From positions 1 to 41,673 of the forward strand of contig JAFXZT010000176.1 of assembly GCA_017541145.1 (NCBI GenBank): a stretch of DNA of 41,673 nt. The letters are read 5' to 3'. This stretch comes from Bacteroidales bacterium. Lineage in GTDB: Bacteria; Bacteroidota; Bacteroidia; Bacteroidales; UBA3824. The position numbers and the translations under genes were made by a program. This document shows positions 1-41,673 of the stretch, in pieces (the stretch's first letter is position 1; each line of letters starts with the position of its first letter). Below the pieces are notes generated by a model that had not been told where the DNA came from, searched no databases, and saw nothing but the letters and a program-made list of their open reading frames with translations.

Positions 1-933
1 CCTCCATTCAACAATTACAATAACAACAACAATAATAATTACGGTGATATCAATTCGTTGGATGACATCAATTTTGATGGTTTTGACGTCGATTTTAATG
101 ACAACGATAATTACGCGGACTATTCCGATAATGATTACAACTCGTATTATGACGATGGCGACGACGGCAGTTGGAATGGTTATACCGATAATGATTACAC
201 CGATTATGACTATAATTATGTTAACAACAATAATAATTATAACAACTATTATGATTATTCGTATACCAATTCGTCTTACGACCAGAATATCAGAGCTTCG
301 GAAGATAAATCTGTGAAATACGACAACGACAACGATTATGATAAGGAGTTTTGTAAAGAATCGAAGTTGCATATAAAAACTCCGGATGGTAAAAAACTTG
401 AAGTTTCCAAATTGTCAGGAAATATCAAATTGATGCTCAACGACAATACATTGATGCCCGGCAAAATCAACGGAAAAGTTATCACGATGGACAATACTTA
501 CAAATCGGGTACGAGATTCAGAATTTACGTTGGTAACAATCAGCCTGCTTATGTTTATGTCTTTGGTACTGACCTCAGCAACAAGGTTTACCATATTTTC
601 CCACAGAGCCGACTTATAAGTCCGTATCTTGATTATGTAAATTCGCGTGTGGCTTTCCCTGACGAAAAACATTGGATTGAGATGGACCAAACAACCGGAA
701 CTGATTATCTTTACGTGCTTTATAGTTTGGTTCCTCTTAACATTTACCAAATTGAAGAAAAAATGGAACAAATAAAAGGTGATTTTGAGAACAAATTGTT
801 TACAGTACTTGGACCTAAAACATTTTCTTTGAATGAGGCAGAATCATCAGGAACTTCAACATTCCGTTTCAATGCGATGTCTGTAAAGAAAGAGACTTTG
901 GGTGTTGTAGTAAAATTCTCACATACGAAATAA
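1..933 (+). CDS. Partial Asn/Asp/Tyr-rich protein with DUF4384-like C-terminal domain
   Basis: The frame is open from the first base of the window, so the 5' end is missing; a TTG at 58 is probably not the real start. The first roughly 95 visible residues are low-complexity, built almost only of Asn, Asp, Tyr and Ser. A folded-looking domain follows, with a segment of the type xYVYVFGTD, then a downstream HIFPQSR and a Tyr/Leu-rich part near LYVLYS. This resembles DUF4384, a beta-rich domain of unknown function common in Bacteroidetes surface or periplasmic proteins; that match is from memory and is tentative. The stop is at 931-933, followed by a strong intrinsic terminator, so the gene is the last of its transcript. 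Localisation cannot be judged without the N-terminus. Confidence 0.7.
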   Translation, partial: PPFNNYNNNNNNNYGDINSLDDINFDGFDVDFNDNDNYADYSDNDYNSYYDDGDDGSWNGYTDNDYTDYDYNYVNNNNNYNNYYDYSYTNSSYDQNIRASEDKSVKYDNDNDYDKEFCKESKLHIKTPDGKKLEVSKLSGNIKLMLNDNTLMPGKINGKVITMDNTYKSGTRFRIYVGNNQPAYVYVFGTDLSNKVYHIFPQSRLISPYLDYVNSRVAFPDEKHWIEMDQTTGTDYLYVLYSLVPLNIYQIEEKMEQIKGDFENKLFTVLGPKTFSLNEAESSGTSTFRFNAMSVKKETLGVVVKFSHTK

Positions 934-963
934 TCATTGCAAAATTTTTTCCTTTTTAACAAT

Positions 964-1014
964 TTACCCCGTACTTTTGCGAATATTGAAAGAAAAGTAC
1001 GGGGTAATTTTTTT
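964..1014 (+). terminator. Intrinsic terminator after the DUF4384-like gene
   Basis: A perfect 15-bp stem (964-978 with 993-1007, loop 14 nt) is followed by seven T at 1008-1014. It sits 30 bases after the stop codon. Confidence 0.85.
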
Positions 1015-1022
1015 GTGTTTGT

Positions 1023-1100
1023 CGTAGCAAAAAAAACGGAATTTTTTAACATGAGAACCATAACGTGTTAAAAAAAACGGAATTTTTTAACACGTAGCAA
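1023..1100. repeat. Short direct repeat with an embedded palindrome
   Basis: CGTAGCAA occurs at 1023-1030 and again at 1093-1100. Between them an A-tract/CGG/AATTTTTTAACA block occurs twice (about 1029-1051 and 1070-1092). The second copy lies in a perfect 13-bp inverted repeat, 1063-1075 with 1083-1095, loop 7 nt. Function is unknown; it could be a second terminator-like hairpin or a small duplication. Confidence 0.5.
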
Positions 1101-1333
1101 TTATATTTTACCAAAATTAATGAATAAATCTTTGAGTTTCAAAAAATTAATAAAATTGAACTAACAGCAGGTTTTGAACCCTTATTGTGATTGAAAAAGA
1201 TGTCTCTGTCTATACCAAAATAATGCAATATCTACCAAAAGAACAACATCCGTATGTATTTTTACTGATTTTGAAAAATCCGTCGGACGATTTTGTTAAA
1301 AATGAAAATTTTTGAAAAAAAGTTGGAAAAATA
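1101..1333. other. Intergenic stretch with one short coding-like frame
   Basis: No normal gene is seen here. A 42-codon frame from GTG 1187 to TGA 1313-1315 has a protein-like composition (it includes YLPKEQHPYVFLLIL), and a short open stretch in another frame ends just before it. It could be a gene remnant or a small protein; I would not annotate it as a gene on this evidence. AT-rich sequence just before the trp promoter fills the rest. Confidence 0.3.
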
Positions 1334-1365
1334 TTTGGCAGATATTTACTTTTTTTTCAATTTTG
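1334..1365 (+). promoter_or_regulatory. Predicted trp operon promoter (Bacteroidetes type)
   Basis: TTTG at 1334-1337 and CAATTTTG at 1358-1365 are separated by 20 bases, matching the Bacteroidetes TTTG-N19/21-TAnnTTTG pattern with one mismatch (C for T). Transcription would begin near 1372, leaving about 45 nt before the leader peptide and about 285 nt before trpB. Confidence 0.6.
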
Positions 1366-1416
1366 CGGCTGTAAAGAGAATAATAATTCAATTAACGATT
1401 AAAACTGAATAAAAAA

Positions 1417-1467
1417 ATGATGATACATGTAGCTTTATATAACCGTTATTGGTGGCGCTTGCAGTAA
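1417..1467 (+). CDS. trpL: trp leader peptide with tandem Trp codons
   Basis: This 16-residue reading frame reads MMIHVALYNRYWWRLQ and ends in TAA. Two adjacent TGG codons lie at 1450-1455. It sits between a predicted promoter and an intrinsic terminator in front of trpB, which is the arrangement of a ribosome-mediated attenuator: slow charging of tRNA-Trp stalls the ribosome on the TGG pair. The peptide itself should have no other role. Bacteroidetes trp leaders of this kind have been described as the Bacteroid-trp RNA motif, as I recall. The case rests on the sequence being exactly what the model needs, so confidence is high for so short a frame. Confidence 0.85.
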   Translation: MMIHVALYNRYWWRLQ

Positions 1468-1570
1468 TTCAAAATTATTGTGAGTCGTTTAGCTATTGTA
1501 CCATATCAAGAAATATATAATTCGAGAGAAAATAAAAAAGGTCTGCTGGAACTCACAGCAGACCTTTTTT
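1457..1570 (+). promoter_or_regulatory. trp operon attenuator (alternative RNA hairpins)
   Basis: Three mutually exclusive pairings can be read. The 1:2 hairpin pairs 1457-1469 with 1473-1485 (3-nt loop, several G-U pairs). The terminator pairs 1535-1548 with 1556-1569 (14 bp, loop 1549-1555, run of six T at 1565-1570). The antiterminator pairs 1479-1485 with 1551-1557, helped by 1491-1493 with 1545-1547 and 1500-1502 with 1540-1542, which would take up the 5' arm of the terminator. A ribosome stalled on the TGG codons at 1450-1455 covers the 1:2 arm and frees region 2, allowing read-through into trpB. The pairings are seen in the sequence; the switching is inferred. Confidence 0.75.
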
Positions 1571-1657
1571 CGTAATATGGCGTCTTGATTTTTTCAAAAG
1601 GCAACAATATCGGATTAGCATTTATAAATTAAGAAAAGTAAAATAAAATATCATAAA

Positions 1658-2851
1658 ATGAGCAAATATTCAATAGATGAAAATGGCTATTACGGTCAGT
1701 TTGGAGGTGCATACATCCCTGAGATTCTCCGAAAAAACGTTGTAGAACTCAAGGAAAATTACTTGAAAATTATCAACGATCCGGATTTTCAGAAAACATT
1801 TCAACAATTGTTACATGATTATGTCGGACGTCCTACCGCGTTGTATTACGCCGGAAGAATGAGCGAAAAATACGGTGCTAAAATTTATTTGAAACGCGAA
1901 GATCTTTGTCATACCGGAGCTCACAAACTCAACAACGCTTTGGGACAGATACTTTTGGCGCGTCGTCTTGGTAAAACCCGTATTGTGGCAGAAACAGGAG
2001 CCGGTCAACACGGAGTGGCTACGGCTACGGTTTGCGCTCTTATGAATATGGAATGTGTTGTCTATATGGGCGAAACCGATGTTAAACGTCAATTTTTGAA
2101 TGTTCAGAGAATGAGGATGTTAGGCGCAAAAGTTGTTCCTGTAACTTCCGGTAACAAAACTTTGAAAGACGGTACAAATGAGGCAATTCGCGATTGGTGC
2201 TGCAATCCCAAAAATACTCATTATATTATTGGTAGTGCAGTTGGTCCTGATCCGTATCCTGACATGGTAGCGAGATTTCAATCCGTAATTTCCAAGGAAA
2301 TCAAGAGTCAGCTTTTGGAACAAACCGGACGTGATTATCCTGATCATCTGTTGGCATGTATCGGCGGAGGTAGCAATGCAGCCGGAACTTTTTATCATTA
2401 TGTTGACAACGAAGATGTAAAATTGTACGCTGCCGAGGCTGCCGGACTTGGTCTTGACGATCCCAAAAAATCGGCTGCAACAATTCAACTCGGTCGCGAA
2501 GGCATACTCCACGGCAGCCGCTCGCTCGTAATGATGGACGAGGACGGTCAAATTACAGAACCTTACTCAATATCAGCCGGTTTGGATTATCCTGGCGTTG
2601 GACCGATGCACGCTTTTCTCGCTAAAGTCGGCAGAACAACAGTGTTGCCGATAACAGACGATGAGGCTATGACTGCTGCTTTGGAACTTACCAAAATGGA
2701 AGGCATAATTCCGGCTATCGAAAGTGCTCACGCCGTAGCGATGTTACCAAAATTAAAGTTCAAAAAAGATGACATCGTGGTTGTTACAATTTCCGGTCGT
2801 GGCGACAAGGATATGAATACATACGCTAACTATTTTAATTTGGGAGAATGA
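1658..2851 (+). CDS. trpB: Tryptophan synthase beta chain
   Basis: TrpB joins indole to serine with PLP to give tryptophan, working in an alpha2-beta2 complex with TrpA. The 397-residue length is normal for TrpB1. Visible motifs are HTGAHKLNNALGQ, with the PLP lysine at residue 90, ETGAGQHG at 112-119, and the phosphate-binding GGGSNAAG near 236. It is the first structural gene after the attenuator, as usual in Bacteroidetes. Its stop overlaps the trpE start by four bases (ATGA), which suggests coupled translation. Nothing is missing from the active site as far as can be read. Confidence 0.97.
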   Translation: MSKYSIDENGYYGQFGGAYIPEILRKNVVELKENYLKIINDPDFQKTFQQLLHDYVGRPTALYYAGRMSEKYGAKIYLKREDLCHTGAHKLNNALGQILLARRLGKTRIVAETGAGQHGVATATVCALMNMECVVYMGETDVKRQFLNVQRMRMLGAKVVPVTSGNKTLKDGTNEAIRDWCCNPKNTHYIIGSAVGPDPYPDMVARFQSVISKEIKSQLLEQTGRDYPDHLLACIGGGSNAAGTFYHYVDNEDVKLYAAEAAGLGLDDPKKSAATIQLGREGILHGSRSLVMMDEDGQITEPYSISAGLDYPGVGPMHAFLAKVGRTTVLPITDDEAMTAALELTKMEGIIPAIESAHAVAMLPKLKFKKDDIVVVTISGRGDKDMNTYANYFNLGE

Positions 2852-4248
2852 TGTTTAAATACCGTACAAAATCCAAAACCATTTTAAGCGACCTTTATAC
2901 GCCGGTGAGTGCATATTTGCGACTTCGTGATACCGGTGTTCAGAGTGCTCTTATGGAATCCAACGATTATCACAGCAAAGAAAATTCCAGATCGTTTATT
3001 GGAATCTGGCCGTTGGCTTCGGTATCGGTAGAACACGGTGTCGCTGTACTGAAATTTCCTGATAATTCGGTTGTTAGAAAAGATATTACAGAAGATTACA
3101 GAGTAGAAAATGCAGTGTCGGAATTTTTGCAACAGCTTAATGTTGAGGGCGAAAACTCCGAATATTGCGGTCTTTACGGTTATACATCTTTCAATGCTGT
3201 GCGTTATTTCGAAAATATTCCGGTGAAAGATTCTACTGCCGACAAAAATGACGCTCCCGACATGCTTTATGTCTTGTTTAAGACCGTTGTGATGTTCAAT
3301 CATTTCTCGTCGAAACTTACAATTATCGACATGATAGAAGACGGCAGCAATGAAGACAAAATTTCCGAAGTAGAAAAATTGCTTTCAAAAACCGGAGTTC
3401 GTGTCGACGATTTTCATCCCGTTGGCGAAACCACTTCTACACTTACCGACGAGCAGCACAAAGCCAACATCCGAAAAGGTATCGCACATTGTTTGCGCGG
3501 CGATGTTTTTCAAATTGTACTCTCAAGACGTTTTGTACAAAAATACGAAGGCGACGATTTCAAACTTTATAGAGCGTTGCGAAGTGTAAATCCTTCTCCT
3601 TATTTGTTTTACTTTGATTTTGGAGGATTCAGAATTTTGGGTTCGTCGCCCGAAACTCACTGCCGTATAGAAAACGGACGCGCTTATATCGACCCTATTG
3701 CCGGAACCACCAAACGTACAGGCAATGCCGAGCAAGATCGCAAAAATGCTGAATATCTCAGAAACGATCCTAAAGAAAATGCAGAACACGTTATGCTTGT
3801 GGATCTTGCCCGAAACGACCTCAACCGCAATTGCAACAACGTTGTCGTAGATTTCTACAAAGACATGCAGTTTTATTCTCACGTAATTCATTTGGTGAGC
3901 CGTGTAAGCGGAGATATGAGACCGGATGCCAATCCTATCCGTACCTTTGTTGACACATTTCCTGCCGGTACATTGTCGGGAGCGCCAAAGGTAAGAGCCA
4001 TGCAGTTGATTTCGGAAATCGAGCCTCACAACCGTGGAATTTACGGCGGCTGTATCGGATTTCTCGGATTAAAAGGTTCATTGAATCAGGCTATTACAAT
4101 TCGTACATTTGTATCACGAAACAATGAACTTTGGTTTCAGGCGGGCGGTGGTATCGTAGCAAAGTCAAACGAAGATTACGAACTCAACGAAGTTAACAAC
4201 AAACTCGGTGCTTTGCGTGCCGCTGTAATTTTGGCAGAACAACTCTAA
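2848..4248 (+). CDS. trpE: Anthranilate synthase component I
   Basis: TrpE converts chorismate to anthranilate using ammonia supplied by TrpG. At 466 residues it has the usual length. The N-terminal feedback site is recognisable as LMES at residues 35-38 followed by a Ser-rich loop, so tryptophan inhibition is likely. Chorismate-binding motifs follow: PSPYLFYF, GSSPE, DPIAGTTKRTG, DLARNDLNRN and GTLSGAPKVRAM. These distinguish it from isochorismate synthases only together with its position in the trp operon. The start overlaps the trpB stop; a second ATG at 2851 is an equally possible start. Confidence 0.96.
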   Translation: MMFKYRTKSKTILSDLYTPVSAYLRLRDTGVQSALMESNDYHSKENSRSFIGIWPLASVSVEHGVAVLKFPDNSVVRKDITEDYRVENAVSEFLQQLNVEGENSEYCGLYGYTSFNAVRYFENIPVKDSTADKNDAPDMLYVLFKTVVMFNHFSSKLTIIDMIEDGSNEDKISEVEKLLSKTGVRVDDFHPVGETTSTLTDEQHKANIRKGIAHCLRGDVFQIVLSRRFVQKYEGDDFKLYRALRSVNPSPYLFYFDFGGFRILGSSPETHCRIENGRAYIDPIAGTTKRTGNAEQDRKNAEYLRNDPKENAEHVMLVDLARNDLNRNCNNVVVDFYKDMQFYSHVIHLVSRVSGDMRPDANPIRTFVDTFPAGTLSGAPKVRAMQLISEIEPHNRGIYGGCIGFLGLKGSLNQAITIRTFVSRNNELWFQAGGGIVAKSNEDYELNEVNNKLGALRAAVILAEQL

Positions 4249-4265
4249 AACATCTCTTAAAAAAC

Positions 4266-4829
4266 ATGAAAATCATAATCATAGACAATTACGACTCGTT
4301 TACATACAATCTTGCCGGACTTATCCGTACACTCGGCTATGAAGTCGATGTAGTGAGAAACGACAAATTTGCGATGGAACTTTTGGATCAATACGACAAA
4401 ATCATACTTTCTCCAGGACCCGGAATTCCTTCCGAAGCCGGTCAGCTGTTGGAAGTTATCCAAAGTTACGCCCCAAAAAAATCCATACTCGGAGTCTGCC
4501 TTGGTCATCAGGCTATAGGCGAGAGTTTCGGAGCTACACTTACCAATCTTACCGATGTTTACCATGGCGTTTGTACTCCTGCCGACCTGAAAGGCAACGA
4601 TTATATTTTTGATAATTTGCCGAATAAAATCGATGTCGGAAGATACCATTCTTGGGTAGTTGATACAAAGCAATTCCCCGGATGTCTTGAAATTACGGCT
4701 ACAAGTTCCGACGGCTGCATCATGGGGCTGAAACACAAAACTTTTGATGTACACGGCATACAATTTCATCCCGAAAGCGTACTTACGCCCGACGGTAAAA
4801 AAATCATTGAAAACTTCTTAAAACATTAA
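4266..4829 (+). CDS. trpG: Anthranilate synthase component II, glutamine amidotransferase
   Basis: TrpG hydrolyses glutamine and channels ammonia to TrpE. It is a free-standing class I amidotransferase of 187 residues, not fused to TrpD as in enterobacteria. The catalytic triad is visible: Cys78 in GVCLGHQ, His168 and Glu170 in QFHPES. The oxyanion motif SPGPGIPSEAG is at 49-59. It starts 17 bases after trpE. Since no separate pabA is seen here, the same subunit could in principle also serve PabB; that cannot be tested in this window. Confidence 0.96.
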   Translation: MKIIIIDNYDSFTYNLAGLIRTLGYEVDVVRNDKFAMELLDQYDKIILSPGPGIPSEAGQLLEVIQSYAPKKSILGVCLGHQAIGESFGATLTNLTDVYHGVCTPADLKGNDYIFDNLPNKIDVGRYHSWVVDTKQFPGCLEITATSSDGCIMGLKHKTFDVHGIQFHPESVLTPDGKKIIENFLKH

Positions 4830-4834
4830 ATATC

Positions 4835-5830
4835 ATGAAAGAAACTCTTGCAAGACTTATCGCCGGAGAAAAATTCTCTCGCAGCGAGGCTAAACAAATT
4901 TTGCTCAATATCACAGAACAAAAATATTCCAACGAACAAATTGCCGCATTGCTTACCGGAATTCAGATGCGCGGAATCACAGTTGACGAACTTTTGGGAT
5001 TGAGAGACGGCATACTTCAGACCGGAACTTCTGTAGACCTCAGCCCTTACAAAGTTGTTGACATCGTGGGTACCGGCGGCGACGGCAAAAATACATTCAA
5101 TATCTCAACTTGTACATGTTTTGTAGTAGCCGGAGCTGGTTACAAAGTCGCAAAACACGGCAATTACGCTGCAACATCGGTTTCCGGCGCGGGCAACGTT
5201 ATCGAACAGCACGGAGTAAAATTCACTGCTGACAACGACAAACTCAAAAAAAGTATCGAAGAATGCGGTTTCGTTTACATGCACGCACCGCTTTTTGCTC
5301 ACGCTATGAAATTTGTAGCACCCGTTCGCAAGGCCTTGGCGGTTCCTACATGTTTTAATCTTCTCGGTCCGATTGTAAACCCTTGCAAACCTCAATGTCA
5401 GGTTTTGGGAGTTGCAAATCTCGACCAGATGAGGCTGTACAAAAATGTTCTCAGTCAAATAAGCGAAAGCTACGCAATTGTTTCATCTTTGGACGGTTAC
5501 GATGAGATTTCGTTGACTTCGGATTTCAAAGTGGCTGCCACTGCTGTTGAGAAAATTTATACTTGTAAAGAGCTTGGTCTCAGCCAAGTGCGTCCAAACG
5601 AGATTTATGGCGGAGCTAGCAAAGAAGATGCTTGCAAAATATTTGACAACGTTCTCAAAAACAAAGCACTACCATCTCAAAAAAGCGTTGTACTTGCCAA
5701 TGCTGCATTTGCAATTTGCACATTTAATCCGCAACGCCCAATCGAAGACTGCATGGCTGAAGCAAAAGAATCGCTCGAAAGCGGCAAAGCTTACGAGGTT
5801 TTGAAAAAATACATCGCTATCAATTCATAA
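4835..5830 (+). CDS. trpD: Anthranilate phosphoribosyltransferase
   Basis: TrpD transfers the phosphoribosyl group of PRPP to anthranilate. The 331-residue length is normal. The PRPP and metal-binding motif GTGGDG is at 79-84, followed by NTFNIST at 86-92 and KHGN at 107-110. After KHGN the usual Arg is replaced by Tyr (KHGNYAATS) and the conserved SGxADxLE region reads SGAGNVIE; I believe these changes are normal for Bacteroidetes TrpD rather than a sign of decay. It begins five bases after trpG, and its stop overlaps the trpC start by one base. Confidence 0.95.
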   Translation: MKETLARLIAGEKFSRSEAKQILLNITEQKYSNEQIAALLTGIQMRGITVDELLGLRDGILQTGTSVDLSPYKVVDIVGTGGDGKNTFNISTCTCFVVAGAGYKVAKHGNYAATSVSGAGNVIEQHGVKFTADNDKLKKSIEECGFVYMHAPLFAHAMKFVAPVRKALAVPTCFNLLGPIVNPCKPQCQVLGVANLDQMRLYKNVLSQISESYAIVSSLDGYDEISLTSDFKVAATAVEKIYTCKELGLSQVRPNEIYGGASKEDACKIFDNVLKNKALPSQKSVVLANAAFAICTFNPQRPIEDCMAEAKESLESGKAYEVLKKYIAINS

Positions 5831-6624
5831 TGACAATATTAGACAAAATAACAGACAACAAGCGCGAAGAACTTGTAGAATTGAAAAAAACACTTCCCTT
5901 TTCACAACTGATATCTTCAGAATTTTTTACAAGGAATTGTTTTTCGATGAAAACTTCGCTTGAAAATTCTCAAACCGGTATTATTTCGGAATTCAAACGC
6001 CGTTCGCCATCCAAAGGTGATATTCACGCCAATATCAATCCTCAAGATGTAGTTCCGTTTTACGAAGAATACGGATGTTCGGGCGTATCATGTTTAGCTG
6101 ACAGTAAATTTTTCGGCGGTAGTTTTCTCGATGTACAGCAATCTCGCCGTTGTTTGGAACATACACCGTTGTTATTCAAGGAATTTCTGATAGATTCCTA
6201 TCAACTTTACCTTGCCAAAGCCAGCGGTGCCGACGCAATTTTGTTGATTGCGGCTTGTTTGGAAGTGTCACAATGTCAGGAACTTGCCGACGAAGCTCAT
6301 TCTCTCGGACTCGAAACACTTCTTGAAGTGCATTCCGAGGACGAACTTTCGCATTTTTCTGATTACATCGATATCGTGGGAGTCAACAATCGCAATCTAA
6401 AAATTTTCAAAACCGATGTCAACATCTCCAAAGATTTGGCGCGAAATCTTCCGACTGAAGTTACAAAAATTTCAGAATCAGGAATTTCCGATGCGAATAC
6501 TGTTGTTGAATTACAAAAATGCGGTTTCAATGGTTTCCTCATGGGCGAAACTTTCATGAAGGAAAAAAATCCGGGAATTGCGCTCAAACAGTTTATTGAT
6601 AAGGTTTTAGAATTGTCAAAATAA
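5830..6624 (+). CDS. trpC: Indole-3-glycerol-phosphate synthase
   Basis: TrpC closes the indole ring from CdRP, releasing CO2 and water. It is a single-function TIM barrel of 264 residues, with trpF as a separate gene downstream. The N-terminal substrate motif SEFKRRSPSKG lies at 53-63 and carries a catalytic Glu/Lys pair. Further strand-end residues are in FKEFLID (a Lys), LEVHSED (a Glu), GVNNRNL and SESGI. The ATG overlaps the trpD stop by one base (TAATG), so the two are probably translationally coupled. Confidence 0.96.
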   Translation: MTILDKITDNKREELVELKKTLPFSQLISSEFFTRNCFSMKTSLENSQTGIISEFKRRSPSKGDIHANINPQDVVPFYEEYGCSGVSCLADSKFFGGSFLDVQQSRRCLEHTPLLFKEFLIDSYQLYLAKASGADAILLIAACLEVSQCQELADEAHSLGLETLLEVHSEDELSHFSDYIDIVGVNNRNLKIFKTDVNISKDLARNLPTEVTKISESGISDANTVVELQKCGFNGFLMGETFMKEKNPGIALKQFIDKVLELSK

Positions 6625-6629
6625 AAATC

Positions 6630-7259
6630 ATGCTAATAAAAGTCTGCGGAATGAGGGATGCGCAAAACATCGCTCAACTTTTGGAACTTAACCCCGACTT
6701 TATGGGTATGATTTTTTGGACGAAATCATCAAGATTCGTTGACTTCAATTTGTGTCCGTCGGAAGCTCTCGTGCAGAAGTTTGCTGTTACAAAAAAAGTT
6801 GGAGTTTTTGTAAATCAATCGCTTGACGAGGTTTTGACTGTTGCTGCAAAATTCAATCTCGATTATGTACAACTTCACGGCAACGAAACTCCCGAAGATT
6901 GCGAATTTTTCAAGTTGAAAGGTATCGGCGTTTTCAAAGCGTTTGGTATCGGTACAAAACAGGATTTGGAAAAACTCGAATCTTACAAAAACGTTGTTGA
7001 CATGTTTGTACTCGACACCAAGACAGAAGGTTACGGCGGTTCCGGCAAAAAATTTGATTGGACAATTCTCAACGGATTTTCGGTGCCAAAGCCGTTTCTT
7101 TTGAGCGGAGGCATCGGCTTGGAAGATATTGAAACTGTTATCAAACTGAAAATCAACAATATGGCAGGTATCGATCTCAATTCAAAATTTGAAATTTCGC
7201 CGGCTTTGAAAGACATCGATAAACTAAAAGATGTTTTTAAAAAATGTAAAATTAATTAA
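6630..7259 (+). CDS. trpF: Phosphoribosylanthranilate isomerase
   Basis: TrpF carries out the Amadori rearrangement of phosphoribosylanthranilate. The 209-residue protein has the catalytic cysteine in KVCGMRD (Cys6), VQLHGNE on the third strand, the general-acid Asp in LDTKTEGYGGSGK, and the phosphate-binding LSGGIG. It begins five bases after trpC. The order C then F as separate genes, rather than a TrpCF fusion, is normal for Bacteroidetes. Confidence 0.95.
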   Translation: MLIKVCGMRDAQNIAQLLELNPDFMGMIFWTKSSRFVDFNLCPSEALVQKFAVTKKVGVFVNQSLDEVLTVAAKFNLDYVQLHGNETPEDCEFFKLKGIGVFKAFGIGTKQDLEKLESYKNVVDMFVLDTKTEGYGGSGKKFDWTILNGFSVPKPFLLSGGIGLEDIETVIKLKINNMAGIDLNSKFEISPALKDIDKLKDVFKKCKIN

Positions 7260-7270
7260 CAGAAAATAAA

Positions 7271-8044
7271 ATGAACAGAATAGATAGACTTTTCCAATCA
7301 GGAAAAAAAGATATACTTTCGGTTTACTTTACCGCAGGATATCCAAAACTCGATGATACACAAGCTATTATCAAATCGCTTTCTGACCATGGAGTCGATA
7401 TGATAGAAATTGGCGTTCCGTTTTCTGACCCGATGGCAGACGGTCCGGTTATTCAGGCAAGTTCTCAAACCGCTCTCAACAATGGGATGTCGCAAAAAGT
7501 ACTTTTCCAACAACTTCAAGACATCCGCAAAATTACTGATATTCCGTTGATTTTGATGGGATATTTGAATACTGCAATGCAATTCGGTTTTGAAAAATAT
7601 TGTCAGAAATGCAAAGAAGTCGGAGTTGACGGACTTATAATTCCTGACCTTCCAACCGAGGTTTATGAAAACGATTACAAACAATTTGTAGAACAAAACG
7701 GCTTGAGATATACTCAGCTTATCACGCCGGAAACTCCTGACGACAGAATCCGATTGATTGACGACCTTTCTTCAGGTTTTATTTACATGGTTTCGTCGGC
7801 ATCTACCACCGGAGCTCAACAATCTTTCAACGATGCTAAGCAACAGTATTTCTCTCATGTTGAGAGTCTTAAACTCAAAAATCCGACATTGGTGGGTTTC
7901 GGCGTTTCCAACAAAGAAACATTTAGAGCCGCTGCCGACCATTCGCGCGGTTGTATCATCGGTTCGGCTTTCATCAAATTGCTCGGCTCGTCAAAATCTA
8001 TTGATGAGGCGGTTGAAACTTTGTTGAAACAAGTAAAAGGTTAA
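7271..8044 (+). CDS. trpA: Tryptophan synthase alpha chain
   Basis: TrpA cleaves indole-3-glycerol phosphate and passes indole to TrpB through the inter-subunit tunnel. The 257-residue protein has Glu46 in IEIGVPFSDP and Asp57 in MADGPVIQ, the two catalytic acids. DGLIIPDLP and SSASTTGAQ, with the flexible loop 6 region, are also present. It closes the operon 11 bases after trpF. No strong terminator follows; instead a palindromic repeat lies at 8077-8164. Confidence 0.96.
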   Translation: MNRIDRLFQSGKKDILSVYFTAGYPKLDDTQAIIKSLSDHGVDMIEIGVPFSDPMADGPVIQASSQTALNNGMSQKVLFQQLQDIRKITDIPLILMGYLNTAMQFGFEKYCQKCKEVGVDGLIIPDLPTEVYENDYKQFVEQNGLRYTQLITPETPDDRIRLIDDLSSGFIYMVSSASTTGAQQSFNDAKQQYFSHVESLKLKNPTLVGFGVSNKETFRAAADHSRGCIIGSAFIKLLGSSKSIDEAVETLLKQVKG

Positions 8045-8076
8045 AAATATAAAATTGCTTAACTTTTGCTGGTGAT

Positions 8077-8164
8077 TTACCACGGAAAACACTGAAAACA
8101 CGGAAATTATAAAAATATGAAGGTTGAAATTTTTCCGTTGTGATTTGTGTTTTTCGTGGTTAAA
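8077..8164. repeat. Dispersed imperfect palindrome, copy 1
   Basis: The left end reads ACCACGGAAAACACTGAAAA and the right end GTGTTTTTCGTGGT, giving a long imperfect hairpin between trpA and the ATPase gene. A related copy is at 13951-14020 (left ends match at about 23 of 27 positions). The element resembles REP-like intergenic repeats; whether it terminates the trp transcript is not known. Confidence 0.6.
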
Positions 8165-8211
8165 ATTTATAAAAATCAGATGTTGCTTTTTTATTGATTT
8201 TTTTTTATCGA

Positions 8212-9282
8212 ATGATTTCACTTACAACTTCCGAACTTATTGAAATTCTGGATTGTACGCCGGCAGAACAAAATATCATGCTCGCCGGTCGTCACGGTAT
8301 TGGAAAATCGGAAATCCTTACAGAATATTACACCAAAAAGAATTTTCGTGTAGTGTCGCTGTTTCTTGGTCAGATGTCCGATCCGGGTGACATCATCGGG
8401 TTGCCTTCCAAAAACGAAACTACGGGTCAAACCGAATTTATGTTGCCGTATTGGTTTCCTGTTGATGGCAAACCCGTTGTACTTTTTCTTGACGAACTGA
8501 ATCGTGCGCGTCCCGAAATTCTTCAGACAATCATGGATTTGGCTCTCAACCGTAAACTTGCCGGAAAAAAACTTCCCGAAGGTTCGCGCTTAATTTCGGC
8601 GGTGAACGACGGCGACGAGTATCAGTTGACAGATTTGGATCCGGCGTTGGTTTCGAGATTCAATATTTACAGTTTCAAGCCGACGGTGGAGGAGTGGTTG
8701 CTTTGGGCTTCGCGCAACAAGTTGGATTCCAGAGTTATAAATTTCATTCAGGCAAATCCCGAATTTTTGGACAGTGCCGTTGTTGCGGAAAAATTTGACA
8801 CCGGATTGGAAAAAACTCCCGACCGAAGGGCTTGGAAAAAAGTTTCCGACATCCTGAAATCCAAAAAGAATTTAACCGAAGTTCATAAAAAACTTGTCGC
8901 CGGAATTGTGGGAACGCCTGCTGCGGTCAAATTTTTTGACTTTGCTTCGGGTAAACAGATTTTGCCTGCGAAAGATATTTTGATGAATTTCAGTAAAAGC
9001 AAATCCGTTGTTGCAAAATACGAGATTCATCAGTTGTCGCAATTGAATGATTCGGTTTTCAGATTTTTGCAGACTTCGCAACTTTCAGAAAATGAAGAAA
9101 ATACAGTTGCTGAAAATTTGCTTTTGTATTTCAAATTGCTTGAAAAAAACAATCAAAAAGAAGCAATTGCGCATTTTGCTTCGTATTTTGAAAAAACTGA
9201 TTACCCAAAGGCAATTAGTTTTATTATGATGGATGTTTCGGAAGTTTATTCCAAGATTATGGATTTTATTGATAATATTTAG
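8212..9282 (+). CDS. MoxR-type AAA+ ATPase
   Basis: This is a 356-residue AAA+ protein of the MoxR kind, ATPases that act as chaperones for VWA-domain partners. Walker A is GRHGIGKS at 26-33, Walker B VVLFLDELNR at 89-98, a sensor-1 Asn lies near 132 in SAVNDGD, and a probable arginine finger near 149 in DPALVSRF. I chose ATG 8212; an upstream TTG at 8194 adds only six hydrophobic residues. The downstream gene encodes the expected VWA partner 10 bases after the stop, so the two very likely form one operon. The substrate or process of the pair cannot be told from sequence. Confidence 0.88.
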   Translation: MISLTTSELIEILDCTPAEQNIMLAGRHGIGKSEILTEYYTKKNFRVVSLFLGQMSDPGDIIGLPSKNETTGQTEFMLPYWFPVDGKPVVLFLDELNRARPEILQTIMDLALNRKLAGKKLPEGSRLISAVNDGDEYQLTDLDPALVSRFNIYSFKPTVEEWLLWASRNKLDSRVINFIQANPEFLDSAVVAEKFDTGLEKTPDRRAWKKVSDILKSKKNLTEVHKKLVAGIVGTPAAVKFFDFASGKQILPAKDILMNFSKSKSVVAKYEIHQLSQLNDSVFRFLQTSQLSENEENTVAENLLLYFKLLEKNNQKEAIAHFASYFEKTDYPKAISFIMMDVSEVYSKIMDFIDNI

Positions 9283-9292
9283 TCAACAAAAG

Positions 9293-10438
9293 ATGTCGCA
9301 ATTGCAAAGCAGATTGCAAATAATAGCAGAAAACTGGTTTTTGAACGAGCCGGCTTTTTTTGCGGTTTATTGCAGTCACAAAATTACGGAAGTTCCTGAT
9401 TTGAAAGTTGCTGTCAGAGTAGGGAAGGGGCGAGTGGAAGTAAATCCCGAATTTCTTGATTCTATTGATGACAGTCAACTTGCTGAAATTCTGCGTGTTG
9501 AGATGATTCGTATTTTGCTGAAACATCCGTACGAGCGTCAGCCGAAAGATTGTAGCAAAGAAGTTTGTACATTGGCGAGCGATTGTGTGATTTCTTGCAA
9601 TTACGGCAAAAGTCTTAAACATTTTACATTGACATCGCCTCGGGAATTCAATCTTCCCGACGGTGAATTTTATGAGTTTTACGCCCGAAAAATTCAAAAA
9701 CAATTACCCGAAATTTCCGGCGGACAAAATTCTGGTAAGAACGAAAAGTCAAAATCAGAAAAACTTGCCGAAATTTCCAAACTTTGGGACGAGGACGAAT
9801 TGCAGTCCGTTACAATTTCCAATCTGATTGAGCGCATTCAAAATTGGGGTTCGATGCCCGCCAATCTCGTTGAAACTATAAAATCGTGCGCAAAACCCAA
9901 AGTTGATTACCGCAAAATTTTACAAGGTTTTAGAGCAAGTATTATTTCCAGTAAAAGAAACCTTACACGTATGAAGCCCAACCGCCGGACAGGTTTTAAT
10001 AGTATGGGCAGCGTTTACAGTTTTTTTACGTCGTTGATTGTGGCTGTAGATGTCAGCAAATCTATTGACAGCGAGCAACTTGTAAAATTTTATGATATTG
10101 TAAACGGATTTTTCAGATACGGAATTTCCAAGATCGATGTCATGCAGTTTGATAACGAGATTATTTCGGTGGAAGCGATGAGTAAATCTCAGCGTGAAGT
10201 TAATATTAAAGGCCGCCGAGGAACAGATTTTCAAAAAGTAATTGACTATGTGTATTTTAACGGACCTTACGACGGTCTGATAATTTTGACCGACGGTTAT
10301 GCAACGCCGCCCGTAATTCCTGAAAATTTCAAAACAAAAATTTTGTATGTAGTTACAAATCAAACGGCTTATGATGATAATTCGTTTTGGATGTTAAAAA
10401 GCGGAAGGTTAATTTTAATTAATATTGACATTTTTTAA
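9293..10438 (+). CDS. VWA-like protein of the DUF2201 metallopeptidase-like family
   Basis: The protein has 381 residues from ATG 9293, the first Met after the ATPase stop; an earlier in-frame ATG at 9233 would overlap that gene by 50 bases. The N-terminal half resembles the metallopeptidase-like part of DUF2201, but the zinc motif HExxH is not present: the corresponding helix reads RVEMIRILLKHP (68-79). The C-terminal half is VWA-like, with a MIDAS-type DVSKS at 253-257, GTDF at 310-313 and ILTDGYATPP at 331-340. Residues 140-165 are a charged linker. It is probably the client or partner of the MoxR-type ATPase. The lost zinc ligands suggest a structural rather than proteolytic role. Confidence 0.8.
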   Translation: MSQLQSRLQIIAENWFLNEPAFFAVYCSHKITEVPDLKVAVRVGKGRVEVNPEFLDSIDDSQLAEILRVEMIRILLKHPYERQPKDCSKEVCTLASDCVISCNYGKSLKHFTLTSPREFNLPDGEFYEFYARKIQKQLPEISGGQNSGKNEKSKSEKLAEISKLWDEDELQSVTISNLIERIQNWGSMPANLVETIKSCAKPKVDYRKILQGFRASIISSKRNLTRMKPNRRTGFNSMGSVYSFFTSLIVAVDVSKSIDSEQLVKFYDIVNGFFRYGISKIDVMQFDNEIISVEAMSKSQREVNIKGRRGTDFQKVIDYVYFNGPYDGLIILTDGYATPPVIPENFKTKILYVVTNQTAYDDNSFWMLKSGRLILINIDIF

Positions 10439-10457
10439 GATTTTATTCGTAATTTTG
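10425..10457 (+). promoter_or_regulatory. Promoter of the lipoprotein/OmpA operon
   Basis: TTG at 10425-10427 and a perfect TAATTTTG at 10450-10457 are 22 bases apart. The start site would be near 10463, giving a leader of about 20 nt to ATG 10484. It overlaps the end of the preceding gene. Confidence 0.75.
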
Positions 10458-10483
10458 CAGTCGAACAATAAAACTAATATATT

Positions 10484-11176
10484 ATGCATAAAATCAATTT
10501 AATTTACCTTGTATTGCTTGTACTTTTTGTTGGCAATATTGGTTGTAGCGACGGGGATTACAATTTTTCCGACGTTAGCACTGATGATGCAGTTTTGCAG
10601 ACAGCTGTGCAAGGACCTGTAACACAAACTAATATCACTTTTAAAGATTTGTTTGAAATTGATGGCGTCGGTGGTATTCTAAAAACTGATAAAGGTACTT
10701 ATACTATCAATGAACACTCACTTCAGGCTATTACATTTCCTCTTACATTGCATACCGGTTCAAAAATCCACATGGATAAGATGATTGAGGATTTGGATGT
10801 CAGCAAAATTTTCGGTAAAGACGGTTGGTGTGAAACTTTGGATAAAATGACATTCAAGTTTTATATCACCAATACATTGCCTTTTGAGGGTACAGTTTCA
10901 GTAAGTCCGGCGGTTAATGTGGAAGGCGTCGGTACAAAACTTCCTGATTCTAATTTTGACAAACACAGTTTTTTTGTTAACAAAGGTGAAAATCATGTTT
11001 TTCACGAATTAACATTTGATAATTCTGACACTCAATTACTTTCAGCCTCAAATGCTCTTTATGTAACATTTGAAATTACACTTCCTGAAGACGGTTTGAC
11101 GGTAAATGCCGACGATTATATCTCATTTGATATGTCTGTTTTCTTTGGTGGCAGATTTTTGGTTGATAACTTCTAA
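10484..11176 (+). CDS. Predicted outer-membrane-associated lipoprotein
   Basis: The 230-residue protein has a lipoprotein signal: a short positive start, a Leu/Val-rich core and a Cys at residue 21 (GNIGCSDGD). The Asp after Cys-Ser and the acidic stretch fit export to the outer membrane in Bacteroidetes, but this is inference. The rest is beta-rich, without a family I can name with certainty; it may bind or assist the OmpA-type barrel encoded 14 bases downstream. It is the first gene after a strong promoter, so it should be well expressed together with its neighbour. Confidence 0.75.
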   Translation: MHKINLIYLVLLVLFVGNIGCSDGDYNFSDVSTDDAVLQTAVQGPVTQTNITFKDLFEIDGVGGILKTDKGTYTINEHSLQAITFPLTLHTGSKIHMDKMIEDLDVSKIFGKDGWCETLDKMTFKFYITNTLPFEGTVSVSPAVNVEGVGTKLPDSNFDKHSFFVNKGENHVFHELTFDNSDTQLLSASNALYVTFEITLPEDGLTVNADDYISFDMSVFFGGRFLVDNF

Positions 11177-11190
11177 ACCTTAATTACAGC

Positions 11191-13485
11191 ATGAAAAAAA
11201 TATTATTAAAATCATTGGCAGGCTTGGGCTTGGCAGCTTTTGTTAGTACAAATTCTTTCGCTCAGTTTTCAAGCATGTTGTTTTTCGACAAGTACAATTA
11301 CAGAGCTCATAATATAAATCCGGCAAATCAATATTACGGCAAAGGATTTTTTGAATTACCGCTTGTTTTCAATATGTATGCTGAACTCGGTAACTCTAAT
11401 TTGGCTGTTAGAGATTTGTTTGAAACTCAAGACGGTAAAACCATGTTTTTCTTCAACAAGAACAGCAAAGATGGTATCGACCGTTATTTGAAATCAATGA
11501 AACGTCCGGAAAGAGTATTTTCATCATTGAAATTAGACATCATAAATTTCGGTTTTAGAGTCGGAGAAAAAAATTTCGTTACTGTAGAATCTTCGCTCAG
11601 AACTGATATTGCTGCTTCGGCATCCAAAGAGCTTTTGAGATTGCCTTTCGACGGGATGTCTGACGGTAAAACTTACGATTTGAAAGCGCAACATTTTGGC
11701 GTAAATACTTCGTCTTGGATTGAATATTCTCTCGGTTTTTCTCGTCAATGGAACGAAAATCTTACCGTGGGCGGCAAACTCAAGTATCTTTACGGTATAG
11801 CAAATGTTAAAACCAAAACCAAAAAACTTGATGTCTACATGAATGAAAACGAGTGGGTTATGAGTGGTGATGCTGAGTTTTACGGTTCACTTCCGGGTTT
11901 AACATTGATTCCTGATGAAAAAAATCCTAAGCAATTGGATGATATTGACATCGATATTGATGATGATGCTAATTTCGATTCATTCCATAACGGAAACGGT
12001 TTTGCAGTTGACTTAGGTGCTACATATCAGTTGCTTCCTGAGGTAAAACTTTCAGCTTCTTTGCTTGATTTCGGTTTTATTCATTGGAACAAAAATGTTG
12101 GAGCTGTAAAAAAAGTTAATGACTGGAAATATACCGGCGTAGAATACGATTTTACTTCTGATAATAACGGTGATTATTTCGATAAATATCAAGATTCTTT
12201 TGACGAGGCTTTTGAAATTGATGATATCAATGCTTATAATTCATTCCTTGTACCAAAACTCAATCTTGGTGGTGAATATTCATTCTTTGAAGACAAATTG
12301 GGAGCAGGATTGTTGTCAAGAACATTTTTCTTGCCGCGTTCTGTTTGGGAAGAATTGGTAATTACTGCAAATTATCGTCCTGTAAAACGTCTTACACTTT
12401 CTACAGGTTATACTATTACAAATCTCCGCCACGAAAGTATATGTTTTGCTGCCAACATGACCGGAGGATTTTTTAATGTTTATTTCGGAATTGACAATAT
12501 CCCGATGTTCTGGGGCAAAGTGGTTGACGAATACGGTAATAAGAAAGTTTCAATCCCGTCTCGACTCAATTACATGAGAATAAATTTAGGTATCGGCTTT
12601 GCATTAGGCGGTCACCGCAAAGATAAGGACAAGAAAGATAAAGTAAAAGATGTCATCGAAAAATTTGACACTACACCGATTGTTACCGATTCTGATTTCG
12701 ACGGCGTAGTTGATTCTCTTGACAGATGTCCTCAGACTCCTGAAGGTGTGGCTGTTGATGCCAACGGTTGCCCATTGGATGCCGACGGTGACAAAGTTCC
12801 TGATTATCTTGATAAATGTCCTGATACTCCTGCCGGAGCTACTGTTGACGAAAACGGTTGTCCTAACGATTCTGACGGCGACGGCGTTTTGGATGAAAAC
12901 GATTTATGTCCTGACACCCCTGCCGGAGCTTCTGTTAACGAACACGGTTGCTCTGATTCTGACGGTGACGGCGTTCCTGACAACGAAGATATATGTGCCG
13001 GTACTCCTTCTGACGCAAGCGTTGATTCTAAAGGTTGTCCGATAGATACCGACGGCGACGGCGTGCCTGATTATCTTGACAAGTGTCCTACTGTTGCCGG
13101 TCCTAACAACGGTTGCCCGGAAATCAAGGAAGAAGCTAAACAAATCTTCAAGAAAGCATTGAAAGGTATTCAGTTTGCATCAGGTAAATCTGTAATTTTG
13201 ACAAGTTCATATTCTGTTTTGAATCAGGTTGTTACATTGATGAAAAACAATCCTGAGTACAAACTTACAATCAAAGGTCACACCGATTCGTCAGGCGATC
13301 CTGCTATGAACCTCAAACTTTCACAAGAAAGAGCCGACGCAGTTAAAAATTATCTCGTTGCTAAAGGTATTGACGCTAACCGTTTAACAGCAATCGGTTA
13401 CGGTGACAAATCTCCTGTAGCTGATAATTCAACTCAAGCCGGTCGCGCTCAAAACCGTCGTGTAGAACTTGAGGCTGAATATTAG
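11191..13485 (+). CDS. OmpA-family outer membrane protein with DUF5723-like barrel and TSP3 repeats
   Basis: This 764-residue protein has a signal peptide ending about residue 24 (NSFA/Q). Residues about 25-480 are a beta-barrel-like region resembling DUF5723. Residues about 495-650 hold calcium-binding thrombospondin type-3 repeats of the DxDGDGVPDxxDxCP kind; five or six are visible. The C-terminal OmpA domain (about 655-764) carries IKGHTDSSGD, NLKLSQERADAVKNYL and the peptidoglycan-binding end GRAQNRRVEL. It should tie the outer membrane to the cell wall. Repeats in DNA at 12690-13100 reflect the TSP3 units. A strong terminator follows. Confidence 0.92.
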   Translation: MKKILLKSLAGLGLAAFVSTNSFAQFSSMLFFDKYNYRAHNINPANQYYGKGFFELPLVFNMYAELGNSNLAVRDLFETQDGKTMFFFNKNSKDGIDRYLKSMKRPERVFSSLKLDIINFGFRVGEKNFVTVESSLRTDIAASASKELLRLPFDGMSDGKTYDLKAQHFGVNTSSWIEYSLGFSRQWNENLTVGGKLKYLYGIANVKTKTKKLDVYMNENEWVMSGDAEFYGSLPGLTLIPDEKNPKQLDDIDIDIDDDANFDSFHNGNGFAVDLGATYQLLPEVKLSASLLDFGFIHWNKNVGAVKKVNDWKYTGVEYDFTSDNNGDYFDKYQDSFDEAFEIDDINAYNSFLVPKLNLGGEYSFFEDKLGAGLLSRTFFLPRSVWEELVITANYRPVKRLTLSTGYTITNLRHESICFAANMTGGFFNVYFGIDNIPMFWGKVVDEYGNKKVSIPSRLNYMRINLGIGFALGGHRKDKDKKDKVKDVIEKFDTTPIVTDSDFDGVVDSLDRCPQTPEGVAVDANGCPLDADGDKVPDYLDKCPDTPAGATVDENGCPNDSDGDGVLDENDLCPDTPAGASVNEHGCSDSDGDGVPDNEDICAGTPSDASVDSKGCPIDTDGDGVPDYLDKCPTVAGPNNGCPEIKEEAKQIFKKALKGIQFASGKSVILTSSYSVLNQVVTLMKNNPEYKLTIKGHTDSSGDPAMNLKLSQERADAVKNYLVAKGIDANRLTAIGYGDKSPVADNSTQAGRAQNRRVELEAEY

Positions 13486-13506
13486 TCTATTTACTGATAA
13501 AAAAAT

Positions 13507-13545
13507 AATGAGGTTGTAGAAAATCTGCAACCTCATTTTTTTTTG
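13507..13545. terminator. Bidirectional terminator between the OmpA gene and the HMA gene
   Basis: A 14-bp stem pairs 13507-13520 with 13524-13537 with one G-U pair. It is followed by a long T run on the plus strand and preceded by seven A, so it can end both converging transcripts. Confidence 0.85.
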
Positions 13546-13568
13546 TTTTTTTATCGGAATATTTTTTT

Positions 13569-13901
13569 TTACATATTACCGCATTTTCCATCCTCGTGAT
13601 GCATTTCTACTTTTTCACCTTCATTAATTTTTCGGGCGGTGTAATTGAATTTTGTAAAAGCCTTGATAATTTCATCTTCTGAAGTTTTGTCAGCATCATA
13701 AACAATAGTTACGGTTTGTTCTGAGATGTCGGTTTCAATCGATCTTACACCTTTTTCAAAACGAATATTGTTTTTGATTTTGTTTTCGCAGCTTTCGCAG
13801 TGCATTTGAGGTGTTGTAGTTACAACAAGTGTTTTGATATTTTTGCCGAAACTTGTAACAGCCAAAAATAAAACACAAAGGAATAATAGAATTTTTTTCA
13901 T
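13569..13901 (-). CDS. Secreted heavy-metal-associated (HMA) domain protein
   Basis: The 110-residue protein has an N-terminal signal peptide (about residues 1-19) and an HMA fold. The metal site is MHCESC at 33-38, giving the CxxC pair at Cys35 and Cys38. The C-terminal tail is His/Cys-rich (MHHEDGKCGNM), which is an extra potential metal site. Family members bind Cu(I), Hg(II) or similar soft metals. It lies downstream of the TonB receptor in the same direction, with a palindromic repeat in the 126-base gap. The pair probably handles one metal, copper being the usual case; the metal is inferred. Confidence 0.88.
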   Translation of the reverse strand: MKKILLFLCVLFLAVTSFGKNIKTLVVTTTPQMHCESCENKIKNNIRFEKGVRSIETDISEQTVTIVYDADKTSEDEIIKAFTKFNYTARKINEGEKVEMHHEDGKCGNM

Positions 13902-13950
13902 AGTAAAATTGTTTTGATTATAGATAATTTATTGAATACTAATTTTTTTT

Positions 13951-14020
13951 ACAACGGAAAACGCTGAAAAAACGGAAGTCGTTCAATTATTTCCCTGAGA
14001 TTTCAACGTTTCCCGTAGTT
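13951..14020. repeat. Dispersed imperfect palindrome, copy 2
   Basis: The left end ACAACGGAAAACGCTGAAAA matches the element at 8077-8164 at most positions, and the right end (AACGTTTCCCGTAGT) is its approximate complement. It fills the gap between the TonB receptor and HMA genes. Confidence 0.55.
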
Positions 14021-14027
14021 ATAGACT

Positions 14028-16223
14028 TTAATCTCTAAAAAAGTTTAATCTGACACCGGCATAAATCATAATTCCGCTTACCGGACCGTAAACCAAAGTA
14101 GGTTCAAAAGTTTCCGACCATGGATTTTGCGATGAAATTATCGGATTTTTTTGTTTGTAACAAGTAAGATTTTCACCGCCCAAATATACTGAAAACTTTC
14201 TAAACCATTTGGTAATCTGAAAGTTAAGTTGTTCGTAAGCTTTGAAAGTAGAATTCTTTACCAAATCGCCGTTTTCGTTGATATAATCCGGCAAACGTCC
14301 GCCGCCGTTAAGTTGCAGATTAGCATCAAATTGCCAAATTCCCAATGGTGTTTTATAAGAAGCTGTCAACAATGCTTTGTATTTGTTAGTCAACGGTTTA
14401 GTACGTAATTCTCCGCCCGAAAATGCTTTAACATCGTTTAGACGGTAAGCCGCCGAAAATTCAAAACCTTTGAAAATATCGTATGACGCATCTGCTTGAA
14501 ATGTATGCGAATACGACTTTTCTTCCGATGATTTTATGATGATATCTTTGGGTGACATATCATAATCAGCCAATGCTTGCGACTGAAATGTTGTATAGTA
14601 ATATTCTGTATTGATTTTCAGATGTTTGTGTCCTACAGGAATTTTCCACGACATCGAAGAACCCATATTCCACGCACTTTCTTGAGCTAATTTTTCAATA
14701 ATAATATTACGTCCGGATGACATCAAAAAATGATTTTCTGCCAAAGCATGCGGACTTCTGTAGCCTTTGCCTGCCGATAATCTGATTGAAAAAATATCAT
14801 TCGGTTTTAACTTCAAATGAAATCTCGGTGTAAGAAAACTGTTGTAAATACTGCTGTTATCAATCCGCAATCCAGCCATGAAAATAACCTTGTCGTCGTA
14901 ATTAAACGTGTATTGAGCATAACCGCCCAAAACCGTCTCTTTTTCGTTAAGATTTTCTGCGATATATTTTTGATCCATTTGGTCAGAATTTACGCTCAAG
15001 CCGGCTGAAAGATTGTGCATCGGGCTAAAATCGGTCTCAAAAACAAGTTGAGCATAAAGATTTTTTTCATCGTTGTTGTAAATCTTTTTACCGAATTCCG
15101 AGTCCATGTTATGAATTGTAGATGAAGTAATTAACGCAATATTTGTACCATGTTCCGGATCCAAAACAAAAGCATTTTTCATATACGCACCATAGCGGCG
15201 TGTATTAATCGAAATTTTGTAAAGATCCTCATTTTCAAGAGGTTTCAATTGTCCGCTTTCACGTTTTTCGTCCAAAATCGAGTAGCCACCGTGAAAGATG
15301 TATCTGCCTTTGTGATAATGCCAACGGTTATGAAAATTTACTTGCTTGATATTCGGTTTGTCGAAAAAATTGTCGTCGTTTTCGTCCATATCGGCAAGTG
15401 AATTGTCGTAATGCGCTAAAATTTCGGTACTTAGATGATCAGTCAGATGTTTGTTGGCATCAGCGTTAATTTCTATTTTACCTTCCGAATTGCCGTAAAT
15501 ATTCAGTCCGATACCTTCGTCGTCATCAGGTTTCAAGTATTCCACATCAATCTGACCGGTGATACTTTCATAACCGTTTTTAACCGAAGACGCACCTTTT
15601 GAAACTTGAATACCTTTCAGCCATGCTCCCGGCACATATCCGAGCGCGTAAGGAGAAGCGGTAAGACGAAAATCCGGGATGTTTTCTGCTAACATCTGAA
15701 CATATAAACCGCTGAGTCCCAACAGTTTGATTTGTTTCGCTCCGGTTGCGGCATCCGAGTAGCTTACATCTACCGACGGATTGGTCGTAAAACTCTCACC
15801 AAGATTGCAACATGCAGCTTTAAAAAGTTCTGCTTGATTGATTCTCATACCGTTGAGAGCTCCGCCTATTTGAGAAGTTCCGTTACGGCGTTCCTTTACT
15901 TCTACTTCGCCTACTGTTTGGGAATTGTCTTTTAAAACGATATTAATATTCTGATTGTCAGATATTTTGTTGACATCAATTGTATCAGCTTCAAAACCTA
16001 TAAAAGAAACAACTAACAGATTTTTACCGGAAATTTTTTCTATTTTGAAATTACCGTTATTGTCGGTGATTACGCCTTTGGAAGTTTTTGCCCAATAGAC
16101 ATTTGCACCGATTAAAGTTTCTCCGGTAGGATTTTTTACAGTACCGGAAACTATATTTTGGGCATCAACGCCAAGTACAACACATGCTATGAGCATTGTT
16201 GTTAATAATATTTTTATATTCAT
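14028..16223 (-). CDS. TonB-dependent receptor, probably for a metal chelate
   Basis: I chose the ATG at 16221-16223, giving 731 residues and a clean signal peptide ending at VDAQ; the frame is open 28 codons further upstream without a signal-like start. Residues about 23-105 are a carboxypeptidase-regulatory-like domain (SGTVKNPTGETLIGANV). The plug follows, with a conserved patch containing AACCNLGESF and SYSDAATGAKQIKLLGLSG, which I associate with Bacteroidetes heavy-metal/copper receptors beside HMA proteins. The remainder is a 22-strand barrel in pattern, ending in an aromatic-rich C-terminus (AGVRLNFFRD). It imports a ligand across the outer membrane using TonB; the substrate is inferred from its neighbours. 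Confidence 0.9.
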   Translation of the reverse strand: MNIKILLTTMLIACVVLGVDAQNIVSGTVKNPTGETLIGANVYWAKTSKGVITDNNGNFKIEKISGKNLLVVSFIGFEADTIDVNKISDNQNINIVLKDNSQTVGEVEVKERRNGTSQIGGALNGMRINQAELFKAACCNLGESFTTNPSVDVSYSDAATGAKQIKLLGLSGLYVQMLAENIPDFRLTASPYALGYVPGAWLKGIQVSKGASSVKNGYESITGQIDVEYLKPDDDEGIGLNIYGNSEGKIEINADANKHLTDHLSTEILAHYDNSLADMDENDDNFFDKPNIKQVNFHNRWHYHKGRYIFHGGYSILDEKRESGQLKPLENEDLYKISINTRRYGAYMKNAFVLDPEHGTNIALITSSTIHNMDSEFGKKIYNNDEKNLYAQLVFETDFSPMHNLSAGLSVNSDQMDQKYIAENLNEKETVLGGYAQYTFNYDDKVIFMAGLRIDNSSIYNSFLTPRFHLKLKPNDIFSIRLSAGKGYRSPHALAENHFLMSSGRNIIIEKLAQESAWNMGSSMSWKIPVGHKHLKINTEYYYTTFQSQALADYDMSPKDIIIKSSEEKSYSHTFQADASYDIFKGFEFSAAYRLNDVKAFSGGELRTKPLTNKYKALLTASYKTPLGIWQFDANLQLNGGGRLPDYINENGDLVKNSTFKAYEQLNFQITKWFRKFSVYLGGENLTCYKQKNPIISSQNPWSETFEPTLVYGPVSGIMIYAGVRLNFFRD

Positions 16224-16263
16224 AACAAATTGATTTTCTTTTAATTGAACTATGTAAATTTTG

Positions 16264-16322
16264 TTTACTACAGGGTACACTAAACGCTCGGAAATTATTT
16301 TATACAATTATCCTGTAGTAAA
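16264..16322. repeat. Perfect 11-bp inverted repeat upstream of the TonB receptor gene
   Basis: TTTACTACAGG at 16264-16274 is complementary to CCTGTAGTAAA at 16312-16322, separated by 37 bases. It lies in the leader of the receptor gene and could be an operator or a hairpin; no regulator is seen nearby. Confidence 0.4.
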
Positions 16323-16346
16323 AATTGTGGTATTAAAAAAAGAAAA

Positions 16347-16721
16347 TCAAATTCTGAATACTTCTATTAACGATAAAAAATTCTTAGGCGGCGGACAGAC
16401 TTTGTTTTTAACTTCAAAATGCGTTTTTACAACATATTGTATTTTTGGTATAAAACAAAATGTTGTAATAATTGCAGTAAAAATACAGCAAAAGTCAAAC
16501 GCTTGAAAATGAGGCGTTACATCCGGAGAAAACTTAATAAAATCGGTTTCCATGCAACCGTGCGAAGGAGTACACGTAAAATCCTCATTTACTGTCCCGA
16601 TTATAGAAAGAATTTTGTAAGTATGTGTGTGATTACATTTTACAATATTAATCCCAGCCCCGATTATTAGCATAAAAATCGAGAATATGACAGAGAATAA
16701 TATTTTTGTAACCTTTTTCAC
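16347..16721 (-). CDS. Small Cys/His-containing membrane or secreted protein
   Basis: The protein has 124 residues from GTG 16721, with a hydrophobic N-terminal segment and then Cys and His residues in KCNHTHTYK, TCTPSHGCM, DFCC and CPPPK. The order of a His/Cys site, a CC pair and a PP near the C-terminus recalls the Bacteroidetes HYC_CC_PP family, often found beside copper TonB receptors, but this resemblance is loose. A second hydrophobic stretch at about 78-93 may be a membrane segment. It precedes the TonB receptor in the same direction and probably belongs to the same metal-related group. A -10-like box lies so close to the GTG that translation may begin nearly at the RNA end. Confidence 0.6.
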   Translation of the reverse strand: MKKVTKILFSVIFSIFMLIIGAGINIVKCNHTHTYKILSIIGTVNEDFTCTPSHGCMETDFIKFSPDVTPHFQAFDFCCIFTAIITTFCFIPKIQYVVKTHFEVKNKVCPPPKNFLSLIEVFRI

Positions 16722-16726
16722 GATTG

Positions 16727-16734
16727 CAAATGTA
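16727..16734 (-). promoter_or_regulatory. -7 box for the small Cys/His protein gene
   Basis: TACATTTG on the minus strand matches TAnnTTTG exactly. Transcription would begin at about 16720, almost at the GTG codon. No clear -33 element is seen. Confidence 0.45.
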
Positions 16735-16809
16735 TGAAAAAAAATTTTGGGGGTTATAAAATATAAATTAAAAAGTTGTAAATTTTTTCGTTAAATCCGA
16801 AAAAAAATC

Positions 16810-16817
16810 TATATTTG
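16810..16817 (+). promoter_or_regulatory. -7 box in front of the structured RNA
   Basis: TATATTTG matches TAnnTTTG exactly; no convincing TTG is found at the usual distance. Transcription would start near 16823, about 65 bases before the first stem of the RNA. A four-codon frame (ATG ACG AAA TAA, 16840-16851) lies in this leader. Confidence 0.5.
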
Positions 16818-16887
16818 CGGGAATCAAAAACAAAATTTTATGACGAAATAAACAGAATTTATTAACATATAAAGCATTGACTATTAT

Positions 16888-17089
16888 TCGCATTCAAAAC
16901 AAAAGCCTAGGAAACTGATGATTTGAATTATCGGATAAATCATGCATTCACGGGTGTTCGTGGAGACTTCGTTGTCATATATAAAGTTAATGCTCGCACT
17001 TCATAAGGTGTGGGCAGTTTCTAATATGACAGCGGGGTTCTTCCTAGGCTCCTCGTGAATGCGATAGAAAGGCTCATGCCTTTATTTTT
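16888..17089 (+). ncRNA. Candidate structured RNA upstream of the methyltransferase gene
   Basis: No gene fits here, but about 200 bases fold by eye into a compact form. Closing stem P1 pairs 16888-16896 with 17056-17064, P2 pairs 16904-16913 with 17041-17050 (10 bp, perfect). Inside P2 are three arms: P3 16918-16924/16937-16943, P4 16947-16952/16959-16964 and a long arm P5 16966-16980/17024-17038 capped by 16991-17001/17006-17016. An intrinsic terminator follows (17068-17073/17078-17083 and a T run). This gives a four-way junction with single-strand joints of only 1-4 bases. It does not look like tmRNA, RNase P RNA or the SRP RNA, and the rod-with-bubble form of 6S RNA fits poorly. Identity is unknown. 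Confidence 0.6.
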
Positions 17090-17098
17090 GCCGGTAAG

Positions 17099-17131
17099 TG
17101 ATTGATAGTAAATGCAAAAAACTATCAATCA
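17099..17131. promoter_or_regulatory. Perfect inverted repeat around the methyltransferase start
   Basis: TGATTGATAGT at 17099-17109 is the exact complement of ACTATCAATCA at 17121-17131. The first possible ATG (17112) sits in the 11-base loop, and the alternative ATG (17136) follows five bases after the repeat. It may be a repressor operator or an RNA hairpin limiting translation. Confidence 0.5.
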
Positions 17132-18137
17132 AAAAATGGCAGAAAAGAAAAGTTTTCGTGAAGCAAAAGTTGCCAAGAAAGATGAGTTCTATACACAACT
17201 TTGCGATATTGAAAATGAATTGAAACATTACAAGGAACATTTCAAAGGAAAAGTAGTTCTTTGTAATTGTGATGATCCTCGTGTAAGCAACTTTTTTCAT
17301 TATTTCAGTTATGGCTTTGAGCATTTAGGCTTAAAGAAACTTATTACAACTTGTTACAAAAGTCAAAGCAGAGATTTATTTTCTCAAAATGATTCTGAAC
17401 GTGCTATTTGGCTTGAATATAATGGAGATAGAAATGGAAACAGAGTACCTGATCCTGAGGAAATTGGAATTAATTACTTTAAAGGTGATGGAGATTTCCG
17501 TAGCAAAGAGTGTATTGAACTATTAAAACAATCCGACATCGTTGTTACCAATCCACCTTTTTCATTGTTTCGTGAGTATGTTGCACAATTGATTGAATAT
17601 GATAAAAAATTTATAATTGTTGGACATCAAAACGCTATTACCTATAAAGAAATATTTCCATTAATCAAAGAAAATAAAATTTGGTTAGGATATGGATTTA
17701 AAGGAGGGGCTGGGCATTTTATCAGCAAATATGAAGATACTGCAACGGCAGGTGACCATCGCGAAGGAATGATTAGAGTTTCTGGCGTTAATTGGTTTAC
17801 AAATCTTGAAATACAAAAACGTCACGAAGATTTGATTCTTTATAAAACATATAATCCCGAAGACTATCCAACATACGATAATTATGACGCAATCAATGTT
17901 AACAAAACGTCTGATATTCCAATGGATTATGACGGTATAATGGGTGTTCCTATCACTTTTTTGGACAAATATAATCCAACTCAATTTGAAATCATAAAGT
18001 TTAGAAAAGGAAATGATAATAAAGATTTGTGTGTGAATGGAAAATGTCCGTATTTTAGAATTCTTATTCGTCGCAAACAGCAAGCTCAAAACAACTTAGC
18101 TGCCGAACCGCCAACTCAATATTCAACTTCAAAATAA
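17112..18137 (+). CDS. M.EcoRI-like adenine-specific DNA methyltransferase
   Basis: The protein (341 residues from ATG 17112, or 333 from ATG 17136) matches the EcoRI modification methylase as I remember it, through DEFYTQLCDIENELKHY, CNCDDPRVSNFF, SDIVVTNPPFSLFREY (catalytic NPPF at 147-150) and YDNYDAINVNKT near the end. M.EcoRI makes N6-methyladenine in GAATTC using AdoMet; specificity here may be the same but is unproven. No EcoRI-type endonuclease is adjacent; a DUF262-HNH protein follows after six bases, so the two form one unit. An immediate in-frame stop precedes ATG 17112. The inverted repeat around that ATG makes 17136 a real alternative. Confidence 0.93.
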   Translation: MQKTINQKMAEKKSFREAKVAKKDEFYTQLCDIENELKHYKEHFKGKVVLCNCDDPRVSNFFHYFSYGFEHLGLKKLITTCYKSQSRDLFSQNDSERAIWLEYNGDRNGNRVPDPEEIGINYFKGDGDFRSKECIELLKQSDIVVTNPPFSLFREYVAQLIEYDKKFIIVGHQNAITYKEIFPLIKENKIWLGYGFKGGAGHFISKYEDTATAGDHREGMIRVSGVNWFTNLEIQKRHEDLILYKTYNPEDYPTYDNYDAINVNKTSDIPMDYDGIMGVPITFLDKYNPTQFEIIKFRKGNDNKDLCVNGKCPYFRILIRRKQQAQNNLAAEPPTQYSTSK

Positions 18138-18143
18138 CAAACC

Positions 18144-19235
18144 ATGAAAATAGAACTCAATAAAATTACTGTTCGCGAACTAACGCAAGGTTACGAGGAT
18201 AATGCCGAAAATGGTGTAACAGCTTTGAACGGCAAACTTGATGTTCGTCCTCCATTTCAACGTGAATTTGTTTACAAAGAAAATCATCGTAATGCTGTAA
18301 TTGATACTTTGACAAAAGGTTTTCCTCTCAATGTGATGTATTGGGCAACACGTGAGGATGGAACTTTTGAAATAATTGACGGTCAGCAACGTACAATTAG
18401 TATTTGTCAATATGTTAATGGCGATTTCGCTTTTGATATGCGTTATTTTCATAATTTGAAAGATGATGAAAAAGAACAGATTTTAAATTATGAATTGCAA
18501 GTCTATATTTGCAGCGGTACCGACAGCGAAAAACTCCGCTGGTTTGAAACTATCAATATCGCCGGTGAAGAACTTACCAAACAAGAACTTCGCAATGCCG
18601 TCTATGCCGGAAGTTGGGTAAGTGATGCAAAACGTTATTTTAGTAGAAACGGAGCTCCGGCTGTTAAAATCGGTTCAGATTATTTAAACGGTTCAGCAAT
18701 TCGTCAAGAATATTTGGAAACTGCTATTTCTTGGATTTCTGACGGTAATATTGAAATTTATATGGGAAATCATCAAAATGACCCAAATGCAGCTCCTCTT
18801 TGGCAGTTTTTCAATTCTTTAATTACTTGGATTGAAACTACTTTTAAGCCTACAAAAGAACGTAAAAAAATAATGAAAGGTGTAGATTGGGGATTTCTTT
18901 ATAAAAATTTCAAAGATAAGTTGATTAATCAAAAAGAAGTAGAAGAGGAAGTTAAACGTTTGATTTTGGATGATGACGTTACAAATAACAAAGGCATTTA
19001 TCCGTATATTTTAACTCGAAAAGAAAAATACTTGTCTCTACGTGCTTTTTCTGATTCACAAAAACTTGCAGTTTACGAACTTCAAAAAGGTATTTGTCCG
19101 CATTGTAAAAAACATTTTGACATCGAACAAATGGAAGCCGATCATATTACGCCGTGGAGCAAAGGCGGTCATACGGTGAAAGAAAATTGTCAGATGCTGT
19201 GCCGCGATTGCAACAGAAAAAAATCAGCAAAATAA
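18144..19235 (+). CDS. DUF262 and HNH nuclease domain protein
   Basis: The 363-residue protein has an N-terminal DUF262 (ParB/Srx-like) domain: PPFQREFVY at about 36-44 and the signature DGQQR at 79-83. A C-terminal HNH domain has CPHC at 318-321, ADH with Asp333/His334, an Asn near 348 and a second Cys pair at 353/356 (CRDC), so the zinc-finger and catalytic residues are intact. In GmrSD, BrxU and SspE, DUF262 domains hydrolyse NTP and control an attached HNH nuclease. Here the protein follows an M.EcoRI-like methyltransferase, so it is likely the restriction or defence nuclease of the cassette. Whether it cuts unmodified or modified DNA cannot be told. Confidence 0.9.
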   Translation: MKIELNKITVRELTQGYEDNAENGVTALNGKLDVRPPFQREFVYKENHRNAVIDTLTKGFPLNVMYWATREDGTFEIIDGQQRTISICQYVNGDFAFDMRYFHNLKDDEKEQILNYELQVYICSGTDSEKLRWFETINIAGEELTKQELRNAVYAGSWVSDAKRYFSRNGAPAVKIGSDYLNGSAIRQEYLETAISWISDGNIEIYMGNHQNDPNAAPLWQFFNSLITWIETTFKPTKERKKIMKGVDWGFLYKNFKDKLINQKEVEEEVKRLILDDDVTNNKGIYPYILTRKEKYLSLRAFSDSQKLAVYELQKGICPHCKKHFDIEQMEADHITPWSKGGHTVKENCQMLCRDCNRKKSAK

Positions 19236-19244
19236 AACTCAAAA

Positions 19245-19285
19245 AAAACGCCGTTGATTTTTTTTCAGCGGCGTTTTGCTTATTT
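19245..19285. terminator. Bidirectional terminator between the nuclease and amylase genes
   Basis: A 13-bp stem (19245-19257 with 19265-19277, one G-U pair) has A runs on its left and T on its right, so it serves both converging genes. Confidence 0.8.
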
Positions 19286-19299
19286 TTAGGGCGTAATTT

Positions 19300-20571
19300 T
19301 TACTTTTTTACATAAATTCGATATTCCCATGGTCTGAGACCGAATTTTTCACGGGAAGTGAATTTTTCGGTTGTGCCCTCAAAATAATTTGTGTAGCTTC
19401 CTGCTAACATTTCACTTTCTGCGATAAATTCCACACGGTCGGGATTCAGATTGAAAAGTACTACCACTTTGTTGTCGTCTTTTTGACGTGCGAAGGCGTA
19501 GATATTGCAGTTGTCTGTGGTCATTATTTTTGAGTAACTACCGCCAAATGTTCCGTTCCAAAGTGCTTTGTTCTTGAGTTTCAAGGCGTTGAGCTTTGTG
19601 TAAAAATCAGCCAACGGATAATCACCCCATTCGATATTTTGTTTTTCAAACAGAGGAATCGATTTGTTGTATGCCGATTCTTGACCGCAATAAATCATTG
19701 GCATTCCGGGCATTACGTAGCTAAGAACAGCAAGAGTTTTTGCAGCATCGCCAAATCGGTCGTATTCTGTACCGTTCCAAGCGCTTTCGTCGTGATTTGA
19801 GGTGAAAATCATTCTGTAGTTTTCCGGCTGAAATTTCCAAAGCTCGTAATTCCTGTAATGATCGAAATCATAAACGTTTTTTTCTTTTCTTACGATTTTT
19901 TTCATTAGATTGTGGAGTTCCCAGCTGTATGTCATGTCAAAAGCGTCATGAATTGTTGGGTCTTCCCATTCTGCGAGCCAGAAACACGGTTTTATTTTGT
20001 CAACTTCTTGTCTTGCTTTTACCCAAAACCATGTTGGAACCAAACCTGCCATGTCGCAACGGTAACCGTCGATGTCAAACTCTTTTACCCAGTAACTTAA
20101 AGCGTCAATCATTGCATTTACAGTATCGGGATTGTTGTAATTGAGGTGTGCAACGTCGGTCCAATCGTCGTTTGGTGCCAAAACATTGCCGTGTTCGTCA
20201 CGATAATATCTTTCGGGATTTATTTTTATCCAATCGTTGTCCCAAGCAGTATGATTTGCCACCCAGTCCAAAACTACGTGCATTTTCAGGTCGTGAATTT
20301 CTTTTATCAATTTTCTGAAATCTTCAGCAGTTCCGAAATCCGGATTTACTGCTTTGTAGTCTTTTACACTGTAAGCACTGCCATAAGTTCCTTTTCTGTT
20401 TTTTTCGCCAATCGGGAAAATCGGCATCAGCCAAAGAATATCTATTCCGGTGTCTTTCAGCCTTTTGAGCTGTTTGCGCAGTCCGTTGATATTTCCTTCC
20501 GGCGAAAACTGACGGATATTTACTTCGTAGATGTTGGAACTTTTGGTCCATTCTGGTGTTTTGTATGCCAT
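19300..20571 (-). CDS. Cytoplasmic GH13 alpha-amylase-family protein
   Basis: The 423-residue protein has no signal peptide, so it acts in the cytoplasm. The four GH13 regions are DWVANHT at 102-108, RCDMAG with the nucleophile Asp173, AEWEDP with the acid/base Glu201, and TSNHDES with the transition-state Asp261. A small C-terminal beta domain follows. Exact activity (amylase, maltogenic or alpha-glucosidase) is not clear. It follows the GH77 gene by 43 bases in the same direction, so both probably degrade or remodel intracellular alpha-glucan such as glycogen or maltodextrin. Confidence 0.93.
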   Translation of the reverse strand: MAYKTPEWTKSSNIYEVNIRQFSPEGNINGLRKQLKRLKDTGIDILWLMPIFPIGEKNRKGTYGSAYSVKDYKAVNPDFGTAEDFRKLIKEIHDLKMHVVLDWVANHTAWDNDWIKINPERYYRDEHGNVLAPNDDWTDVAHLNYNNPDTVNAMIDALSYWVKEFDIDGYRCDMAGLVPTWFWVKARQEVDKIKPCFWLAEWEDPTIHDAFDMTYSWELHNLMKKIVRKEKNVYDFDHYRNYELWKFQPENYRMIFTSNHDESAWNGTEYDRFGDAAKTLAVLSYVMPGMPMIYCGQESAYNKSIPLFEKQNIEWGDYPLADFYTKLNALKLKNKALWNGTFGGSYSKIMTTDNCNIYAFARQKDDNKVVVLFNLNPDRVEFIAESEMLAGSYTNYFEGTTEKFTSREKFGLRPWEYRIYVKK

Positions 20572-20614
20572 GATCTATTTGTTTTATGGTTGTTTTTATA
20601 ATTTGTTGTTCTGC

Positions 20615-23314
20615 TTAGTATGCGATGTCTCTGCCTGAAAAATGTAACATCTCTTTGAGGGTTTTGTTGAGATCGTCGGCTTTTTCAAGGTCTTCGAGAC
20701 TGATATGACAACGGTATCGCCAATAGTGATTAGGTTCGCTTGGAACATTAATTCTTTCTTCACGCGGATCTTTCAAGCGGAGTTTTTCGTCGAGACCGAG
20801 AATATCCTGAATCGGGAAAACTGCCCACATCGCCGGTGAATAAAGGTGTTGGAAAATAATATCTTTTACTACCCAAGTTTCGCAATAGTACGGAGCTGCT
20901 CCGCTCTTGCTCAATCCGTTGTTGTAGAATCTCTGAGCGCGTGCGTGGTCTTCTTCCCACCATCCGCGAATCGGCGATGTATCGTGAGACGACGGTGTTG
21001 CTACTGCCAAGAACGGATATCCGGCAGGACGTCCGAATTCTGTAGAAGTTTCTTTCGGCATTCTTTGGATTTCAAGGCTCAAGATATTGAGTTTGCGCAT
21101 TACTTCGGGAACGCAAGCCGGTATCATTCCGAGGTCTTCGCCGCAAACCATCATGTTGGTAGCATTGGTAAGTCCCGGCAATTTTATTTCAGCCTGATTT
21201 CTCCACAAAGTTTCGTTTCGGCGGTAGAAATAATCGTTGTAAAGATCGCCGATTATACGTTTTGCATTGTCGTCCAAATCTTTGTAAGAATTGGTTTTGA
21301 ACAGAGAGTGACGCGGATGGTAGCCGTCGGGATTTTTCTTGTCTTTGAAAAATATTACTTCGGATACCAAATATATCAATCCTTGTTTAATTGTCTGTAA
21401 ATGAAGCATTTCTTCGGGCGACGGTACAGCTATTGCCTTGAATGCTTCTTCTATTTTGTATTGTGTATCGTATTCGGGTTTTAGAGTGTATTCGCCTTCT
21501 TTGCCTTCTATTTCGTTTAGGAACGAGTGTTTTACATATCCGGCTTGTTCTCCAAAAATCTGTTTCAAGATGTATTCACGGATATACGGTTTGCAAAGTC
21601 TGTCTTCGTCAAAACGCATACCGCGACCTTCAAGTTCTTGTCTTGAAATCGGGATTGCGGGATCGAATACGCCCATCAAACCTTTGGTCTGAGTTTCGGG
21701 AATACTCCAAATTCTGAAAAATCCCAAAATATGGTCAAGACGGTAAGCGTCGAAATATTCCGACATCTTTGTCAATCTTGCTTTCCACCATGCAAAACCG
21801 TCTTTTGACATCTCTTCCCAGTTGTATGTCGGGAATCCCCAGTTCTGACCATCTTCCGAAAAATCGTCGGGCGGCGCACCGGCTTGACAATCAAGATTAT
21901 ACAATTTAGGATTTACCCACGCATCTACACTGTGTTTTGCAATTCCGATTGGAATATCGCCTTTTAGGATTATGCCGTTTTTGCGGGCGTAGGCTGATAC
22001 TTTTGATAATTGCAAATGCAAATGATATTGTATAAAAAAGTGTACCGCTACATCGTCGAAATTTTTGTTGGATTCGTCACAAAGTTTATCAATCATTTCT
22101 TGATTGTAAACCGCAAAATCGCCCCAACGACTAAAATCCGGCGTTCCGTAAAGATCTCTCAGATAAGAGAATACGGCGTAAGGTTTTAGCCAATGTTGGT
22201 TTTTATTGTAAAAATCCTGATATGTTTTGTCTTTGAGGAATTGTCTTTGGTTTTCGTCGTAAATTATCTTGAAGAATCGTGATTTTACTTTCATTACTTC
22301 TTCGTAATCCACCTTGCTGAGCTTGTTGAGTTCAGCCATACGTTGTTTGAGAATATCTTTTGTAACATCGCTTGCAGTTTCAGCCATGTCTTTGATTCTC
22401 AAATATATCGGGTGCAATGCGAAAACCGAAACGCATTTGTAAGGATAAGAATCCTTGTAAGTATGAGTTAAAACAGTATCGTTTACCGGCAAGAGTTGAA
22501 TCATTTTCAAACCGGTTTTTTTAGCCCAATCTACAAGTTTTATCAAATCGGCAAATTCACCGACGCCGCAATCCTCGTTGCTGCGTAGCGAGAAAACCGG
22601 AATTGCCACACCGGCAGCTTTCCACGGATAGCGCGGAAATTTGAAATCTTCGTCGTTTATTATATAGAAATCCTCGGTTTCGGGAGTGAAATATCTTGTA
22701 ACATATTCTTCCAAAACCACTTTGTCGGTTTCTTTTTCGCAAATACAATATTTGTATTCGGCATATCTTTGCGGACGGTCGATACAAAATTCGGCTTTCC
22801 ATTCAGGAAAATTTTCATCGGAAAGTTTTATTATAACATCGTTTTCCGGTAGCGAACCGAGAAATTTTACGGCGACATAATGCTCCGGCTTTACCCTTAC
22901 CAACGGAATGGACACTCTGAGGACTACTTTGTTGTCTTCACGCTTTTCCAACTGTTTGAACGGTAAATAGCTGTCGCGATTGAAAATTACTTTTTTGAAT
23001 GCCGAAGAGTACATCACATTGTTCGGATTTATTTTCGGTTTCCAATAGTCATGTACAATGATATTTTCGGATTCTATTTTGGAAGCGTAAAATTTTCGCT
23101 CTCCAAATTCGTAAAGAGTTTGGCTGATGTTGTTGTCTTTCATCAAGTATTTGTATGTAAATTCCTTTTCGGGAATTTTATCCAAATCTATAGTGAGTTC
23201 CCAATCTCCGTTGGTTTTGGGAGTCATTAAGGCAATACCTTGTCCGGGTATGCTATCAATCATCAACTGCTGCCCGTAGCATGTGCGGTAATTTATTCTA
23301 AATGTAATTCTCAT
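20615..23314 (-). CDS. malQ: 4-alpha-glucanotransferase (GH77) with CBM20 domains
   Basis: MalQ moves alpha-1,4-glucan segments between maltodextrins and releases glucose. I chose ATG 23312-23314 (899 residues); the longer frame begins at a TTG. The first roughly 260 residues form two starch-binding CBM20 domains, as in plant DPE2 and Bacteroidetes MalQ, making it much longer than the E. coli enzyme. The catalytic part shows AYRLDHILGFFRIW (nucleophile Asp), MVCGEDLGMIP (acid/base Glu) and SSHDTSPIRGWWEE. It is the first gene of a pair with the GH13 enzyme. A candidate promoter and two leader hairpins lie upstream at 23590-23770. Confidence 0.95.
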   Translation of the reverse strand: MRITFRINYRTCYGQQLMIDSIPGQGIALMTPKTNGDWELTIDLDKIPEKEFTYKYLMKDNNISQTLYEFGERKFYASKIESENIIVHDYWKPKINPNNVMYSSAFKKVIFNRDSYLPFKQLEKREDNKVVLRVSIPLVRVKPEHYVAVKFLGSLPENDVIIKLSDENFPEWKAEFCIDRPQRYAEYKYCICEKETDKVVLEEYVTRYFTPETEDFYIINDEDFKFPRYPWKAAGVAIPVFSLRSNEDCGVGEFADLIKLVDWAKKTGLKMIQLLPVNDTVLTHTYKDSYPYKCVSVFALHPIYLRIKDMAETASDVTKDILKQRMAELNKLSKVDYEEVMKVKSRFFKIIYDENQRQFLKDKTYQDFYNKNQHWLKPYAVFSYLRDLYGTPDFSRWGDFAVYNQEMIDKLCDESNKNFDDVAVHFFIQYHLHLQLSKVSAYARKNGIILKGDIPIGIAKHSVDAWVNPKLYNLDCQAGAPPDDFSEDGQNWGFPTYNWEEMSKDGFAWWKARLTKMSEYFDAYRLDHILGFFRIWSIPETQTKGLMGVFDPAIPISRQELEGRGMRFDEDRLCKPYIREYILKQIFGEQAGYVKHSFLNEIEGKEGEYTLKPEYDTQYKIEEAFKAIAVPSPEEMLHLQTIKQGLIYLVSEVIFFKDKKNPDGYHPRHSLFKTNSYKDLDDNAKRIIGDLYNDYFYRRNETLWRNQAEIKLPGLTNATNMMVCGEDLGMIPACVPEVMRKLNILSLEIQRMPKETSTEFGRPAGYPFLAVATPSSHDTSPIRGWWEEDHARAQRFYNNGLSKSGAAPYYCETWVVKDIIFQHLYSPAMWAVFPIQDILGLDEKLRLKDPREERINVPSEPNHYWRYRCHISLEDLEKADDLNKTLKEMLHFSGRDIAY

Positions 23315-24038
23315 TATAAATGTTTGATGCAATAATTTGACTTCCGGGGTTTTGTTTCCGACAGTCCTTTTTTTCGGTTTTTGCTATAAATATTTATCAA
23401 TATTTATGCTACTAAAGTAAAAAAAGATTTTGATTTTTGGGGTTAATAAATGATTAATTAGTGAATTTTTTTTGAAGTCTCTTGCTGTTGTGTTTGATAA
23501 TCAGATTGTTGTAAAGATGTAAAAAAATAAATTGTAAGAGTACATTTATTGAAAGTTTATGTAATTTTTAACATATTTTGGGGTAACATAAAAAAACGAA
23601 GTCAGTAAAACCAAAAATTACTGACCTCCCAAAAACAACAAAAGCAGGATTATTCACCTGCTCTGTCGCTACTAATTTTTAACCTAAACCTAATATTATG
23701 AAAAGACAATTATAAATTCTAATAATTTTTAACTATTATTCAATTCTTATTTTCTACACTGCAAAGATAGTGCTGATGTTTGAAATAAAAATTACCCGAA
23801 ATTTAAGTATCGTTGAATTATATCATTAAATAAAAGTTAATCTCAATTCTTGATGTTGGCTAATTCTTAATAGAATACAGCTTTTTTGCAGTTTTATTGT
23901 ATTTTTTATCTGTAATTCTTGTAGCGAAAGTATAGAAAATTGTTTCTAAATATTGTTGTAATATTTTTTAAGTCAAATAGTTACAAATAATTATTGTATA
24001 AAATACACAGTAAAGTTATTGTTATACGAAATACAAAA
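23315..24038. other. Long intergenic region upstream of malQ
   Basis: No gene is seen in about 720 bases. On the minus strand it holds a candidate promoter (23762-23769) and two hairpins with T runs (23590-23625 and 23640-23662), described separately. A -7-like box with one mismatch (TACTTTAG) lies nearer malQ at about 23412-23420. The part from 23780 to 24030 is plain AT-rich sequence. Confidence 0.4.
23590..23769 (-). ncRNA. Candidate short transcript or malQ leader with terminator hairpins
   Basis: On the minus strand a perfect TAnnTTTG box (TATCTTTG, 23769-23762) would start RNA at about 23756. About 95 bases later comes a hairpin (23657-23662 with 23643-23648) and then a second, 8-bp one (23618-23625 with 23601-23608) followed by seven T. 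The transcript could be a small RNA of about 165 nt or the regulated leader of malQ. It is read by eye only. Confidence 0.35.
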
Positions 24039-24070
24039 AATGGATTTCTGCTATGAAACAGAAATCCATT
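24035..24070 (-). terminator. Terminator of the aldolase-like gene
   Basis: A perfect 12-bp stem pairs 24059-24070 with 24039-24050 around an 8-base loop; six T follow on the minus strand. It lies 12 bases after the stop codon. Confidence 0.85.
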
Positions 24071-24081
24071 CGTTTTCAGGA

Positions 24082-25056
24082 TTATTCGTGAGAAATTTCT
24101 TTGTAAAATTCAGCCAAATCGCTGCGTTTTTCCTTGGTGTAATCGATTGCGGATTTCGGGTGCTGATTCAGCTGACCGGTAAACATGTATTGCCAATCGT
24201 AACCCCAAACAGTACCTTCTTTCTTGAGTTCGGCGATATATTTTTCCAAAAATTCAATCACCGGGAAAATATGATATTTAGGATTTTTGAGGAAACCGAG
24301 CAAAAGTTCCATCGAGCAGTTGCCCGCGCCGCGACCCATAGAGCCGTAAGTAGCATCCAGCCAATCAACTCCGTCGCTTACAGATTCTATTGTGTTGGCA
24401 AAAGCAAGTTGCTGATTGTTGTGAGCATGTATGCCGAGAGATTTGCCGTAACGGTCAGCATAATTCTTGTAAAAATGTACAAGTCGCTGTATTTGTTCCG
24501 GATACAAACTACCAAAACTGTCAACAATATAAATACAATCCACAGGAGATTTACCCAACATCTCGAGAGCAATTCCGAGGTCGCTTTCCTGAGCGTTGGA
24601 AATAGCCATAATATTGCAACTTACTTCATAACCCTTTTTCTTGGCATCTTCAATCATCTCGATAGCCGACGGCATATTTTGGATGTAAGTAGCTATGCGA
24701 ATGAGGTCTACGGGACTGTTTTTACGGTCTTGAATATCATTTTTGTAGTCGCAACGTCCTACATCAGCCATGATAGCGAGTTTTAGTTGCGGAGATTTTT
24801 CGTTGCCGATTATCGACAAAATATCGTCGTCGCTTGAAAATTTCCATTTACCGAATTTAGTAGCGTCAAACATCTTTTTGTCGGCGCGGTAACCAAATTC
24901 CATGTAATCAACTCCTGCGTTGATATTAGTTTGATAAATAGCCTTCGCAAATTCATCGGTAAAACGGAAATCATTCACCAAACCTCCGTCCCTCAAGGTA
25001 GCGTCCAAAACCTTGATACTCGGTCTGAACTCCATAAGTTTTGATAATTCTTTCAT
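24082..25056 (-). CDS. Aldolase of the HMGL-like (DRE-TIM) family
   Basis: The 324-residue protein begins with the DRE-TIM metal motif VLDATLRDGG at 16-25 and has the downstream metal-binding IHAHNNQQLAFAN plus a glycine-rich YGSMGRGAGNC. These place it with HMG-CoA lyase, isopropylmalate synthase and 4-hydroxy-2-oxovalerate aldolase. It lacks the length of isopropylmalate or citramalate synthases, so a lyase or aldolase is more likely; its substrate is unknown. It stands alone on the minus strand, with its own promoter-like box at 25090-25097 and a terminator. Confidence 0.85.
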   Translation of the reverse strand: MKELSKLMEFRPSIKVLDATLRDGGLVNDFRFTDEFAKAIYQTNINAGVDYMEFGYRADKKMFDATKFGKWKFSSDDDILSIIGNEKSPQLKLAIMADVGRCDYKNDIQDRKNSPVDLIRIATYIQNMPSAIEMIEDAKKKGYEVSCNIMAISNAQESDLGIALEMLGKSPVDCIYIVDSFGSLYPEQIQRLVHFYKNYADRYGKSLGIHAHNNQQLAFANTIESVSDGVDWLDATYGSMGRGAGNCSMELLLGFLKNPKYHIFPVIEFLEKYIAELKKEGTVWGYDWQYMFTGQLNQHPKSAIDYTKEKRSDLAEFYKEISHE

Positions 25057-25426
25057 TTGAATTTATGTTTTTTGTAGTCTTGATGTCGGCAAAGATAAGA
25101 ATAGTTGCAACAATTAAGAAATTTTTTTGACAATCTATCAGTTACATCTTTTCGTTATGATTTTTCATATATTTTTTTTTGACAGTTTTTTATTTGAAAC
25201 AGCCGGCTCACATCCGGTATTGATTTACAAAAAATAATTGTACATATATCAATTTGTCAGGAGTTTAGCACAAGTCAACAAAAAACTTGAAAATAAAATT
25301 TAAATTTTATATAAATAATCCTAAAATAATACTTAAATTTGTTACTTGGAATTTTGGCAGATTATCGAGTTCCAAAAAAATGGTTCAATATATTAATTAT
25401 TAATTAGATAAAAAACAGAAATCATA
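25057..25426. other. Divergent promoter region
   Basis: This 370-base gap has no gene. It separates the aldolase-like gene (minus) from the phosphoesterase gene (plus). Boxes matching TAnnTTTG lie at 25097-25090 on the minus strand (TATCTTTG) and at 25334-25341 on the plus strand (TAAATTTG). No good -33 elements were found for either. Confidence 0.5.
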
Positions 25427-27118
25427 ATGGAAAACATAAAGCAGCCCGAAGTTATTAAGTTGAAAATCATTGCAACTGGCGATGTGCACGGTGCCATTTT
25501 TCCTTATGATTTTATCGAAAACGAACCTCTAAACACCTCATTAGCACAAGTTTATACATATATCAAAGAGCAACGTGCCGTAAAAAGTCAGGACGTAATA
25601 CTTCTTGACAACGGTGATTTTTTGCAAGGACAGCCTGTAGTATATTACAGCAATTACGAAAAACACGATGGCAAACATATTTGTGCTGATGTAATGAATT
25701 TTATGGGTTATGATGCGGCGAGTGTCGGCAATCACGATATCGAAACCGGTCATCCCGTTTACGACAATCTTGTAAAAGAATTCAATTTTCCGTGGCTTGC
25801 TGCCAACGCCGTACACAAAGACACCGGCGAACCGTATTTTGAGCCGTACACCATAATCAACAAACGTGGAGTAAAAATCGCCGTAATTGGTTTGATTACG
25901 CCGTCGATTCCGATTTGGTTGCCCGAAGTAATTTGGGAAGGAATCGAATTCAAAGACATGGTAGAGACCGCCGAAAAATGGATGAAAATTGTAAAAGAAA
26001 AAGAAAAACCGGATCTTATCGTCGGACTTTTTCATTCCGGAGTTGACAACAGTTACAACAATCGCAGCGACGAAGTTTACATGAACGAAAACGCGTCGAT
26101 ACTTGTGGCTCAGAAAGTTCCGGGTTTTGACATCATTTTTGCCGGTCACGACCATCAGGAATTTAATATGGTTATGAAAAATTCTGAAGGTCAGCGTGTT
26201 ATAATTTTGGATTCCAAAAATTGTGCACGTTTGGCGGCTGTGGCATCTATCCAGATAAAAAAAGACGGTGACAAACTTATCGACAAGAAAATCACCGGCT
26301 TGATTATGGAAATGAATTCCTGCGAACCCGACCGTGAGATGATGCGCCGTTACAGCGATTATATCAAAATGATAAAACGTTATGTGGCAAAGCCGATTGC
26401 AAAATTTACGAGAACAATTTCGTCGCGTGATGCGATGTTTGGAAATTCGGCTTTTGTTGACTTGATACATTCCATTCAGCTCGAAGAAACCGGCGCGGAT
26501 ATTTCGTTTGCTGCTCCTTTGACATTTGATTCCAAAATTTCAAAAGGTGTAGTTTGCATTCGTGATATGTTCAAACTTTACAAATTCGAGAACTGGCTTT
26601 ACACGATGAAACTTACCGGTCAAGAAGTTTTGGACTATTTGGAATACTCTTACGATTGTTGGTTCAATACCATGAGCGACAAGAAAGACCACTTGATTTT
26701 GTTTGAGTTAGACGAAAAAGGCAACAATCGTACAGCGGGAAAATTCTACAATTATTCGTCGGCATCGGGCATTGATTATTCAGTGGATTTGTGCAAACCG
26801 GCAGGCGAAAAAATTACGATTTTCGGTTTTTCAGACGGCAGACCTTTCAAACTTGACGAGACGTATACATGCGCAATAAATTCGTACCGAGGCAACGGCG
26901 GCGGCGGACATCTTACCGACGGCTCGCATATTGCACACGAAAAATTGTTGGAACGTTTGATTTCCACAACTGACAAGGATTTGCGTTACATCATAATGCA
27001 ACATATTGAGGAACTTAAAGTTGTATCACCCAAAGCCAAAGGAAATTGGAAAGCCATCCCGCAAGATTTTTGGATACGCGGTCGCAAAAAAGATTATCAA
27101 ATCATGTATGATAATTAG
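25427..27118 (+). CDS. UshA-type 5'-nucleotidase / 2',3'-cyclic phosphoesterase
   Basis: The 563-residue protein has the calcineurin-like metal motifs ATGDVHG, LDNGDFLQGQP, VGNHDIETG, an isolated His region LFHSG, and FAGHDHQE, which together bind the two metal ions. The C-terminal substrate domain has the 5'-nucleotidase-type AINSYRGNGGGGHL. Family members remove phosphate from nucleotides or 2',3'-cyclic nucleotides. Unlike UshA it has no signal peptide at the chosen ATG and no upstream in-frame start, so a cytoplasmic role is possible. It is a single-gene unit ended by a strong hairpin. Confidence 0.9.
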   Translation: MENIKQPEVIKLKIIATGDVHGAIFPYDFIENEPLNTSLAQVYTYIKEQRAVKSQDVILLDNGDFLQGQPVVYYSNYEKHDGKHICADVMNFMGYDAASVGNHDIETGHPVYDNLVKEFNFPWLAANAVHKDTGEPYFEPYTIINKRGVKIAVIGLITPSIPIWLPEVIWEGIEFKDMVETAEKWMKIVKEKEKPDLIVGLFHSGVDNSYNNRSDEVYMNENASILVAQKVPGFDIIFAGHDHQEFNMVMKNSEGQRVIILDSKNCARLAAVASIQIKKDGDKLIDKKITGLIMEMNSCEPDREMMRRYSDYIKMIKRYVAKPIAKFTRTISSRDAMFGNSAFVDLIHSIQLEETGADISFAAPLTFDSKISKGVVCIRDMFKLYKFENWLYTMKLTGQEVLDYLEYSYDCWFNTMSDKKDHLILFELDEKGNNRTAGKFYNYSSASGIDYSVDLCKPAGEKITIFGFSDGRPFKLDETYTCAINSYRGNGGGGHLTDGSHIAHEKLLERLISTTDKDLRYIIMQHIEELKVVSPKAKGNWKAIPQDFWIRGRKKDYQIMYDN

Positions 27119-27195
27119 TTTTTCTTTTTGAAAAACAACAAATTTTTTATTTCCGTGGAAAGGGTAAAAAGTTATGCTCTGTCGTAACACATAAT

Positions 27196-27256
27196 AACGC
27201 CGCCCGAAAGTCTCTTGATTAGAACTATCGGGCGGCGTTTTTTTACGGCTGCCGCA
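27196..27256 (+). terminator. Terminator of the phosphoesterase gene
   Basis: A 12-bp GC-rich stem pairs 27196-27207 with 27238-27249, followed by a T run. The loop is 30 bases, unusually long. Confidence 0.8.
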
Positions 27257-27314
27257 ATGCGACAGCCCTACAAATGCTTATTTCTGTTTTCTGATTTGGT
27301 TACTTCAAACATTG

Positions 27315-28449
27315 TTATTCGCTGCGCTGAATCTTTAGTACATATCGAGTGTTACTCTTACTGCCTGAGTAGCACTCTGTGTCCACGTAGTTCGATGAGA
27401 TGCTCAAATAAAACGGTCTATTATTGTCCAGCAACGTATTCATCCAATAAGTTGTGCTCGGAGTGCCGGAAGGAAAATACATGCATCAGAATTTGGGTCG
27501 TATGAACCAACTAACGTCGGATCATCATAACTCTTTTTCCCTTTGTCAGCTGTTGCCTTGGCTTTGAAAACATAATAGCCTTTTTTTGTACCGTCATCGA
27601 CCCATTGCCAATAACAAGAGGAAACAAGATGTACAAACTCGAGTTTTGAAGGCAAGGTGTTTTCTTTGTCTTCAATAGCATCCCATGCGCTTGTTACGTA
27701 ATTACCATCATTCTGAAAAAAGACTAGTTTACCATTAGCACCAACAACACCAAGGTCAACATAACCATTGGGGGCTGCTGTCTTTACTGTCACATCACAT
27801 TCGGCTTTTACGCCGCTGCCGTCTATAGCCGTGGCAGTGATTTTTACAGTTCCTGCGGCTACTGCTGTTACTTTGCCGTTTTCGTCAACAGTGGCGATTG
27901 CTTCATTCGCAGAACTCCAAGTATAGGTTTTGTCGGCTGCATCTTCGGGAAGAACAGACGTTACTGTCAAGGTTTCATCGCTGTCGACTGTGATTTCGGT
28001 TGCGGTTTGTTGAGAGCGATTGAAGTTACAAGAATTGCAGTCGGTTCCGATTCTTGTTTTGGTTCTTGTTCTGGATCTTCAGTAAGGTTTGTAGTTGTTG
28101 CAGCTTTCACTGTAATTGTGCAAGTTGCACTTTTGGTATAATATTTTTCCGAAGTTGCTGTAATTGTAACTGTACCTTCTTTTAAGGCTGTTACAACGCC
28201 TTTTGAATCTACTTCGGCAATAGTTTCATCGCTTGAAGTCCATACTACATTTTTGTAAGTTGCATTTTCCGGACTGATTGTGGCTTTCACCGTTACTGTT
28301 TCGCCTACGGTAATTTCAACAACTGATTTATCAAGCGTTACGCTGTAAACAACCATTATTTGATTTTCGTTGTCATCGTCTTCACAAGACGGAATTGCGA
28401 GCAATAATGCTGCAAATAACGGTAATAATTTTAGGAGGTTAATTTTCAT
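27315..28449 (-). pseudogene. Frameshifted lipoprotein with two Big_2 (Ig-like) domains
   Basis: The start (28449) encodes a lipoprotein signal (LLLAIPSCEDDD, Cys22). A first Big_2 domain follows (VTLDKSVVEITVGETV, then TALKEGTVTITAT). The frame breaks near 28010: after TSIALN the reading continues in another frame as QTATEITVDSDETLTVT, so one base appears to be lost. The second Big_2 domain and a C-terminal domain then run on to about 27490, where a second shift occurs; the true end, ending in YVLKIQRSE, lies in a third frame and stops at 27315-27317. Intact relatives are surface-exposed proteins of Bacteroidales. Two breaks make a sequencing error for both unlikely, though not impossible. 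Confidence 0.75.
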
Positions 28450-28478
28450 TTTTTCGTGTTTTTATAGTTAAACAAAAA

Positions 28479-28522
28479 AATCCCTTGCGGTGAAAGTCTA
28501 ATTACCATCACCACAAGGGATT
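28479..28522 (-). terminator. Minus-strand terminator just upstream of the Ig-like lipoprotein
   Basis: A 15-pair stem with one mismatch (28508-28522 with 28479-28493) is followed on the minus strand by a run of seven or eight T. It lies only 30 bases before the lipoprotein start, so it must end or attenuate an upstream minus-strand transcript. Confidence 0.7.
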
Positions 28523-28535
28523 ATGAAAAAATAGT

Positions 28536-28616
28536 CTAATAAAAAGGAAGTAAAATTTTACATTTTACCCCACCTAATTTCAATTGTAAAGTTGAGTTGT
28601 AGTTTAGTTTTTTCAT
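28536..28616 (-). CDS. Candidate 26-residue small protein or leader peptide
   Basis: A frame from ATG 28616 to TAG 28536-28538 begins MKKLNYNSTLQLKLGG and includes one Cys near its end. It lies right before a strong minus-strand terminator and 86 bases before the lipoprotein pseudogene. It could be a small protein, a leader peptide for attenuation, or chance. Only its position makes it worth listing. Confidence 0.3.
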   Translation of the reverse strand: MKKLNYNSTLQLKLGGVKCKILLPFY

Positions 28617-28810
28617 GTCTGTTGTTGTTATTGTATCTTTTGATTTTCTTATACGATAAAAATTGCGAAAGGTTTCAAAAAAGTAGATGTTTTTTATTCG
28701 ATATATGATACAATTTTTAGGTATTTTGTCGAAAATGAATAAGTTACATTATTGCGTTGTCAGCAGGTTGGTGAAGTTAGAGCTGTTTAGCGTAACGGAA
28801 ATGAGTACAT

Positions 28811-28924
28811 AAAAAAAACAAGACTGCAAAGGGTATTGCAGTCTTGAAAAAAAAAGACCTTGTTCCATGTTATTTTTACTTGGGTTCAATTTATTGTTGT
28901 TCCCCTATTCGCACTACAAAGATA
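28811..28924 (-). ncRNA. Candidate small RNA, unit A
   Basis: On the minus strand TATCTTTG (28924-28917) would start RNA at about 28911. A perfect 11-bp stem (28836-28846 with 28819-28829, loop 6) followed by eight T ends it, giving about 100 nt. The 14-base block AATAACATGGAACA on the minus strand (28874-28861) recurs in unit B. Confidence 0.45.
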
Positions 28925-29175
28925 CATTTTATGTTTTTACAAAATTTTACACTTTAGTCTAATTTTTTTTGAATAGTATTTGAGGCATTAAGTATTTTTT
29001 GTTAGATAAAATTATTTTGTTAACATTTTACAAATCAGTATCAAATCAATATAGAGCTTTTTAAAAAATCAAAATTAAACTTTTTTTGTAGGCAACGTCA
29101 ATTTTTGAAAAAATCGGTTTGATGAATTGATTTTTAAAGTGATTGTTGGGAAAGAAAAATTTGTGGTGGATATAT

Positions 29176-29321
29176 AAAAAAACAAGGCTGCAAAAGCGGC
29201 AGCCTTGAAAACAAAGATTTAGTGTTCCATGTTATTGTATTGACAATTTATAAGGCCGGAATTGATTGTGGATGCCTTATAAATATAAATAATAATGTAG
29301 TTTTTATTCAGTACAAATGTA
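29176..29321 (-). ncRNA. Candidate small RNA, unit B
   Basis: On the minus strand TACATTTG (29321-29314) would start RNA at about 29308. The RNA contains a perfect 10-bp stem (29274-29283 with 29247-29256) and ends in a 9-bp terminator stem (29199-29207 with 29183-29191) with seven T. It shares AATAACATGGAACA (29236-29223) and the following TTTTCAAGxCTGC pattern with unit A. Length is about 130 nt. Confidence 0.45.
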
Positions 29322-29783
29322 TATTGTTTTTTTTGAATCTGATTTATCCATTTGGATAAAATCTCCGTTAAAAACTAGGTTTTTTTCTACTATTTTTATA
29401 TTTTTCAGTCAGTAATCAAAATATTTTTCTATCAGTAGAGTATTTTTTCGGTTGCGTAATTTATTCATTGTAGACGAATATTCTTCTATTATGAGGAATT
29501 TACTATTTGCTGAGGTGAAATATCCTGTAATAACAATTAGTTTTAGAGTTATTTCCTAATATTTGTGCTTTGTTTGGATATAATTTTCAGTCATCATAAT
29601 TTTGCAACATAAAATTATTGAACATTTGGATCTAATATTTAGAAAATAAAGTTGCATCATTTAGATTGTAGATACATTTTATTTAGTGGTTTGATTTTAA
29701 TGACATAGAAAAGGGCAGTGGCAACTTTATTATTTCAAACTTTGGGCATAATGCGATGTCGCTTTCTGGTGACATCAATGATA

Positions 29784-29957
29784 TTTGATGTATTATTTGT
29801 AGTACAACGTAATTTTGAAAAATAATTAAATAAGAGAGAATTAAAAAATTAGAGGTAGAAAAATACTCGTTATAATTATCTGTTTTTGAAACACAACTGA
29901 TTGGAAAAAGGCTTATATGGTAACCGACGAAATGAATAATTCCGTCGGTTTTTTGTT
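29784..29957 (+). ncRNA. Candidate small RNA on the plus strand
   Basis: TTTG at 29784-29787 and a perfect TAATTTTG at 29810-29817, 22 bases apart, form a full promoter. A terminator follows at 29922-29929 paired with 29943-29950 and six T. The transcript would be about 130 nt with no real gene inside; a 15-codon ATG frame begins at 29918 but runs through the terminator. Confidence 0.45.
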
Positions 29958-30102
29958 TTTATAGTAATAAATACATGTTTTTGTGACCGAAATATTTACA
30001 TGGCATGGTGCGCAATTACCAAAAATGTTAATGTAATTTTCAGATTATCAAGACAATAGCTTCGTGGTATTTCTGGAGAAGTCGTTTGCTTTGATTTGTA
30101 AA

Positions 30103-31260
30103 TTAACTTGTTATCAGTGCTTTAACTTTCTCTATTGAAATATTCAGTTTTTGTGCAATTTGTTCGTTGGAAATACCGGCGGATGCTAACATTTTGATTG
30201 AAGCAGATAACAGAGTATCTGTTTCGGCTAATTGTTTGTTTTTTTCTTCCAATTGTTTATCTTTTACTTCCAACTGTTTTTTGTTTTGAACCAACTCCTG
30301 CTCTCTTGCCAAAAGGATTTCTTTTTGCTCGTCAAGTTGCACCTTCTGCTCATTAAGTTGCACTTTCTGTTCGTTAAGTTGCACTTTCTGTTCGTTAAGT
30401 TGCTCCTTCTGTTCGTTAAGTTGCGCTTTTTGCTCTGCAAGTATTTCCTTTTGCTCTGCAAGTTTTTTCTTCTCTTCGGCGAGTTGTTTTTTGGTTAAAA
30501 TATGTTCGAGATGCTCCTGATACTCTTCGTTTTCTGCAATCATCAGTTCGGTAGTGTGATCGTCGGTGAAAACCATTGAAAGTCGGTTGACAATTTTTTG
30601 CATTTCGCTGTCACCTTCGGTCAACGAATCGTCAAACTGCATTTTGAAACCTTTTTTATTTACCGAAAACTTTTGATTGAAAACTTGAAGGATTTTTTCG
30701 GCACGGTTACGAATTTTGTCAGACAATAGCGGAACTTGTACAATTATACAATCGTGTGACAAGCTTTCTCCAAATTTGTCCGGAACTCCCGTTGTAAGTT
30801 CGTTGCCGTCATAATCCAAATATTTACGGTTAAGATAAGTAACAGGTTCTGTGAGATTTCCAACTCTGTGATTTAGAATATAAACTGCAATAATTGGCAA
30901 ACCATAATCGCGGTCGTCATTTGTGTCGTGAAAAATATTTTCAGACGCAATATAGTTTTGACCTAAATAACGACGGAATCTCGGAACTTCATAATTAACC
31001 CACGATTTTTGTAATTCTATGATTATCAAACGGTCAACGTCATTACCATTGTCATCTTGAGTAAGAATATGAGCACCAAAATCAATACGCATTACAGAAA
31101 TTTCGCCGTCGTCGCCTTTTTGTGTAAATTCGTTTTTGCGCGTTTCGAGTTTTGTAACTTTCTTTTTTATAAGTGCCGACAAAAGTATTCTTGCCGCAGT
31201 ATTGTCAGCCAAGAAAAATTTAAAAACTGAATCAAATATTGGATTACCGATCGTTATCAT
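30103..31260 (-). CDS. Rpn family PD-(D/E)XK nuclease-like protein
   Basis: The 385-residue protein begins with the typical MITIGNPIFDSVFKFFL and carries RIDFGAH and a strand ending IIIELQK, the PD-(D/E)XK core of Rpn (recombination-promoting nuclease) proteins, often annotated as transposases. Residues about 255-345 are a Gln/Lys/Glu-rich coiled coil including near-identical LNEQKVQ heptads. The C-terminal about 30 residues (SNEQIAQKLNISIEKVKAL) look like a helix-turn-helix. No inverted repeats mark it as an insertion sequence. Activity is uncertain, though the catalytic motif appears intact. Confidence 0.88.
   Translation of the reverse strand: MITIGNPIFDSVFKFFLADNTAARILLSALIKKKVTKLETRKNEFTQKGDDGEISVMRIDFGAHILTQDDNGNDVDRLIIIELQKSWVNYEVPRFRRYLGQNYIASENIFHDTNDDRDYGLPIIAVYILNHRVGNLTEPVTYLNRKYLDYDGNELTTGVPDKFGESLSHDCIIVQVPLLSDKIRNRAEKILQVFNQKFSVNKKGFKMQFDDSLTEGDSEMQKIVNRLSMVFTDDHTTELMIAENEEYQEHLEHILTKKQLAEEKKKLAEQKEILAEQKAQLNEQKEQLNEQKVQLNEQKVQLNEQKVQLDEQKEILLAREQELVQNKKQLEVKDKQLEEKNKQLAETDTLLSASIKMLASAGISNEQIAQKLNISIEKVKALITS
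30334..30438. repeat. Five tandem 21-bp repeats in the Rpn gene
   Basis: Units begin at 30334, 30355, 30376, 30397 and 30418, each encoding one LNEQKxQ heptad. Copy number can change by slippage without breaking the frame, since the unit is a multiple of three. Confidence 0.85.
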
Positions 31261-31291
31261 TGCCTTACAACGTGTTTGTTATTAATTGGTA

Positions 31292-31299
31292 CAAATGTA
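31292..31299 (-). promoter_or_regulatory. -7 box of the Rpn gene
   Basis: TACATTTG on the minus strand matches TAnnTTTG; transcription would start about 25 bases before the ATG at 31260. No clear -33 element. Confidence 0.45.
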
Positions 31300-31348
31300 A
31301 AATCTTTTTGCGAGTTATCCAAAAAGATTCTCGATGTAGAAATTACTT

Positions 31349-33172
31349 TTATTTCAAATCTTTTGCTTTGCGAACCAATACTTTTAGCTCGTCGATGTAA
31401 CCCTTGTCGTCAGAAGGAATAGCTTTTAAGTATTCAAGCAGTGATTTGTATGTCGTTTCACCGGAAAACTTGCTGTCGTTTAGCAACATGCCAAACATCG
31501 CTGCTGAGGATGCAAGTTTGAATCCGTCGGAAGGTTTTTGGGTAAATGTAGAAGATGTTACAACTTTTTCTACCAATTTACTTTTGTTTTCGTCGGGATT
31601 TTTGTAACGGAATTTTATCGTACACCAATCGGAAGATCCTGTGGTTGTGGTTTTTACATAATTGCTTTCTACTACCGAAGGCTCGTTGTCGGTTATGGAT
31701 TTTTTTGTAATAAGTTCGTAAAGTGCTGTTACACTGTGACCTGATCCCATGTCGCCGGCATCTTTTTTGTCGTCGTTGAAATCCTCGTTGTCAAGAAGTC
31801 TGTCCTCGTATCCTACAAGTCGATAGCTTTTTACAACTTCGGGATTGAAGTCAACAAGAATTTTAACATCCTTTGCAACTGTGTAAAGCGTTCCCCAAAG
31901 TTCGGTTCCGAGAGCCTTTTTTGCCTCACTGAGATTGTCGATATAAGCATAATTTCCGTTGCCGGCATCGGCTATTGTTTCCATCATTCTGTCGTTGAGA
32001 TTGTACATTCCGAATCCGAGAACTGTAAGGAAAATTTTGTCTTTCGCTCCTTTTTTTACAAGTTCTTTCAATTCGCCGTCGCTGCTTTGACCAACATTGA
32101 AATCGCCGTCGGTAGCGAGAATTATACGGTTGTTGCCGCCCTCTATAAAGTTTTCTTTTGCAAGTTTATAAGCCTTTTGAATTGCTTCTCCTCCGGCTGT
32201 ATAACCGTCGGCAGTAAGTTCCGAAATCGTTTGGATGATTTTTTCTTTTCCTTTTTCGTCGCATTTTACGGCTGTTAGTTTGATGTCGGTGCCGGAAGCG
32301 TATGTTATCAACGAAACTTTGTCGTTTTTGCGGAGATTGCCGGTCATGTAATTGAAACTTTTTATGAGCAGCGGCAATTTGTTGTCGTCGTACATGCTGC
32401 CCGAAACGTCAATTAGAAAAACGATATGAGAATACGGAAGTTCCTGAGTATTAATTTTTTTAGCCTGAAGTCCTATTTTCATAAGTTGATGACTTGTTTC
32501 CCACGGACAATCGGTAATTTCGGCTGTAAGTGATACCGGGTAAGCTCCTTGGGGTTCGGGATAATCGTATTCAAAATAATTAATCATTTCCTCGATGCGT
32601 ACGCTTCCTTTGGGCGGTAGTTGACTGTTGTTGATAAAACGGCGGATGTTGCTGTAACTTGCACGGTCAACGTCGACAGAAAATACTGAAATCGGGTCGG
32701 TTTTGGTACTTTTGAATTTGTTTTCGTCCTTGGAATCATAACGCTCCGTGTTGAGTTTTATCGGTGCGGGTTCAAACGAATTTCTTGCATTTGCCTTGCC
32801 CGATCTGCCTAAAAATGAATGTTTTTTCTGTATGCCGTATCCTACTACAACACATTCTTCAAGTTCCATTTTTGATTCTTCCAATGTAACATCTTGTGTT
32901 ATTTGCTGACCTTTTTTTCCTTTTACTTCTACTTCTTTGGTGTCGTAACCGATATACGAAAAAATCAATTTACAAGAATCGGTTTGCAATTTTATTTCGT
33001 ATTTGCCGTCAAGATCCGAGATTGTTCCGTTTCTTGTTCCTGCAATTTGAACAGTGCAACCTATAATCGGATTTTTTTTAGTATCGGTAATTGTACCTGT
33101 GATTGTAATTTGTGATTTTGCTTGAAAATTCAGTAATAAAATCAAACTGAAAAATGTTAGTAATCTTTTCAT
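31349..33172 (-). CDS. YfbK-type VWA protein with carboxypeptidase-regulatory-like N-terminus
   Basis: I chose ATG 33170-33172 (607 residues), which gives a clean signal peptide ending near QAKSQ. Residues about 22-98 are a carboxypeptidase-regulatory-like domain (GTITDTKKNPIIGCTV). At about 107-113 is CVVVGYG, the stretch that begins the plug in SusC-type TonB receptors. Then follow an YfbK-like N-domain (VDVDRASYSNIRRFI), a VWA domain with MIDAS motif DVSGSM, and a C-terminal DUF3520-like region. Family members are exported, probably surface or periplasmic adhesion or scaffold proteins. A promoter lies upstream at 33206-33234. Confidence 0.9.
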   Translation of the reverse strand: MKRLLTFFSLILLLNFQAKSQITITGTITDTKKNPIIGCTVQIAGTRNGTISDLDGKYEIKLQTDSCKLIFSYIGYDTKEVEVKGKKGQQITQDVTLEESKMELEECVVVGYGIQKKHSFLGRSGKANARNSFEPAPIKLNTERYDSKDENKFKSTKTDPISVFSVDVDRASYSNIRRFINNSQLPPKGSVRIEEMINYFEYDYPEPQGAYPVSLTAEITDCPWETSHQLMKIGLQAKKINTQELPYSHIVFLIDVSGSMYDDNKLPLLIKSFNYMTGNLRKNDKVSLITYASGTDIKLTAVKCDEKGKEKIIQTISELTADGYTAGGEAIQKAYKLAKENFIEGGNNRIILATDGDFNVGQSSDGELKELVKKGAKDKIFLTVLGFGMYNLNDRMMETIADAGNGNYAYIDNLSEAKKALGTELWGTLYTVAKDVKILVDFNPEVVKSYRLVGYEDRLLDNEDFNDDKKDAGDMGSGHSVTALYELITKKSITDNEPSVVESNYVKTTTTGSSDWCTIKFRYKNPDENKSKLVEKVVTSSTFTQKPSDGFKLASSAAMFGMLLNDSKFSGETTYKSLLEYLKAIPSDDKGYIDELKVLVRKAKDLK

Positions 33173-33205
33173 AATTAATTTGTTATTTAAGTTAAAGAAA
33201 ACATA

Positions 33206-33234
33206 CAAATGTAGTTACTAATTTTAATTATCAA
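33206..33234 (-). promoter_or_regulatory. Promoter of the VWA protein gene
   Basis: On the minus strand TTG (33234-33232) and TACATTTG (33213-33206) are 18 bases apart. Confidence 0.6.
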
Positions 33235-33310
33235 AAATATTTTGTGATTATTTGGGGATTGTTATATGTTTTTTGCAGAATTACCAAAAAAGATGTTTAC
33301 TTTGCAATTT

Positions 33311-33318
33311 TAGTTTTG
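33311..33318 (+). promoter_or_regulatory. -7 box of the DUF434 gene
   Basis: TAGTTTTG matches TAnnTTTG; the start site would be about 18 bases before ATG 33342. No clear -33 element. Confidence 0.45.
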
Positions 33319-33341
33319 TCAACTATTATTTTTTTATTGTT

Positions 33342-34169
33342 ATGAACATCTTTGACGCTATAAAAAACGATGATTTAGAATCTATGGTGGAGGCTAACCC
33401 TTCGGTTGTAAATACCTCTGCACCGTTAAAACCTGTAGAAACCAACAACTTGATTGCACCTCCAACGCTGTCAAAGTCGAACACAAAACGCGGCAGTATT
33501 CCTTCTGACGACATAAATTTTTCGTCCGCTGCGTTGGAAAAAATGCGGACTGCATCGCGACATATTTGTTATCTTATCAATGAAGGTTACAACTTGAAAA
33601 TGGCTTACACATTTGTTGGAAATCATTTCGCACTCTCTGAGCGTCAACGACTTGCGATAGCTCGCAGTATTGCTACAACAAGTCAAATAAAAAATCGTAA
33701 ATCCAAAGAAAAAACAAATATCTCCGGTGATGAATTTTGGATTGACGGTTTCAATACGATAATTACTTTGGAAGTATTGTGTAGCAATTCGTTACTGTTT
33801 TTGAACATGGACGGTACAATTTGTGACCTTGCATCTTTGCGGGGGCGTTACCGAATAATTCCAGAAACCGAAAAAGCTGTAAATCTGTTGTTTGAAACCT
33901 TGTCTGACATGAAAGTTTCGTCGGTTCATATCTTGCTTGACGAGCCGGTTTCCAACTCCGGACGATTAAAAACCTTGATTGCAGAAATCACAGAAAAATA
34001 TCCGTTTGTTGTTGATATTCAGTTGATTAAAGCTGTTGATAAAGCCTTGTATGGAAAAGATGATGTCATTACGTCAGATTCTATAATTTTGGATAATTGT
34101 AAAAGCTGGGTAAATTTAGTTGCAAATTGTCTGATAAAATCAAACGTGATGGCATTGAAAGTTTGGTAA
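33342..34169 (+). CDS. DUF434 domain protein
   Basis: I chose ATG 33342 (275 residues); the frame is open 30 codons further upstream but that part overlaps the -7 box. The start is variable (FDAIKNDDLESMVEANPS). From about residue 55 it resembles DUF434, with NLKMAYTFVGNHFALSERQR, IARSIAT, and a conserved IDGFNTIITLE followed by a Toprim-like or nuclease-like part (LNMDGTICDLASLRGRYR, VHILLDEPVSNSGRL). Function is unknown. No signal peptide. It stands alone between the VWA gene and the BspA-like gene. Confidence 0.75.
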   Translation: MNIFDAIKNDDLESMVEANPSVVNTSAPLKPVETNNLIAPPTLSKSNTKRGSIPSDDINFSSAALEKMRTASRHICYLINEGYNLKMAYTFVGNHFALSERQRLAIARSIATTSQIKNRKSKEKTNISGDEFWIDGFNTIITLEVLCSNSLLFLNMDGTICDLASLRGRYRIIPETEKAVNLLFETLSDMKVSSVHILLDEPVSNSGRLKTLIAEITEKYPFVVDIQLIKAVDKALYGKDDVITSDSIILDNCKSWVNLVANCLIKSNVMALKVW

Positions 34170-34336
34170 TAAAATTTTTGATATTACATTCAAAAATTTT
34201 TGATTAAATCCATATTTCAGCTGCTCCGATTTGCTGAGAGAAATTTAGTAGAAGTGAGCTTTGAGGTTGGCATTCGAAAATGAATAACTTTGAAGTACAT
34301 TGTAAAGGTAAAATCGGGATTGTTTTAATAGAATGT

Positions 34337-34367
34337 TTTGCCGGTTGCCGAAATCTGATTAATTTTG
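34337..34367 (+). promoter_or_regulatory. Promoter of the BspA-like gene
   Basis: TTTG at 34337-34340 and a perfect TAATTTTG at 34360-34367 are 19 bases apart, the consensus spacing. The leader before ATG 34408 would be about 35 nt. Confidence 0.8.
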
Positions 34368-34407
34368 TCAAAACATTTCAATTATCTTTATAAAATACTA
34401 TAATCGT

Positions 34408-37400
34408 ATGAAAACACTATTTTCCTTCTTAACATTTTTATTATCAATGATAGCAACAGTCGCTTCTGCACAAGAGGCTTACGTAGAAATGTCGCAAGAC
34501 AAGACTACGCTAACTTTCTATTACGACACCAAAAAAGCAAATCGAGAAGGTAAAATCTACAAATTAAATCAAGGATATGAAATTCCGCAATGGTGCGATA
34601 ACTTTATTTTCGGATTGGTTCCCGATAACGACAACTGCAATACAGTTATTATTGACAAGTCTTTCAAATCGGCACGACCTACATCTTGTTATTATTGGTT
34701 TGCCGGATTAAAAAGGGTGACCGAAATACAGGGAATCGAAAACCTTAACACATCAGAAGTTACCAATATGAGTTGGATGTTCTCATTCTGTTTCAAACTC
34801 AACAACTTAGATTTTAGCGGTTTTAATACTGAGAATGTTACTGATATGAAGAATATGTTTTACGCAAGTTCAGGCTTTACAAATCTTGATTTAAGCAGTT
34901 TTAATACTTCGAATGTAAAAACCACCCAGGGGATGTTTAAAGAATGTAAATCTCTTAAAAAACTAAACATAAGCAGTTTTAATACTTCAAATGTTACCAA
35001 TATGTCTGAAATGTTTTTTGGGTGCGATAGTTTACAAAGTCTTGATGTCAGTCATTTTGATACTGAAAAAGTTACCGATATGGATGCGATGTTTGTAAGG
35101 TGTCATTTTGTAAAAAAACTTGATGTCAGCAAGTTCAACACTCGAAATGTAACAAGTATGTTTGGAATGTTTGCCGGATGCAATAGTGTTGAAAAACTTG
35201 ATGTCAGCAACTTCAATACTTCCAAAGTTACTAATATGCAAGAGATGTTCTCATACTGCGATAGTCTTACAAGTCTTGATTTAAGCAGTTTTAATACTGC
35301 ACAAGTTACAAATATGTCTGCAATGTTCCGTGATTCATATAATTTAAAAAGTATCGATGTCAGTAATTTTGACACAAGAAATGTTACAAAAATGAATTTG
35401 ATGTTCTTTGCGTGCAGAAAATTAGAAAGTATTGACTTGAGCAACTTTAATACGAAAAATGTTACCGATATGAGCGGGATGTTTTGGGGATGCAATAGTA
35501 TGACAAATCTCGACCTCAGCAATTTTAACACCGCCAACGTAACAAATATGCAAGAGATGTTTTCTGGTATGATAAATATCGCAAGTTTGGATTTGAGTAG
35601 TTTTGACACCAAAAATGTCACAAGGATGATGGGATTATTCAGTTGGTGTATCCGTCTCAGATACATATATGTAGACAAAGACAAATGGCAACTATCAGAA
35701 GAGGTAACCAAAAACGAAAATTACAATTCCAATAATATTTTTGAAAATTGTCTCTATCTATTTGGTGAGAAAGGCACAGAATGCTCACCGGACAAAAACA
35801 AAGCAGAATATGCACGTATAGACGAAGGAACACAAAAACCGGGATTGTTGACCGAAAAAGGCGACGCTCCATTTACACCAAAATACGAAAATGGAATACC
35901 GTATGTGATTTTAAAAGACGGAGTGCTGTATTTCAAACTTGGCGAAACCATCGAAAAAGGAGGGGTAACTATTCACAAATGGCCTATATCGTATCAATCA
36001 CTTTTAGGAGATACTGTAAAAAAAGTAGTAATAGATAAATCATTTGCCAAACACAAACCAACTAGTACAAGTTATTGGTTTTATGATTGCGACAAAATTA
36101 CTAATATCGAAGGATTGAAATATTTAAATACATCAGAAGTTACTGATATGAGCGGAATGTTTAGTAATTGTAGTAGCATAACACAATTGGATTTAAGCAG
36201 TTTCAATACTCAAAAGGTAACTAAAATGAAATCTATGTTTGCCAATTGTATTGAACTTAACAATCTTAATATTAGCAGTTTTAATACCTCTAATGTAACC
36301 GATATTAATAATATGTTTGCTTGGTGCAAAAAAATGGAATATCTTGATATTAGTAATTTCAACACATCAAACATTACGAATATGGAATCAATGTTCTTTG
36401 GTTGTAATAGTTTAAAAGAAGTATATCTCACCAACTTTAACACAGTCAACGCAACCAATATGAGGAATATGTTCTCTCATTGTCTGAAGTTAGAAAAAAT
36501 TGATTTAAGCAACTTCAACACAACCAATTTAATCAATATGAGTGATATGTTCTATCATTGCGAAAGTTTAGAATCTATTGATTTAAGCAATTTCAATACA
36601 GAAAAAGTAAAAGATATGAGGGATGTATTTGCAGGGTGCTATAATCTTAAAAAAGTTAATCTGAGTAGTTTCAATACGGAAAATGTTACTAAAATGCACG
36701 GTATGTTTTGTGATTGTTACAATCTCAAAAAAATAGATGTAAGCAAATTTAATACTCACCAAGTCACAGATATGTCATATTTATTCAGAGATTGTCATAA
36801 TTTGGAATATATAGATGTTAGCGGTTTTGATACAAAATCGGTCACTACTATGAATCAGATGTTTGATGGTTGTTCAAATCTTATAACTCTTGATGTAAGT
36901 AGTTTTAACACAGAAAATGTTACAGATATGTATAGTATGTTTGCCAATTGCAGCAAACTATCATATTTAGATTTGAGCAGTTTTAATACTTCAAAAGTAG
37001 AGGATATGCTTTGTATGTTCGATAGTTGCGCCAACCTTACAACACTTGATTTAAGTAGTTTTAATACTTTGAAAGTTAAGACAATGCAATTTATGTTTCG
37101 CAATTGCTCCAACCTAATTAGTGTAAATTTAAGTAGTTTTCAAACACCAAAGGTTAGAGGTATGTGGTCGATGTTTGAAAATTGTAGCAATCTCACCACC
37201 ATTGATTTAAGTAGTTTTACTCCAAAATCAGTTGAATCTATGTCTGATATTTTTAAAGGCTGCACCAACCTCAAAAGAATCTACGTTAATGCGGATTGGG
37301 ACAACTACAACATAAGCGAATCGCGCGATGTGTTTGACAACTGCACTAACCTCATTGGCGGTAAAGGTACTAAATACAATCCCGAACATATCAATTCTGA

Positions 37401-37455
37401 CTATGCTCATATTGATGGAGGAAAATCCAATCCTGGATATTTTACTAAGAAATAA
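34408..37455 (+). CDS. BspA-like surface protein with DUF285 repeats
   Basis: The 1015-residue protein has a signal peptide ending near residue 21 (TVASA/Q). It is built from about 26-residue DUF285 (BspA-type) leucine-rich-like repeats, consensus LDLSSFNTxNVTNMxxMFxxC. Two blocks (about 100-430 and 575-960) are each preceded by a cap-like segment (TEIQGIENLNTSEV, TNIEGLKYLNTSEV) and followed by a related module containing GEKGTECSPDKNKAEYA and GGKGTKYNPEHINSDYA. So the whole architecture is duplicated. BspA proteins bind host matrix proteins or other cells; that role is inferred. No C-terminal membrane anchor is seen. The promoter at 34337 is very good. Confidence 0.92.
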   Translation: MKTLFSFLTFLLSMIATVASAQEAYVEMSQDKTTLTFYYDTKKANREGKIYKLNQGYEIPQWCDNFIFGLVPDNDNCNTVIIDKSFKSARPTSCYYWFAGLKRVTEIQGIENLNTSEVTNMSWMFSFCFKLNNLDFSGFNTENVTDMKNMFYASSGFTNLDLSSFNTSNVKTTQGMFKECKSLKKLNISSFNTSNVTNMSEMFFGCDSLQSLDVSHFDTEKVTDMDAMFVRCHFVKKLDVSKFNTRNVTSMFGMFAGCNSVEKLDVSNFNTSKVTNMQEMFSYCDSLTSLDLSSFNTAQVTNMSAMFRDSYNLKSIDVSNFDTRNVTKMNLMFFACRKLESIDLSNFNTKNVTDMSGMFWGCNSMTNLDLSNFNTANVTNMQEMFSGMINIASLDLSSFDTKNVTRMMGLFSWCIRLRYIYVDKDKWQLSEEVTKNENYNSNNIFENCLYLFGEKGTECSPDKNKAEYARIDEGTQKPGLLTEKGDAPFTPKYENGIPYVILKDGVLYFKLGETIEKGGVTIHKWPISYQSLLGDTVKKVVIDKSFAKHKPTSTSYWFYDCDKITNIEGLKYLNTSEVTDMSGMFSNCSSITQLDLSSFNTQKVTKMKSMFANCIELNNLNISSFNTSNVTDINNMFAWCKKMEYLDISNFNTSNITNMESMFFGCNSLKEVYLTNFNTVNATNMRNMFSHCLKLEKIDLSNFNTTNLINMSDMFYHCESLESIDLSNFNTEKVKDMRDVFAGCYNLKKVNLSSFNTENVTKMHGMFCDCYNLKKIDVSKFNTHQVTDMSYLFRDCHNLEYIDVSGFDTKSVTTMNQMFDGCSNLITLDVSSFNTENVTDMYSMFANCSKLSYLDLSSFNTSKVEDMLCMFDSCANLTTLDLSSFNTLKVKTMQFMFRNCSNLISVNLSSFQTPKVRGMWSMFENCSNLTTIDLSSFTPKSVESMSDIFKGCTNLKRIYVNADWDNYNISESRDVFDNCTNLIGGKGTKYNPEHINSDYAHIDGGKSNPGYFTKK

Positions 37456-37472
37456 AATTTTTTACACAATAA

Positions 37473-37530
37473 AATCGGTTTAAAGATTATTCTGTAAACT
37501 ATAAAATAACCTTTAAACCGATTCTTTTAT
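37473..37530 (+). terminator. Terminator of the BspA-like gene
   Basis: A perfect 13-bp stem pairs 37473-37485 with 37511-37523, followed by a T-rich run. Confidence 0.8.
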
Positions 37531-37542
37531 TTGGATTTAGTA

Positions 37543-37615
37543 ATCGTCCCCTCAATTGATTTATTTTTTTACATCCGGATATTGTTCAAACTCTTTTTTC
37601 CTTTCGGCGGGGCAT
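37543..37615 (-). pseudogene. Vestige of a second copy of the 38561-39499 membrane gene
   Basis: Positions 37543-37562 are identical to 38552-38571, the 3' end of the neighbour gene and its flank. The next bases (37564-37593) match 39161-39190 at about 27 of 30 positions, in the middle of that gene. On the minus strand the piece still reads EFEQYPDVKK before a stop. A deletion has joined the middle of the old copy to its end. Confidence 0.7.
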
Positions 37616-37772
37616 ATTCACCTATCGAATGTCTCGTGAGCAGATTTTGTAGTCAAGAGCTATTTGACAATATCAACGAAAATTGCGGACGACAAAATAC
37701 ATGTTTGAAAATTGTCGTGAAATTTTTATGCAGAAGGATGAACTGTGCATGCGTGAATTGAAAGAAAATGTT

Positions 37773-37780
37773 TAAATTTG
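37773..37780 (+). promoter_or_regulatory. -7 box of the HEPN/MNT operon
   Basis: TAAATTTG matches TAnnTTTG and lies 26 bases before ATG 37807. No clear -33 element. Confidence 0.5.
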
Positions 37781-37806
37781 CCATAAATTTTGAATAGAGT
37801 TTTGTT

Positions 37807-38232
37807 ATGAACGCAGATATAAGGTGGATACAGCGGTATGAAAATTATCATAAGGCATGCGGAAGGTTGCTGGATTTAACGGAAAATAGAGCCTTAGACG
37901 ACTTGTCGGAGTTGGAGTTGGAAGGTCTTGTGCAGAGATTTGAATATACGTTTGAATTATCGTGGAAGGTATTGCAGGACCTTCTGAATTTAGGCGGATT
38001 TCAGTTTATGCCCGGTCCTAACGGTGTAATAAAAACCGCGTTAGAAGTCGGATATATTTGTGACCACGACGCTTGGCGCACAATGCTAAAATCACGTAAT
38101 ATTTTCACGCATGTATATGATGAAAATGAAATATTGTCAATTGTTAAATTGATTTATAGTGATTTTGCACCGCTGTTCAAAATGCTCGATGAGAAACTCG
38201 AAGATTTAACACATAATCCTGATTATAAATGA
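37807..38232 (+). CDS. HEPN-like nucleotidyltransferase-partner protein (HI0074 type)
   Basis: The 141-residue all-helical protein is of the type named nucleotidyltransferase substrate-binding protein (HI0074 family). It carries RNIFTHVY at 97-104, which fits the RX4HXY motif of HEPN toxins: Arg97, His102 and Tyr104. In studied HEPN/MNT systems the HEPN protein is an RNase toxin and the partner adds AMP to this Tyr to silence it. Its last four bases overlap the MNT gene, so both are made together. Acting as a toxin-antitoxin pair is inferred from family knowledge. Confidence 0.85.
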   Translation: MNADIRWIQRYENYHKACGRLLDLTENRALDDLSELELEGLVQRFEYTFELSWKVLQDLLNLGGFQFMPGPNGVIKTALEVGYICDHDAWRTMLKSRNIFTHVYDENEILSIVKLIYSDFAPLFKMLDEKLEDLTHNPDYK

Positions 38233-38540
38233 AATTCGGACTTTCTGATGATGTAATAGAAGAAATTCAGGGTGTTTTTTGTAAACACCCCGAAGTGGAA
38301 AAAGTCTTGATATTCGGCTCAAGGGCAAAAGGTAATTACCGCATCGGTTCAGACATCGACCTTGCTGTTATCGGCAATAATTTAGATTATAGATTATTGC
38401 TAAAAATAGGCTGCGAAATTGATGATCTCGAACTTTTGTACGGTGTGGATTTGCTTGATTATCAGTCAAAAAAAACTACACCCATTGGCGAACATATCGA
38501 TAGGGTAGGGCAAGTATTTTATGAGCGATTATCAATATAA
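38229..38540 (+). CDS. MNT-type minimal nucleotidyltransferase
   Basis: The 103-residue protein contains the polymerase-beta-fold motif IFGSRAKGNYRIGSDIDLAV, with GS at 30-31 and the metal-binding Asp42 and Asp44 (SDID); a third Asp near residue 75 may complete the site. These proteins act as antitoxins of HEPN partners by AMPylation. It is of normal length for the family and overlaps the HEPN gene by four bases. It converges with the minus-strand membrane gene 20 bases downstream. Confidence 0.88.
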   Translation: MKFGLSDDVIEEIQGVFCKHPEVEKVLIFGSRAKGNYRIGSDIDLAVIGNNLDYRLLLKIGCEIDDLELLYGVDLLDYQSKKTTPIGEHIDRVGQVFYERLSI

Positions 38541-38560
38541 AATGTTAAAGTATCGTCCCC

Positions 38561-39499
38561 TCAATTGATTTTTTCTACCAAAAAGCGCAAATTATCCTTG
38601 TTCTTTTGAAGATACCGAAGGGTTTGGAGTGTTTGAAACGTGCTTTGTTTTTCCACGTCGGGAACATAACAAAACATATATGTTGAAATATTGTCTGATG
38701 ATTCTGTACTGAAACTAAATCTCGGACAGCGTGTTACAGGTCTGCCGTCCGATTCGGTAATCGTTATACGAAACATCTCGCCGTTGTTGCAACCTGTAAT
38801 TTCAGGCTTTTGAGTCCGCAAAATTCGTACAGAACCCATATCATTGCTGTAAAAATCACTAAGATAGATGTCGAGCTTTTTGTCCGCAATTTTGATGTTA
38901 TTATCAATTGTTGTAGTAACCGGTTGAAGACTCAAAAACGGTGTTTTGGCATCCAAATTCAAGGCCTTTGTCATGCCGTCGTGAGACATAGTGTTGTTGT
39001 ATTCTTTGCCGACTTCGTATGAAATTGTTAATCCCAAATCTACTAAAACATAAACAGTTAACAAAATAAAACTGCCTATAAATCCGATATTGTAAATTAC
39101 TTTTATTTTTCTTTTGTGTTTAATTTCTGCGTTTAATTCTGTTTCGGTTTCGTCGACATATTTTTTTACGTCGGGATACTGTTCAAACTCATTTTTTATT
39201 GATTCGATGCACTCTTTGGGCGGATCAACTTTTATGTAATATTTTCTCGTTTTTAAGGTTACTATCAATCCAAATAAAAATAGTACACCTGATATCAAAA
39301 ATTCTCCTATCCAGTCTTCGTTTCCGGAGCCGCCTTTGAAACCGTGTATGCCCAGCAATACGCCTAACCACATCATTAGTATCGGAAATCCGTTTCTCAA
39401 AAGATCTCCAAAGTTTCTTGGATACGAATTTTTGTAGTTTTTGAGTTTGTATTCCGTATTTGACAAATATTTTTGAAATTTTATTCTGATTGTATTCAT
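38561..39499 (-). CDS. Membrane protein of unknown function
   Basis: I chose ATG 39497-39499 (312 residues), which lies 14 bases after the end of the upstream gene; the longer frame would overlap it. Hydrophobic stretches at about 37-53, 65-83 and 135-158 are likely membrane segments. The C-terminal half is soluble, with a conserved-looking beta-rich part and no known motif. I recognise no family. It is probably in an operon with the zinc-ribbon membrane protein upstream. A fragment of a second copy is found at 37543-37615. Confidence 0.7.
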   Translation of the reverse strand: MNTIRIKFQKYLSNTEYKLKNYKNSYPRNFGDLLRNGFPILMMWLGVLLGIHGFKGGSGNEDWIGEFLISGVLFLFGLIVTLKTRKYYIKVDPPKECIESIKNEFEQYPDVKKYVDETETELNAEIKHKRKIKVIYNIGFIGSFILLTVYVLVDLGLTISYEVGKEYNNTMSHDGMTKALNLDAKTPFLSLQPVTTTIDNNIKIADKKLDIYLSDFYSNDMGSVRILRTQKPEITGCNNGEMFRITITESDGRPVTRCPRFSFSTESSDNISTYMFCYVPDVEKQSTFQTLQTLRYLQKNKDNLRFLVEKIN

Positions 39500-39513
39500 A
39501 ATTTTCTGTAATT

Positions 39514-40923
39514 TTAGTAAACTGTATAATAACAAACACTGTCGGCTATTTGCCGCAATTTTTCTATTGATTTTGTGGTTTTTAGCGAAGTAAAATCAGC
39601 CTCATAATTTCCGAACCCGTTTTTTAGCATTATTGTAACATCGTCGTCATTGTCGTGAGCGCGTATTTTTAACGGGTACAAGCTCTTGCCAACCGGTTTT
39701 TTGTCCTTGTCCCAAAGGAAAATTCGTAACATGCAAGTATCTGGTTTTTCGATTTTTTTGCCTTTTGAAACTATTTTTACAGGATCGATTCTAAGGTTGT
39801 ATCTTACAGAATCTGTGTCGCTATTAATTCTGTTGTTAAAAGAAATTACATCAAATGACAATTTTGTATCACAATTAGCCTCAAAATAATCCTGATAATT
39901 ATTGTGCACCGAATATCCCGGCAATGGTTTTATAATTTTTGAATATTCTGACATCTGATATATTTCCGGGTGCTCAGTTCTGTCGATGTCGTACAATTCC
40001 TTGGTTGATGGTGATTTTATATAAAGTATCACCGGAATTGACATCAGCACCAAAAACAATGTTGTAATCATCAAACGATTTTTGTTACGTTTATTTTTTA
40101 TGATTTTTATTTCGTTTGACAAATCGTTGATTAATTTGCGAGCTTCCTTGTTTTCTCCGTAAATCGTATCGGTTTGTCTTAGATACATCACTTCGTTGTT
40201 AAGAGCTTCGTAAAAAACTTCGTTGGCTACTTCTACCGGCGAATTGTTTTTGAAACTTACAAATAAAAATACAATTGATATAATTAAAAATACAAACGAA
40301 AGGCAGAGGTATTCAATATTTGTAAAAAAACTCAGTAAAAGAAATGTTGCCGCAAAATAAAAAACAATTACATCAAGTCTGTACAACAAAACTTGTCCGA
40401 AAGAAGGATTTGGTGCGTTACGTAAATTTTGAATACTTACCTGAATATTATCCAAAAGATTTTGGATATTAAATTCGTTATCAGAATTTTGATGCAATAC
40501 ATGTCCGCAATGAGTACAAATATTGCTGATAAGCGGAAACGGAGCGCCACAGTCGGGACATTTTTTCAGGTTCAATTGTTCCTCTTCGGTTCTGACATTT
40601 TCTTGGTTTATAATTTGCGCTTCCTTGCTTGCGATGTTAACACGTTTTGTATCAACAACATAATTGAGCATAGTACCGCAAGAAGGGCACTGTTGAGAAA
40701 TCAACGGAATTTGAGTTCCGCAATTTGGACAGCATTTCAATTCCTCTTTGGTGTAGCTTTTCTGACGGTTTTGCAGTGCTTGATCCAAAAAAGCATTGAT
40801 TTCTTCAGCGGAAGTACCTTCATTTAGAGCTGCTTTAACAATAGTTTCGCGCTCGATGGAGGTAAGAGTGCGGTCTTTCAATGCAAGATTAGTAAGGTCG
40901 ATTATCTTTTTTGATATAGCCAT
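39514..40923 (-). CDS. Zinc-ribbon membrane protein of unknown function
   Basis: The 469-residue protein begins with a helical part of about 60 residues, then two treble-clef zinc ribbons: CPNCG/CPSCG at 65-83 and CPDCG/CTHCG at 122-140. Two adjacent hydrophobic stretches at about 180-224 and a third near 284-304 are likely membrane segments. The C-terminal about 165 residues are soluble. Such proteins may sense or scaffold at the membrane, but no function can be stated. It is followed 14 bases later by another membrane protein gene. Confidence 0.75.
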   Translation of the reverse strand: MAISKKIIDLTNLALKDRTLTSIERETIVKAALNEGTSAEEINAFLDQALQNRQKSYTKEELKCCPNCGTQIPLISQQCPSCGTMLNYVVDTKRVNIASKEAQIINQENVRTEEEQLNLKKCPDCGAPFPLISNICTHCGHVLHQNSDNEFNIQNLLDNIQVSIQNLRNAPNPSFGQVLLYRLDVIVFYFAATFLLLSFFTNIEYLCLSFVFLIISIVFLFVSFKNNSPVEVANEVFYEALNNEVMYLRQTDTIYGENKEARKLINDLSNEIKIIKNKRNKNRLMITTLFLVLMSIPVILYIKSPSTKELYDIDRTEHPEIYQMSEYSKIIKPLPGYSVHNNYQDYFEANCDTKLSFDVISFNNRINSDTDSVRYNLRIDPVKIVSKGKKIEKPDTCMLRIFLWDKDKKPVGKSLYPLKIRAHDNDDDVTIMLKNGFGNYEADFTSLKTTKSIEKLRQIADSVCYYTVY

Positions 40924-41320
40924 GGTTGTTATTAATTTTCAGCGATTTGAGAATTTTTTCCGTCCATGAAACGGGATATAATTTTATGATGCTAAAATAA
41001 GATTAATTTTTTGAAATGGAAATTAAATTTGATAATTATTTTCGTATTAATCATATTGTTGTATTGATTTTCAATTGTAATTATTTTACGTAATAACATG
41101 ACTTTTCATTTAACTTTTTTAATACCTAATTAAACAAGTAAAACGAGGTTGTCATTCAGAATTTTACATTAAAACAAATCCCGCAAGCGGCGTCGAATTT
41201 AACAAATACGCAAAAATTCGTTTAGAATTCAACTTGTTTAATTTTAATTTATTAGTAGTGATTTAAATTTTGTTTCCGTTGTTAAATGAAAGAGGCGTTG
41301 GTCATAAGAAAATAAAGTTT
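40924..41320. other. Intergenic region between divergent genes
   Basis: No gene is seen. On the minus side, a -7-like TATTTTAG with one mismatch lies at about 40995-41003. The plus-side promoter is listed at 41321. The rest is AT-rich. Confidence 0.35.
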
Positions 41321-41351
41321 TTGTTACTTCAAAAAGTTTATTCTAATTTCG
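41321..41351 (+). promoter_or_regulatory. Promoter of the secreted-protein gene at 41383
   Basis: TTG at 41321-41323 and TAATTTCG at 41344-41351 are 20 bases apart; one base of the second box differs from TAnnTTTG. Confidence 0.6.
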
Positions 41352-41382
41352 CAACGTTAAAAAAGCTAAAAAAAGATTCAAA

Positions 41383-41673
41383 ATGACTGCAAATGTAAAT
41401 AAAAATTTACCTTATGGTAGAAATCGCAATTTGTTGATGTTCAATAAATTGGCTGTTTTATTTTGCCTGATTTTTCTTTTTTATTCTTTTGCTGCATTTG
41501 CGCAAGGTTCTAACTCGGTAAATATCAGTATTTTGGGTTGTGGAAATTATAGTGCAAAACTTTCAGATTATTATTCGCCCAAAATGCGGGGATGTTGACC
41601 GTAATTGTCAGAAACACAGACTTTAAAGAGCCTAATTTGCAAATCCAACTTTACATGTCGGTAACAAACGGTC
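41383..41673 (+). pseudogene. Start of a secreted protein, frameshifted and cut by the window end
   Basis: The frame from ATG 41383 has a signal peptide (LFCLIFLFYSFAAFAQ) and then SVNISILGCGNYSAKLSDYYSP, which resembles the start of large Bacteroidetes surface proteins. It stops at 41596-41598. In another frame the same family continues at once: NAGMLTVIVRNTDFKEPNLQ and on to the window end. A single missing base in the C/A run near 41580 would restore the frame. The gene may be a pseudogene, phase-variable at this run, or carry a sequencing error. Its size and function are not visible. Confidence 0.65.

Follow-up and report, generated by a model that had tools for sequence, protein, structure and literature searches.

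Introduction

Restriction-modification (R-M) systems need to be expressed without killing their host. To our knowledge, the known controls of R-M systems are controller proteins or antisense RNAs, and these are specific to one system. Orphan riboswitch candidates and attenuators share with the RNA described here a structured 5' leader, an intrinsic terminator, a mutually exclusive antiterminator and one gene just downstream. Bacteroidales-1, 6S-Flavo, Flavo-1 and Bacteroides-1 are likewise structured RNAs of Bacteroidota (PMC2864571), and the words 'restriction' and 'methyltransferase' are absent from the main text of that paper. FopS and GibS of Bacteroides (PMC11697453) resemble the present RNA in that they are Bacteroidales RNAs with several copies and a terminator, and interact close to start codons; FopS consists of a single-stranded 5' stretch and a terminator, and acts in trans. 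In two reviews of R-M regulation (PMC3874152 and PMC12707154), the terms 'riboswitch' and 'antitermin' occur 0 times, and their passages on attenuation, leaders and terminators mention no R-M genes controlled by leader attenuation.

Here we analysed a 41,673-nt stretch of Bacteroidales DNA (the window) in which a structured RNA precedes R-M genes. Comparison of its relatives makes it probable that this RNA is a cis-acting transcription attenuator leader.

Results

A structured RNA before methylase and nuclease genes

The RNA lies directly before the M.EcoRI-like gene, as the first-pass annotation of the window had stated, and this PF13651 methylase is followed by a GmrSD_N/HNH gene. The six stems with a four-way junction, closed by a 9-bp and a perfect 10-bp stem, which were proposed at the same time, were borne out by folding. 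The minimum free energy (MFE) of 16880-17090 is -84.0 kcal/mol, compared with -47.3 for shuffles (sd 4.2, n=200; z -8.83), and 0 shuffles were as low. In the predicted fold, P2, P3, P4 and P5 form the four-way junction, and P6 sits at the tip of P5. The terminator and the upstream TAnnTTTG box named in the annotation are both present. The features are as follows.

16810 to 16817, + strand: promoter -7 element TATATTTG, which fits TAnnTTTG (sequence and position; consensus only)
16874 to 16889, + strand: segment A, GCATTGACTATTATTC, a near-invariant 5' strand, complementary both to the P6 base and to segment B
16888 to 16896 (5' strand) and 17056 to 17064 (3' strand), + strand: P1, 9 bp by sequence and folding; 99.0% of cells paired, two-sided change in 8 of 9 pairs
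16904 to 16913, + strand: 5' strand of P2, a perfect 10 bp with 17041-17050 by sequence and folding; 93.9% of cells paired, two-sided change in 8 of 10 pairs
16915 to 16934, + strand: P3 hairpin; 84.4% of cells paired
16947 to 16964, + strand: P4 hairpin of the MFE fold (folding; outside the counted structure)
16965 to 17039, + strand: P5, a long stem (16965-16980 with 17024-17039), variable in sequence and covarying
16986 to 16993, + strand: GUUAAUGC, the P6 base and its 5' flank, partner of segment A by pairing counts, also in the short sister family
16991 to 17016, + strand: P6 apical hairpin, whose 3' arm GGTGTGGGC at 17007-17015 is the predicted antiterminator strand
17068 to 17089, + strand: intrinsic terminator, AAAGGC-TCAT-GCCTTT (hairpin 17068-17083) with a U-rich tract to 17089
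17100 to 17115, + strand: segment B, GATTGATAGTAAATGC, downstream of the terminator and upstream of the start codon (pairing comparisons)
17121 to 17130, + strand: segment C, ACTATCAATC, which forms a 10-bp hairpin with B directly before the start codon
17136 to 18137, + strand: EcoRI-type adenine DNA methyltransferase (PF13651, E 5e-138), with a predicted start codon
18144 to 19235, + strand: GmrSD_N (DUF262) and HNH gene, REase_II in PADLOC (domain and PADLOC matches)

Three covariance models were built, R1 from 18 sequences, the wider R2 from 56, and R3 from 18 short-form RNAs (see below). For the pairing counts, 56 sequences were hand-chosen from the collected copies and aligned to R1 (alignment A4). 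Compensatory change, which the annotation had named as a check, was abundant: 46 of the 52 core pairs changed on both sides, and 91.5% of cells were paired against 33.6-45.5% when the strands were slid (0/500 shuffles). A4 was fitted to the core structure and so favours the core pairs, while the pairings of P6 with the terminator and of segment A with P6 lie outside the fitted structure. The shuffles ignore kinship between the sequences, and the named genomes are MAGs almost throughout. Both the fold and the junction nucleotides of the core are conserved across the family.

The P4 5' strand CACGGG could alternatively form a pseudoknot with 17049-17055 (CTCCTCG). This pairing of CACGGG with CCUCG holds in 88.3% of cells against 23.5-53.6% slid, and 18 cells carry two-sided change (0/500 shuffles); the number of two-sided pairs (4) is not above shuffles (197/500), and the 3' strand lies partly within P1. 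A reading of this pairing as a rival of P1 was rejected; by the counts it is a possible pseudoknot partly overlapping P1.

The annotation had also held that the RNA fits none of the standard RNAs, and that a match to a known housekeeping RNA would speak against it. No such match was found. The 4227 families of Rfam, including Bacteroidales-1, Flavo-1 and 6S, gave 0 matches at gathering score in the window. A permissive scan of 16700-17200 listed six matches to microRNA, snoRNA or lncRNA families, none of which came near the gathering score. In the stretches scanned, neither the long nor the short form was matched by Rfam 15. A tRNA or tmRNA was ruled out, as ARAGORN found 0 such genes. The first impression of a hammerhead-like 5' part, checked against Rfam only, was given up because the order of elements does not fit the hammerhead core. 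No description of this RNA was recognised in openly licensed PMC papers, and within that literature the family is apparently undescribed.

Promoter and distribution of the RNA family

The box TAnnTTTG is presumably the promoter box of Bacteroidota. Upstream of 125 non-redundant copies (150 bases each), 92 such sites were found against 9.3 expected from mononucleotide shuffles, and 74 of the 92 lie about 41-90 bases before the RNA core. A box at -80 to -40 is present at 56 of 126 loci. Since similarity to most relatives at the DNA level starts only near 16845, the window promoter lies outside the conserved DNA block, though it is conserved as a box. By consensus, these counts point to a leader family with a predicted upstream promoter of its own.

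DNA-level matches were obtained in 18 of 98 genomes searched, including the window's own. R1 matched 16 of the 18 genomes of the genus (own included), with up to six copies each. In the order, R1 matched at least 31 of 393 genomes at E 0.001; in nine of these 31, no match exceeded 32 bits. R2 matched at least 42 of the 393. Across the phylum, at least 2 of 395 genomes had an R1 match, namely the window's own and one with a 30.7-bit match. Searches of more than 40 genomes scored few candidates per genome, and their counts are therefore lower bounds.

The genomes of 84,980 species were also searched with a 26-letter pattern taken from the RNA's 5' end, which matched 110 stretches. R1 fitted 109 of the 110 at 51 bits or more (seven only partially, being cut by the end of the stretch); R1 itself contains the pattern. 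Apart from L262, the matches are titled Bacteroidetes, Bacteroidia, Bacteroidales or families within (L228 is titled 'uncultured bacterium'), and many titles name ruminant or horse gut. L262 (Granulosicoccaceae), the sole titled match outside Bacteroidota, scored 25.6 bits without the fold and was taken as chance. Phage- or plasmid-borne copies were considered and rejected: a DNA search of plasmid and phage collections gave no match, and the five pattern matches in IMG/VR viral contigs are without the fold at E 1e-5. Presence at other loci, a further check named in the annotation, was found many times over: the family is one of Bacteroidales, patchy across genomes and multi-copy.

Three weak R2 matches (33-41 bits; L156:6001-6204, L157:6001-6193 and L102:3959-4172) carry the GGTCGGCC or GGTCGTCC motif. 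They precede one TIR/LRR gene and two genes judged secreted-looking by eye. They are perhaps a third, more distant branch.

Genes downstream of the RNA

The 179 collected places gave 151 non-redundant RNAs, and for 142 of these the downstream sequence was 400 bases or longer. A same-strand gene comes next in 140 of the 142. It starts within 120 nt in 137 of these 140, at a median of 44 nt, where the RNA end of pattern-found copies was set at a fixed length. The two exceptions are L204 and L262, the latter being different from this RNA. The nearest upstream gene has a random strand (66 same-strand, 60 opposite). A median of 44 nt leaves little room for another promoter, so expression of the gene most likely requires the leader promoter and read-through. 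The annotation had considered a housekeeping RNA beside which the cassette was inserted; the same-strand linkage, the random upstream strand and the patchy, multi-copy spread leave this idea unsupported.

First genes were clustered and typed cluster-wise, in most cases from a Pfam scan of a single representative. By manual grouping, 107 of 142 are of R-M type, including 84 EcoRI-type methylases; MmeI, type III-like, Tsp45I, Eco57I and D12 types are among the others. Non-R-M first genes include those for Cro/C1-type HTH, acyltransferase 3, sulfatase/EptA fold, GDSL and Band 7 proteins, and AAA-like (Pfam below cut-off) or FRG proteins are found before InlB-repeat surface proteins. By inspection, RNA subtypes track the downstream gene families, as though each RNA moved together with its gene.

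EcoRI_methylase (PF13651) matches in 117 relatives were accompanied by a leader, by R2 or R3, in 15 of 30 cases. When five fragments (L351, L358-L361) were excluded, 15 of the 25 near-complete methylases had a leader and 10 did not; some of the 15 leader-bearing loci helped build the models. The window's own genome has 13 PF02384 matches in about 11 genes, four with a leader, absence being uncertain where the domain is far from the gene start. The leader is not obligate for the EcoRI-type cassette.

Some loci have unusual gene content. A small AAA-like or FRG protein comes first at L099, L093, L105, L109, L113, L115, L116, L119, L121, L122 and L125, where the genes of L099, L113 and L119 were scanned and the others assigned by clustering. 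The leader of these loci is without the B:C hairpin, and in most of them a large surface-type protein comes next (InlB repeats in L119). The FRG proteins of L113 and L133 match PADLOC PDC-S15. A Fic/DOC and HTH protein separates the EcoRI-type methylase from the DUF262-HNH gene at L173:3667-4596 and, by clustering, at L163, L179 and L225. The first gene at L236:2682-5147 (- strand) encodes an 821-aa protein that neither Pfam nor PADLOC matched; it belongs to a cluster that stands behind the leader in four loci, and it is possibly an unrecognised defence protein.

Alternative pairings at the terminator and the start codon

The terminator helix is paired in 87.1% of cells with two-sided change in 5 of 6 pairs, and a U-rich tract follows. 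The complementarity of the P6 3' arm GGUGUGGGC to the terminator extends over the loop and into both arms (window sequence GCUCAUGCC), and 17072-17080 (GCTCATGCC) can alternatively pair with this P6 arm. This antiterminator pairing holds in 94.4% of cells against 33.9-71.3% slid, with 8 of 9 pairs two-sided (0/500 shuffles); the +2 slides reach 71%, which reflects some self-similarity. The four terminator-loop columns alone, which are unpaired within the terminator, gave 95.0% against 16-70% slid, all four being two-sided. Complementarity is 9/9 in 40 of 56 sequences in fixed columns and in 42 of 56 in any register. The any-register 9/9 match was reached by 1.6% with shuffled terminators and by 0 for each of seven other helix arms. 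The score is only 5-8/9 in type III-like, AAA-like/FRG and some EcoRI-type copies.

In the window, P6 plus terminator amount to -21.7 kcal/mol and the two alternative duplexes to -25.0 kcal/mol, loop costs being ignored, so the switch is not forbidden by simple energies. Taken by itself, the terminator has little stability in many copies (median -3.5 kcal/mol). P6 plus terminator and the pairing of the P6 3' arm with the terminator are mutually exclusive, as attenuation requires.

Segment A (GCAUURRC) pairs with the P6 base in 88.7% of cells against 5.9-64.4% slid, and 6 of 8 pairs are two-sided (0/500 shuffles); the pairing is poor in type III-like and AAA-like/FRG copies (2-6/8). From these counts, segment A could open P6. 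The B:C hairpin is paired in 84.6% of cells against 19.6-49.1% slid, with 7 of 10 pairs two-sided, and is missing in the AAA-like/FRG subfamilies (clusters 4 and 16). In some predicted read-through folds, such as those of the window and L117, the start-codon bases are also paired. The methylase probably starts at ATG 17136 rather than at the in-frame ATG 17112, as the latter sits inside the conserved RNA element. No conserved upstream peptide was seen by eye. Segments A and B are paired in 83.7% of cells against 25-69% slid, with one two-sided pair, which is not above shuffles. Because A:B is nearly without covariation, a translational switch by this pairing is put forward as a suggestion. Comparison of the copies thus supports the core fold, the pairing of segment A with P6, the complementarity between antiterminator and terminator, the hairpin of B with C, and the linkage to a same-strand gene.

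A short sister family

R2 also found RNAs of about 165 nt with P1, P2, P5 and P6 but without P3 and P4. R3, built from this short form, matched 162 of 393 genomes of the order and 103 of 206 genera, with several copies in many genomes (at most 7 candidates were scored per genome). R3 recovered the window RNA at 42.7 bits, so the short and long forms are probably related, and the short form is possibly the parent family. In the short form, CCCACGC before the U tract is complementary to the P6 3' arm in 98.6% of cells (n=18) and 96.9% (n=46). These antiterminator columns are mostly conserved, and the support is therefore complementarity more than covariation. The pairing of A with the P6 base reached 93.8% against 21-48% slid, with modest covariation, and a closing helix of the 5' and 3' ends showed no covariation.

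Forty-six short-form copies were viewed (short-form loci are L084, L280-L287, L289-L297 and L299-L331), and for 43 of them 500 bases of downstream sequence were available. Of these 43, 41 are followed by a same-strand gene, and 30 of the 41 genes have a signal-peptide-like start by a crude rule; upstream genes are same-strand in 26 cases and opposite in 12. In the window's own genome, the short-form copies L324-L327 (contigs C134, C130, C83 and C118) stand before N6_Mtase genes, HSDR_N being matched in three of these (once below the Pfam cut-off), and contig C125 has a type III-like pair with the long form. Together with the window, at least six R-M-type genes of this genome have leaders of the superfamily.

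Some short-form copies on G033, G190, G086 and G064 contigs lie within a few hundred bases of the contig start, as would be expected if assembly had stopped at near-identical repeats. At L278, an unrelated DUF805 RNA is nearby.

A model of the leader and its alternatives

In the attenuator that we propose, transcription from the promoter at 16810 would give an RNA with the P1-P6 core followed by the intrinsic terminator. By default, P6 and the terminator would form and the transcript would stop near 17089 (OFF). In the alternative state, pairing of segment A to the base of P6 would release the 3' arm of P6 for pairing with the terminator hairpin. With the terminator blocked, RNA polymerase would continue into the methylase/nuclease operon (ON), which is the direction of switching that we infer. 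The B:C hairpin at the start codon would be a second checkpoint, probably limiting translation of the read-through mRNA, and segment A could open it. The trigger may be a small molecule, a protein or another RNA that binds the conserved P1-P6 core, and the physiological role would lie in setting restriction activity. Such a riboswitch-like leader, with a putative ligand, would work like an orphan riboswitch. A likely regulator of the cassette, one of the roles offered by the first-pass annotation, is thus the reading that gained support.

A terminated RNA of about 215-260 nt could instead act in trans, its exposed segment A binding B-like sites near its own or sister start codons. Segment A is near-invariant and complementary to B beside start codons (at least 8/9 and at least 4/5 pairs in 91 of 114, compared with 227 of 2280, or 10%, shuffled), and this complementarity is kept in 34 of 49 copies not selected by the A-fixing pattern. 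Genomes carry several copies, and the Bacteroides FopS sRNAs repress translation via a 5' seed, as described in PMC11697453. However, a small RNA of this kind would not be expected to show near-complete linkage to one downstream gene (140/142; 41/43 for the short form), and it leaves the covariation of the terminator loop with P6 unexplained. We consider it unlikely as the main function; a trans-acting RNA is possible as a by-product of the leader.

The RNA as a component of an R-M or defence system, either structural in an RNP or an RNA antitoxin, appears very improbable. Type III toxin-antitoxin loci have the order RNA, terminator, effector, and the present locus resembles them. AbiF is reported to have RNA-based regulation (PMC12373285). 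On the other side, the downstream proteins are unrelated and include acyltransferases, sulfatase-fold and HTH proteins, and the leader is present with 15 of 30 EcoRI_methylase matches (15 of 25 without the fragments) and absent from the others. For these two reasons the cassette component suggested by the annotation was not upheld.

The RNA might also be a repeat at which defence cassettes recombine or attach and are thereby mobilised. This would suit the patchy, multi-copy spread and the location of some short-family copies near contig ends, but is very improbable against stem-wise compensatory evolution, a conserved terminator and promoter, a downstream gene in one orientation (140/142) and RNA subtypes that go with downstream gene families (by inspection).

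Discussion

Many unrelated R-M genes are preceded by a single RNA architecture, often more than one such gene per genome. If the pairings work as read, an RNA sensor would set the level of R-M activity in Bacteroidales. Going beyond the attenuator itself, we tentatively raise the possibility of an order-wide RNA sensor regulon, of short and long forms, in which R-M and surface or secreted genes are turned on by one common signal, such as phage attack, membrane stress or metabolic stress. If so, it would be a shared riboregulator of bacterial immunity. The sister family, matched in 162 of the 393 sampled Bacteroidales genomes, would then be a riboregulator that is widespread and unexplored, and a search for its ligand could start directly.

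Compared with orphan riboswitch candidates and attenuators, the downstream genes here are functionally unrelated and dominated by R-M, and Rfam 15 gave no match to either form in the stretches scanned. The RNA also differs from Bacteroidales-1, 6S-Flavo, Flavo-1 and Bacteroides-1, as there is no Rfam match at gathering score. Unlike FopS as described in PMC11697453, the RNA here is a multi-stem core tied to the downstream gene. The controls known for R-M systems and the proposed leader would both act on R-M expression; what distinguishes the leader is that one RNA family would serve unrelated R-M types.
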